Assembly: GCA_031310005.1 (NCBI GenBank) | Contig: CM062380.1 | Span: 3,348,001-3,412,000, forward strand | Origin: Dactylellina haptotyla | Lineage: Eukaryota > Ascomycota > Orbiliomycetes > Orbiliales > Orbiliaceae | DNA: 64,000 nt | Direction of reading: 5' to 3' | Shown: positions 1 through 64,000 of the stretch, piece by piece | Position numbering within the stretch: the first letter of the stretch is position 1 | Layout of the letters: every line of letters starts with the position of its first letter | Translations under genes and position numbers: made by a program | Notes under the pieces: generated by a model | What the model saw: the letters and a program-made list of their open reading frames with translations, nothing else | The model's database searches: none | What the model was told of the DNA's origin: nothing

Positions 1-1
1 A

Positions 2-1187
2 GCCTGGAGCGTCTTGCTCTCCCAGAGACGTCGTTGGATCAACTCCACCATCCACAATCTTGCCGAGTTGATGTGGTTGAAAGACATGTGTGGTTTCTGT
101 CTCTTCTCCATGAGATTCATCGTCTTTATCGATCTTGCTGGTAAGTTTACTTTCACTCCGTCACAAACTAAATACAATGCTAATCAACTCAATAGGTACC
201 ATTCTTCTTCCATCCACCTGCGCCTACGTCGCTTATTTGATCTACCAAGCCATCAATCCCCAAGGTGCCTTCCCATGGATTGCCTTGATCATGATTGGTG
301 CCGTCTACGGTCTCCAAGCCCTTATCTTCTTAATCAAGCGTCAATGGCAACACATCGGTTGGATGGTCATCTACATTCTCGCCTACCCAATCTACTCGTT
401 CGTCTTGCCAATGTACTCTTTCTGGAAACAGGACGATTTCTCGTGGGGTTCCACCCGTATTGTCGTCGGCGAGAGTGGTGACAAGAAGGTCGTTGCCGTT
501 GAAGACGAACCCTTCGATCCCGCCTCCATCCCTCTTCAAACTTGGGACGACTATGCTTCTGCCAACAACCTCCCCGGACGAAGAGTCGCTGCCATCCCCG
601 TTGAGAAGTACTTTGACGAAGGTGGCGCTGTGGGCTTCAATAACGGTGGTTACGAAATGGATGATATGCAGAGTGTTTACTCCTCGGTCAAGCCTGCTAG
701 CACGCTGCACTTCGGCGGCGGCAACCCATACCTCGCCCCCAACAGCCACAGCCCCAGCCCACTTGGAAGACAATCTGTCCGTCAGAGCTCGTACTCCGGC
801 TTCGGTCGTAGTGCTAGCCCCAGCCGCGCTATGAGCCAAGCTGGTGACTACTGGCAGGATGGAGGCATGGGCGGTAACCCAGCCGCCAGGAACAGTGAAG
901 GTAACTTGTTGTCGCCACAACCCAGCCCTGGATTCCAGAGGGCCATGAGCAACTACGCGGGCTCGCGACCTGCCAGCAGCGTTCTAGACTTCCAGAGAGC
1001 GCTCAGCGGACCTGATGAGGCTACTATCGTTGCTGTCGTGAGAGACTGCCTGAACGCCGTCGATTTAGACAGTGTGACGAAGAAGCAGGTCAGAGCCCTT
1101 GTTGAGCAGCGGTTACAGACCGAGTTGACGGGCGAGAAGAAGAAGTTCTTGGATCATCAGATCGATGTCCAACTGGCGCAAATGTAA
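2..1187 (+). CDS. Chitin synthase, 3' part (class V/VII type), 5'-truncated by window edge
   Basis: Membrane glycosyltransferase that polymerises GlcNAc from UDP-GlcNAc into wall chitin. Only the C-terminal part is present. Exon <2-140 encodes the hallmark [13 protein letters not shown] product-binding motif; the intron is 141-195 (GTAAGT..ATAG, phase 1); the last exon is 196-1187. After the motif come several hydrophobic transmembrane helices, then the FSWGSTR motif, a long Ser/Pro/Gly-rich cytosolic linker, and a terminal helical module of about 55 residues resembling a DEK_C domain ([14 protein letters not shown]). The DEK_C-type tail is known from the class V and VII enzymes, class V also carrying an N-terminal myosin motor. 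The N-terminal half lies outside, so the exact class cannot be decided. High confidence in the family, lower in the class. Confidence 0.93.
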
Positions 1188-2795
1188 AAAGGCTTTCAAT
1201 AGCAGGACGTCAGGGATTTTTTGTTTGGGATTTCGTTTTTTCATGGGAATGATATAAAACATAGTATATACACTTGTTTAACTTTTTGGTTTACATCGCA
1301 TACTGTCGGGAGTTTTCACTTTTTCCTTTTTTTTTGAGAAAGACCTTTTACCTTGTGAAGCTTCCTGAGGAATGGGTTTACTTTTAATTTTTACACCTCT
1401 GGCGATTTCAATAAGCCTTTCGATGTCCACCTTTTGGAATTAGCATTGCTGGCTTCTTAGTCACCAAAAAAATTGTTGATGCTTATTTGTTTGTTATAGC
1501 CTTTGATTGCGTTTTATTTCTAATACATTCTCTGATATCATTATCACTTACTCTCTTGCTCCTCACTTTTGGTTTCTTCACGATCGCTTGCGAATTTTTC
1601 TATACTTATGATTGCCTTCTGTTTCATTCTTTATAACTAATGAAAATTGGAAACGAGATTTTTATCAATTCGCATCTTACAACCTTATTATTATGTTGTG
1701 AATTTGGATAATATTGTGTGTGCAGACTGCTAGAAACCAAAACTTCTGCGTTGTGGGTGAAGGACATGAACAGAACAATATATTATCTAGGGGCATCTGA
1801 TAGAATTCAGAAGCCCCACGTAGAGATCCACTACCCAACTTCGCTCAGTGTTCTTACATTTTACGGGCAAAACCTGTGAGTTCAAATTGAAACCCGCCCA
1901 ATTGGTGGGATGTTGGGAGTATGATCATATGATTGAAAGGAGCGAGATGACAACTGTTTAACCAATATCAAGATACATCACACCATCATCCGCGACAGAA
2001 ATATCCACCTAGCTAGACCTATAACATGAACTTATTTAAAGTCGCTAAATTCTTACTTTCCGTGTAACATTCTTTGCTTGCACGCTGACGAGTGCCAATC
2101 CAGAAGTCTCGCACGCCCTTGAATTCCGCCTTGCAAGGAAAGACATCCGAATCCTTCTATACCTTTCCGAGTAATTTACAAATCTAAATATAATATTTAT
2201 GCCAGTTGTATAGTCGCCCTTCGAATTTCTGTGGCTCTAGAAGGGGGCTATTAGTAGAGAGCTGAAAACAATGGCTTGTTGAACGTTGTCATTCGCATTC
2301 AGCCCTACTGGAAATGCCTCCACGCGTCTCCCAACGAGCCTGAGAAACGGAATTCTCCGCCAAGATATATTTGGTGAAGAACATGTTTTGTCACACAAAG
2401 ACCATCACATTCTTGAGCAGACCCACCTCGCTTAAATGCTGCAGATATAAGATCGAGATTTGGTGCAATAGCGCTCTGTTGTACGAGACATGTGTGCGGG
2501 GTGGCGCTCGAGCTGGAGATCGTCTTATAAATTGAACTTCATTTCAAAACAGCTTGATCGGGAAACTGCGGCTGACAAAAGGGTGCAACAGCAACGGAAA
2601 GAAAAGCTTAGCCGTGTGTACAACGGTGTGTCTCTCAAATCTCAAGAGGCAGAGGAACTAAATCCTAGCGGTTGGATGTATAAAAGGGGATGTATCGACG
2701 ATGCCAAGTAGGCGGTTGTATACCCCAGGGCGATCAAATAATAATAATATTCGATCTGCTATATTAATATTAGAATTATAATATAACACGCGACG
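1188..2795. other. Intergenic region with probable promoter of the downstream secreted-protein gene
   Basis: No convincing gene. The first part is a T-rich 3' flank of the chitin synthase. A TATA-like element (tataaaag, 2679-2686) lies about 110 bp before the next ATG and is the likely core promoter of that gene. A 73-codon open frame at 2490-2711 shows no protein-like features. Confidence 0.5.
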
Positions 2796-4118
2796 ATGAG
2801 GTCGTCTACTGTTTTATTTTCCATCTTACCGTTACTGCAGCTCGGCGCGGCGAGTGTGCTCAAGGAGAGAGCGGCAGGATGCAGCGCGAACAACTGTCTT
2901 CGCGCTCTTCGTGGGAAAGGTGCTGAGGCATCCGCTGATTGCAGCAGCTTTCTGCTAGCCACGGTGACTCCTGCGACAGCGTAAGTCCATATAATTCTAT
3001 TACCGGGGATTTTATATTCTCGTCGCTCTTAAGATCCTATCTGTTAGTTGCTGGAACATTGGACTAATGATGCTTTTGGGAAAATATAGTACCCAAGTAG
3101 TGCCGTCTTCTACAACACTGTATCAAACGATCACGATTACAACAACTACCGTTACCGAATTTTCAATCGTTCCAGACACCAATACTGTCATCAAGAAGCG
3201 TCAAGCAACCGTCATTCCGACTAAGATCCCTACATATGCTACTGCTTGCGCGGGTGCGTCCGCATACTCGAGCGCCTGCTCTTGCATCAGCGTCCACCCG
3301 TCCACCATCACAGCTGCCCCACCAGTACGTTCCTCTCTCCATCCCTTTACTTTCAATAGCTTGAATTTCTCGTGCGCCGATGAAAAATATTTCTCGGAAA
3401 CAATTCTACAAAGGTATTTTAGTGGAACCTTGCTAACTATTTAATTTCTTCAATACTACAGCTAGTCACAGTGACATCAGTCGCTACCGAAACATCAATC
3501 TCAACAGTCTACACCCAGGCTACCACGACAATAGCAGGTAATTATAAAGAAGCCCCATCTGCGAGGTACATATATAACGCATCTAGTCTTCCGCGCTAAC
3601 AAGTCAAAACTCGATACATGTAGTCTGCGATCCTGCGAACGATTATGACTACTTTTTCGATTCCTCAACGGCCGATTTGGGCTTTAACCAACATGAGAGC
3701 AGCCAATACTACCCACAACTGGATCGCGGAGCCTGCTGTCGGCAATGCTACAATCAACCCGGTTGCTTCACCTACAGAATGACCAATCAAGGATGTCTGG
3801 TCGCCTGGTATACCGACCATGGTACCAATGGGCCATCGAATCCTATGTGTCCCGGCCTAGGGTCCGGTGATGTCGTTGTTGTATGTTACCTCTCCCTCCC
3901 TCACCCCGTCTTTCACCCGCGCTTTATATCTATGTTTTCTAGTCGGCGATCCAAATTTACCATCACTCCGGAGACGTACTGCATTTGCTAATTTCTCATT
4001 GGGTTTTTTTTCTTTAAAAAAAAAATAGTTTCCGCCGTTTACTGGTGTCAAGACAGCTGGAATTGGCCCCTGTGTTGTCAGACCGTATAGTACTCAGACT
4101 GCCAGACCTGCTTTCTAG
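2796..4118 (+). CDS. Secreted Thr/Ser-rich protein with Cys-rich PAN/apple-like segment
   Basis: Five-exon model, 280 aa: 2796-2980, 3090-3324, 3462-3537, 3624-3880, 4029-4118. All four introns are GT..AG and all phases agree. The protein starts with a signal peptide (MRSSTVLFSILPLLQLGAAS). It is followed by the fungal extracellular motif CxxNNCLRAL, a Thr/Val-rich stretch with TITITTTTVTE, a short Cys cluster (SACSCIS), and a Cys-rich segment with GACCRQCYN and QPGCFTY spacing, which resembles the PAN/apple fold often found in fungal wall-associated proteins. It probably acts outside the cell as a binding or adhesion module; no catalytic motif is visible. The same N-terminal motif occurs in the GH55 gene at 10.9-13.6 kb. 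The intron-rich structure explains why only fragments are open. The function beyond secretion is unknown. Confidence 0.75.
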
Positions 4119-4640
4119 ATATACCGTGTCCCACGGTGAAGGCCGGTCGGATATTTCCCATATCTATACTGCGTTTGTTGCGGGAAGAAGCTAGGGTTTA
4201 TATTTATTGGAAATGATGACTGTTTTGTTCTATCACGCTGTAGGTTTTGTATGAAGAAACGGACGTTACGAAGTAATATTATAGTGTTCTACTCTACTAT
4301 ATTCCTGATTATAACTTGAATCATGAGCTCTTGTAAAAATTTCTCAACGCTGGAATAATTGTGAGTAGTTTGTATCTTTGTGATGATGCATCAAATCGAT
4401 CGATCGATATATAAATCATCACGGGAAGAAAATGTGCATCTTTACCTGATTCTCTTTTCGAACGCCGACAACACTTTTTCTCACTTGACGCAACTCGTTA
4501 TTTTGATTGTTCTTGGCTTTCGATTTTTGGGGTTATTTCCTATTTGGGCGTTCCGACCCGGCGAGGAACAATATTTACAGAAATTACACCGTTTCTTCAA
4601 CCCCGTTTGGTACTAATATAAAAGTGGTATAGTATACTCT
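4119..4640. other. Convergent intergenic region
   Basis: AT-rich 3' flank between two convergent genes. It has a short tandem gatc-rich run (atcgatcgatcgat, near 4397-4410). The 78-codon open frame at 4380-4616 lacks protein-like composition and I do not call it. Confidence 0.5.
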
Positions 4641-5716
4641 TCACAGATCCTTCGCTAACCTGTTGACCTCATCCAACGTCGCCTGGCTTACTCTGCCAGC
4701 ATTCTTGATGACCCTATATATTCGTAAGAAAATCGCATTGTCAGCCGCCAAGCACCGCAGTTATAAATACAGCAATCAGGCAAAGAATAAAAAGTAAAGA
4801 GGTATTTAAAGTAACGGTAACGTACTTCCCGAGTAAATGTTCGACTGTCTGGCCGGGATCGGTGATTGTTATTCCCTGGGATGTCTTAATCCGCGCTACT
4901 TGGAAGGCGAGGAAGAACTTTGGGGCTTTGATTGCCAGGTTGCCGCCTATGCTGCGCACGCCGGCTTCTTGAGCGAGGTAGTTGTTTAGGCGGTTGGTGA
5001 AGAGCGTTAGATCGGCGGAGGAGGGTGGGGAGGGGGTGCTGAAGGTTTGGAGGGCGACTGTGGACGTTGAATTGGTTAGTTTTTGCGTCCCTTACGTCTA
5101 TTTTGGGGAGAGGAGAGGGAGGTGAATGATGGGATGAATGTTTGGGTAGGGCATGTGGATGGTGGTGGTTTGGGAGGGATTTTGGGAGGGATGTTGGGAG
5201 AGTGTTTATGTAAGGGACGATGTGGTGATATTGGGTAGTGTGGTTTTGAAATGATATTGCGATTGGAACGGGAGAGGCTATCCGTGGGTGGAAGTCATGG
5301 CGTTCGGGGGTGCAATGCAAGGGGAAGTGAGTGAAATGGGCACATGGGATTTTCAAACTTATAAGGCATGTCTTCTATGGAGTTTATTCACGGGGGCAAT
5401 GTGAGAGAGGGGAGGGAGAGAAAAAAAAAATCAACGAACAATCAAGGGGTTGCGATTTGCTATTGGTGAAGCTTATGCTTGAGAACTTGACACCTCCGGA
5501 GATGGTATCCGGGATGCCTTGGAGGGGGCGGACAGAATTATCACAGGTGATAGTGGAGGCGAGGGCATCGACGATATCTTGGGTCTCGGCGGGGAGCGCG
5601 GTGGTGCCGATGATGAAGCAAGGGGATTGGCGGGAGACGAGGGAGGTGACGGGGAGGGAGTGGGCGAGGAAGGGGAGGAGAGAGGTGAGGAGGAGGGCTG
5701 TTGTATAGAAATGCAT
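4641..5716 (-). CDS. Small secreted protein of unknown family
   Basis: Three-exon minus-strand model, 193 aa: 5716-5440, 5057-4826, 4713-4641. Reading starts with a clear signal peptide (MHFYTTALLLTSLLPFLAHS) and a possible Arg-containing processing site (LVSRQ). The last exons encode an amphipathic helical region (NNYLAQEAGVRSIGGNLAIK) and a Lys-rich end (LDEVNRLAKDL). Introns 2 and 3 fit well. The first intron (5439-5058, 382 nt, GTTCGT..CAG) is unusually long here, and its donor was chosen only because it keeps the frame, so the middle of the protein is less certain. Only two cysteines are visible, so this is not a typical Cys-knot effector. I do not recognise the family; secretion is inferred from the N-terminus. 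Confidence 0.6.
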
Positions 5717-7009
5717 GTTGGGCGAAGGATGGGTATCGGTAGGGGTGTATGGATATATATGGCAGTCTACGAAGTCGATACGATATTATGAATTATGCAG
5801 GCTGGAGAGGATCTATAGGGTATCAAACAGAAGGGATAAGGGAAGAATAGGAATGCAGTAATGAAAGAATAAAACACTGCACAGCAGTGGAGAGAAATGA
5901 ATGTCTTTGGGGAAAGATCGTATCGACGACTTGCGCTGGGGAGAAAAAAGAGAAGATTTGATGGAACAGCGAATTGTAATCATATTTATATTCGCAAAGG
6001 GAGCGGAGAAACAATACCCGTTGTCGTAATCGACTGCTCTATTTGAGAGGGAGAAGGGCTGGGCGAAACGTTGGTGCCCGAAACATGTCGCACCTTGACA
6101 GAATCTGGTAGACGCCGGACCCACGGTATCACGACCTCGCGAGAGGGCCTGTCAATAACGACAGAAAGCTTGGTTCTCATAAGAATCAGATATAGGGAGG
6201 TCCACAGCGCACGATGTGGAGTGGGGCGCGGTTCCAAGGAGGCCCGGACGTTGGACGTTGTGCGTTGGAGAGTGTGCCCCTTGTTGCAGAACCGACCAGC
6301 CCAGCCAGCCTTCGCGCGGGTAAAACTTTGTGCTGCCTGGCCGCTTTGGGAAGCCACGGCTCAAAGTGATGTTGATATTGAATACCTGCCAACTGAATGA
6401 TTTTATACTGGAGAGGACTGTGGTATACATAGAAAGGGCGGGGTATCTCAACAAGTACCCGACAACTTACCGTAGGTGGTCTGTTAACGACCCGTGTTCA
6501 TAGTCATTCATGATTGTCATGGGCCTCACATATACACGTATAGCGATACTAGAGTATCACCATGGATCACATAAAATCCCTCACAGAGTTCGCTAATTGA
6601 TAACATTTTGTGGGTAAAATCTTCAAACGTTTATTATCTATGATTGGTAACTTGCGACCATGATGGTGCTAGAGAGTGGAAGCTGTGCAAATACATATCT
6701 GGATATCTCGTTGTTTAGATATTAGACGAGCAATTTTATCCTGCATGCACTGACGACTATCGATGGAATTCGGAGACATCATCGTACTGCGGGCCAGAGT
6801 TCTGGTCCACCTGCCTCTCAGCTAGCTGGCCGTATACGTTGCATAGTTTACAGCGTGAATGGATATTTACTGCGAGTGTTGTCGGCGCGTCGATTGTTCG
6901 CGTTGCTGTTTTTGCGCTGCCGTTTCGCGTAAAGTGTGCGCCGCCAAACGTCGCTGCTGCTGTTGCTGTCTGCTGTGCTCGTCAACGTCCGCCGCCGATT
7001 CAATTGCCA
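5717..7009. other. Divergent intergenic region (promoters of the small secreted gene and CTF18)
   Basis: About 1.3 kb between divergently transcribed genes. Several short open frames on both strands overlap one another and none looks like protein. Sequence just before 7010 is GC-rich and is likely the CTF18 5' leader. Confidence 0.45.
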
Positions 7010-10000
7010 ATGAGCATCCCGTCAGACTTCTCCCTCTCCTCCTTCAATCCCGAATCCGATATCCAGCCCCCTGACGACGACGACCTCGACGACATCCCCG
7101 AAGAAGACGAGCTGCATGAGCTCCTGCAGCAAGCGGGAAAGGAGCAGCAACCCCAGGAGACCTCGAACCTCCCCGAGAGCGAGGACATTCGCGAGGCAAT
7201 CGAGGCTACCAAGCAAGAGCGCAAGGACCGCCTGGTGAAGGCCGGCGTGGTCATCCAGCACACTTTCCCCAAGGGTATCAGTCTGGGCTTCAGAAGCGAC
7301 TGTGAATTCCCTGGTACTACTCTGCCCCACAATCTCCAGTCCTTGAGGAATATTTGCTAACATATGGCGCTAAATAATCATGTAGAATCACCTTCAAAAC
7401 GATACGCACTCGAGACCAGCTTCGACCGCTCCCAATTCACCGATATAACGTTCCTCCCTAGCTCGCAGGGAGCTCAGATACCCCCTTCATCACCGCCCAT
7501 GATGGCGACCTCGGAGTCTGATAACCCCTTCTCAATGGAAGATGATAGCGGGGCAGGAAACCCGTTCGATATGCAGGACAACTCCACCGTCCCAAAAGAA
7601 AACGGCTCCAGCAATCCGTTTAGCTTTGAAGAACTGGCAGATACCAGGCAGGAGGACAGTCTATACGACAAAGCCTACAATAATCCGTTCTCCTTCGAAG
7701 TGGAGGAGAACCTGGATGATGTCCCCACCCCACGGTTACCCCCCAAATCGAGTATACCGTTCAAACCGCTCGGCAAGGAAAACCACGACCCAAGATCGGA
7801 CGACATCCCGGAAAGCATGCCATTCACCCTCGAAGACACTACACCTACCCTCCACGAATCCATAATACCACCCGCTACCGCCATCCTCCCCGAACAATCG
7901 CTATCGCAATCTTCACAACCACTAGTCCCTAAACCCAACCGCTACTCCCGCGTCAAAGTCCGCTTCCAAAACGGCGAAACCACCCACCTCCTCCAGCATC
8001 CCCCCAACCGCCTAAGGATATACCGTAACTCCCTCGTCAACAAACAGCACGAAGAAGAACAAGAGGCAAACCCCGACCTGCCCCGTTCGCAGAGGAAATA
8101 CTACGGCGTGGATGTCTACCATCTCAAAGAAGCGATCAAAGCGGACGCCGAACGCGCAAAAGCCGAAGCTCTAGCCGAAGCCGAGCGCATCCAACGTGAG
8201 ATAGAAACAAACGGTATATCAGAAGGTGTCAAAAAGATCGGTATCTCTAGCGTCAAAGGCAAGCACACCGCTGCACCTACAACGGCAGAAAAATCGGGCA
8301 GGAAGCTACTATGGACGGAAAAGTACCGCGCAAAGCGCTTCACCGATCTCCTCGGCGACGAGCGAACGCACAGACACATCCTCCGCTGGCTGAAAGGCTG
8401 GGATTCCATCGTCTTTGGCGCGGCTGCCGCTGCGAATAAAAAGAACGAAAAACGAACGATGCTCAGCGAGGAACAGCGGAGTAGGAAGATTCTTCTGGTC
8501 ACCGGTCCTCCCGGCTTAGGCAAGACTACAATGGCGCACGTACTAGCGCGACAGGCGGGGTACGAGCCACTAGAAATAAACGCCTCCGATGACCGAACGG
8601 CGAGTGTTGTGAGGAATCGTATCAAAGACGTGGTGGGGACAGAGACTGTGCATATGGGTGATGCGAAGCGGGGCAAGCCCATATGTGTGGTTATTGACGA
8701 AATCGATGGGGTGACAGGTGAAGGTGAGGGTGGGTTTATAAAAGCGCTAGTAGACCTGATAGAGCAGGATAGGCGGAATTCAGGAGACCCCGCCGCGCAG
8801 GTCACTAAGAAGAAAGGGAGGAAAGGAGATAGGTTTAGGTTTCTGCGGCCGATAATTGCGGTTTGTAATGATCTTTACGCACCGAGTTTGAAGAGCTTAA
8901 GACCGCTCAGCGAAGTTGTTTATACGAAAAGGCCGCCGCTGGGGTTGGTCTTGGGGCGGTTGAAAGATATATTCGAAAAGGAAGGAGTGGAGGGGGACAC
9001 GGACGCCATCCGCCGCCTGGTAGAGTTAGAAGGTGGCCACGGAAATCTCAACTCGACCGACTTCCTAGCTGAATGGTCTGGCGATGTCAGAGGGGTTATA
9101 GTAGCTGGGGAGTGGATATGCGGACGGCTGAAGAACGCAGCGTCGAGAGCGGAATCATGCAAGTCCACCAACCCAGCGCTATTCAAAACCTTTGAAGCAT
9201 CACTACCGCAACGAAAACGCATGACTAAGAAATGGGTGGAAGAAGAATTCGGTAACGGTGGTGGATTGGGCGCCAACGACGGCGCAGGCAGTGGCGGCCG
9301 CGGCAACGGAGTCCGCGAAGTTGTCGAGAGGGTGTTCCTCGAAGAAGATACGAACGCGACAACATACGTCTCCTCGGGCTCCGGGTCTACCAAGCCAGCG
9401 ATCCTACCGGGTACATCCGGGAAATCGCGAAACGTCCAACGGCTAAGGAACCTCATCGAGGCGTCCGGCGAGTTCGATAAAATCATGAGCGACTGTTTTT
9501 CAAAATACCCCACGCACCCGTTCCACGATGACCCAAGGCTGACGAAGCCGAATAAAGCGTACGAGTGGATATATATGCACGACCTGCTGAACAGCAAGGT
9601 ATTCGGCGGGGAGCAGAATTACGAATTGACGCCGTACCTGAGCACCCCGCTGTTAGGACTGCATACTTTATTCGCCACGCCCGCGGCGACAAGCTTAAAG
9701 GGGAGGAAAGTGTTCGGGAAAAAGGGTGGTGCGAACGCCAACGCGGGAGACGATGACGAGTTGGTGACGCCGTTTTCCGGGGTGAAGGCTGAATTTGAGA
9801 TGAGGGAGGCGCAGAAGGCTACGATGAGTATGTTGAACCAGCTGTTGAGTACGCTGCCGCATAGTCTTGTGAGGGCGTTCAAGCCTGTAGAGACGGTGGC
9901 GTATGAATTGGCGCCGTGGTTGATACAGATCGTGCAGCCGAAGGTGAACCCTGTGCTTGTGGGCGGGAAGGACGGGCCTGGTGTGGCGAGTGTTAGGAGA

Positions 10001-10638
10001 GAGGTGGAGAGGCAGATGGTGGTGAGGGCGGTGGAGGCGCTGGCAGAGTGTAATGTCGGGTTTGAGAAGTTGAGGATCGAGGCGGATGAGAATGGGAGGG
10101 GTGGTGGATGGGTGTTTAGGATGGAGCCGTGAGTATTCTTCTCTCTTTTTGGTGGTGATATCATGAGAGCGATGCTGATGATACTTGGGGAATTGTTAGG
10201 CCTTTCGATGCTTTGTCTACCTATAAAACTTTCACGCAGGATGCGCCTACGTTGACGACAAGGTATGCAGTTAGGCAGGTGCTGGATCAGGAGTTGAGGA
10301 AGTTTATAATTCTGCAACAGGAGCAGATGCGACAGGCGAGATTCGCGGCGGCAAATCCAGGTGTGGATATCGGATTGTCCGCAGAGATGAGGAAGAAGGA
10401 GAAGGAGAAGGAGCTCGAATTGAAGAGGAGGAATGCTGCGGCGGCAGGCGTTAAGCGGGACTTTTTTGGGAGAGTTGTGGCTGCGGAAGAAGAGCCTACT
10501 GAGAGTGAAGCTGGGAGAAGTAAGAAGCGGAAGGTTACCGCTGGCGAAGGCGCGAAGATTTGGTGCAGTTTTAGAGAAGGGTTCAGTAATGCGGTCAAGA
10601 AACCGATTACTTGGGACGAGCTTATGGCTGGACTATAG
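7010..10638 (+). CDS. CTF18: Chromosome transmission fidelity protein 18 (alternative clamp loader large subunit)
   Basis: AAA+ ATPase of the Ctf18-RFC complex, which loads or unloads PCNA at replication forks and supports sister-chromatid cohesion in the nucleus. Three exons, 1161 aa: 7010-7313, 7386-10128, 10200-10638. The 7314 donor (GTACTA) was chosen because the stronger-looking GTGAAT at 7302 would create a stop at the junction. The acidic N-terminus (DDDDLDDIPEEDE) is followed by repeated NPFS/NPFD motifs around residues 130-230. The AAA+ core has LWTEKYRAKRFTDLLGDE, Walker A GPPGLGKTT near residue 475, EINASDDR, and Walker B CVVIDEID near 536. The C-terminus carries a Lys/Glu-rich helix and a basic KKRK motif. 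ATG 7010 is the Met before the conserved acidic region; longer in-frame upstream sequence is GC-rich leader. Length fits fungal Ctf18. Confidence 0.95.
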
Positions 10639-10853
10639 TGTTCGGAATAGCTATGAGATATTAGAGCATAACCGGCGTTGGGATTGCTTTTAGCATTTTT
10701 ATGATTTATATCAATATTAATGATATATTAGATTAAATTACGAGCTTTCATATCTCAGTACGTTAATATTAGATTATATACATCGGCGGGTAGTAATATG
10801 TCTATCGTAAAGAGTCCAATTACAACATCAATCGCAGAAGCAGTATAATTGAC

Positions 10854-13596
10854 CTACGAAGCTGTTTCTCCGCCTATATACCACCAAGCGACCACTGGTA
10901 GCGCTAAACTCGTTCCCGCATTAACTTGCGAATCAATGATAATCTTCCCCTCAAGTATCATCCCGTATCTCGCGCCTCTCACCGTCAACCCGTCGATATT
11001 AACATATTTATCCACCGGACTCCTCTTCTGCCCATCTATCCGAATCATCACCAACTGGCAATTAAAGCTCCCACCAGGACATGCTCCATAGTTATTCAAC
11101 CCGCCCGCCAACAGCGCGGTCGAATAAATCACCACGTTATCGGAATTCACAATTCTCAAACCGAACGCTTTGGCGCATTTAGCCAACTCCACCCCCGTTT
11201 TATGCCCGCACATTGCCCCGAAGTCCGGATCGGACCATGCTGTGTTCGTTGTAAATGGCGCGGGTGCCATCGGGTTCGGCTGGAACGACGGGTTCGTACC
11301 CTGCAGCATTGACGCGAATACATTCGCGGAATTCACGATTTGATATTGATACATGATGCTATTATCTGCCGATACGGCGGAGAGGAAATGCGACCCGGCG
11401 CTGCCGTCGATGAAGACCCCGCGGCCGACGTAGATTGATAGCGGAGACGACGGTTGTGGGGTATTTGTATTTTGATACGCCGCGGACGCGAAGTAGGTGT
11501 TCTCGAGGTATGCGAATGCCGATGAGCGGGATAAATGCATGTGCATGAAGGCGCCGATGCATTGGCGTCTGATGCTTGTAGATGCAGTGTTGTGAACGCA
11601 CTGGCGGGGTTCGAGGTTGCTGAATGGTTGGGCGCCGATGATGGAATGGGCGTTCCACATGCCTGACATGTCGCCATTTTGGTTCGCACCTTTGAGGTTC
11701 CATTGGTAGGAGATGGCGCCTGAGGAGCCGCCTTTGGCGGTTATGACTATATCTTGGATTTCGACGAGGCCTTGGTCGCCGGGTTGCCCGATTTTGAGGA
11801 CTGGCTGGGGGGATGCGCTGTTGGTGAAGAAGGTGCCACTGGCCATGATTTTGGGCCAAGCTTCACCGACGATGCGGGTGCCCGGGCGGACGGTAAGAGT
11901 TTTGGTGACGAGGTAGATGCCATAGTCTATGAACAGGAGAGCACTGGTGGAGGCTGCTTGGTCGAGGGCTTGCTGGAGTTTCACGGTGTCGTCCGTGACA
12001 CCATCACCCTTAGCACCAATCGTTCTGACACTTATTATGGGTTGCCCTGCGGACCAGTTGTTATAGGTTGGCCTCGACTTCTGGGCATATTTGTCGTCCT
12101 CAGTCTTGAGTAAGGGCTGGTAGAACTTTGCGGGCTGGAAGACTCCAGTGATATTGAGGGGGTTGTATTGCGGCGGCGCATATCGTCTCCCCTGAGCCCA
12201 GGAATTGATGAGTCGGTTCCCAGTCGCTGGCGAAGGGTTGAAAACGGTTACCCCAGTATCCCTTTTTACGGCGACGACGTTGGGACCGAGTGTAAGTCGT
12301 TCTAGAACGGCGGTACCGGCGCCTACAGGATAATTACTGCTTCCGCCTCTTGCTGTCTTGACTAGCACGGGACATTGAGTAATCTCTCCCTCTAGGAAGA
12401 TGAAAGAATTGACGGGTTGGGATGTCTTTCCGCTAGCTACGACGGTTTTCGAGGAATCGACACCAATAGGGGTATTGTATATAAAGATATCCTTCAGGGT
12501 AAAGGCGTAGTCGGAATTGATCTTGATTGCGCACTCCTTTGTGTACTGGATCGAGCTGCTTCTGATGGTTCCACCCTGCGCCGACAGTTCGATACCTATT
12601 CTGCCTTGTTGGATAGATACGTCTGACATAAAGACATGAGCGGCTGGAGTATTGATTCTATGTTAGCCCATTGGTTTATATTGTAATGCTTGTATACAAC
12701 AGGGTAAACTTACAGTTCTCTACCAATATTCCACGGTGGGTATTTCCTTCGGTATAGTATCCCATTGTAATTCCTACATTGTGGATGCTGCTCGCCTGCC
12801 CGGCATTCCATTTTATAGCCGCTGTATTCGGTCTATTCGTCGGAATATCACTGCCAATGATATTGATATTTCTGATGGTGATAAAATCACCAATCCCCCC
12901 ACCAATGCTTTCGCTGACTTTTGTTTCGATGATGGCACCACCAGCAAAGTCGGCTGCCGCGACTATAACTGGCAGTGTGAGGGCGCTTCCGACGAGCTGA
13001 GTGTTCTTGTATAGCGGAAGAGATTTGCGAACGAGGTACCTGCCATATGGGAAGTATACAAGTGATGGAGGGACATAGTATCCGTCACAATTCGTGCTCT
13101 TGCAAAGCTTCGCTTCGGTGAGCCCACGGATGATCGCATCAGAATCATCCGTCACGCCGTCGCCTACGGCGCCCCAGCATTTAACGTTTCTATAGACGGA
13201 ATAGGATGCATTCGCAGGATATAAGCCTTGATGCTTAATCCTATCGAAGTAGTAAGGATACTGATCCGGAGTCCCACAGGCAGAAGGCGCTGAAGTGGTA
13301 GTGGAAATGGAAGATGTCGTTGTCGAAGTAGCACTTAGACAGCGGCAGGCGCTGCTGACCCGACTTGCTGGGAATTGTGAAACATATGTAGGTAATGGAT
13401 TGGTTGTCGACGCTGGGAAAGTGGAGCAGAATGTTACTGCTGCAGATATAACCTGGGTATTCTTCAGCGCCCGAAGGACGTTATCCGCATGGCAGGCGAC
13501 TGATGTTGTGGTTGACTGAGCGTCAACAAAGCGGAAGGATAGAACCCAGATGGTAACAATTGAAATGAGCTTGAGGAAAGTAGCTCGAGTACCCAT
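10854..13596 (-). CDS. Secreted GH55 exo-/endo-beta-1,3-glucanase
   Basis: Predicted to hydrolyse beta-1,3-glucan outside the cell. Two exons, 890 aa: 13596-12714 and 12643-10854. The acceptor at 12644 is the only one that keeps the frame after the GTAAGT donor at 12713. Signal peptide at residues 1-26, then a Cys-containing module ACHADNVLRAL (35-45) and a Ser/Thr-rich linker (about 88-106). Two right-handed beta-helix halves follow, each opened by the GH55/pectate-lyase-3 signature: WGAVGDGVTDD at about 141-151 and IGAKGDGVTDD at about 504-514. The doubled beta-helix and total length agree with fungal GH55. This gene heads a run of four minus-strand hydrolases. Exo versus endo action cannot be read from sequence. 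Confidence 0.93.
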
Positions 13597-14398
13597 TTTG
13601 CATGAAAACTTTTGTAGGTCCTCCTATGCTTTCATAGCAGCTGGTTTATTTGAAACGAATGTCGGTGTTTCCTTTGAAGCTCCGTTCTGCAAGCTGAAGT
13701 GGCGGTGGAACGCCGGTTTTAACTTATTGCTACCCAGCTGCGACGGTTGAACCTGTCGCGCGTACTTGAGAATCCCCTCCATATCGATATGCAAGCTGAA
13801 TGCTCGAAACGGCGGCGCTTTCGTTCAGCCCAAAGCTTTTTTTGCATCTTGGCTGGGTTGATTCGGCCAGGAACCCGCGGATGGTGTGCAAATGACCCTT
13901 TGTCTGCGGCCAAGCCAGACTCTCGTTTAATATTCCTGGTTGCGGAGTTGGTGTTACGTGATGCCTTTGGCAATCTTATTAACTCCTGCGATCTGTTAAG
14001 ATACCATCCTGGGACCCATTCTGGAACGAAAGGTGCAGAAGTTCAATGGAATGTGCGTTTGGCTCGGAAATTTGCAGCTTGGCCGTCTCGAAGGTGGTAT
14101 TCTTGTGAGCCGATGTCTGCATGCATATTCTAGTTCAACTGATCTCACTGATGTCGTTGGTTTGGCATGCACGTTCTCGCGTGTTGGTGGTGCCCCTTTC
14201 TGGAAATTACTGTTTTCTGAACTATCATTGGTGAGTTAGTTACACAGCTGCACGAAGCCTCGAAGCAACTTTGGTAGTCATGATTCTTTGAATACGAATC
14301 GAATCTCATGCCGAGGATTTCAATTTTATAACTTCTATTCATATATTACAACAAAGCATCTCGTGAGATTGTCTACCAATTATATAATATATATGGGC
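13597..14398. other. Intergenic region between GH55 and first carboxylesterase
   Basis: Contains the GH55 promoter (higher GC) and the AT-rich 3' flank of the esterase. Overlapping short open frames on both strands (13719-14239) show no domain or codon signature. Nothing else seen. Confidence 0.4.
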
Positions 14399-16536
14399 TC
14401 AAAGATGTGTTTCATAGTAGTCCAGACCAAACCCCAGCGCGGTACACTGCGGGCCTTCGGTGAAAGGGACCATCTTCGAATTCCACTGAAGCCACATGAG
14501 TTTTGGGTTTCTAATATTCACCTTCTCCCACTTCCCAGAGACTGTCATCTGATTTAAAGTATTATAATAACCCCTTGCATTCAGATAGCCCGTAGTTGGG
14601 TTTGGATCGTACCGCCAAACGAAGGAAGCCCAGCGGTCCACCGTGAGCTGCGAGAACGGAATATCCAATCCGTCGCGGTCAGCGAGGCCAGTTCTGGCTA
14701 AAAGGCCAAACACATAGTTCACCTCACCGACGTGGCATTTGTAGTACTCCTTGCTCGGATCACCTAATGGGAACTCAGGCGTACGAGGAGGGGAACAGAG
14801 CGCGCTTGTGAAACTGCCTGGGTTATATGTCCTGTTGAACTCAAACGCATATACTGAAGGGAGCGTGTGGTGTTTAAGCCCAGAATATGCGGTTGCTAAG
14901 GTCAGGCACTTCAATGCCCCGTCGGTTACAACCCGCACCGTCGTATTGAAAACCGCAGCTGCTAGATCCCCAGGAGGCAATGCGAAGGCTGGGCTATCGG
15001 CTGCTGCGGTTATATCGGTCTGTAGCAAACCCGAAACTACGCCGAGACTGGCTTTCAAGTCAGTCAATTGGAAGGCGGCTAGGGAATCTAAGGCGATTGC
15101 GAGTTCATCTCTGTTGGACCCAAGCATGGTCGGAACGCTGTTGACAAACCCTTTACCGGTTACTTGCAGCCCGCTTGACTCGAGATATTTGCCATCGATA
15201 ATTGGATAGTTAGCGATCTCGGTTCCTGGTAAGACAGTTAACGCTGTAGCATCCGTTGCTCGTAGACAGGCCGCTCGATCTGGTGCACTGGTGCAGTTAA
15301 CAGTCTCCAGAACAGGTACCCCAAAGACGGTAGTATGCTCTTGAATCGTTCTATATTCTGAATACCAGCGATTCGGGTAATAACCAGCTGGTTGCGATTC
15401 CATGATGGCACCGTGGAACAATCCCTTCGCGGTCTTCGAGGCCATCAGTGAGCGTACAGCTGCTGCGCCGGCCGATTCTCCCAAGATGGTCACTCTGGAT
15501 GGGTCGCCGCCAAAGGCTGTGATATACTTCTGGACCCATTGAAGACCGGTCACTTGATCTGAAAGCCCATAGTTACCAGTTATATCAGTTCCATCAATCG
15601 CGAGCCAACCGATGTTTCCGAGGCGGTAGTTTACTGCAACAACTACAGCGTCGCTGCGAGCTGCAAAGTTGCCGCTGTCAGCACCTGGGTCACTGATACT
15701 TCCGCCAGTGTTGCCGCCGCCGAATATCCAAAATAAGACCGGTTTAAGATCTTTTTTTACGATCTTCTTGCCGGGGAGATATGGGGTCCAGATATTTAAA
15801 AACAAACAGTCCTCGCTTCCGACTGCTTCAGAGCCAGCGGCTTGAAAGCACTGAGGTGGTTGATCGATTGCCATGTTATTTCCTTTACCATTATAAACCG
15901 AAGAGTATGTGAATCGTTTCGGTTGGGCAGAAAACCGGACACCAAGGAACCTCCAGCTATTCGCATCTCTATAGCCTGTTAGGGTTTGCTCTCCTACGGC
16001 TTTAGTAATGCGGAAACTCGGCGAGTTATCATCCAAAGTGAGGCTGCCAAGCGGGGCGCTCTGTGTACAGATAGCTGGGAGCCGTCGATGGCAATCTAGT
16101 TCTCTGGTCTTCCCTTTGATATCGATCGCTCGGCATTTCTTGTCCGATGATCCAATCCAGAATTGCTGGCTGGTTGGGAACTTTCTCAGATAGACTTGGT
16201 ATGATAACGTATTGTTCAGGCCGGCGGTGAAGCTTTCGGTTTCCTGAGACCAAAGGGACTCGCTAAGACTTTCGCAAATCCCTTGGGCTGATTTGAAGGA
16301 ATTTTCGCTTTCGACAAGAAGACCGCCCCCAGTCCTTGTGGTGTATTGACCTGAAATGAAATTTCGTATATTAGCTCTTGAGTAATGGTTCCTACCAAGG
16401 CCGGATCCTTACCATAGAGATCGTTATCCCTTAAGATGGTAAGGGCGCTATCCAGATCTTCTACAATTGGCACAGCTGAAACACCGAGTGCATTCGAGAA
16501 TGCGTAGAGTTGAAGAAATCTACTATATTTAACCAT
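14399..16536 (-). CDS. Secreted type-B carboxylesterase/lipase, paralogue 1
   Basis: Alpha/beta-hydrolase of the cholinesterase-like (Carboxylesterase_B) family; cleaves carboxylic esters or lipids outside the cell. Two exons, 691 aa: 16536-16413 and 16350-14399, intron 63 nt. Met at 16536 was chosen over 16611 because it directly precedes a signal peptide ending LGVSAVP, matching the paralogue. After the peptide comes a Cys-rich module with FWIG and a CRAI..LDC..LPAIC pattern, resembling a C-type-lectin-like fold end. The catalytic domain has FGGGN oxyanion residues, EDCLFLN, nucleophile elbow GESAG (Ser about 334), acid loop LGSNRDE, and histidine motif CHVGEVNYVFG. All key residues are present. 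A second gene of identical predicted length lies at 20.3-22.5 kb. Substrate unknown. Confidence 0.92.
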
Positions 16537-17376
16537 GGCGATTGTATTCAACGTGGAGGATGTCGATTGAGATATCGATTGCCAATCGCGCATTGAACTC
16601 CTTATATACACAAAGATGATCCGGAGTTAGGATGCTTCGGAGGCTCCTGCTCCGACGCGATATCGATCATTACGAAATGGATATATATAATTCCCATATT
16701 AAAATATTTTTGGCATGGGATTTTCCGGTCGAAATAGCCATTGGGGTAGTATCGACGTTGTTTGTTGGTCCGCCACAGTCCGGCGTGGGCCAAGTTAACG
16801 GTTGATTCGGGCCCATTGTTCGTATTCCGTGGCGCTAGTATTTTATCCCTTTTCTCTCATAGAAGAATTTGTGCCGAATATATAAGCCAATGCGAGCTTA
16901 TGCTATGCGTGTGCGCATTCTTTCTATTATTCCTTGCTATTTGAAGGCTATTGTTTCTAGGGCTGGCATAGGCGTTGTATTTCTCCACTACTTGTCTGTG
17001 GTTCCAAACACTTCCCCATGACCGGATGGTGGGTCGAGGTTGGTTACAAGGCACCGTTGTGGTGGATCTGACTCCGGATATTTAAATAACTTACCTTGGT
17101 CCCACAAATTTGGGTCATTTAGTCGATGGATATAGTCGAAATCCCGGCAAACGAGTTTTACCGGTACAATGTCCCGCTAAGGCGCGTTTCAAGGCAACCT
17201 CATGTATGGATCTTGCCGATCTGCAAAGAGAGTTCTATCACCAAGAAAAAGGAATTTTTGTATAGAATTCTATGAAATTTCTATGGGAATCTCGCGATCG
17301 TCGCTACAAAATTGCGAATGTGCTTTTTTCTTTCTTCAGATTTTATATAAAATATACACTTTAATTTTTATTGAGT
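16537..17376. other. Promoter region of carboxylesterase 1 and 3' flank of the serine hydrolase
   Basis: AT-rich, with a TATA-like run (atatatata) near 16681-16689, about 150 bp before the esterase start on the minus strand. No gene recognised. Confidence 0.4.
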
Positions 17377-18961
17377 TCACGCGATCTCCTTTTGCCAGTC
17401 GAAATAAATCAATTCATCCATGGAGCCTTCCAGTTTAATGCCAACCGAGTTAGCATGTCCGCCATCTGGACCAAACTTGAACTCGGCCTTTAGTGGCTCA
17501 TCACCCCCTTCTAACCAATCACTTTGCCATGCCACATAATTTGTCTGACCGGATACGTGCTGAAATCTGAGATAGAACCCCATACTCCTATCTGAAGCAT
17601 CGATAAATAAGTTGCCATTCTTTATCGTGACTCGCACGTTGTGGTATCCGGGGTTCATATATACGCCAGTATACAAATCCAAAGGTTTTTCTTGAGCGCC
17701 GATTTCTTTGATATCTGGGTATATGCTTCGGATTTTGGCCTCATCGGTTTCTTCCTCTTCGTCTTTCTGACCACTTTCGATCTTATTCCAATCTGGGCGC
17801 TCGTCCTTCGGAACGTTCAACAGCTCGTCAATCAACTCATGCTTAAGCACCGGACCAACGTATCCGATGCCTCCAGAATTTCCGTATATGACGCCTCCGA
17901 ATTTTAAATCGGGTAGGAAGAAGTGTACCGAAGCGTAACCAGCTTCGGAGCCGTCGTGCTCAATAACGCAATGTCCCCGATAGTAACTGACTTGCCAACC
18001 CGATGCATATATCGCCGGCGACGTCAAGGGCTGCAGGGGATCTTCAAGGCTGTCTGTTATCATGCGACCTCTCACTAGGCCGTTGTATACGGATTCCGTG
18101 ATCGGCTCGCTCTGATGGTCAATCATAGCCTTGATGTACTTGATAGCGTCATCTACCGAACTCATAATATTGCCCGCGCCGATGGCTTCCGGCATATCAA
18201 TGCAGGAGACGGGTATATATCTTTTCTCGTCTTCCAGCCAACTGTACCCACTCGCAATTCGGTCGCCCAGTCCGGCCGCTCTGGTATTCTTAGGGTGCAG
18301 ATAAGTTGAATTCATTCCAAGGGGCTTGAAGATTTTTTGTTCAAGGTATTTGTTGAACGGGGTGTTGGTTTTGTTTTCGACTAGATATGCAGCCGCGGTG
18401 TACATCATATTGTTATAGATTTCCTTCGTACGAGGAGGAGCGGTCATCTTGAGATTCCGCAGATTCCTGGTGATGGATCGAGCATCATCTGGCTTCTCAG
18501 CCCTGATACCCATATAAGAAAAGTCATGTCTGATATAATCGTATGTTAGAAATACCAGCGATAGAGGTCAAATAGGCGATGTAGTGAAAAAAAACTTACC
18601 TACCCATACCAGTTCGATGGCTCACCACATCGTCTAGGGTAATCTGTAGAGAAGCTTCTGGTAAGATAAAATCGCCAGGGAGAAGATCTGACATCACGGC
18701 GTCGTATTTGATTTCGGGAAACGACTCTTCATCGTCGACGAGCAGCCCAATGCTGGCAGAGGTGAATGACTTTGAGCAAGAAGCAATATCAAATAGGGTA
18801 TCCGTCCGACACAATTCTAGTGGGTCCAGAGAGGCATACCCATAGGCGGAAGAGTGTATGTAATCATTATGAACGAGTGCGATGGCTACTCCTGGTGCGT
18901 GATGTTCCTTGAGGAGATAATTAACTCGTTGTGCAAAAACCTCAGAACGAAACAAGTCCAT
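17377..18961 (-). CDS. Beta-lactamase-like serine hydrolase (class C / esterase fold)
   Basis: Member of the serine beta-lactamase/penicillin-binding-protein fold. In fungi these enzymes are usually esterases, transacylases or lactonases rather than antibiotic-resistance enzymes. Two exons, 504 aa: 18961-18600 and 18529-17377, intron 70 nt with TATCAG acceptor. The SxxK active-site tetrad is SCSK (Ser61, Lys64); the tyrosine motif is YNN at about 159-161; a histidine-glycine motif HDGSEAG lies further on. A C-terminal lipocalin-like extension after about residue 380 (YTGVYMNPGYHNV) is typical of the family. No signal peptide is visible at the N-terminus (MDLFRSEVFAQRVNYLLKEH), so unlike its neighbours it may be cytosolic. 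It sits between two paralogous esterases on the same strand. Substrate unknown. Confidence 0.9.
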
Positions 18962-20340
18962 TTTTGCAAAGTTTGATCAAGAACGGTACAATAAATAGTT
19001 TTATTATTCTTCGTAGGTTGTACTCCGTCTTCTCGGCTGATAAGTGTATATATAGGGAATTAGTGCTGAATCTAAGTCAACCATTGCCCGTGCTTGACGG
19101 TTTATATACCTGAGAGTTGCTCACGAAAAGATTGTTGTTGGGTGTGTTCCTTCGCTCTTTCCCTTTTAAGCTCGGTTTGGGGTAGTATTTCCAGGCTTAT
19201 GCTGTGCAGACACGCAAGCGTGTCGTTATCCTGGTTTTTCAATACGATGAATGCACATGGAATCATACTGAGTCATTGTGCTGTCGGCGACTAAGGTTTC
19301 AACTTACTTTATGGTAATTCAATAGCGATATTATCTTACAATAGCTTCAGCTGTAATTATTATTTAATTTTATTTATTATTTCCTTTTTTACTATATATA
19401 TATATATTATAATTTGTGTGGGTATTTATAGCCTATGGGTTAAACCCACCCCACCAAGAAATGGGTCAACTGTGGGTGCCTATGAATAAACCCACCCCAT
19501 GGTGAACATTAGCAGCTGCTATTTCGTATTTTAGAAAGGGTTTACATGTTAATCGTCGTAGATAACATTTGAGACGAGGCTAGTAGTTCGGAAACCGTGG
19601 GGGTCTAAGATCTAAAAGATTACACGAAGCGGTTAGACGATTCGTGAGTCCCAATCGAACAACGCAAAATGAAATATCTTAGCATTTTGCAATTGCATCA
19701 AACTCGGACTAGCTGGAAACTCGGAACTATTCAAAACGAGATCGCTTCTGCTTCCATTACGCTCAGATTGTCCGATCAATCATAAGTGCCGAATCCGACA
19801 GTACGCTCAAGGCTAGTAAAAACGGTTGCGAAGAATTACTTTCATTAAGCTTACACTAGCTGATTTGCTACGTCTTGTCTACGAGCACCTTCGGTAGCCT
19901 GTGGCAGCTCTGACATTATCAGTGCTAATGGCTGAAATTTAACGTGAATCACGAACTTGATGCCGCCTTATTGAAGGTTACGCACTATCACTATAGTACA
20001 AGTCTATATATATATATATGGCCATTCGTGTTGGCCGCAGACATGGTACGGCAAAGACCCGTCGGGTACCCATAAGTATAATAATTATAAAATAATTCAA
20101 TAAACGATCAAGGTCAATCAATCAACGTGTTTAACATCGTGTTGATTGATATCGAGTGACAAGATTACCTACACTCCAACCATGCGTGCCCACCAGTCTA
20201 ACCATGTTATGGGTTGCCCCATGGATCCTACTAAAACAACCGCTTCGCGAAATCGACCTGGTCCAACCAACATAGTGGTTAGGATCAGATTCCGAGAAAA
20301 TTTGAATTTGTAGGCCTGCTTCGCCTAAAAAACCCTCTCA
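18962..20340. other. Long intergenic region with simple repeats and short repeated motifs
   Basis: No gene found in 1.4 kb. It holds (TA)n tracts near 19394-19410 and 20007-20020, a twice-repeated aaacccacccca motif (about 19444 and 19488) embedded in wider gggt/accc-rich sequence, and a perfect 10-bp inverted repeat atcaatcaac/gttgattgat at 20117-20126 and 20141-20150. These may be remnants of a mobile element, but no terminal repeats or coding remains support that. Confidence 0.4.
20117..20150. repeat. 10-bp perfect inverted repeat with 14-nt loop
   Basis: Arms 20117-20126 (atcaatcaac) and 20141-20150 (gttgattgat) can form a hairpin. It lies about 190 bp downstream of the stop of carboxylesterase 2. 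Function unknown. Confidence 0.5.
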
Positions 20341-22517
20341 TTAATGAGTTTCATAATAGTCAAATGGTATACCAATCGCCTGGCACTGCTCGCTTTCGCT
20401 CAAAGGAACATTTTCACCATTCCACTGCAACTTCCTCATTGTCGGGGCTTGGTAATCTATTGCCTGCCAGGCAGCGTTCCGTTCGACTTGATTTATGGTA
20501 TTCCAATAATTTCTAGCTCTCAGGTAGGCGGGATCTGGGGTAGGATCCTGCCACCACGCGAAAGCCGCCCAGTAATCTACTAAGAGCTGCTGATACGGAA
20601 TATCGTTCTCGTCGCGCGGCTCCTCGCCTCCGTATAGCAAGAATCCCAGGCTTGTGTCCAACTCCCCTGAATGACATTTGAAGTATTCCTGGTCGGGATC
20701 TCCGAGAGGATGCCCTGGGCTGATTGGCGCATTGCATTCATCCACCGTATAGTATATCGTTTGATATGTTCTATTGAACTCGTACACGTATACGGCGGGT
20801 AGAGTATTATGTTTCGAAGCTGAGTACGCAGTCGCCCAGGCACCGCATTTGAAAAAGCCATCAGTGAGTAGCCTTTGGGTCACGTTGAAGGCCCCTAAGG
20901 CACCTGGCGGTATCGGGAAAGCTGGGTCGCCCTCAAACATAGTCATGTCGATATCATTGCCCTCTAAGCTAGGATGATATCGTGTTGTGGCGAATTCTAG
21001 ATAATCGTGCACAGATGATGTGTCACCCGTGAAGCCCTGTTGCGACAAGTCGATCGCCCACTCGTCCCGATTAGTTCCGATGATGACAGGAACATGCGCA
21101 ATATGTCCACCACCCGTCACCGGGAGATCACTTTGAGACAGAACGTGATTGTCGACAACAGGGTAACTATTGATGGTTAGAGCGATCCTGCAAATATACA
21201 CGTTGGGGATATTCTTACTGTGCTACGGTAGAAAGTAAATTTATAGTGTTCGCATTGATGGTCTTGATACAAGAAACCGGGTCCGGAGCGGTGTCGCAAC
21301 CGGACTCTTGTAAAATATTTTGACCGGAATATGCAGTCGCCTCTTCTATAGTTGCGTATGAAGCGAACTTATTTTCAGGATTCCATCCGATAGCCATGCT
21401 TTGCATCACAGCGGCTCTGAACAATCCATCGGCCAACTCGCTAGCGATGAGTGCCCTAACAGCATCGGCTCCTGCAGAGTCGCCTGATATAGTAATTTTT
21501 GTAAGATCACCTCCAAAAGCTGCGATATTGTTGCGGACCCACTGGAGCGCTGTAACCATATCTCCAAGGCCATAATTCCCTGTGATCGTTGTGTTTGCTA
21601 CTGCTAGAAACCCAAAGGTTCCCAACCGATAGTTTATTTTGACAACCACAACATCGCCTCTCATCGCAAGAGGCACTCCGTCATAATTTCCTAGGTTGCC
21701 ATTGTTGACAACAAACGATCCACCGTGAATGAAGAAAAGAACAGGCTTAAGATTGGTTTTCCCTTCTCCGGGCAGGTATGGTGTTGCAACGTTAAGAAAT
21801 AAGCAGTCCTCGCTTCCATAACCGGGCTGGATACAAGATTCACCAAACTCGAGAGCGGTAGCAGCACCAGAGCCGTCTCGCACAATGGAATGATGAAATC
21901 TCTGTGGAATTTCAGCGTAGCGAACTCCGTCAAATCTCCACCCATATGAGTCTCTAAATCCAGTTAGAAGCTGGTTCTCGACCGGGACCTTGATTTGGTA
22001 TGGGGCAGAGTTGTCTTTGTATGTTACGTTGCTGAGCACTCCAGAATGCGTGCAGAGCGTTGGCAGCTTCCGGCCGCAATTGCAATGTTGGATATTGCCT
22101 GCGACCCCGATAGCTCTACATCCACCGTTGACGTCTTTTGCAACCCAAAAGAGCTGTGTTGGTGCGAATTTACCAAGATACACTTGATAAGCGAGGCTGC
22201 TGTTGACGCCCGCATTGAATTGCTGGGTATCGGGTGACCATAACATCTCCGTAAGAGAGTTGCATGCCTTTTGAGCTCTATGAAATTTATGGGCCGATTC
22301 TACAAGGATGGCCGAGGAGGTTCTGGTCGAATATTGAGCTTTAGGTAGTTAGTTTATATTACTAAAAGCTTGATAGAGGGAGAGTACCCCAGAAATCTAC
22401 TTCTCTTAAGATCGTTAACGGTGTATTCAAAGAAGAAAGTACGGGCACAGCTTGTACTCTCAGCGTTTGAGAAAGAGCGCACGAGATTGCCACCCATAAG
22501 GGAAGATAGGAAATCAT
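20341..22517 (-). CDS. Secreted type-B carboxylesterase/lipase, paralogue 2
   Basis: Cholinesterase-like alpha/beta-hydrolase, paralogous to the gene at 14.4-16.5 kb and with the same predicted length (691 aa). Three exons: 22517-22388, 22338-21219, 21166-20341. The first intron occupies the same place as in paralogue 1; the second (21218-21167, 52 nt, CTAAC branch, AATAG acceptor) is absent there. Signal peptide after Met 22517, then the Cys-rich lectin-like module (CRAI..CNC..LPTLC). The catalytic domain has FFIHGGS oxyanion loop, EDCLFLN, nucleophile elbow GDSAG (Ser about 331), acid loop IGTNRDE and histidine motif CHSGELD. The elbow differs from paralogue 1 (GDSAG versus GESAG). All triad residues are present, so it should be active. 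Substrate unknown. Confidence 0.91.
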
Positions 22518-24318
22518 CTTGCTTACAATGGAGATTGACACCGAGACCGAGACGTCTACTCGACATTCAATCCTCCTGATCAGACACCCTGCTTTTTTAT
22601 ATTTATTGCGTCGCAATGACCCTTTATTTTCAATCCAGTTTTAGATGCGCCTATTTTGAAGCTACTGTGTGATTTTTACTAAGGGTTCCACCTTAAGTGG
22701 GTCTGTAATGCTCCGGTGCTTTGCGGGCAGCGCTGCTGCATGCAGCAGAATCCGACCTAAACTTGAAAGAGCGGTCTTTTTAGTACATTGTAACGTTGGG
22801 GTAAGATGATTGCGGGGACCTTTGGAACTAAAGACTGAGCTCTTAATAGTTCTAGGAAAGGAGAATATATGTATATAATATTTATATTGATTTGAGATTT
22901 CCGATCGTTTCGAAATTTCGCCTAAATGTAAAACGAGCTGGGGTTCGCAAATCGCGATCAATCAATTGTGCAATGCCGTGCTTGATGTGGGGATTGATAG
23001 CATATGAAGAAACGTCGGCCGCAACATATTATGCATGAACGTTCACATTTCTTTCTTGAAACTTCATCCAGCTGGTCCCAATGAGGGAATTGAGTGTGAT
23101 AATGCGACCACCAACTTACTTCCTATAGCGCTATGTCAATTCAGATGCATATGCCGATATTATCCAATGATATCAATCTCTATCTAGCTACATAATTGGA
23201 CCACGAACGACGCCACAGTGGGGAATTAACGAAGGAATAACTGATGAATCAAACAGATTTTCTCTTACTCACGAATACGTTGGGTCCGGACATCCCGGAT
23301 GGATCAGCTGATCGATGATATTTAGTGGAGGCGCTCTTTAAGGATAAGAAAGCACGGAAGACGCTAACGCATCTAATCGAATTGAAGTTTATATACGAGA
23401 AAGGTGGGCGGTCAATAGTTCTATCAAATGAAAAGGCTGTTCTCGGCCCGGATAATGAAGATAGTGTCTCCTTGAGATATGCCACATGAAGCTGATAAAT
23501 ACGGGGTATACATAAAATATTAAAAATTATCATGATGCTCCACGGACATCTCAGTGTGGTAGGTTGACAGTCGAACCAGTGAAGCAGAAACGACCGAATC
23601 GCGAAACTCTAAGTCCAGATTGAGATTACCTCGCTTATCCTAACTTAATCGTTCAGCCGGTAGAACTAACCTTCGAAGCAAGGAAAATCCGGTACTAAAA
23701 GTTGAATTTGGATAGACTGGTGAAAGAAGCTTCTAGTGCGGAAGTATAGAGAGGCGATCAGGTTGTAAAGTGTCCGCAGACTAGAATAGCGAGCCCGCTA
23801 TAATTATATAATTTACGGTTGCACCGCTAGCACCGATCTCTTATGTCTGAAGCGGGGCGTTGAGTCGAGAGATCTTAACTCCCTTTGCCCCTACGCGCGC
23901 GCCTTGTCTTTCCTAAATAAAATATTCCACGGGTGTGCAGCAGCGTATCCGTGAAACTGGGTCGGTATATAGAAATATCGACGGTGTCATTCCGCGCATC
24001 AATTTCGAGTATTTCACAATATGATGTATACATGTAAAAAGTAGTCCTGAGTTTTCTAGGATTGTGTTGGCAGGTGTAACATGCATTGTTTGCTCACCAT
24101 ATTTGCTTGGATGGCGGCAGCGGGACCGGCACCTGCATTATGATATCATAAAACTCTGGCGGTACAATTTAGACAAAATGATCTTTGGCGGCACATTATT
24201 TTACGCGTATACATCTCAATGAGGAGAAACCGTGTACGAGGTACAACGTAATCATAAAATTCGTTCCGCTGTTTCTGAGGCTTGGACAATACGAATACCA
24301 CTTAGCTAATTCGACAAA
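22518..24318. other. Long intergenic region, no gene recognised
   Basis: About 1.8 kb. The left part is the promoter of carboxylesterase 2 on the minus strand; the right part precedes the dehalogenase-like gene. Open frames at 22662-22961 and 23249-23533 (minus) have no recognisable features. A degenerate gene could be hidden here, but I see no support. Confidence 0.35.
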
Positions 24319-25263
24319 ATGTCAAATGACCTTTTCCCGGCCTTCGCTTCGGAACATATCCAACTAAGCAATATTCTTTCCGACAAAGCTGGCCCTGCGA
24401 TATTCGTTCGGTCTCGAGTTGACAGAGACAAACCGCCACTTCTGTTACTCCACGGCTATCCCCAAACTTATGTTGAATTTCACAAAATCGTCCCAAGGCT
24501 TCTGCCCCATTTCAGTCTCTTCCTCCTTGATCTCCGCGGCTATGGCGCATCATCGACGGTCATGAGTGAGAATGGCTCGGGTTATTCCAAACGATTGATG
24601 GCACAGGATTGTGTTTCCGTGATGAGGCGGTACGGGTATGAAAAGTTTAGTATTCTCGGGCACGATCGAGGTGCCGGAGTAGCTTACCGTCTAGCATTAG
24701 ACATGCCGGAGAAAGTTGACAAGCTTATTATTGTCGATATAATCCCTACATACTCTCGATACATTGGATTTGCGGATCGCGATTCTGTGTTGCGAGGCTT
24801 CCACTGGCCGTTCATGGCGCAAGCCGAACCGTTCCCAGAAACGATAATTAAAGGCGCTGGTGGCGGGAAGTTCTTTCTTGAGCATATACTAACGTCATGG
24901 AGCGGTACCCATTCGCTTGAAGTCTTCGATCCAACGCCACTGGAGAATTATCGGGAAGCATTTTGCAATGATGAGAGAATTCATTCAACGTGCGAAGACT
25001 ACAGGGCTGGTGCATTTCATGATCGAGCCCATGATGAGGACGACTTAAAGAATGGAAATAAAATTGGTGCCCAGACCCTAATAGTTTGGGGCCAGAAGGG
25101 CCGTGTGGCTGGACCGTCTGCGAAAACGCCTTTGGATGTGTGGCGGGACTTTGCTGAGGATGTCAGAGGTGTGGGATTAGAATGCGGTCATTTTATCCCT
25201 GAAGAGGACCCAGATGGGCTAGTGGATGCGGTAATGAACTTCTTTGGTATCAAGGGGCAATAG
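24319..25263 (+). CDS. Alpha/beta-hydrolase, fluoroacetate dehalogenase/epoxide hydrolase-like
   Basis: Intronless, 314 aa, the family's usual length. Haloacetate dehalogenases cleave the carbon-halogen bond by an Asp nucleophile and hydrolyse the ester with a His. Visible motifs: HGYPQ oxyanion segment (45-49), DLRGYG (71-76), nucleophile motif GHDRGAG with Asp116, IVDIIPTY after it, an HW pair (162-163) in the cap region as in halide-binding dehalogenases, and a terminal CGHFIPEE histidine. In bacterial fluoroacetate dehalogenase a second arginine three residues after the first helps bind the carboxylate; here that place is Gly (DRGAG), so the substrate may differ. There is no signal peptide, so it is probably cytosolic. 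It is convergent with the HET-S-like gene, 333 bp apart. The lack of introns and bacterial-type family could reflect old transfer, which I cannot test. Confidence 0.88.
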   Translation: MSNDLFPAFASEHIQLSNILSDKAGPAIFVRSRVDRDKPPLLLLHGYPQTYVEFHKIVPRLLPHFSLFLLDLRGYGASSTVMSENGSGYSKRLMAQDCVSVMRRYGYEKFSILGHDRGAGVAYRLALDMPEKVDKLIIVDIIPTYSRYIGFADRDSVLRGFHWPFMAQAEPFPETIIKGAGGGKFFLEHILTSWSGTHSLEVFDPTPLENYREAFCNDERIHSTCEDYRAGAFHDRAHDEDDLKNGNKIGAQTLIVWGQKGRVAGPSAKTPLDVWRDFAEDVRGVGLECGHFIPEEDPDGLVDAVMNFFGIKGQ

Positions 25264-25596
25264 AAGCTGCGGCTGTAGGGCGTATAATATACAAGGTTCG
25301 AGAAGCTCTGAACAAGGCTGGAAAAGATGCTTGTTGGATATTTTAGAAGGCAACACAAGTAGAATTCGCGAGCTATTCCTGACTGTTTGCTATCGATTCC
25401 CTTTGGTATGGGGTAGCCAGTTGGCACGCTGTGTAACCGAATGTGTATTGGTGATATAATTGAGTAAATTGAGAATTGAAGATAGGATTCATTCTTGGGC
25501 CTATATATACCAAACTGGATATATGATATAAGCTGTATGTTTGGACTGACTTTCGTGTTATATACACGAGATGTATGTATGGAGGATCTCTTGCTG
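25264..25596. other. Convergent 3' flanks
   Basis: AT-rich region between the dehalogenase-like gene and the HET-S-like gene, both ending here. No separate feature seen. Confidence 0.45.
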
Positions 25597-26466
25597 TTAT
25601 CGGTAGTATCTATAATTAGTGGCAACTGGGGATCCGAAAAAGCCATAGCCCCCATAAGTATTTCCAAATTGGACGAATGCCTCTCCGCTGACGGTGTTAT
25701 TGTGATAAATATTACCCCTGCTCCCGCCCTGGTTTGTGAAACCGTTTAGGTACTCATCGCCGAGTTTCACACACGCTTTTCCGCTAATTTCGTTCCCGGT
25801 ATATACATGTGTTGGGGTCTGGAGCCTCATTTCAAGTCTCGAGCGGAGCGCCTCATCTGTATTGGCTGTAGCATTTACGACTAACTCCGCGGGGATGTTG
25901 TTCTGCACAATCAGCAGATCTAAATCTTCCTCGCATAAGGACTCTTGTTTTTCGGCTAGTGTCGGCGCGGGAAACAATTCCACCAGTCCATCGACGAGCT
26001 TTGTCACGTCGTCCAGCAGCTTGTTGAATCTTTCTTTGTCGTACACTGCCCAAACGGTCTTACGGAAAGTTCTAGTGTTCTTCTGCCTTTGAGAAACAAC
26101 TTTTTTAACAGTGGAAACCAATTTTCTGATGTCCCGGCCCGTCCCGTCGATCGGGTCGTAGAGTGCGGGGCTACCTTCATATTTCAGAGACAGCTCTCGA
26201 GCCCCTTCAAAGAGTTGCCTGATCTGCTCCAGAGTCCTGAGGGCAATTTCCCCATCCTTAACTGTAGCTAGATCTTGCTCTTGCTCTTGGATGGTTGCCG
26301 CCCATCTGGACAGCCGCAGTCTCACAATGCTCAGCTTTGTCACTGCGATTTCGTAGTCCTGACCAAAGGACTTGCCGAAATGGACGCATTCACAGAGACC
26401 AATCACTGCGGAAAACATGGTTGCAAGGCTTACGCCACCAATTATAAGACCAATGACTTCCGCCAT
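25597..26466 (-). CDS. HET-S-like HeLo-domain protein with two C-terminal amyloid (HRAM) repeats
   Basis: Intronless, 289 aa, the same length as Podospora HET-S. Residues 1 to about 220 form a HeLo domain: hydrophobic N-terminus (IGLIIGGVSLATMFSAVIGL), CVHFGKSFGQDYE, LRLSRWA, and the VSQRQKNTRTFRKTVWAVYD block, all aligning by eye to HET-S. The C-terminus has two imperfect copies of the HET-s-related amyloid motif (about 221-243 and 253-276), the second ending FGNTYGGYGFFG. In the known system the amyloid C-terminus templates a beta-solenoid, the HeLo domain refolds and inserts into membranes, and the cell dies; usually an NLR with a matching motif triggers it. Residue 33, where Podospora alleles differ (His/Pro), is Ser. 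No NLR gene is visible nearby. Death activity is inferred from the family. Confidence 0.93.
   Translation of the reverse strand: MAEVIGLIIGGVSLATMFSAVIGLCECVHFGKSFGQDYEIAVTKLSIVRLRLSRWAATIQEQEQDLATVKDGEIALRTLEQIRQLFEGARELSLKYEGSPALYDPIDGTGRDIRKLVSTVKKVVSQRQKNTRTFRKTVWAVYDKERFNKLLDDVTKLVDGLVELFPAPTLAEKQESLCEEDLDLLIVQNNIPAELVVNATANTDEALRSRLEMRLQTPTHVYTGNEISGKACVKLGDEYLNGFTNQGGSRGNIYHNNTVSGEAFVQFGNTYGGYGFFGSPVATNYRYYR
25639..25806 (-). repeat. Two HRAM amyloid pseudo-repeats within the HET-S-like gene
   Basis: Repeat 1 is encoded at 25806-25738 (core NEISGKACVKLGDEY) and repeat 2 at 25710-25639 (core NTVSGEAFVQFGNTY). The period is 32 residues, against about 36 in HET-s. The shared pattern N-x-[VI]-SG-x-A-x-V-x-[LF]-G-[DN]-x-Y is the HET-s-related amyloid signature. 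A Gly/Asn-rich linker separates them. Confidence 0.9.
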
Positions 26467-28408
26467 ATCGCTTGTTGTCTCATATACGAGACAAATACTA
26501 GTGATCGTCGAAATTAGTAATTTCTTCTAAAGTCTGAGGGTCTTGTGCATTGACATTTAGAGGTTCCATGAAACCAACTTACTTGGCTTACAGACTGAAA
26601 TTGGTTGATTTCGCGATATTTCCCTAGATAATCTTCTATTCCACCAATTGTTGTTATTGCATGTTGTCGCTGCGTCGCTAACTTGATAGATCGATATTAT
26701 TGAAAGTTTATTCGTCTGAAGGTTAACTATCGAAAGCCTAGAAGTGGGACAACGGAGGAACGGGCGCTACTTTATAATACATTTACAGGTATCTATCTCT
26801 AAAAGGCGTCTGAAAGAGTGCTGGGGAGACATCATGCATGGAGTCGGAGAAGAACGACACAGCCCCCGGTCATTCAAACTGTCCGCAGCTTTCTTGCAGA
26901 TACGGTATACTAAGGGGAAGGTAATCCGATTGGTGATTTTTAAGCATCTCTCTAGAATATACAAATGCGGATGCCGTTGGGAACTTTTGTCAAACGTGGG
27001 AATTAGTTAAGTTGCGCAATTATCACACGGCTGGTAGCATGATCAGAACTAGCAACAATGAAACAAGAATTCACACAATTCGAACCTGATCCTCATGCTC
27101 AAGACGGAGAGCAAATGGTAACACTAGATCGCACAGTCGAACAGGAGTGCCCAAAGTGGAACCGAGGCGTTTTCCGATCAGGTGGAGGATCTCATTGGAG
27201 CGATAGGGTATGCCCTGGGGACCATGGGGCAATAAATAGAGACCTTCCTTGCCCTGGCTTCAAATGTAGCATGCTTATCACCAGGCTCTGCGTTGTGTGC
27301 TGGTTTGCATTGCACCTACATGTGCATGATGCACGGGCAAAAACCAGTCCCGTCTTGCCAGCACCCAGCCTCAGCGGCGTTCCTCGACGTGTCAATAAGC
27401 CGTTAAAAGCTACCGACATCCCTTGATCAAGCACCGTACGGAAAGGTTCGGAGTTCTGGTGGAATTTCGCGTACCCTGCGCACCAAAATTACGTGGGAAT
27501 ACTCAGGCCAACTGGGCTTGGCGACACCCACAACTTCCACAGAAGCATCGCCCTGATTCTGTTTCACAGCCTTGCATTAGAACAGGAGACGAACCAAGAT
27601 GAGACGAAGTGCTGATGTCTCGGTGATGAGAGAAAAGTCTATATATCACCAACTGCGCCTGTGATGCTTCATCGATTTATAATTGTATGGGATCGATATT
27701 TACTTGTGTATCTCCGTTAGTAAGTCAGATTCAACTCCAGAGCCGATAGCATGTTAAGCTGACCTTCAAGAACGGTATTCATTTAGTCGTATGTGCAGGC
27801 AAAAAGTTTGAAAGTAGAGTACTTGTTTGAATTCCTGATATTATCGACAGGGTTGGATTCCCACCCACCCAACTCTCTACTATCTGCAGCTAGTCATCTG
27901 GATGCGAACTTTTAAAAGCTGCGTCGAAAGAAAAACGCGAGAACGAGATCGGTACCTTATTCTCCTGGTAATGAGGCTGCCACATTCCAAGTACTATTGC
28001 GAATAGAAGTGGAACCGAGCATACCCTTAGCCAACCAACAGTCGTCTTTGAATTTCAAAGGTTTCCAGAGCTCATAGTGCGTCTCCTTCTCTCTTTTTTT
28101 TTTTCGTTGAGCGATTCTAACCCGAAGATTATAGATTGACGTACAGCAAATCATGCGTCAGTTTCCTACGAACACCTGGCTCCGTTCTGGCTCTCGAGAT
28201 GTAGAAAATTGGCGTGGCGAAGAGTTGGTGGTAGATGCTTGAGATTTAAGGCAGCTGAATTCCTTGGTTCCTAGTCCTAGATATACCGCATCGAAACCAC
28301 CAAAAGTCGGTTGCTTTTGATATAAATCTGAAGGTTACTCTCCTCAAACCTCTTAACCTCTCATAAATTTCAATTATCCCCTTCAATTGCTATTACGGAA
28401 TATATAAT
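26467..28408. other. Long intergenic region upstream of the HET-S-like gene
   Basis: About 1.9 kb between divergent genes. It must hold the HET-S-like promoter (minus) and that of the next gene, where a TATA-like tataaat lies at 28321-28327, 82 bp before the ATG. A 122-codon frame at 27058-27426 is open but its composition is not protein-like and a competing antisense frame overlaps it; I do not call it. No NLR fragment (P-loop, NACHT or WD repeats) is seen. Confidence 0.4.
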
Positions 28409-29745
28409 ATGCGACAGTTCCCCAGCATGCAGTATCCAGATAAACCAGTTTTCGCGGGACCAGGACGGCGTCTAGCTGACGGAACCAGCAGCAAATCTGC
28501 CTCGTCTAGCTTCGAGACTAACGAGACAAATAAACCAATGGCAGCACCTTTTAGCCAGGCAGATAGCCCAACTGACGGCAATGTACCACCTCAAAATTTG
28601 TATCAAAGTTGCTATGCGGCTGGTCATGCGCGGCTTGGGCATACCTATGGCGGGCTTACACTGAATTTCGAGCAATACCGGGATGCACCACAAGATGTGC
28701 CCCCGAATGTAGTGGAACTCTTGAAATCTGTGCCATCCGCTGTCGATGCAAACGCTCCGGGGAGACCTCGGATTCCGAGGCCGGCGGTGTCTACCCCATC
28801 AGGGGCGAGCCCTCCGAGTTCGTATTCGCAGAGTACGACACGTCCAAGGCAGGTGCCTCAGCCGGCGGTGGCGATGGCCTCCAGCGACTTGAACTTGACA
28901 CCGCCGGGTGCACAACCTCAAATGATGCCCCAGACTAAGATGGTACCTGGAAACATCACACCTCCGGATATGTCGCCTCCATCTAACCTCTCCGGCGGGG
29001 GAGGTAAGTGTTGATCGTTGTTTATATCTACCCAGGATAGGGCCAATCGTGCTAATGCTTCATCTGTGCTATAGGGTATCTAACAAATATGTTCAAGAAG
29101 CTCGCCAATGTAAAGAAAGAGGACTATACGATTGATGAACTCAAGGCCCTTCAAGCCACTTATAATTCTGAATTGCTTCAGGAAGCACAATCGCAGGTGC
29201 GCAAGATCCAGGAGTGGAAGGATTTGGCGTCGCGCCTAGAAAGGGTTGAGGGAAACAGAGAAATGAGCCGCACCAATCAATGGTATCTGGAGTGGCACAG
29301 GTGCGTGGCCGGAGTCTACCACCTCACTGGTCGTGCCTACTTGGCGAAAGGTTTCAGCGAAGATGAGACTTGGGCTGAGAATTGGGCAACGGCTTTGGAA
29401 AAATTGGAGCTGGCCTCTGACAAAATGGAACGAGCTGTTCAATACATCGATGACCCGGAAGGAAAGGATCGGCCCGAGCCGCTGCGTGTTTTTATTTTGA
29501 TCCACCGGGCTATGGTTGGTGTCGCCGAACTGTGGAAGCTGAAAGAAGGCGATGCCCAAGCCGTTCTTGAAGCTCGTAATAGGTGCCCCATTGTAGCAGA
29601 GTCAGTTAAAACCACGCAGACCAGAATTCAAGAGCTGCTCGAGCTTTATCCGAAGCTGGGTCCCCATCCTATCTTCGAGCAGTTTACGCCTGTGAAAGAG
29701 GGGTATGAGGGAGTGAGGGACTTCCTCTGGCGGGGATGCGAATAA
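28409..29745 (+). CDS. Uncharacterised protein: Pro-rich N-terminus, TPR-like helical C-terminus
   Basis: Two exons, 421 aa: 28409-29003 and 29075-29745, intron 71 nt with CTAAT branch. Residues 1 to about 200 are disordered, rich in Pro, Ser, Thr and Gln, with many PP and TPP motifs. The C-terminal half is strongly helical and charged: a Lys/Glu-rich coiled-coil-like start (KKEDYTIDELKALQATYNSE) followed by helix pairs with a TPR-like look (YHLTGRAYLAKGF, ATALEKLELASDKMERAVQY). No signal peptide, membrane segment or catalytic motif. The neighbouring gene at 30.1-31.1 kb has a similar layout and may be a distant paralogue. Family not recognised. A TATA-like element lies 82 bp upstream. Confidence 0.75.
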
Positions 29746-30113
29746 GGCACAATCCAATGCGGCCTCCTTGGTTCGGCCCCTCCAACGTTTCTTTCTTCGA
29801 AACTGTACTTAAAGAACAATAACAAATGTTTGAGCGTTTACTACTTACTTGTTTGGGTAGTGGAATTAATTAAAGTCCTGGTGATACTACGCCCGTGTCC
29901 TGGCCCGGCCTGAACCTTTGTCCTGGCTCGCCTCCGACTACCAACCACAACCACAACCAAACTCTCCGGTCTGCGGACTAACTTGTCACTCTGTCAGATG
30001 GACATTCTTGTGTACGAGCCCATCGACAACCTCAGAACTTCGCATCTTCTCCGACGCCAACGCCCGTACCCGCTAGACATATCATCTTTCCTTGCGGACC
30101 GGAGGCTGGCTGC
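29746..30113. other. Intergenic spacer
   Basis: 3' flank of the first helical protein gene and 5' leader of the next. A short in-frame-free ATG at 30000 opens a competing frame but leads nowhere. The sequence ccaaccacaaccacaacc (about 29940-29957) is a small CAA repeat typical of leaders. Confidence 0.4.
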
Positions 30114-31082
30114 ATGGGCGATGCAGGAACGGGCCGGCCGCAGCCAACACGCCGTCCCACACAGACGGGAGCTCGACTCCCCAAATACGACCCCAACGCC
30201 ATCACCATTCCGTACGGGCCTCCCTTCACCATACAAAACAACTATCTGATCTCCGGCTGCCTTGTACACAGACCTGGCAGTCCCGATCAGATGAGTCGGG
30301 CGCATGCCCGTCTGGAGCCACAGCAATCGAGAGACGAACGGTATACACAAGCCCCTCTGCCAGCCACAGACACACCAACGCCACCTACTCGGGCCAATCC
30401 TCCACACAATAACTCGACGACAGACCCCGCTGCCCATACAGTGCCCTCCGCCTATTTGGAGTATCATGGCATCCGCGATGAGCTGGATACTCACCTTGAA
30501 AGGGCGTCCCAATTTTTCTACGATCACAAATCACCAGAAGTAATGATTGGCCAATTTGACGCGATACTTCGCTACGTCCAAAAGTCCATTAGAATGAGAG
30601 AAAAAGCTGGATGCGCAGATTCGGATCCCTATATCCTCAACCTACTCTATTATTTCGAAGCAGATCTTTACTATAGCCGAGCGAAGGCGTACTATATTAT
30701 AGCTTGCAAGAACCATATGAGCCCCGATTCCCAGGATTGCCTTCTCGAAGCAATTGAAAGCACAACTGAGGCGCGAAACGCCTACAACAAGCTCTCCACT
30801 AACGATCGTATATACGGTGTATGTGTGAAGAGGAGACACCGCAAAATTCGCGAAATTCTTAAAGATATCGATAAGAAAATGAACGGCCAAACAAGGTTTT
30901 CTCCCCAGTTTCTTCAAGCTCAATATACCGGAACATCTGCTGTCACCAAAGAACCAGAGATGGTCTCCGTGATTGCAGCTCAGGAGCGGCCTTTCGGTCT
31001 TTTCCGCGCTCTAGTATCATGTGGCATCCTCCTCTCTATCTCACTTTATATCGGAATCCCCCAGAACATCTTATTTGGCTGA
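30114..31082 (+). CDS. Uncharacterised protein: Pro-rich N-terminus, helical domain, C-terminal membrane anchor
   Basis: Intronless, 322 aa. Residues 1 to about 110 are disordered (Pro, Gln, Thr, Arg). Residues 115-270 are helical: DELDTHLERASQFFYD, LRYVQKSIRMREKAG, LLYYFEADLYYSRAKAYYII, IESTTEARNAYNKLS, resembling TPR-type helix pairs. A single hydrophobic segment at the very end (FGLFRALVSCGILLSISLYI) suggests a tail-anchored membrane protein facing the cytosol. The middle region has the same order of helices as the protein encoded just upstream (Y..L....A.LYY..AKAYY versus YHLTGRAYLAKGF), so the two could be diverged paralogues. ATG 30114 starts the longest frame that fits; an earlier ATG at 30000 is out of frame. 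Function unknown. Confidence 0.72.
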   Translation: MGDAGTGRPQPTRRPTQTGARLPKYDPNAITIPYGPPFTIQNNYLISGCLVHRPGSPDQMSRAHARLEPQQSRDERYTQAPLPATDTPTPPTRANPPHNNSTTDPAAHTVPSAYLEYHGIRDELDTHLERASQFFYDHKSPEVMIGQFDAILRYVQKSIRMREKAGCADSDPYILNLLYYFEADLYYSRAKAYYIIACKNHMSPDSQDCLLEAIESTTEARNAYNKLSTNDRIYGVCVKRRHRKIREILKDIDKKMNGQTRFSPQFLQAQYTGTSAVTKEPEMVSVIAAQERPFGLFRALVSCGILLSISLYIGIPQNILFG

Positions 31083-32236
31083 CTGGACGAGAGACGAATT
31101 CTATAATATCGACATGATACCCAAGGTATCCGGCACAGCTACGCATACTATCTCCGCTTAGTTCATTTTTAACGTTTTGCTTTTCTCCCCCTTTTCTTTC
31201 CCTTTTTCTTTCCTTTATTCTTTTGGTTTCCTTTACGCCCTGATGGCATTCTAATGGTGATTTTGCTTTCTATTGCATCCCTGACTAACGTTTTCCGATT
31301 TGTTCATATCCTGCCGGTTATACATATCTCCCTGCTTCTGGAGCAACACAGCTCTAACCCTTTGTGGAGTATATACTTCTTTTGTTCTAGCTTTTTTAGT
31401 CATACGCATCCTTGCTTGCTGCTTGTTACTCCAAAAATTATTTCCTTATATACTTGGAGGCCTTGTTACTTTCTGTTCTGCATGTCGGCTCTATTTTATC
31501 GATATCCTACAAAGGTGGAGCAATCCCATCCTTGCGTATACCCTTATCATATGTATACCTCTTCGTTTATGCACCCCCAAAACCAAAAATCTCTTATGTG
31601 TCTGGGCGGATATCTTATTATGTTATTTCTTATGCCACCGTGCTTTGGACCTTGGACCTTGGATTCTGATGTTTACAAGATTATTTTCGCGAGCATGGTT
31701 TTATTTTTTCACGTTTTTATGGTTAGTTCCACGACTTTTTCTTTTCTTTTGAATCTTTTTTTTAATTTTTTTCGTTTAATTTTTTCTTTTCATTTAAATT
31801 TATTTCATTTGTTCAAGAGTAAATAGCTAGCAACTACTTTGAATACTGAATCACAGATCGATACTGAGGTCAACGAAAAACATGGGGTTTGTCAATTTCC
31901 AATTTCAAGTGGGTACAAGATAAGAGGCGAAGAAGAAAATAAGAAGCTATTGTACGGTTAGAGAAAGATAGCAACTCAGAATGTCAATAAAAAAACTATC
32001 AAGTTATCAATTCTCGTTCAAGATTATCTAGGGTGGCCTGAAACACCGATCGCAGTAAGGGAGACTTTGGGATAGGCCTAAGATTAGAGATATTAAAGAG
32101 CAATGGAAAAAACTGAAATGATGCAACCAGGGATATCTGTTGGTATTAAAAAATAACTCCAAAAAAGTGGTAAGAAGAAAATGAAGGATACGTCAAGGAT
32201 ATACCAAGTATTTGGGTTTCGGCGGAGGTGTTTTGT
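31083..32236. other. Convergent intergenic region, strongly pyrimidine-rich on the + strand
   Basis: About 1.1 kb. The stretch 31140-31830 is very T-rich, opening several overlapping hydrophobic frames (for example 31254-31826) that are composition artefacts. Likely 3' untranslated and spacer DNA. Confidence 0.45.
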
Positions 32237-34666
32237 CTACTGTGGTGGAGAGTGCTCAGGAGTTTGCTTAGGGGCCCAGTTTTCCTCAAAGAGCTGGCTG
32301 ATGAACCAGTAGCTATCTTCATACTTATCAGTGCCACTGATCTCTTGGAGGGCTTCGGCTATAAATTCGGTCCATATTAATCAACAGAATTCCGTTAAAT
32401 TCGAATAGGTTGGGAGGGGTGTTACCTCTTCGCCTGATATTGGCTGTGAGGGTCTCCATGAAGGCCACCTGCTCTCTATCAAGACCCGCCATATTGCGCG
32501 TTTGCTCTGATTTCCAATCAAAATCCGGTCGGAAAGGATGTTGGCCTTTGCAGCAGTAGTGGAAGTATGTCAGGATGGTCTTGGACGCTGAATGGATTGC
32601 TCTAATGATTTGCATATCCATATAACGGAGCTAAAAGAAATGATGCCCGAGTATTTTAGCGGATCGGAACACTGGTTTACCGTACACTGTATAGGGTGAT
32701 GGTACTTACGAGCTTGTTTCTCCTCGTAGCGAACCTTCTCTGGAAGGCTACACCGAGCCCGAAGTTGTGCAACACGATGAACGTGGTAAGGAAAACAACG
32801 AACCAGTTGCTCGCCTTGTTCGCTTGGATCAAGTCTTGGAGTTGCTTCAAAACAGACTTACGGAGTGGCTCGAGGATATCTTGCATGCTTATCGAAGCTA
32901 ACTCGTAGTCAATAAACGGTGGAGGGGATAGTCGATCAGCTGGGCGGTATGGATGAGCTGCCTTATCCGCATCAACGTTGTCGTTCCCGCAGCACCGCCA
33001 GCCGCCCTCGATGAAACGACAGGCCACCCAAAGTCGCAAAACTTCAGTAAGGAGCTTATTCTTTACAGAGATGATAATAAAGGTTAGCCCCAATACGAAA
33101 TAAGTAACAGTTATCGAGATAGTAAGAACTCACAGGCTCTGGGAAGATCGAAAGTCGGTAGGCCGTGTGAAAAACATTCCACACAATTGGGTCAGTATCG
33201 TCAAGCAGGGCATCGAGGTATGGCCCCACACTCTCATCGATATATGCTTGCAAACTCTTTTTAACTTCTTCCACATTCGCCATAGCCCACGGCACAACGT
33301 ACATAGAGTTCCCCTTTGTATCGACCGGGTGGGCTCCTGGCGGTGGTGTGAACTCACGAACTCTCATGGCCAACATTGTTCCTCGATCTTGAGTAATGTA
33401 CAAGACTTTTTCTTGGGTAGCGGTCCAGTTCCTAGGGATATGGAAGTTCCCGTATTTTGGTCCTACGGACAGAAGCGTTATCAGAGGGATACTAGTTCTG
33501 AAGAGGGTGCTGTCCGTAATTTTGTATCGGGAACAAGGTTGTTGAAAAATGGAGAAAATAGCGTCACGACAAGAGAGACATGGTCCGGAAGGATTTCCTG
33601 GATCCGCCCGGCACTTTTAAATTAATTTAGTATAAGTAAGAATTACCAAATGGGCCAAAGGTACTCACTTTGATCTTTTGCATCGTACATCTTACGCACG
33701 CTCGGTCTCTCCTAGTCCGAGCAGCATCGATTCTTTCGTTAGGATTGAGGGTTCTTGCCCGCTTGCTAATCTTCTTGATATTATTTGGGATAACTGCGGG
33801 AGCAGATGGGTTTCCTTTCTGTTTATTCACAGGTCCTTTCTTGGGTAAGAGTGGCCTTAAGCCAGTGGTCGCAGATTTAGATGCCGGTTTCCCATCAACT
33901 AACGGGGTTTGCAAAGGTTCTTCGAACTCCTCCGAGACTCGTTCAAACTGTGGTTCTGTAATTTCAGGGCCTGTGCTGCCTGGCTCCGTGCTAGAGGAGC
34001 CAGCCGAGAAGTTCTCAATCAAGTACTCCCCAAATATTTCTGGGAAAAATGCCATGGATTCGGCAACACAGCTCGGATATCTGTCGAACTCTGATGAAAG
34101 ATTATTGTATTCTTCGTTATAAGTTAACATGAAATCTGTAGCAAGTTGACCGGTATGACCATCATAGGATAATTGAGTTTGGCCATTCAGCATGTTTGCA
34201 ACATCTGCTAGTGGATTTGGTACGAGAAAATCCGCAGGCGTAGGGAAAAGAGAGGGTAAGACGCTGTGGTCGTCTAAATCGGGTATTTCATCAACTGAGA
34301 ATCTCCCGTCCATTTCGAATCCGTGCCCGATATCAAGGGAAGGTGCAGGCTCGCCAAATGCATCTGGAGGATCAATTTGAGGAACCTGGGGTATTGATGA
34401 AAAGCCGCTTATAGGCAAGCTGGGAGCTAAGTTCGAAGGAGAGTTATTAGGGGCCAATTGGGAAGCCAGTGACCTGCTATTACTGGCATTGGATCGGGGT
34501 TGCTTCTGATAGTTTTGTCTATTCGGTACTTGGTTCTATTCGGGCGTCCAGCAAGTACGCCACCAGTTGAAAGATTGGTGGAATGCTGAGATCGACTCTT
34601 CGGGGTAGTACTTCCTGGGACACTATGGGTCTTGAGAAGTCTCTGGGATAGCTGCGGGCCACTCAT
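32237..34666 (-). CDS. Zn(II)2Cys6-type fungal transcription factor
   Basis: Nuclear regulator, 700 aa from six exons: 34666-34559, 34505-33669, 33613-33134, 33060-32710, 32630-32426, 32358-32237; all phases agree and the internal introns have good acceptors. The DNA-binding cluster lies centrally at about residues 304-343 and is split by the second intron: RRDRACVRCTMQKIK|CRADP..GPCLSC..QQPC. Cys spacing is 2-6-10-2-11, the last gap longer than the usual 6-9. The stretch before it is basic (KKISKRARTLNPNERIDAARTRRD), consistent with nuclear import. Residues 40-250 are acidic, Ser/Pro-rich and possibly activating; the C-terminal half is helical. The first intron (53 nt, GTACTT donor) is the weakest part of the model. 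Targets unknown. Confidence 0.87.
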
Positions 34667-35189
34667 GATGAATTGTTTCTAAGGCGGAAGAGATCTCGGA
34701 CTATTGTAAATAATGGATACGGAGGTATTCAATGACTTGAATGTTTACAATTAATGATGATTTACTGATGAATGAGTGAATATATTTATTGGTAAATGTT
34801 CAATATTCAAATTGAGCTATCGGAGATGTGAGCAAGAATAAAATTAGGTTTGCAGACGGGAAGTCTAAGAGATCATCAAGGAGGGATTGGTACGGTTATA
34901 TGACAACTTGCACAGATTGGTGTGCATGAAATATTAGAACGCGAGTGGATAAACCAGGTATCGCTATAATAGTGCAAGGCCGGATGTCCTCCGCGGCTTC
35001 GGATCTAGGTGTTCATCGTTGCCAGGCTGGGCAATGAAGGATCCCCGGAGTATTTGGGAATATCATAGTTGCGGAGAGATACATTTTTAGCCAACTCGGT
35101 ACTTCGGCCTACGGAAGGAATACTTGAAGCCTTGTTGCATATTGCAGACCCTCCTGGAACGAGCCAATCAAAAATCGCAGGAATATCGA
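34667..35189. other. Promoter region of the zinc-cluster regulator
   Basis: AT-rich region immediately upstream of the transcription factor on the minus strand. No gene seen; ends where the pseudogene-like reading at 35.2 kb begins. Confidence 0.4.
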
Positions 35190-35664
35190 CCGTGTAAAAA
35201 ATGAGGCTGATAGCTTATGAGGAAGAGGTACTTGTGAACGCCAAGGCGCACCGTTCGCGTGTGGGGGAATCCGCCCATTGGTCCGATTGGGATGTGCAGG
35301 GGTGACCGGTCTGTGTCCAAGTCACACAGTATTCAAAGCTGCATTGTCCGGTCAGGTCCCCGCTCAAGAACTCCTGCATCATTAGGATCCCCGCCTTCGA
35401 ACTCCTGGACAAGGGCCACCGGTAAGTTCTCCAGAGCTTTTGGTTGGTTATAATGGCCAACAATGTGGCTCGGAAATCATCGATGATCATTGACAAGACA
35501 AGACTAAGGACTTTTTGGGGGTCTGATAACTTGGTTCCGCGATAATCTGCGGCTCCTAAATCGCCTCGTCCTAATAGAAATAGTCCAACTCCTCACCGGT
35601 TGTCCATGTTGTGCGCCTGAGGATTGTCTTCTGTAGATTCCAACAGGAACTCTGCATTTGCGAA
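35190..35664 (-). pseudogene. Probable decayed gene of unknown family
   Basis: On the minus strand from 35664 a frame reads protein-like (FANAEFLLESTEDNPQ, then after an in-frame TGA at 35595-35593, GVGLFLLGRGDLGAADYRG and SDPQKVLSLVLSMIIDDFRA). Near 35456 the protein-like reading moves to another frame (KALENLPVALVQEFEGGDPN), meets a further TGA, and resumes in that frame with IPIGPMGGFPHTRTVRLGV to about 35190. No GT..AG intron that I tried restores one frame. This pattern of continuous protein-like sequence crossing two stops and at least one shift suggests a pseudogene. I cannot identify the family, and the reading rests on my judgement of composition only. Confidence 0.4.
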
Positions 35665-35827
35665 TCTGATTCCAAAGATAAAGTCCAAAATACCTCACAA
35701 TACTTATAAAAGGACTCTTATGAACCTGGATTGAAGCGTGAGACAAGCACAACATGCTAGCATTATCAATCAACTATCAGACCAACAGATAGATCTAAGC
35801 CTATTTCACGACGACTGATCCGAAAAC

Positions 35828-36243
35828 ATGGCCGTTACCCAACTGGTGCTTTGTGGCAAGGCGGAAGCTAAAAAGAATGACATGGTGGTGCAGGACGGTG
35901 GGGTCGCGCATTTCCTCGACTGGTTCAAGGATTTCAAGTCTGAAAAAAATCGCCTGCATTCTTATACCACACTACTCGAATTAAATGGTGAAAACCGCTT
36001 TCTCGAGCCATCGCGTATGCATACCAAATGGACAAGACTGACATTTCTTCCTTTTTTGCAGGCGATCTCGCAGATTTGCCCATGGTTTATTCACCCACCA
36101 CATCGGCCGGGGGATCCCACCGCCCCGCCCTTCCCGTGAATTTCTTTGGATCGGTCCCCGTACAGAGAAACCTAGATGAAGCATCATCTCCAGTTTTTCC
36201 ATCTTCCACAACTAGAAGGAGAGCACTTGGTATATCCAGCTAG
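35828..36243 (+). CDS. Small protein of unknown function, two exons
   Basis: Model of 122 aa: 35828-36014 and 36062-36243. The intron (36015-36061, 47 nt) has a consensus GTATGC donor, a CTGAC branch point and a pyrimidine-tract acceptor (CTTTTTTGCAG), the main support for a real gene. The product is hydrophilic with no signal peptide, membrane segment or known motif; its end is basic (TTRRRALGISS). It could be a lineage-specific gene. Confidence 0.45.
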
Positions 36244-36810
36244 CTTTCCCTGTGTACGCACGTCGTCCCGTCTGTTCTGTCCTTCGGGTAGCGCGGGGTC
36301 CAACACAGAACTTCCATACCTACCAAGCTCGAACGAACTATAAAGGGTCCTCTTCCTCCCTCTTTCACTTTCAACTTTTTTTTATATACCCATTTAATCT
36401 ACTCTCAACATTCATCGATAGTAATCTAATTAATACCCCAAACCACATTGTTTTAAGATATCCTTTGTCACTTATCGTTTCAGATATTGTGTGTTATCCT
36501 TTTGTATCGCATCACGCGTGCACACTCTATCGAATATCCTCAGCCTGACCTCAAAACGCAAGCTTTTTATCTTCATTGTTCCTTCCTTCCTTCCTTTCTG
36601 TATTCTCTTTAAGCCATTGAAATACTGTCTCTTCAATTGCAAGTGCTATTCTTCTTTGTTTTTGTTTCCATTGCTTTAATAATTCCAGTCTTCAAACTGT
36701 CTTACTTCACTAGGGCTCGCTCGCCGGGCTCTCAAGCTTCCCTTGCACGTGCAAGACTCACTCAAATTTATCATACGGTTCAATATACTTATACGTATAC
36801 TTCCACAAAG
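36244..36810. promoter_or_regulatory. Pyrimidine-rich promoter/leader of the Nudix gene
   Basis: 567 bp, strongly CT-rich on the coding strand (for example ccttccttccttcctttctg at about 36581-36600), as is common just upstream of fungal transcription starts. Includes ctataaagg near 36340-36348 as a TATA-like element. Confidence 0.45.
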
Positions 36811-37840
36811 ATGACTTCAGAACGCAAGAATACGCTAACGACCTTGGAGCTCGTATCCAAGGTAGACTCGTAAGATAGCACCTTGCTGATATGCTTTGCT
36901 AAACTGTACTAGGAGCCAGAGTGTGCTAATGAATTTGAATACGATTAGATGGCCGTACTATGAGAAAGATCCTGAGTTGTACCGCAAAAAGATCGCTGAC
37001 TTTTACTATATAATGGTAAAAGGATATCCCAAGCCCTTCGGACACATCTACAAGACCTTTGTTGAGGAACAAGCTTGGCCTGAGGCTTCCTGGGAGCTTA
37101 ATCATGAGAAGCGCTTTCTCACTCTCATCTGCGAGAGCAACTTTGAAACCCGTACGAAGGCATTGAATGCCGCCGTCCTCGCTTGGCAAAAAGACCCCGC
37201 CAAAACATCAACAGAAATGATCCCCTTTTACTACCCCGATACGATGGAGCACGTGGCTGATATCAGTCGAACCTCCATTCTCGGTCTTTTTGGGATTCTT
37301 GATAGTGCCGTCCACGTTGTGGCGTTCACAAACACTGACCAGGGTCGCAAGTATTGGATTGCGCGCCGAGCCCCCACTAAGCGGCTCTGGCCCAACCTAC
37401 TTGACAACGCGGTCACCGGTGGCATTCCATCAGGCGAAAAGCCAATCGATACAGTTATTCGAGAATCTAAAGAAGAGGCAAACTTGTCCGAGGAATACAC
37501 TCGCACTCATGCCAAGTTCATCAGAATGGTGAGCTACTCTCCAGAAAATATCCTCAATCTCAAGGGGGGAGTAATGCACCACCGCCTTTTCGTTTACGAG
37601 ATCGAACTGGAGAATGGGGTTGTCCCAACTCCGGATGGGAAAGAGGTTGAAAATTACAACTTGTATACTTTAGATGAGGTTAAACGGCTTATGCTTAACG
37701 ATGAGTTTATGCCGATTTTGAAGATGACTTGGACTGCTCTTTTTATTCACCATGGTGTTATAACTCCGGAGAACGAGCCTCATTTCGATGAGATCAATGC
37801 TAGGCTGAGTCGAAAATTTGACTTTTTTGTGTTGGATTAG
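36811..37840 (+). CDS. Nudix hydrolase, NUDT20/Tnr3-type (thiamine-pyrophosphokinase-linked family)
   Basis: Two exons, 328 aa: 36811-36869 and 36913-37840; the intron is only 43 nt with a GCTAAAC branch. The Nudix box reads GGIPSGEKPIDTVIRESKEEA, giving G-x5-E-x7-RE-x2-EE; the usual Gly after EE is replaced (EEANL), as in this subfamily. Before it lies a conserved helper domain (SILGLFGILDSAVHVVAF, YWIARRAPTKRLWPNLLDN). Relatives are the DUF4743-Nudix proteins and the Nudix half of fission-yeast Tnr3, which act on oxidised thiamine diphosphate. No thiamine pyrophosphokinase domain is attached here. Probably cytosolic. The activity is inferred from family. Confidence 0.9.
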
Positions 37841-38030
37841 AAGTACGCATAATCTTTACCTGATATTTTGATTTCTCCTTAATTCTTACTTCAATAATTT
37901 CAGCCCTTGAACTCGATCGAGTGTCCACCAAAAGAATGTCCATGTTTCTTACATATCTGTATACCTAAATTAGATTTCGCTGTTCCTGCATTCTTGACAA
38001 AAGCAATAGCAATGATGTTATATATTCGAA

Positions 38031-39755
38031 CTATTGATAAATCCCTGCAATCTTTTGAAGTTCCGCTGCGATTTCTGAAAAACGTGGCCTATGGGCTGCA
38101 TGATACAAAGTAGTGGCTCCAACAGCCACAATGCCATCTTCGCTTGAGGGAAAGGGAATTGCTGGAAATTCAACTCCTATATTCTTAAGTCGTATTTTCT
38201 CGACCAAAAAGCCCTCTGCCTTCTGTATCTCTTCGCTCCACCATACTTTAACAGCCTCCCGCTCGGCTTCAGTTTCCTCATCGACATGGTTTTCGTAGCT
38301 GTCTGTAGCCGAGGCCTCTCCTACCTGAGCCTTACCCCCAACTGTAGCCATCCAATTGCGGCCTTCCCACTCCATGGCGCCAGTTGTACATGATCTGATT
38401 AGATCCCTCACCTCCATTGGTGTCTGTTGGAACTCAGGGAATACCAAACTGTTGGATTCTTGCTCAGCAATTCCGAAGCCAAGCCGGCCGTTTACAGTGC
38501 TAGCCTTTTCAAAGAGACACCACAGCCACTTCCCATACATAAATACTTGAGCGGCCTCTTTTTCCTGCTGGGACATGAAATTCCATGCCGCACTATTTCC
38601 ATCCTTCGCATCGCTTGGGCGTTTGGTAATTAATGTTTCAGGCCGCCAGGTTGGTATATATTCTTCGAGTAACCTTGAGTATTTATCCACCATCCATTTA
38701 GGTGAAGAAGGTGCTGTGACGAGTTGCTCAAAGTAATTGATATAATAGATCTCTGGAGGAGAGTGATAGTAGTGAGCGCCACGCTGCTCAAAGTCGATGA
38801 GGAGGGTCTCGAGCCTCCCATTTGAACCGAGCTTGAGAATGACATTGTCCGCCTTCATATCCGGGTAGTAGCCGACTGGTGATTTATTGATGAATTCGAG
38901 AGCCGAGATTATCTCTTGGCTCCAGGTAATCTGATCTCGAGTTGTAATATTGTTACAAAGAGACTCGTGAACCTTCGAGTTGAAAAGGTCTCTCAAGGAA
39001 CCGATATTGTAATATTCCTCAATGATGCCGCAAACGCCCACCTTGCCGCCAAACAAGCATTTCTTGGTCACTAAGAATAGTGGCGGGGGAAGGATATTTG
39101 GGTGAGGCTTCATGGACAAGAGCAATTTCAACTCTTGATACAAGAACTCAACATGTTCGATTGGAGACTTGAAAACGAATAGCTTTGTCTGATGGTGCTT
39201 CGGGATTGTCACCAAGCTAATCGCATCATGAGGCTGACTATGCAGTCTCAATTCCCCGATATCGATAGTTTTTGGCCAGTTGGCCAAAATGACTTCCTGC
39301 AAGTCTTCCCAACGGGCGCGGAGGTTCTTTGGTGAAACCCATTGTTTCTCCAGAGTGTAAGTTGGAACAAGGTGAATTACTGTACGTTCAATGCCTGAGC
39401 TCGCATTCTCGACAACGATGCGAGAACCGTAAGGGAGACCAAGGTAGGTGGACTTGAAATCAGAAAATCCTTCGCACCAATGCTCCAAGGAACGAATGAT
39501 ACGATTCGAGGCTTCTTTACGGTTAGGGTAATCCTGTGCGCCTCGCTGAAGAGTCTGCGAGATCTGCAGCTCCTTGTCGTCTTCTGATATTTCGGGCGGC
39601 AGATTGATGACAGCTGGTACGTAAACATCAATTCGAGAAGGTGGTAGGCCGACAGCAAAATCTGGGAGCATACAGAACCTTCGGCCATATGCGTTATCGT
39701 TTGCGCCGTCGCAACGCCACTTGATTGGTATCTTGGCTTTTTTTGTCATTTTCAA
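38031..39755 (-). CDS. Fungal protein-kinase-like protein with altered catalytic motifs
   Basis: Intronless, 574 aa. The N-terminal third (to about 200) is non-kinase. A kinase-like fold follows: TKLFVFKSP (possible Lys), a regulatory Glu region (FLYQELKLLLSM), hinge IIEEYYNIGSL, catalytic loop YYPDMKADNVIL in place of HRDLKxxN, and the metal motif DFE in place of DFG. Catalytic Asp, Lys and Asn are kept, so weak activity is possible, but the altered HRD and DFG mark it as an atypical or pseudo-kinase. Such proteins are expanded in Pezizomycotina. The C-terminus is acidic (EETEAEREAVKVWW). Target unknown. Confidence 0.82.
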   Translation of the reverse strand: MKMTKKAKIPIKWRCDGANDNAYGRRFCMLPDFAVGLPPSRIDVYVPAVINLPPEISEDDKELQISQTLQRGAQDYPNRKEASNRIIRSLEHWCEGFSDFKSTYLGLPYGSRIVVENASSGIERTVIHLVPTYTLEKQWVSPKNLRARWEDLQEVILANWPKTIDIGELRLHSQPHDAISLVTIPKHHQTKLFVFKSPIEHVEFLYQELKLLLSMKPHPNILPPPLFLVTKKCLFGGKVGVCGIIEEYYNIGSLRDLFNSKVHESLCNNITTRDQITWSQEIISALEFINKSPVGYYPDMKADNVILKLGSNGRLETLLIDFEQRGAHYYHSPPEIYYINYFEQLVTAPSSPKWMVDKYSRLLEEYIPTWRPETLITKRPSDAKDGNSAAWNFMSQQEKEAAQVFMYGKWLWCLFEKASTVNGRLGFGIAEQESNSLVFPEFQQTPMEVRDLIRSCTTGAMEWEGRNWMATVGGKAQVGEASATDSYENHVDEETEAEREAVKVWWSEEIQKAEGFLVEKIRLKNIGVEFPAIPFPSSEDGIVAVGATTLYHAAHRPRFSEIAAELQKIAGIYQ

Positions 39756-40261
39756 TGCGGCAGAACTTGAGTGGTACGACTGGCTAGTTCAATATCTAAG
39801 GAAAGGTAGGCAGGATAAACATCAAGTATTTATCACTGCTTGGGCTACCCCGCAGTGTCAGACATAGCTTTAAAGCAAGTAATATTAGTCATACTGACGT
39901 GCATTTAGGATTTAAATAGCGCAGTGGGGGTCAATTATGCCGGTTTTCGTGATCATCTTACTACTAGCGATAGGATATTTCATGTGAATGAGTGGGAAGT
40001 TCAGTTTGTAATGTGCAGATATCATCTGCGAGTTGAGCCCCATCTTTTGCTGGCGCTTCATGGTGACAAGAAACTCAAAGCATCATGCGCATACCCTCGG
40101 TTTATTCCTCACGTGAAGAGAAATATTGAAAGACAAGTAAAATTCCATTCTGTTATAGCTATTTAAAATAGACTCGCATACAACCTTTGTTCAATTTCAT
40201 GGGCAAAATTTCAGGTTACGTAAGAATCGATATTGATCAATTTCACTTTCAAGTGATGAGC
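39756..40261. other. Intergenic spacer
   Basis: Promoter of the kinase-like gene and 3' flank of the dioxygenase gene, both on the minus strand. No further feature seen. Confidence 0.4.
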
Positions 40262-41761
40262 CTAGCTGGTCGACATCATCCATTGGGGAACAAAAGGCAT
40301 CACCAACAAAGGTTCAACTTTAATGTTCCATCTCTCCTCAACATCTTCATTGCCCGCGAAGATTCGGGAATTTCCATCTCGAAGAATCTTTGGCAAGTCC
40401 CATGCCATTTCCTTGTTCTTCAACCACATACGCACGAAGTATCTTTGGTTGACCTCGTCGTCCTCGAAAGCTTCTCTGGAGTGGACAATGGCATGGTTGT
40501 TGATGAATGTGAGATCTCCGGGTTGATGATTGAGCACAATCTTGTTCTCCTCTGAGAGTCTCTCGATTTCATCCAAGACCAGCTGTTGTTCAGCTTTGAG
40601 AGGAGGATGGTCAGCGGGTCTATCAGGACCCTTGGGACCTTCGATTGGATCTCTGTTCAAATCCAAAATGAGATGTTCTCCATCGTAGAAATAGAGAGCG
40701 CGCTTGTGAGGAGGACCGTCAAGCTTGGGGCGTGCACTAAAATCAGTAATATGTGTTGGTCAGATTTACATTGATTTCACACGAGCTAGAATTGCGTATA
40801 ATCACCAACGAGTTCAAAAAATGGGAAATAGTTTACCTGTGGAATGGCCATTGCTTGTTGAATAGAACAGGGACCAGCCTGGGGTTGGCAGCAGCAATCT
40901 TGTTAAAGATGGTATACGCAGAAGCAATGCTGTGATGGCCACCCTGTGCAGCGCAGCTTCTCGTTTGCAAAGCCAAAACGTCGATATACCCATCAGTATG
41001 GTATTTCTATGAGAAGTGAAATGCGCGTAAGTACAACGGCACAGTATAAAAAACACTTGGAGGCTAAAAAACGTGAGTGAGGCCTACGGATGCTCTAGTA
41101 GAGTAACGGATTGGGCGGTAGGACTCAGGAATGGTTGATTCCTTGGCGTTCCGGATATGGACTGTAATACAGAGTGAGTAAAAATTAAGAATGCTGCGGC
41201 AAGTAAATATAGACAAAATAAAGTAGCAACTTACCTAACATGCTTCCATCTTCGTCCTGTTTGGCACGGGTCTCCGCAATGTAGCTGGAGATACCCAGGA
41301 AGATGAGGACATTGTCTTCATCGGAGTAATCTTTTGGATCGAGACCACGAACGACCCCAAACCCCTTACCTTTGTGAATATCTTTTGCAAGGGCAAAGAG
41401 CTTTTTCTCCAAGGTTGGCAAGGGGAATGCATCCTGGCTCACTTGGTCCCCGTCCAATTCAAGTGCTAAGATGTAGGAGATGAATTAACCTGGTGGTCCG
41501 AATGATAATATATTAAGTGTAAGGCCACTTACATTTGAAGAAGGTCAGTGCGGAATTAATTTCTTCTTTTTCCTCATCTGTCAATACATGAGTGTATTCA
41601 TCTTGAGAGGAAAATGTATTCTGATCCCAAGAGAGGGATGATTGGAAATTCTGCGGGAGCTGAATGACCGTATTGTACTTGCGAGTTTGATGTCCAACCT
41701 CCCAGCCGGCACTAAGGTCGACTATAATATCAGAAGGCACTTCACTCACTGGGGGAGCCAT
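40262..41761 (-). CDS. TauD/clavaminate-synthase-like Fe(II)/2-oxoglutarate dioxygenase
   Basis: Predicted non-haem iron oxygenase, 392 aa from five exons: 41761-41533, 41465-41235, 41161-41088, 41006-40837, 40736-40262, all in phase. The iron-binding facial triad is visible: HTD in KYHTDGYIDVLAL (exon 4) and the distal His in NNHAIVHSREAF, followed by the 2-oxoglutarate-binding Arg in RYFVRMWLK. KGKGFGVVRGL near residue 110 is typical of the family. Members hydroxylate small acids or secondary metabolites; no biosynthetic cluster is evident next to it. No signal peptide, probably cytosolic. Confidence 0.92.
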
Positions 41762-44567
41762 TTCTTTGGTATGTTAAATGAGGGGAAAAATGAAGATAAA
41801 TCTTGTGTGCTAGTTCTGGGATATTATGGGATATCAGTTTGAATTGAGCATTGGATCAAATAACAGCCAAGTCAGTGAGATATGGACTCTTATATAACAA
41901 AACGAGCCCGAGTTCACGAAGGGTACGATGTCGCCTCTCTACCTGGCCTGGGACGTCTCATTCTACTCCACTTCTTCTTTTTCTTCTTTTCCTTGAAATT
42001 ACCAGTCTTGCCTTCCATCTTTCATATTCCTTGAATTCAAAAGTAGTCAGTCGGACGGGAATTGATGATTCAGTCGGGATTGGGTCCAAAATATCGCTCA
42101 TGAGCCGCTTTCGTGTCTGCAATAAAACACGTAGATCCATGCTCGATCATTTCTACCAAGTGATACGCAGGTTTTATGATCATATGATGAATGTGCATAG
42201 GAAGAGGGCGACATAATAGGATATAGGACTTCGGAGTACCATAAGGGTCTGCTTATTGGCTCTTGAAACCCGAGAAATGTTACGAATATTGGAAGCCTTC
42301 TTTATGCGCAGCCAATTTATCAACAGAATACAAACGAGATGAATGCATATGCGGAGTAGGTACAAATAATGGGTACAGGTACATGTTTGCTTTGCCAGTA
42401 CCGACATCCCGGACGGGTACGTGGGAATTTGCGAGGCAACACAACATACGTCGTGGGGGTATTTCAACATTGTTGGAAGACCTCATTGGCTAATACTGTT
42501 GAGGCTCAACTGCAGTGTATTGATACATTAGCTGAAATGGCCAGGCAACTTGAAGGCATGGTGTACCCTATTGGATGCAATGCCGTCAGCAACTGGAATG
42601 TGAGGCCGTGCCCTCCATTGCCCCGAACCGTTAAGCGTGTTGATGGAACAATTTACCATCAATCTTCCGGATCTGAGAGAAGAGCGATGCAGATGCGATG
42701 TGATCGAGGCACTTAAGTTCGAAGGTTCCTCATCGATCTCGATCGGAGAACTCTCTCGTGTGTGACTAATTGTTCGGCGTTCCCCCACTCTTGTGACAAA
42801 GCTTCAAGATTCGAAAATGCTTTCGAAGTTGGCATTAGACATCTCGCTGACTCACGGACGTCGGCACTCGCGTGCGGATGCTAAACTTTGAAATGAAACT
42901 CGATTCGTGTAACGAACCGAATACTGGCGACAGAGGTGTTTGAGCGGATGGGCCTAGCTAATTAACAAACCAAACTGGGTTCGCACAAATATGGAAACAA
43001 CGCGGAGGGTACCCGAAGGTACTCGCCTCCAAATGTCAACTTTTAAATTTGCAAAAGGAAAGAAAACTTTTGACTTAGCGACTTGTCGTTCCTCTCCTAA
43101 TACTGTTCCACTTTATTTTGGGGGTTTATGTCGGCATGCCACGGTATAGCAAGGTGGATTTCGGTAAGAGAGCTGAAACGAGCCATTAACCGACATGTGG
43201 AATTAGGACCTGCGCAGCTACCAAACGCATGGATGTTGGTATTCCTCGAAACGCAACATAATGTGGAGAATAATTATGATTGGTTTAGTTAAGTGGCCGC
43301 TCTGCCTGGCGGAGGCTGTGAATGGGATCGATTGTGATCGTATTCACATTCCTCCTCGTGCAAGTATCGAATAGGTTCGCAAAGACGATTGGGGGCCAGC
43401 AAACGAATAAATCCCTGCAGCTGACCCACATTGGACGTATGCATATGGCTAATCTTCATTCGGTTCTAACTATAGCTTGATTGGCTCGTTCGCTCAAGGA
43501 TTCAAGTACAGGCCAACTCCACAGTCCGCGGATGTGAAGGAGTGACATAATTAACACGAGGAACGCGGAGGATTGTATTGTGGTTCGCCTTATATAGGCA
43601 TACAAGCTTCATTTCTCCGAGAATTCACCCGGATATATACATGTAAAGATCCCAAGGCGATTTTGGATATACCATCGTGTTGCGATATAATTCCCTCATT
43701 GATGAAATGATAGTAATATTTGGAATCTGACGGCGAATGACCGCTGTGGCTAAAGAAGAAGCATTTTGCCTACCGAGGTTCGCGTTTGATGCCCCCACGG
43801 CCGAAGTCTCCGATGAGACCTAAGAATACAGTCGGTATATGCCCGCTTTCGAAGAGGATCCGGAGTCTGCGAGGGATATTGTAATGCACGTGTATACATG
43901 TAAGCCCAATCGATAATTCCTGAAATTTATGAGCAAAGGTGAACACTGGACTGGTATTCAGTTCTAGAGCCGCAAAACTCAGCTTTCAAATCATTAACAA
44001 GTCAACTACTTATGTATGGTCTTGTTCTCTTTCGCCACGCTCACCCCTTATCCTGCTTGCAGTTTGCAAGTTATATGTGACCCCCATTTCCATAAACTGA
44101 ATCGCAAAACACCCGATGCTAATACTAATGGAAATTAACCGAAGATTAACGTTAGTAACAACTCTACTCAATGCAATGCAATGCCATTTGATACCTTTCC
44201 TACCGTCCAATCCTGCTACCTCTCATCGCACAATCGAAAAGTGCACGTTAGGTGACTATTTCGGATTACTGGTCTGGAAATTTGAGTTAAAGATTACAAA
44301 TTAGCACTGAAACTATTAACCTGCTATCTCTTTTTGTAATGCAAAAGCTAATCTAATGTCCAAATGACCTGTAAAACTAGATCCGTCGGTAGATATCTGT
44401 GCTGTTTCGTTTGCGTTGGATGTTGCAAAGTCGACTCGGTTGCGGCTCTGCTGGCTTTCGTGCCAAGACTTTTGTCGCAAAACGAACTTCCAAAATTTTT
44501 TTCTTCCAGTCCGCGCACCTCTCCACATCGATACCAACCAACCGTCTATCTACCGCCACATATCGCA
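41762..44567. other. 2.8-kb gene-poor region
   Basis: The dioxygenase promoter occupies the left end and the L1-domain gene leader the right end. Open frames at 41851-42216, 42369-42716 and 42528-42788 overlap and show no domain or composition support. Nothing else recognised; no tRNA or transposon features seen. Confidence 0.4.
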
Positions 44568-46106
44568 ATGACAACGTCGGCATCGAACCCCTACACGGAG
44601 GCACAGGTTTGTCCCGATATTCTATGCCTCTGTGTAAACTTCAATTGCTAATTTTTTGTACTAGGCTGGTAAAGCCGTAGCTGCTCTCAAAGCCCACCTT
44701 GCGACGCAGAAGACGGCATCTGGGAAGCAGGACCTCTTCGACGCTGCAGACGAATCCGATCTTGAAGAGGGCACCACTGGTGTCGCCGACCCAGATCTCG
44801 CTTTCTGGTTGGTGGTTACTACTAAGAAGTTCCTCACCCATGAGAAGAAGACTAAGCAGGAGCGAATGTAAGGGCAACCGTCCCATCAATCTCCTCAATT
44901 GCTACGATGCTAACTTGCAATTATCACCATAGTGCTCTACCAAACCCATATCTGACTACCCCATCTCCGACATTTACAATTTGTCTAATTACCAAAGACC
45001 CCTCTACTTATTACCGCTCGATCCTCTCGCACCTCCCATACCACTCGACCTCGATCACGGTTATCGCCCCATCGAAGCTGAAGACCCACTACAAGTCATT
45101 CGAATCCCGACGCCAACTCGAACGTGCCCATGATATCTTCCTTGCAGATGACCGAATCATTCCTCTCCTCCCAAATCTTCTCGGAAAGTCGATCTACAGA
45201 CGCTCCTCGAAGGTCCCAATCCCGGTCAGACTCTCTAAAATTGAGCCCCCAGCAAAGGACACAGAGGCGCCAAAGTCGAAGCAGCAAGCGGACGCCGAGA
45301 AGCTTCAGAAGGAGATTGAAAAGGTGGTAAAAGCAACATACTACATCGCCTCACCATCTGCGAGCCAGAGTATCAAAGTTGGTATTCGTTCGCAGTCTCC
45401 GGAAGAGGTTGCTGAGAACGTCACCGCTGTGTTGAAGCAATTGACCGAGAATACGATCAAGGCTGGCTGGGATGGCATGCGGGCCGTACACATCAAGGCT
45501 GCGGAGACCGTTTCACTACCTATCTGGCTCACCGAGAAAATATACGACGACAATGATGTTTTAAGTCCTGGGGAGATCGAGAAGATCGAGCACCTTAAGA
45601 CGAAGGAAGGTAGGATAGAGCGAGAGAAGGAGCTGAAGGAGAAGAAGGCAGAGAAGAAGAAGGAGCGAGATGCGAAGAAGAAGGAAAAGAGAAATTGGGA
45701 TAGTGATGCGGAGAGTGGTGAAGATCAGTACTTTGTTAGGAAAATGAAGACTATTGATGGGCCGAAGAATAATAAGAGGAAGGCCGAGGGTGCGGTTGAA
45801 GAGCCCGGGAGTGCGAAAAAGTCCAAGGTTGATGAAAAGCCAGTGGAAGCGGAGAAGGATGACGAAGAAAGCGAGGAGGAAGGGGGAGTCAAGCTGCCGG
45901 CCGATCTCTCGGAACAAGCTCAGCGACTAAAGATTGGAGACAAGAAGATTGCGCCGCCAGCGCTAGCTCTCAAGACGGAGAAGAAGAAAGGTAGCAAGCC
46001 GGAGAGCGAGACCGGCAAGATGGGAATCAAGGAGAAGCTGAAACGAAAGGCATCAAAGACGGAAGTTGCCGCCAAAAAGGGAAAGAAGACCAAGGCGTAC
46101 CAGTAG
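44568..46106 (+). CDS. Ribosomal L1-domain nucleolar protein (Cic1/Utp30 type) in ribosome biogenesis
   Basis: Three exons, 471 aa: 44568-44606, 44665-44867, 44933-46106. Residues 1 to about 290 form an L1-like domain (AFWLVVTTKKF, FTICLITKDPSTYY, HDIFLADDRIIPLLPNLLGK, NVTAVLKQL, AVHIKAAETVSLPIW), as in yeast Cic1 and Utp30 and human RSL1D1. The final 170 residues are a Lys/Glu-rich tail with several basic stretches, typical of nucleolar proteins. It should work on pre-ribosomes, not as a structural ribosomal protein. Conserved housekeeping gene; Cic1 versus Utp30 cannot be separated by eye. Confidence 0.9.
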
Positions 46107-46844
46107 ACGACGAGGTGGGCGGGCCTGGGTTGCATTGGCCTAGGTGCTGACGTTTACCTACATATCTTGTTTGTTTCGGATCGATTGTGTATTTTCTGGG
46201 GGTTTCACGCTGTGCAATTGGAGTTTAGAGAAAAGTGCCATCTAGTATACATGTATAATAGCCTTATGCTGACTCTTGTTCCGGACCTATCTAATATCAT
46301 TCGAACTTATCGATGTCTGAGGTGATAATTGATAATATATAGACTCTGCGCACAATCCGGCAGCGGGGCGACATTGGCGGCATCTCGAAATCGAGTACGC
46401 CATAACGTTATCTTCCAGGCCCGCCGATTGAAGCCCAATTCATCTTAATCTTGTTTTACTAAATTCACAAATACGGGATCCGATTGCCGGTTACGAGGGT
46501 GCGCTTTGGCTCTATACGCTATACGCGTATACGGCTTCTGCGGGGTGGGAAAGTGCCCGGCGTGCATCGCTTCCCCCAACCTCGCCAATCGCATCGTCGC
46601 CTGTCCTCCACCACTTCCCTCCGTCGTCGCAACTAGATTCGTAAGCCCGTCAGGCGCCCTCACCACCTCCTGCATGCACGATATCCTATAAAGAAAACCC
46701 GGACTCGGTGTCGCCCACGTCTCTCCGTTGTGTTTCCGGTGTCCGAATGCTCGGTCTCTGCGATTGTGCTTGGTAGTTAGGACTCGAACTCGGCCGCTTG
46801 ATTACCTCCGTCTTACGCGACTCCTTCCACGCACACATACAATC
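46107..46844. other. Intergenic region, PPT1 promoter
   Basis: The right half is GC-rich with no coding frame; a 76-codon minus-strand frame at 46445-46675 is not convincing. Probably the promoter and leader of the thioesterase gene. Confidence 0.4.
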
Positions 46845-48034
46845 ATGGTCCGCCGAACAGCATCGCTGCTGTTAGCCAGCGCCCTCGCCTCCGTGACCGC
46901 TGCCACCGCTCCAGTTCCGCTCGTTATCTGGCACGGTCTCGGTATGCACATTCCCCCGTGCCTTGGGTTCTTTGAATTGTCACTAATATACTTATTTTAT
47001 GTTTCCAGGTGATACCTTTGACAACCCGGGCTTACAATCCGTCGCCGACCTCTACAAATCCATATACCCTGGCGCTGTCACACACATAATCCACCTGGCA
47101 GATGATGGCGGCGGCGACCGGAAAGCAAGCTACTTCGGCTCCCTACCGAACGAAATCGCCAACGTCTGCGAACAACTCTCCGCCGACACGAACCTCACAT
47201 CCGCCGCGGCAGCGCACGGCGTCCACGCATTAGGCTTCTCACAGGGCGGTCTCTTCATGCGCGGGTACGTGGAGGCCTGTAATACTCCCAAAGTGCACAC
47301 GCTGGTGACCTTCGGTAGCCCGCATAACGGTATCAGCGATTTTGTCAAGTGCAAGCCTACAGATTGGGTCTGCCGGACCGCTTTTGGTTTTCTCAACGCC
47401 AACAAATGGAGTGATTGGGTGCAGAAGAATATTGTGCCGGCGCAGTACTATCGCCACCCGTCCCCCGAGGAAATGGAGAAGTACTTGGAGTTCTCCGGTT
47501 TCCTGGCGGATATCAACAATGAGAGGGGGGATAAGAACGCATCTTATAAGAGTAATCTAGGAGATCTGGAGGGTGGCCTGGTGCTGTACAAATTTGATGA
47601 AGATGAGGTTATCATCCCGAAAGAAAGTGTGTGGTTTGCAGAGGTTCTGGAAGACGGCAAGGTCACCTGGTTGACAGATCGGGATATGTATCATGAGGAT
47701 TGGGTTGGACTGAAGAAGCTGAATGAGGCTGGTAAATTGAAGTTTTTGAAGACCGGTGGGGGCCATGTGAGTTTTGTGTTCTATCCGTTCTACTGGCAAA
47801 TTGAAATGCTAACTAGGGATTCTACAGATGCACATTACGGACGAGCTATTGACGGAGGTGTACACAAAATACTTGTGGCAACCGGAGGGTGTCGTGCCAA
47901 AGAAAGTTAACAGCGCCAGAATCAGTGGGGCGTTGAGCTCGTTGGCCGCACCGTATCAAGGCCTTGAAAGCACTGGCGACCAACATCCGATCATGGTGCA
48001 GAATCCTAGAGCAGGGCCAATTTGGGGAGTTTGA
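46845..48034 (+). CDS. PPT1: Palmitoyl-protein thioesterase 1
   Basis: Lysosomal/vacuolar or secreted enzyme that removes thioester-linked palmitate from cysteines. Three exons, 353 aa: 46845-46941, 47009-47766, 47828-48034. Signal peptide MVRRTASLLLASALASVTA, then PLVIWHGLGD with the oxyanion region, nucleophile elbow GFSQGG (Ser about 110), TFGSPHNGI, the acid in DEDEVIIP, and the terminal GGHMHITDE histidine created by the last splice (GGH ends exon 2). The C-terminal extension of about 45 residues after the usual end is longer than in relatives; a further small intron there cannot be excluded. All catalytic residues are present. Confidence 0.94.
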
Positions 48035-48695
48035 GGACATATCTGAATGATTATATGCCTTAAAATGTTGCATCTTAACGCTTGCTAAAAGAGGACTTTG
48101 TACGAGTATAATATTTGTTTTTGGATACGGGATAGCATGGCGATAATGGAAGGATGTTTTAGTGTTTATTGGAGCACCGAGAATACCATATCTTGATTAC
48201 TTTACCTATTCCACTCGCTGGTCAGATCGAGATGAGTGAATGAGCCATCTGGCATTCGGTCGATAGCATAGCAAACAGTATATCTGGGTGTTTTAAATTT
48301 AACTTGAAACTGAAACGCAGGACCAAGATACAAATTTTTAGTGTTTGACCTTATCCGCAGTTACGTATCGAGTTGGTTGTGCTAAGCGCTGTACTCTCGT
48401 TGTTGGTTGCAGAGGGCACCAAATTGTAACTAGCTTACAGTAGCAATGATATGCTATGTAGCTACCAAATAGACTATGGATAAATTTTCAGGTTCGCAAA
48501 GCCTCTATAGAGCTAGATTGTATTTAAGTAGCCTGGGCGTGACTTGAAAGTGACAGTGTTCAAATACGGTTAACTCAAGTAGATGAAGACAGCATCGATC
48601 ACCGAATATCTTACTCTGTCTTCTCTAAACCTTAAGCTTGGGGGGACTTTCAAAATTATTCTCTTATCCAAATTATATGCTGATCTCAAGCAAAT
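48035..48695. other. Intergenic spacer
   Basis: AT-rich DNA between PPT1 and the first subtilisin-like protease gene, holding the latter's promoter. No gene seen. Confidence 0.4.
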
Positions 48696-50883
48696 ATGAA
48701 TAAACTCATTCTGAGTTCGCTATTGGCTTTAACAATCTTATCACTTACAGAACGGGTTCTCGGATTGAGGGCCAAACCTGGACCTGGGCCAGTCGACCAA
48801 TCGCAGCATATCGGTGGAAACGTTCGGCTTTGGTGGTTCGTGTTAGAGCGAGACCGCTGGGAAGATGAAGACCTTAAGGGAAAGCTTCTACAAGCGCTAC
48901 AGGATACCAATTGCGGTTTGAATGGCATATCTGGCGATGGCATATTTGTTCCTACGAGTATTGTTGGAACACCTTTTATGACCATCAAAACCAGCATTCC
49001 GGGTTGTAATGAATTGCATCTTTCACCTATATACCTGAAATTTCAAGATGAAGTAAGTCTGGCTGTCCGTTTCCTATTCAAAAATTTTATATCGATGACC
49101 CAAAATACTAAATACCGCCCAGTTAGCGGGCTGGGGCGAGGTACCCTACAGCACACAAGTTAAACGTATCCAAGAACACATCAATCCGAAGAAACCTAGT
49201 CTCTTCAAGCCTCCAAATTTCAAACCACAACGGAAGGATAACATCGCGTCTGATAATAAGGACCAGCCACGCCGCCAAAACAGGACTCGAACACGGAGAG
49301 CATATCGTCCATCTGAATGGGGCGGCAGACTTGAAAGCAACTTGGTAACGAGGGCAACAAGTGCGACAGATGCCGATAGTGTAAGAGCGGTTTGGGATTT
49401 ATTCCGGGAAATGAGAGTGATATCCGTGCCTAATGGCATGAAGCTCACGGATTTGGGTCATGTGTATTACACCGGAGCTTTCGAGAGTGGAGTTGGTACA
49501 ACAATATACTTGGTCGATACAGGTGCGAACTTAGATCATATGGTAATTCTCAGCTCTGATATACTCCCTCAACGGCGCGTTACGTATATATTTTACTTGC
49601 TAACTATATTGATCTAAGGACCTTGAGCGTGCTCAGTCGCCTAAGGCTTATTTATTTGCTGGCCCGGTGGGTTATATTCCTTGCACATAAATCAAATTAG
49701 TGGTCATCAAAATTGCGATTACGGTACTGGGAAGGTATCTAGCTTGGTATAAAATGCAACTGTACGAGACTGACAATCGCGTATATCTTTCCATTGAAAA
49801 TTCAGGATCCAGCTTCCGATCGAGCAGACTGGGCAGCATGTGGCTACCATGGAACTAAAGTATTAAGTAGGATTATCGGCCACAGAGTCGGTCTTGCGGT
49901 TGATGCGAACTATATTGTTGTGAAATTCGTCAACGAATGGGGATATTACACTACCGCGCATCTCTTCCACGCAATGCTCTTGACGTACGACGACATTAGA
50001 CGACAACAAGTCCCAAACGCCATCATTGTTTGTGCGTGGTTGTACGATCACACACAGCCGGATAATCCGGATTCGCTATTCCAAAACGTCTACGATCCGC
50101 CTAACTCAAAGCGCAGGACGAATGTTCTGGTCAACTGGCTCTCTGAACAAATGACGAAACTGATATGGGAGTTGAGGAACCATATCAAAAAAGCTCCAGT
50201 TTTGGTCACCGTTCCTGGTAACGAAAAAATTATAAATGTGAGTATGAGTGCCTCTCAAATTCAATTGCACGATGAACATACAAGTATTTGCGCATCGTAG
50301 TATCTAGATGATAGGTCTCGCCTAATGCAAAGCCCAAAATTCAGCCGCTAATTTGCTAATCAATTTGAAACAACTTTTCCAATTTGTGGTGTTGTAGAAT
50401 CCAACGGAGTACCTCCCGCCGGCGAGAGACATGAATAACTACCGAGAAGTTGTAATAATTGCAGGCGGCACGACTATGAAAGACCAGAGAATGTTTGACG
50501 ATAGCAAACGGTTTCGAATAAAAGCATGGGCGCCAGGAGAGAACGTCCACGCAGCAGGATACAACGAGAAAGGAGAACAGATAATTGATACCGTTTCAGG
50601 ATCTTCGTTTGGTAGGTCGCTTCCCCTTCTCTAGGTCCTCCATTGTTGGAGAAAACATAAAAATTGCAGGGTATTGGGTGATTATTTTCTCATTAACGCA
50701 TATATAGCGGCGGCACATGTTGCAGCCATGTTGGCCAGATACGTTTCGGAGGATGATGCAGAGGACGTTCGAGAAGCTCGCGATTATTTGTACGATCATG
50801 CACACGAGCGGGTTCCTGGGGGGCCTAAAATTATGTGGAATTTGATACCTAAGAGCCTCTGGCCAAAGCCAGGCAGCTCCTAG
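48696..50883 (+). CDS. Secreted subtilisin-like serine protease (S8), gene 1
   Basis: Six-exon model, 548 aa: 48696-49052, 49123-49542, 49619-49666, 49806-50237, 50398-50611, 50708-50883. Signal peptide at 1-23. The propeptide region is followed by a basic linker (QNRTRTRRAYRPS). The catalytic triad is complete only after splicing: Asp251 in YLVDTGANLDH, His290 in GYHGTKVLSRIIG, Ser489 in SGSSFAAAHVAAM (canonical GTSMAAPHVAG), plus the oxyanion Asn in VPGNE. The Ser motif is interrupted by an intron. The GTS-to-GSS change and other deviations mark a divergent family member. The protein ends soon after the catalytic domain, without the extension of its neighbour. Exon 3 (48 nt) is the least certain. 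Tandem with gene 2, same strand. Confidence 0.85.
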
Positions 50884-51530
50884 CTGAGTCTGAGCACTAG
50901 CAGTAGTAGAAGTGTCCTTCCTATTCAAGATTATTCGATGCAATGGTATAATAGGGCCATATTAGATATAAGTTAACTCTGGAAAGGGTTATTATGGTTA
51001 AAAATCGCTAAGCTGCACCTTAAAAGCAATTAGAATGGATTTGCCTTAGGCCTTAAGACGAAACGGAAGATGTACCCATGAGCAAACGTATGTGTATTTG
51101 AAACCATCACACCAATTTAAAATCTCGACTGGATTCAGTTATAACTTTGTTGTGAGTATCATCTAAAGCTCTTTAGGAAGCGCTTCGATTCTTGTTAAAC
51201 CCCAGAACTTGCAGTGTTATTTCTAAATTTGTCTGTTTGTTAGAACGTGCACATTCCTAGTCACCTCGATCATGAGAGAACCTGATGTTGGATTGTCTTA
51301 TCATATTTGAGTAACAGAAGGGAATGAGGACAAAATATTCTATGATCATGATTTGAATGTGTCGAAATTTAGATGTCCAGCTGTATTTATCTCATTAAGG
51401 TAGCAAAGCGAATGGTTGGTTATTTATTCCCCAATTACTTTCTTGTAATAAAATCCATCTAAGTGCTGCTGGTCACACTCCAAGGATTCTGGCGTGTTAA
51501 GACTATACTAAGCCCCGATTCTTACCCTCG
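50884..51530. other. Spacer between the two protease genes
   Basis: AT-rich; promoter of the second protease. No coding frame or repeat recognised. Confidence 0.4.
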
Positions 51531-54500
51531 ATGGCTGCGATTGTCGGCCTATTTTCTAAACTTCTAATTTTCTTCCTCCTGTGGCATCCAACTCCAGCTT
51601 TTGGTATTCTGCCAGAAATCGGGGACGACCTAAATCTAGATGGACCTGTAACATGGCTCATCCGGATCAAGGTTACAGAATGGCACAGAAAGGACATTAT
51701 AGATATTCTCTGGAAAGAAGTACAGACTACCGCCTCTCAATATCGCGGGTATGAACGACATCTTTACAGGTCTGAAAGTAAATATCTCGGAACCGCATTT
51801 ATATTATTTCCGGGAACACAGCGACATGCGAGTATTATTCGATCACGTTATTCAAATGTGGTATGTTGCGAGAGCTGTCGGGTTTATTAATAATCGGCAC
51901 ATTTCAGTAGTAGTCTATCTAGGCGATGGCTACCTCCTCAAATCAGGGTTTCTTCTAACAACATTATATGTGTAGGTTGACAGAGTAAACGATTTTGTCG
52001 CACAAGAATCCCCCTGGGACGTTTCCGACCGGCTCCGGCATGGTAGCCAGACTACTCAAGGTATGGATATAACCTTCGATGATGACCCAATTTTACAAGA
52101 CGTTGGTACGCCAAAACATAAACCGAGAGGAAATGTCGATAGGGACACGGGGTCAGGTATTTTTGACAAGAATATAACCTCGGCCGCATCGGATCGATTT
52201 CATGCTAAGAGGAAGTTGACATGGCCGCCATTTGCACCGAGTTCACACGACCAAGCACGCGTAGTGTCAACACCGGAAATAGAGTGGTCCTTGAAAAAAT
52301 ATACTTGGAGAGTCTGGGAAAGCGACGATACCTGGGGCGTCGGGACGACGATTTATGTAGTTGATTCCGGTTGGAATATAGGGCATAGGGTGAATTTGGA
52401 TCCCTCCAGAGCGAGTTTACGAAGTTTGAGTACTAAGACATTTTAATAGGAATTCGATCATCTAAAACAGGCCCAGAAAAATAATTGGATATGGTAAGAT
52501 CGCGCATCTGCATAAAATATATACATTGCAATTATATTGTAGATAAGATTATTTTTTTACCAAAATACACTAATCGCTAAACTGAGCTTTGAACACATAG
52601 GACTGGCCCGTACAGAGAGACGCACGCGCACCAGTTCAAAGATGAGGGGGGCCACGGAACTGGAGTATGGACGCAAATAGTCGGTGCATCCACCGGTCTA
52701 GCCAGAAGAGCAACTCTTAAAATGGTACAAAACATTCACACCGATTTTGACGAGCTCGTTGCGGATAGCCATATCGATGGGTATCTCCGCATGTACGACG
52801 ATATAGTCGACACGGGCAATAAAAACCCCGTTATCATCAATGATTCGCATGTTTTCCCAACAGGGAAATTCGCAACCCCGTGGGTAGCGGATCGGTCTAG
52901 AGGACGGGTAAGCAGTATGCGGAAAGTGGTGGTCGAGTTTAAGAAGCTGGGGAATGTAATTCTTGTTGCTCCGGCTGGTAATCAGGAACCGGTAAGTATC
53001 AACGAACAATTATTTTATTCTTTTCTTATTTTATTTTATTTCATTTCATCAACTTTGAGGATATAGCCACACAGACCACTAACTATTTCATTCATTTACT
53101 ATGGACAGTTCAAATTAATTGCTATCCGGCCTTATTTGCCACCGAACCCGAGACCGCGGACGTAGTGATAGCCGTTGGGGGAGTGAATAGTGTCACTTTC
53201 GAAAATGAATATCAGACGGCACCGTGGTTAAAAATCTGGGCACCCGCGACCAACATTGAGGTACCGGCAGGGACAACCTATTTCCGAACTTTGCGAACGT
53301 CGGGAACGTCCTTAGGTAACTTCTCCAATTCTATCAGCTGGTCAAACACATATATTTGGCTAACGTGAAAGGTGCTACGTGTAGCTTCCCCCCAAGTTGC
53401 GGGTATGCTTGCATATTACTGTGGGATGGGTATGACAATTCCACAGGCGAAAGAGATACTGTACGATTATGCCTATCCTCGATTCGACCGTACACTTGGG
53501 CACAATGCGTTGAATGGCCCGGAGCCTAAAGTTATCTATAACGGGGCGTTCGGGATAGGCTGCGGCGAGGATGTTCTTGAAACTCCGAAGGATTGGAATT
53601 CCTTTTTTAGGAGGCGGCGCAACAAAAATCAGATTGCCCCTGGGCAGCAGTCTAGAAGTTCGACTCAGGTATGCACTTTATCTTCAAGTGTCAGTTCAAC
53701 TTCTTCGACCGTGTCAAGTACTCAGACTTCCTTATCTTCGTCTATCATCTCCACGAGTACGGAGTTGACTACAAACACTGGCGTAGGATCCACCTCTTTG
53801 GAAGCAATTAGTTCTTCGCAGCAATTAGTCACTACTATGACAGGGGGAGAAGCTACATCTGTGAGTGGAGGGTTTTCGATCTCCAACACGTTTGACGAGG
53901 GCGGTGAAACCGTTCCAGGTGGAGGCGCTACTCCGGACCCGACACCAGACCCGCCACCACAAGAACCTCCACCTGAGGTAGAAGAGCCTATAGAAGTAGA
54001 AATTCCAGTTGTTCCACCTGGAATCGTGCCAGTGGTACCCTGGATCCCTGTGGGGTTTGTAGTCGCAGGTCAAGCAGCAGCCATCATCGCTATCGCATTG
54101 TTACTAAAGGATGGCACGACGGCTACAGTTACTGCTACTTTACCGACAGTATCGCCGGGGCAGACCGTAAAGTTATCAGACCTGGTGCCTCAGAGCATAC
54201 ATACATTAGCGGCTGAACCCACTCCTGCTGCAGCGCCGACAGTAATGCCCACTGGGAGCGTAAAATTATCATTGTCGCCCGTAGCAAAAACGACGATAGT
54301 ATCACCGTCAATAACAACCGCACTCTCAAGTACAAGACACATTAGCTCGGTGGTGGCTACTGCGATCCCAGTACCCAGCGATGCTAATATGTGTCACGAT
54401 CTCCTGGTTTTCGGTCGTGATCAGTATAATAGATTTAAGCCAGTATATAGATACGTGGATAAGAATTTCGTGGCAGAAGGGATAAAGCAACTCTGTCTGA

Positions 54501-55225
54501 AACACACCGGCATTCAGAACAAAACAATGTACCATGGGTGGAATCTTGCCTGGTATCACGGCACTCCGCAGCACTTCGAACTCAATATAATCTGGCAGAA
54601 TAGATACCCAACAGATCAAGAGTGCGTGAGCGGGTTCATAAAGCTATTGGATGAATGCCAGGATACCCGCTGGAATGTCACCGCTGGCGGAAAAAGACAA
54701 GAGAACGGATTCATATTCGATATCGCACCGCTATACCCGGCTAGACAGCCGCCTCACGAGAAATATGTAACATGTTATATTCGGCGTAGGTATTTTGATT
54801 TCCACAATTGGGTTGAAGGGTACGAGCATGTGATATGGGGGTACGGATTTCTAGACCGACATGACGTCGATCAAGAGCCGAATGGGAACGTGGATTTCTG
54901 GGTGGATATGACCGCGTGCAGGCTGTTATATCTAGATTGGGAGTTTGTGAATGGCCCGAAGGGCGCAGAGACACCGTGGGAGTGGAGGGTACAGATATGG
55001 ACGAGACCTGATATGGATAATCATGATTGTGTGAGAAATGTCGTGAGGAAGTGGAGCGGGTTTAAGGATTTTAGCTGTGGAAATATTGACTATGAGAAAG
55101 ATATGGGGGTGGCATATCCTCCTGGGGCGGAACGGTTGAAGTACGGGCCCACCTTTAACGGGACATATCAACTTAAGAAGCCGCGTAGAATCGCGAACCG
55201 CTATAGCGATCGCCTTAGAATCTGA
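51531..55225 (+). CDS. Secreted subtilisin-like serine protease (S8), gene 2, with long chimeric C-terminus
   Basis: Six-exon model, 1086 aa: 51531-51860, 51976-52389, 52450-52493, 52601-52991, 53075-53315, 53385-55225. Signal peptide (LLIFFLLWHPTPAFG). Triad: Asp240 in YVVDSGWNIGH, His281 in GGHGTGVWTQIVG, Ser472 in TSGTSLASPQVAGM; oxyanion Asn in APAGNQE. After the protease come a Ser/Thr-rich region, a Pro/acidic stretch (TPDPTPDPPPQEPPPEVEE), one hydrophobic segment (VAGQAAAIIAIALLL), another Thr/Pro-rich linker and a 250-residue Cys/Trp/Tyr-rich domain (CHDLLVF..WNVTAGG..FDIAPLYP) resembling the C-terminal domains of some secreted fungal proteins. The acceptor of exon 5 is problematic (see findings). 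It could be membrane-bound on the cell surface. Confidence 0.8.
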
Positions 55226-55852
55226 TGGCTTTATTCTGTGTATATATCTGGGTATAGTAATGTTTTAATTTATATATCTGAAACCATCTCGACCAAGATT
55301 CGTTCGAAAACCCGTGTTGTGGATGCGATATTTCGAGCGGCCTGCTTTAGGCTTAGTGCTTCCAGCCAGGCTCGTATTCAAGCGGCTGTCCGTACCTGAA
55401 TTGTTTTCGCGACTCCAATCGTCCCATCCGAACCCACTAGTCTAAACCTCGAGCGACCGCAAAATTGACGTTGATATCGAACAAAGGTATTGGCCCGGGA
55501 ACAAAGACCTCTAGACGCATCTACTATGCTCTCCCCGGAGACTCGGTGAGCCATCGAAGTCGCGACGACCAGCTTGTTCAAACACCAGAGTCAGCTAACC
55601 CTTGCCGTTGGGGAGTCCAGGAGCCATCGACATCGGAAGGCTGAAGAAGAGACGATAGTCGCGCGGGACGTTATTCTTTGACGGGTTATTTGGATCTGCG
55701 CCGAAGTGTTCTGATCGCCTGTTCACACTGAGACATCGCCCCTCACCGCAACACGACACCGACAAAGAAGAGGTCTGCGGAGACATTAGACGGCAACGTT
55801 CGTACGAATATTTTATCTCGAAGGGCAGGCTCCGGTATATACGACAGCTGCG
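55226..55852. other. Intergenic spacer, CTK2 promoter
   Basis: Two overlapping minus-strand frames (55378-55581, 55595-55786) have no support. The region most likely holds the CTK2 promoter. Confidence 0.4.
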
Positions 55853-57265
55853 ATGGCACCGGCAAGCGACGACGAAGTGGGGGATCCGTGGCCGAGGGTT
55901 CTCCAGCGATCAAGGCCGTACCTGAGCGAGCAGATGATTACAGACTTGAAGCCCAGCCGGCTATTGACACAGTCGAGGGACCAACAGGCGGCAGTACACG
56001 TCTTCAATATGATTTGGAGTGTGGCAGATAGCTTGGGATTGTGGGTTATCTTCTCTAAACGTCAATGGCAGCGGTAGAGCTAACTGTTCGGTGGATACAG
56101 TCCGAATAGGACGAGATGTACCGCGATGGCGCTGTATCATCGAGTACGGCTATACTACCCAGACATCGACTATAATCTAGCCGTAAGTTTGTACTTCTCA
56201 CGGTAGACTGGCATGATACACTACTAACTCAGTTCTCAGGATGTCGGGCTGGCATCCCTCTTCACGGCCTCCAAGTTCGAAGACACCCTTAAGAAATCAC
56301 TCGAAATCCAAGCCGTAGCGTACAATCTGCGCTACCCCAATGACGAACCCATAAACTCCGATTCATCGCTCCTGGAGGACCAGCACCGCCGTATCATTAG
56401 TATTGAGCGTCAAATTCTCGAAGCCTGCAGCTTCGACTTCCGCACCAGGAACCACCAGCCTTTCCTCATCAAATTCGCGAAATACTACAACATCCCGAAA
56501 TCCATCACCGCGCTAGCCTGGCTCGTCGCAATCGATGCGCACAAGACCTTCGCCTGTCTTAAAGCCACACCGCAAGAGCTAGCCCTAGCCGCACTCATCA
56601 TCGCCTCGCGATTAAAGGGTACCCGCCTCGGGGTGACCCAGCTGAACACCACCACACCCTCATCCGCAACAAACTCTCCGATCGACCCGTCGGTCACCAT
56701 GTCGCCTGGTAACTTCGCGCCCTCATCGGGACCACCGATCCAGATCATATACGACAAATGGAAGACCTCGTTCTCAGCCGTGTTGGAGACCTGCCATGAC
56801 ATATTGGATTTATACACGGACCATCTACATTCGACATTTGTGGGGCCCAGACACGGCGCTGACGCGTTTATCCGGGTGAGGATCGAGTTGAACCGCGAAG
56901 CGAAGAACGAGGGTATCCAGCCGAATAATAATAATGCTAGCGGTGGCGGTCCACCGGCTAGTCCTGTTACACCTGGGAACTATGGCTACGGGACACCGTA
57001 TAGTGATTCTAATGGGAACACGAACGGGCGGGGCGATAGGGATAGGGATAATAGGGATAGAGATAGGGAGAGGAATAGAGGAAGGGATGGGGATGTGGAG
57101 GACGAGATTGTAGTGACAGCGGGGGATAAGATTCGAGGTGGGGCGAAGGGGCAGCAGTTGAACGATCGGAGTTTGCATGGGAGTGTTCGATTTACGCTGA
57201 GCAAACGAAGGGAGGATGAAGAATGGAGGGCTATCAATAAGGCGGCTGAGAGGGGGGATCTGTGA
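55853..57265 (+). CDS. CTK2: CTD kinase subunit beta, cyclin
   Basis: Cyclin partner of the CTDK-I kinase, which phosphorylates the RNA polymerase II C-terminal domain in the nucleus. Three exons, 431 aa: 55853-56040, 56101-56182, 56240-57265. The first splice joins GF to PNRTRCTAMALYHR, a conserved cyclin-box helix; ADVGLASLFTASKFEDTLKKS and ERQILEACSFDFRTRNHQPFL follow, as does a second fold with ALAALIIASRLKG. The C-terminus is low complexity (Asn/Gly, then alternating Asp/Arg) and ends DEEWRAINKAAERGDL. Housekeeping gene; length and motif order fit fungal Ctk2. Confidence 0.9.
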
Positions 57266-57567
57266 TTGCTGATAATGCTCAGATGGGTGGATATACTCAT
57301 TAATTTGTTCTGGAGTTATGGCGTCTTTTCTTTGTGCTTAACATAATCTATATATTTTTGCACCTTATCCACCAAGAGGCCATCTTAGAGCACAATACGT
57401 GTGAAATAGACAATGTTATTCCCAACGTGAGTATATACAAGCATGTATCAGCCAGACGGCCCTATGCGGGTGTATACCGCCAAGTACTAGGTCTTTCCGG
57501 ATCATCTATCCATGTAAAATGGTTACTGTACAACCAAACATCCAATTGGCATGTCCCGCCATACTCC
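57266..57567. other. Convergent 3' flanks
   Basis: About 300 bp between CTK2 and the complex I subunit gene, which converge. No feature seen. Confidence 0.4.
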
Positions 57568-57964
57568 TCACGATGACGATTCCTTCGCTTTCTGTGCCGC
57601 CTCGTACTCCTTTACTTCTCTCGACCACTGTATTAACCAAACTATCAGCATGACATGACGTTAGAATTGGATAGAGGGTGTGGTGTACCCATCGACTGGG
57701 GTAAAATCTCCCCGGCTCTGGCATGCGTTCTCTGTGCTCGAGATTGGCGCTCAGGTTGAGGACGACGAAGCCGAGTCCGAGTATGACGGCGCCCATTGTG
57801 AGGGTATTTGTTCGCCAGTTCTTGGGCTGTGCGTACCAGCCTCCCGCGGGGGACCAGACGTGTTTAGGGTAGGGGATCTTGCCGCCACCGCCCTGCATCC
57901 ACAGCTGTTAGCATGCAATCCTCGGGGGGATCTGGGTAGAAAAGAAGACCTGGCAGCTTACCAT
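57568..57964 (-). CDS. Small membrane-arm subunit of mitochondrial complex I (NDUFB4/B15-like)
   Basis: Three-exon model, 88 aa: 57964-57962, 57892-57689, 57627-57568. The first coding exon is just the ATG; the donor is GTAAGC and the acceptor GCAG follows a GCTAACAG branch. The protein begins GGGGKIPYPKHVWSPAGGWY, has one transmembrane helix (MGAVILGLGFVVLNL), then EHRERMPEPGRFYPSRW and a charged end (SREVKEYEAAQKAKE). I recognise the fungal family of single-helix accessory subunits of NADH dehydrogenase; the assignment to the NDUFB4/B15 type is from memory and less sure than the gene model. It should sit in the inner mitochondrial membrane. Confidence 0.75.
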
Positions 57965-58583
57965 TGTGAAGAGTGATAACCGGGTTGGCCTGGAGGGAGG
58001 TCGTCTAACGTGCGGAGGTTTCTGGAGAGAGTTGAATATACCTCGATAAACTGGCGGGCCAATCGGAGGTCTGGCTGGCGTGTGGAATTGGCTGTTTGTG
58101 AGGTCGCAAGGATGTGCACCGAAACGGGTAAGGCGCCGTGTTGAATTTTGGAGCAGAAAAAATTGGATGGGCAGCGGGCACGACACAAAATTGTTCCCTC
58201 GACGACCTCTTCGCGATAGCACCACCACCACCACCACAAACCTCGAAACCCGGGCGGACGTTCACCACGACGACCTTCCTTCCCCCTCAGCTGGCAGCTT
58301 AGCCCTCGTTCGCCGGGGAGTCTGAGAGCCTGACAGGTTGTCCAGTCTGTTAATTGTTGCCAGCACCGGATGCACCTGCGATCTACTCTATACTAAGGTG
58401 GGATATTTTATATACAAATATATTTCTCTTCGATATTGCCAATTGAAAACTTAAATGCTAATATGAAAGTAATCAATTACAGGAAGGTCAAGGTAGCCGT
58501 CGGCGAGGACGAGCGCCTTTCCCAATTATTTTACCACCGGCTGGCCAGAGTTTCGTCCGTGGAGCAATCCATAACACACATCG
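57965..58583. promoter_or_regulatory. Divergent promoter between complex I subunit and MRPL3
   Basis: 619 bp shared by two nuclear genes for mitochondrial proteins transcribed away from each other, an arrangement that would allow co-regulation. It contains a (acc)n run at 58219-58236. Overlapping minus frames (57908-58268) are not supported. Confidence 0.5.
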
Positions 58584-59819
58584 ATGAAAAGAGTCTCGCG
58601 GTCGACATGGGACGCCCTCCTCGTCCCTCGACGATGCGTCTGCGGGCACCCCCTCGTCCTTAACGACCTCCTCTCCTCTTCTACCTCCTCGTCCTCCACC
58701 CGCGCTTCGATATCTACCATCTCTCGATCCCCGACACATAATGCAGTCCGCTCGTCGTTAAAACCGAGAGCTGCTCGGCCTTTCCACACATCGACCTCCC
58801 TCGGCGTCGTCCCCAAACTCCTACCCACTCAATCGGCCAAGCTAGCCGCTCTTCACGGCCGTCTCAATCTACCTAATAAATTCCCTTTGACAACCCTCGG
58901 AAGGGCATTAATCGACCCTACCGCAGAGCCGCAACACCATCTCAACAATGACAGTCTCGCCCACCTTGGAAACGTCCTCCTAGGATACTACACCTCCGAA
59001 TTCCTAATCGTGCAGTACCCCCGCCTACCCTACGAAATCCTTAAAGCAGCAATGAGCGGCTACGTAAGCTCCAAGGCCCTATCAGCCATCGGCAAGGAAT
59101 GGGGTGTCGAAGCAGCCTTCGCACCAGGAGAAACGGTGGACCCAGGATTGCTCCAGTTCAGCAGATTAGCTCCAGGAACACCCTTCATGACCGCAAACAC
59201 TAACGGCGGATTATTCAACATGCAGAGGAAGCGGGGGAGTATGGTGCCCAATTTTGACAACAACCCCACAGCGGAGAAAATACTCGACAGCGAAGCCCCC
59301 GAGATGCAGGAAATATGGCAGCGGCAGCGGCAGTCCGGAAAGACGCCTGATGCCGTCCCGCTGGAACACGCCATGGCGAACTTTGTCCGGTCCGCTGTGG
59401 GCGGTGTGTACCTCCACGCTGGCGGCCTCCCCGCCGCAAAGGAGTTCGTGCACGCACACATCCTCGGCCGCAAGTTGGATATCGACAAGCTTTTCATGTT
59501 CGAGCAGCCGACGAGAGAACTGTCGAGATTATGCGTGAGAGAAGGGTTCCAGCAGCCTATTGCCAGGTTGGAGAAGGAAACGGGTCGGTACTCTAGACAT
59601 GCGGTGTTCATCGTCGGGGTATACTCTGGAGAAGAAAAGTTGGGCGAAGGACAGGGCAGCAGCTTGCCTGAAGCGAAGATTAAAGCGGCTATCAGTGCTC
59701 TTAAGGGGTGGTATTTGTACAGTCCCGTTACAGGGGCTGACTTGCCCAGTAAGACGGACGGCAACCCAACGGCGCCGTTTACACCGGCTGTTATTGATGT
59801 TGGTGATGTTGTGTCGTAG
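58584..59819 (+). CDS. MRPL3: Mitochondrial large-subunit ribosomal protein L3 (mL44 family)
   Basis: Intronless, 411 aa. The N-terminus is basic, Ser/Arg-rich and lacks acidic residues, as expected for a mitochondrial targeting sequence, ending near RPFHTSTSLG. Then an RNase III-like domain (LTTLGRALIDPT, DSLAHLGNVLLGYYTSEFLI, YPRLPYEILKAAMSGYVSS) and a double-stranded-RNA-binding-like fold (FIVGVYSGEEKLGEGQGSS, EAKIKAAISALKGWYLY). This arrangement is typical of yeast Mrpl3 and human MRPL44. The RNase catalytic acids are expected to be lost in this family. Structural component of the mitoribosome. Confidence 0.94.
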   Translation: MKRVSRSTWDALLVPRRCVCGHPLVLNDLLSSSTSSSSTRASISTISRSPTHNAVRSSLKPRAARPFHTSTSLGVVPKLLPTQSAKLAALHGRLNLPNKFPLTTLGRALIDPTAEPQHHLNNDSLAHLGNVLLGYYTSEFLIVQYPRLPYEILKAAMSGYVSSKALSAIGKEWGVEAAFAPGETVDPGLLQFSRLAPGTPFMTANTNGGLFNMQRKRGSMVPNFDNNPTAEKILDSEAPEMQEIWQRQRQSGKTPDAVPLEHAMANFVRSAVGGVYLHAGGLPAAKEFVHAHILGRKLDIDKLFMFEQPTRELSRLCVREGFQQPIARLEKETGRYSRHAVFIVGVYSGEEKLGEGQGSSLPEAKIKAAISALKGWYLYSPVTGADLPSKTDGNPTAPFTPAVIDVGDVVS

Positions 59820-60585
59820 ACAACTATAGAAGAAGGGGTTAGGAGGGTCGTTTAGAGGATATTGTGAAAGATGCGAGCGCTCAGTCTCTTTCGAGAGTCG
59901 TGGCTAGCTGATTTGAATATAGTGTGGTATATATATGCCATCTTTGGGTATCGAAGTGGGCTCGACGAAGAGCTTAAATAAGATTAGATACCACCTTGTA
60001 TATTGTAATGTACATATTTTCCCGGATTTCAGACCAACTTTCGTGTATATTTATTATTTCATATGATTATTTCAAGTGATGGCCATAGTAGTCCGCCAGT
60101 CTGTGTGATTGAAGTTATAACACAAGGAATCCTTGCGGTGGTGAGCTTATAATCTGATATCAAGTCTGGTTACGAGATAGTCTCGTCGCCAGACGCTAGT
60201 TTTTGCTGCAGGTGCGTTACGAGACTGTCTGATATTCTTCATATATTTAGTCCTAGCCATCGCTAGAGGATCGTCTCAATACCGTGGCTCCAAGCTGTAC
60301 ACGAGTCTTTACACATATATAGTGATGGCCGATTTAGGTTGACCCAACTTTCACAGTCCAAACACCGCGCTAAAGAAGATTTATGCAAATTCCATAATTC
60401 TATTCAGGAGATTTAATCTAGGATATTTATATACCAGCTAATTCTCAACCTTCTTCGACTCATACCTCCTGGAATTAACGTTTAGCCAAATCTCTCTATT
60501 GAGCGTTGCAGATTCTCGCGCTTTTCTTTAGTTTCACTTGTTTCTTTCCTCATTTTTTGTCTTCTCATCGTACATCATAGCCAAC
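59820..60585. other. Intergenic region with short palindromic gagac/gtctc motifs
   Basis: 3' flank of MRPL3, then an AT-rich stretch. Between 60170 and 60275 the motif gagac or its complement gtctc recurs several times, including the palindromic cgagatagtctcg. No gene seen. Confidence 0.4.
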
Positions 60586-61185
60586 ATGACTTCATCCACC
60601 ACACCAGCTCTCCGGAAGAGTATTTGCAATGTTGTTATACACACTGAACTAGCCGTTTTATTCGCTGAACCAGGTAACTCTACCTGGATATCAGTCTTTA
60701 TCTCGCTGCCCGAGGCTCCCTTAACTCCCCGGCAAATCTTTGAAGATCTACGGATCCTCTATCCAGATTTGCAACAGAATCTCGCCGGACTCAGCCTGGC
60801 CTTGTGGAAGGGATTCCCACCTGGAACAGTTCCCGAATTTATCACACTCGAATCCCTTGAGGTTGATACAGGTCTTCCATAACGGCTAGGCATAATCACC
60901 TATCTAGGTTTAATCTACCACAACAAAGGACATCCAGAATGCCCAAAGAGTACAGAAACTGAGACTATAGAGAAGCATTTCCACGGTAATTATAATAGTT
61001 TCCCTTGGTGTCTCTCTAGTACCACAGACTACCCTTTTATAGGGCACAAGACTGGTTATATCCAGGTGCGCATTTTTTCTAACCAATACACTCTCTATAG
61101 ATCACTGACAAGATCCGAATATTTGCGCCGACGAGTCTTCTTCTATAATATCATAGCAAAAACTATTGTGTGGGAAGCTAGTTGA
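60586..61185 (+). pseudogene. Reading frame of unknown family interrupted by one stop codon
   Basis: From ATG 60586 a frame of 98 codons runs to TAA at 60880-60882, then the same frame stays open for another 100 codons to TGA at 61183-61185. Both parts read protein-like (PLTPRQIFEDLRILYPDL before the stop; EKHFHGNYNSFPWCLSS and EYLRRRVFFYNIIAKTIVW after it). I tried a 46-nt intron across the stop, but it breaks the frame. It is therefore either a pseudogene with a single nonsense codon, a shorter real gene with a chance extension, or a sequencing error. No domain recognised. Confidence 0.5.
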
Positions 61186-62042
61186 GCCCCAGCCCAGACC
61201 GAGTCACGCTTGCGTTTCACTATCAGCAATGTGCGCTTGAGAACGTAGGGACCATGTTCACCCATTATTCTAAAGCTACGGTCCCCTCAATACGGAGGGG
61301 GTTAATAACCAGTCAAAAGCTAGATAGGAAGCAACTGGCTCCCAGATTCATCGACCCTGATCTAATGTCCTAATTTAGAGTCATATCTCACCGCATTGAA
61401 GAGCTTTTGAGGAGCATTCAGGGCTGATGGCACCGCCGATAAATCGGAGATTCTACGGAGGATAGATTTGAAACTCAGACATCGGAAGCCATCAGAAGTT
61501 GGCTAGAGATGTGAATGCAATATATTTTAAATCTATTCATAGAATTCGATAGAGCTATATTTATATGATCGAACTGTACCTTCCGAGCCTATGCTATAAT
61601 TAATTTTAAAAGTTTTTAACCCTCTAGCGTTTAGCATTGACGTTCCGTGCTCGTTGGCTATCTCGGCTATGAAAATTTGCAGGAATTGGTAGTCCTTATT
61701 GGCCGTTGGGTACGAGATCAGGGTATGGAAATTCTCTCGTAAACCAGCCGCATATGGAAACCTTTGGAGGAAACTCGCAGAACTGGTATAAACCAGGACT
61801 AATCTTTGAACCTTCGAGGTACTACTTGAGCTTATTAAAATATCATACCGCATATCTAAGCATTTCTAAATATTGGCGTATGAAGCTCCAACTAAATGAG
61901 GCGAGGTCAGTGATCCGTCGCGCGCTGGTTAGCCAGTCGCGTTTGGTAAATTATACTGAAAGGTCTGAATGTAGATGAATAGGATAGAAGTCTGGAAGTT
62001 GCCATGGAGTCCGTAGAGTCCGTAGATTCGCCTATCCGATGG
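61186..62042. other. Region between the interrupted frame and the PNP_UDP gene
   Basis: AT-rich. A minus-strand frame of 106 codons (61533-61853) and a plus one (61706-61978) overlap; neither is convincing. It may hold decayed coding sequence related to the interrupted frame upstream. Confidence 0.35.
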
Positions 62043-64000
62043 TCATGGAGATTTATCTCTATGGTTGTACTGCTCTAAAAGCGCTTTCATCGCCGATGCA
62101 GCAGTCGCGGAAGCAAAGTTTTGCCAGTCTTTATTCTTGTGGCTGTCGCAGTAATCACAAACCCCTTTAATAATGATACAGGGGAGATTGTCCCATATAC
62201 CCGCTCCCTCCATTTCAAACGCAATAACATTCTCTTCTTTTGCTATCCTATCACGTTCCTGGCTGGACCGCATAACTGTGTCTCCCGATGCAACATTCCC
62301 AATATGCACATGCGGCTGCTGTATCTCGATAGCAGATCTGGCGAGTTCAAGTTTCTTCTGCTCTAACCGTGTCCGAGAAACTAAATGTTTCTCGTCACAT
62401 AGAAGCTCACTGCATGAAGCCTCCTTCATAGCCCTACTGCAAGTGTCATCCGTATCCGTATGGCAATGATTGCAATTATCGCAGTTGAAAGAAGGGTGGT
62501 GCTTGTGGCGGTAGGAAGCGCTAAACAACTTATCCTTATCTACACCTGGATAATCGTACTTTCCCCTCCGACGTCGCTGAGCCCTTCTCTGGAGCTCTAT
62601 TAAATGATATAAGATCCGCTGTTCCAGTAGTTCCGAGTTATGATCGGTCTTTAGCATCGCTAGCAGACCACGGACATCAGCGTTTGCCCTTCCGAGAGAC
62701 TCGTCGAAGGTGCTCTTGCGTCTGAATTTATTGGTGTATCGTCTCCCGAGATCATATTGTATTAGGGATCCACTTATGATCACATCTCCCAGTAATATTT
62801 CTTCATCCTTGTAAAATGGCACTCCACCACAGATTCCGACAATCAACGCGATTTCGATTCCTCGGAAGCTCGATCGGAAACCGGCAGCGACGTTTGCCGC
62901 GTTCGTTTTGCCCATTCCTGGCAGAAGAGCGAGAACGACGTTATATCTACCGATCCTGCCGGTTCTGTAGGTATTCTGATCCCCTGGCGCCCTCCCATAT
63001 CCATCTCCTTCATTACCCCAAAATTCGTCGATAAGGAGGGCGACTGCATCATATTCGGGTTGAACTGCGCAGATGATCGCGATTTCGAAGTTATCACGAG
63101 TCCTAGGTCGCTCGGCTGCCCAGGAATTCAAATTTTGAGATTCAGAAGAATCTGGCGTATGAGAGCGCATTCTCGAGATAGCAACTGGCCTGGAGCGCTC
63201 GCCTTCATCCGCTACAAACATCGTGATGTTGGGATTCGATGGCATACTAGCATGAACCCGAGACGACAGACCTTCTGCGGAAGATCGATGACTGAAATCC
63301 TGTTCATAGGGAACACCACGATGGCTTCGGTCTCCTTGTGATTCAACTCCACTGCTGTCAATAGCTTGGAATATCGGTTCATCGTCTGGCGATAAGGTAG
63401 AAACTTCCAGGAGGCATTTCAGGGGGAATACAATCTCCTTATAAATAATATCTCGCCGCATATCGACGCCATCTTTTGGGTTGTCCTCGTCAAATGGGGC
63501 TTCCTTAAAAAGCTTTCCATCCAAGCACTTCTTAATCACTTCCTTATAGATTATATTACAATCTAACGTTGCCCCTATTGTTAGATTCCACGCATACCAG
63601 TAGTACTCTTTGATTTTTTTGAAACTATAAGGCTCGTTATTTTCTTCGTCATAGGGCCGGCCTTGGATGACTTCGATGAGTAAAATTGCGAGCGCGAGGA
63701 TATTCGGATAGCGGTGAAGTAATATTCCGTCTAAACAGCACTCCGTTGTATCTATTTGGTCGTGGCTGAAATTTGGATGATAGTATGGGCGATAAGAAGA
63801 CAATACGTTTTTACCCATTGACTTTTGTTCTTCGAGGAACTGGATTTCATTATGGCTCCAAGGCTGTCTCATCCAGCCTGAGCCATAATACTGCCATACA
63901 GATTTTGCAAGAATATACCCTAGATGGAACTTCTCTTTTGTCGTCATTTTGTCCCCACTCCTAGTGAGAACATTTGTAAGAGAAAGACTCTGAATAGGCT
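62043..64000 (-). CDS. DUF7580-like helical region fused to PNP_UDP phosphorylase domain, 5' end beyond window
   Basis: Minus strand. From Met 63947 there are 634 codons, but the frame stays open upstream to the window edge (PIQSLSLTNVLTRSGDK precedes that Met), so the true start is outside. The visible N-terminal part (LGYILAKSVWQYYGSGWM, YPNILALAILLIEVIQGRPY) matches the C-terminal end of DUF7580, a helical region found in fungal self/non-self recognition proteins. A Ser-rich linker leads to a purine/uridine-phosphorylase-like domain starting FEIAIICAVQPEYDAV, with GMGKTNAANVA, LIVGICGGVPF, a Cys/His-rich insert (CDNCNHCHTDTDDTC), AFEMEGAGIW and IIKGVCDYCDS. In fungal immune receptors PNP_UDP usually sits N-terminal to NACHT and TPRs; here it is C-terminal, with no NACHT visible. 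It may act on nucleosides or as a signalling module. Confidence 0.85.
   Translation of the reverse strand, partial: PIQSLSLTNVLTRSGDKMTTKEKFHLGYILAKSVWQYYGSGWMRQPWSHNEIQFLEEQKSMGKNVLSSYRPYYHPNFSHDQIDTTECCLDGILLHRYPNILALAILLIEVIQGRPYDEENNEPYSFKKIKEYYWYAWNLTIGATLDCNIIYKEVIKKCLDGKLFKEAPFDEDNPKDGVDMRRDIIYKEIVFPLKCLLEVSTLSPDDEPIFQAIDSSGVESQGDRSHRGVPYEQDFSHRSSAEGLSSRVHASMPSNPNITMFVADEGERSRPVAISRMRSHTPDSSESQNLNSWAAERPRTRDNFEIAIICAVQPEYDAVALLIDEFWGNEGDGYGRAPGDQNTYRTGRIGRYNVVLALLPGMGKTNAANVAAGFRSSFRGIEIALIVGICGGVPFYKDEEILLGDVIISGSLIQYDLGRRYTNKFRRKSTFDESLGRANADVRGLLAMLKTDHNSELLEQRILYHLIELQRRAQRRRRGKYDYPGVDKDKLFSASYRHKHHPSFNCDNCNHCHTDTDDTCSRAMKEASCSELLCDEKHLVSRTRLEQKKLELARSAIEIQQPHVHIGNVASGDTVMRSSQERDRIAKEENVIAFEMEGAGIWDNLPCIIIKGVCDYCDSHKNKDWQNFASATAASAMKALLEQYNHRDKSP

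Follow-up and report, generated by a model that had tools for sequence, protein, structure and literature searches.

The HET-S-like gene and its neighbourhood

The window, by which we mean the whole analysed stretch of 64,000 nucleotides of Dactylellina haptotyla DNA, carries on its minus strand a gene for a HET-S-like protein and, divergent from it, a predicted two-exon gene (exons A and B, together AB) followed by an open reading frame, C. The features are as follows.

25597-26466, minus: HET-S-like protein, 289 aa, single exon (open frame; HeLo match; own-frame codon score top of six)
25918-26451, minus: HeLo domain, residues 6-183 (PF14479; HET-S/HET-s structures)
26399-26457, minus: N-terminal hydrophobic stretch, about residues 4-22 (19-residue hydropathy 2.26)
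25729-25809, minus: repeat r1, residues 220-246 (internal repeat)
25633-25713, minus: repeat r2, residues 252-278 (internal repeat)
26467-28408, no strand: intergenic stretch between the divergent HET-S gene and AB
28409-29003, plus: predicted exon A, with unconserved start, r2-like motif and Pro/Ser-rich linker (C7 homologue at E 1.7e-7; no Pfam match)
28595-28654, plus: candidate r0 at residues 63-82 of A, resembling r2 (fourth of 1451 ORFs; p 1/4001 against its own r2)
29004-29074, plus: predicted phase-1 intron of AB, GTAAGT ... GCTAAT ... TATAG
29075-29745, plus: predicted exon B, a helical domain matching no known family (genome matches at the three HET-S loci; low-confidence all-helical model)
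30114-31082, plus: ORF C from its first in-frame ATG, with a hydrophobic C-terminal segment of hydropathy 1.87 (C7 homologue at E 1.8e-16)

The HET-S-like protein is encoded by an open frame of 289 residues from the ATG, within a stop-to-stop frame of 309 residues. Its residues 6-183 match the HeLo family PF14479 with an E-value of 5.9e-35 and 121.4 bits (cut-off 23.2), and the PDB sequences matching it at E<=0.001 are 2wvn, 2wvo and 2wvq, all HET-S/HET-s HeLo structures (E 3.8e-24 to 5.2e-22). A profile search of the PDB with the whole protein returned the same kind of result, three HeLo structures with the remaining matches weak and starting at E 0.11. The preliminary description, made by a model from the sequence alone, had proposed a single-exon HET-S homologue that retains a HeLo core block and a GNTYGG end and has Ser at residue 33, and each of these points is upheld, with RQKNTRTFRKTVWAVYD found at residues 127-143 and GNTYGG at 268-273. 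From residue 4 onwards the N-terminus has a hydropathy of 2.26 in the window protein and of 2.38 and 2.21 in its two paralogs, as judged from a hydropathy scale rather than a transmembrane predictor.

Three HET-S-like genes in one genome

Searching the genome (39.8 Mb in 11 contigs) for HeLo domains gave eight match rows, three of which are HET-S-like genes, in the window and at C7:311963 and C3:3266965 (hereafter the C7 and C3 paralogs), the other five falling in three other places. Identity to the window protein is 68% and 55% for the two paralogs, each of which has two repeats in one open frame. Used as genome queries, the tail and the HeLo half each recovered the three HET-S genes and no others.

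Two further HeLo-containing loci were observed. At C2:440839-442040, HeLo matches and an NB-ARC match adjoin each other on one strand and may belong to a HeLo-NB-ARC NLR. At C1:18555-19248 and beyond, a HeLo match continues into an open frame that by eye is protein-kinase-like, an MLKL-like arrangement.

Whether the gene encodes a killer or a prion had been left open in the preliminary description, and the question can now be narrowed. In Podospora anserina, HET-s alleles carry D23/P33 and HET-S alleles A23/H33 (PMC3531502), and for other fungal homologues position 33 has been used to predict the HET-S type (PMC3321046). Residues 23/33 are G/S in the window protein, N/T in the C7 paralog and G/S in the C3 paralog, so that all three carry neither pair. 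An executioner appears likelier than a prion from these residues because the prion-type D23/P33 is absent. The match to HET-S is nonetheless incomplete: A23/H33 is also absent, and the residue aligned with HET-S Glu86, where the E86K change abolishes killing (PMC3531502), is Gln81 here and His and Arg in the paralogs, which counts against a killer acting exactly like HET-S.

The C-terminal repeats as putative diverged HRAM

Repeats r1 and r2 start at residues 220 and 252, an offset of 32, and constitute the top 20-residue self-match of the whole protein, equalled in none of 2000 shuffles; the same holds in both paralogs. By the published HRAM numbering (PMC4518210), the six repeats of the three proteins all conform at positions 3, 5, 10, 16, 18, 19 and 20 (position 3 polar; 5, 10, 16 and 18 hydrophobic; 19 Gly; 20 Asp or Asn). 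Every one of the six, however, has Asn in place of a hydrophobic residue at core position 8, and none has K/R at position 15. The loop between r1 and r2 has 11 residues by the same numbering, compared with 6-18 residues in 154 of 155 published HRAM pairs (PMC4518210), and an aromatic, diglycine-containing end lies downstream of r2. The two repeats that the preliminary description called intact and amyloid are both there at a spacing of 32 residues, and they are intact for the most part, the departures being the Asn at position 8 and the lack of K/R at 15.

The Pfam model PF11558, which recognizes just 38 of the 155 published HRAM pairs (PMC4518210), gave no match to the whole HET-S-like protein (E<=1) and none genome-wide (E<=10), where the control genomes were without a match too. 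Scanned alone, after the whole protein had failed, the tail gave PF11558 as the sole Pfam family listed, with E 0.041 and 14.3 bits, under the cut-off of 32.2; among the paralogs, the C7 tail gave E 0.073, also below the cut-off, and the C3 tail gave no match. The HMM search proposed earlier as a check accordingly divided, with HeLo above its cut-off and HRAM beneath it. PF17108 as a genome probe produced one match (E 0.59), below cut-off. Based on the repeat pattern and the sub-threshold PF11558 match, we take the repeats as diverged HRAM, possibly of a new subfamily.

A structure prediction of the repeat pair had also been suggested, and AlphaFold2 run on the single HET-S-like sequence, without an alignment, returned a mean pLDDT of 41.0 and about 30 over the tail, values too low to show a beta-solenoid. 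In the profile search of the PDB, a likeness of the repeats to chimallin (two sequences, E 0.33) was taken as chance.

A conserved divergent neighbourhood

The paralogs, the neighbours AB and C, and the absence of an adjacent NLR did not feature in the preliminary description and are found here in addition. At all three loci A, B and C lie in the same order and divergent from HET-S, the gap between HET-S and AB measuring 1.9 kb in the window and, at C7 and C3, about 2.0 and 2.6 kb, respectively. Searched against the 39.8-Mb genome, window B matched in three places, which are the three HET-S loci (C7 with E 5.1e-15 and 33% identity, C3 with E 1.25 and 20%), and C3 B as the query found itself and window B alone (E 0.74); none of 300 shuffles aligned as well as window B with C3 B. 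The association of B with HET-S is well supported. For window A, the genome search gave the C7 counterpart at E 1.7e-7 plus one weak match elsewhere (E 0.30), and for window C, besides itself, C7 alone (E 1.8e-16). At C3, A is at chance level against window A (equalled in 221 of 300 shuffles; in 33 of 300 against C7 A) and C does better (1 and 9 of 300 against the window and C7 counterparts, respectively), A and C at this locus having been assigned chiefly by position.

Pfam searches with A, B, C and their C7 and C3 counterparts returned nothing near a cut-off, with PF11558 and PF17108 not matching A, and a PDB profile search with B returned none at E<=10. The model of B is all-helical at a pLDDT of 46.9, which is low confidence. 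By codon usage, HET-S, A, B and C each score highest in their own frame of six.

A and B probably form one gene, to judge from the predicted intron and the reading frames. Phase-1 intron candidates are also present at C7, with the less canonical donor GTGATA, and at C3, with GTATGT (placed by hand), and the joined AB frames of 421 (window), 409 (C7) and 354 (C3) aa are free of internal stops. We regard the join as likely and not proven, since a canonical in-phase intron joins 5 of 40 neighbouring window ORF pairs, AB included, and looser donors join 11 of 40. We discarded splicing of B to C because, by eye, the stop that closes B is similarly placed in all three copies. A relationship between B and C was likewise dropped at an hhalign probability of 0.1, though 4 of 300 shuffles were as good as window B against C7 C. 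The N-terminus of window C also resembled the repeats on inspection, and the test of this likeness gave p 0.25.

Elsewhere in the window, an alpha/beta hydrolase gene (24319-25263, plus; Abhydrolase_1 E 1.7e-22) is convergent with HET-S on its downstream side; the C7 and C3 stretches did not contain a match for it. At 14399-16408 and 20341-22348 (both minus) lie ORF groups that are alike and carboxylesterase-like, with what looks by eye like a lectin-like N-terminal stretch, and split ORFs at 48684-55225 (plus) on inspection resemble a pair of subtilisin-like genes with a long extension at the C-terminus.

A candidate r0 motif in exon A

Window A contains at residues 63-82 a stretch resembling r2, which was noticed by eye before testing. 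With a score matrix built from the three r2 repeats and applied to 1451 ORFs of at least 60 aa in the examined DNA, window A ranks fourth, immediately behind the three HET-S genes, and was equalled by 6 of 50,000 shuffles with 18 columns and 1 of 50,000 with 12 columns, values that are uncorrected for multiple testing. C7 A ranks sixth with 12 columns, behind one unrelated ORF (170 of 50,000 shuffles), and with 18 columns lies outside the top 25 (2061 of 50,000). C3 A is not significant in this ungapped test (19,891 and 31,235 of 50,000 shuffles with 12 and 18 columns). In a separate comparison of five motif versions with nine proteins, two B entries among the B and C controls reached p<0.05, each with one motif version. 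When gaps were allowed (18 comparisons under two gap settings, p values again uncorrected), A against its own r2 gave p 0.0002 in the window, 0.0047 at C7 and 0.039 at C3 with default gaps, and 0.0002, 0.0035 and 0.024 with the second setting, compared with 0.35-0.49 by default, and 0.21-0.49 over both settings, against its own r1. C3 A aligned best with C7 r2 (p 0.0002) and also with window r1 (p 0.017 and 0.0037). The candidate single copy of the effector motif in the neighbour is strong in window A, moderate at C7 and weak at C3.

In length the motif falls short of r2 by one or two residues, and the match between window A and C7 A begins at residue 65, within the motif. An HMM of the six repeats did not report A at E<=20. 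Similarity to r2 in preference to r1 is published for the r0 of HRAM1 and HRAM4, that of HRAM2 being nearer r1 (PMC4518210). In position the candidate differs from NLR-side HRAMs, most of which are at residues 5-9 (PMC9815663). C7 A, alone of the three A proteins, also has by eye a GxQxGxN, the core of the PP pattern (PMC9815663).

NLR genes in the genome

Among the matches listed at E<=0.01 for the NLR families NPHP3_N, NACHT and NB-ARC, none falls in the window or in the 13.5 kb surrounding each paralog (C7:305500-319000 and C3:3260500-3274000). The nearest of those listed, C7:282839-283399, is about 28.5 kb from the C7 HET-S gene. At the same threshold the genome as a whole holds at least 128 NPHP3_N, 56 NACHT and 20 NB-ARC match rows; some of the NPHP3_N rows contain internal stops. 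Among published HRAM genes an NLR adjoins 98 of 155, leaving 57 without one (PMC4518210), and the text consulted of that paper does not describe the neighbours of these 57.

A possible NLR-independent trigger of HET-S

We propose that AB replaces an NLR as the amyloid trigger of HET-S, the executioner with a HeLo domain and a two-rung tail in a cassette present three times, and put the probability of this reading slightly under one half (about 0.48). The HET-S gene would encode a cell-death executioner whose HeLo domain, with its hydrophobic N-terminal helix, is governed by the two-rung amyloid tail r1-r2, and the divergent AB of each cassette would join a helical domain to a flexible N-terminal arm bearing one r2-like motif. 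Clustering of AB by a signal, perhaps with C, would let the motifs fold into an amyloid rung, and either B or C might bind the signal. The rung of AB would then template r1-r2 of HET-S, after which HeLo would release the N-terminal helix to enter the membrane, killing the cell. AB would in this way stand in for an NLR like NWD2 while having no nucleotide-binding domain. Such a domain is not strictly needed, because NWD2(1-30)-GFP, which has no NACHT, nucleates the prion fold (PMC4344463). The wider claim, a receptor-less amyloid death pathway built on a small two-exon AB whose disordered arm bears an r2-like motif and which has a new helical domain and no nucleotide-binding oligomerisation domain (NOD), in a divergent cassette with HET-S and C found three times in one genome, we advance more tentatively.

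Alternatively, an unlinked NLR with a diverged N-terminal r0 may trigger HET-S, and AB and C may have another role. The large NLR set of this genome would offer many candidates, non-adjacent partners are suspected in print, with a shortest NLR-HeLo distance of 95 kb in Sphaerobolus (PMC9815663), and the published adjacency of 98 in 155 leaves room for such cases. However, the six-repeat HMM, run over the examined DNA including 60 NLR loci (45 distinct stretches), found the HET-S genes alone, with all others at E>=1.7; the best NLR-locus ORF scores 19.7 with the r2 matrix, against 30.0 for window A; and the genome-wide tail query reached the three HET-S genes only. We consider an unlinked NLR unlikely.

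A different role for the cassette would be that AB and C restrain HET-S in the manner of immunity proteins, or regulate it, with the r2-like stretch capping the tail or being a coincidence. Linkage and divergent orientation at three loci would suit a restrainer as well, as would the weak motif at C3 and the much greater change in B (20-33% identity) than in HET-S (55-68%). Against this, a single r2-like copy on a divergent neighbour is the known layout of activators (PMC3321046, PMC4518210), and we give restraint or regulation a small chance. That the three loci merely reflect segmental duplication, with AB and C as passengers functionally unconnected to HET-S, would explain the shared order but is very improbable, given that the C7 and C3 stretches match the remaining ORFs at 18-42 kb of the window, beyond HET-S (with its antisense frames), B and C, in one place only, over 19 residues (E 0.005), and that B has diverged to 20% identity while its linkage is retained.

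Read as an AB-triggered executioner, the cassette resembles several known systems without coinciding with any of them. HET-S/NWD2 of P. anserina (HRAM1) likewise has a HeLo domain with a hydrophobic N-terminal helix and two C-terminal repeats, whereas the neighbour here is a new helical protein without a NACHT or WD match, its motif is at 63-82, and core position 8 is Asn. In HELLF/FNT1 of the same species an executioner with two strongly diverged HRAM repeats also adjoins its partner gene (PMC7889193), but the HELLF domain is HeLo-like and FNT1 is an NLR. HRAM subfamilies 1-5 (PMC4518210) share G19, hydrophobic residues at 5, 10, 16 and 18, polar residues at 3 and 20, a loop of 11 and an aromatic Gly-rich end, and differ from the present repeats at positions 8 and 15. 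The PP/RHIM and sigma motifs are also short, Gly-rich amyloid signalling motifs, and the GxQxGxN of C7 A recalls them; it occurs in one of three A proteins, and A has no Pfam match. In the excerpts of the open-licence PMC literature consulted, which describes NLR-effector pairs (PMC9815663, PMC7889193, PMC12881547, PMC12261475, PMC10197012), we found no HET-S partner other than an NLR.

Accounts of HET-S amyloid signalling present it as an exchange in which an NLR addresses an executioner. Should a NOD-less protein supply the seeding motif, the NLR would be one possible trigger among others, and the minimal requirement would become the motif plus anything that clusters it, which is testable. 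The cassette would then be a natural case of nucleation without a NACHT domain, as has been shown in P. anserina for the isolated NLR motif (PMC4344463), and three diverged cassettes in one genome offer ready pairs for tests of seeding specificity.
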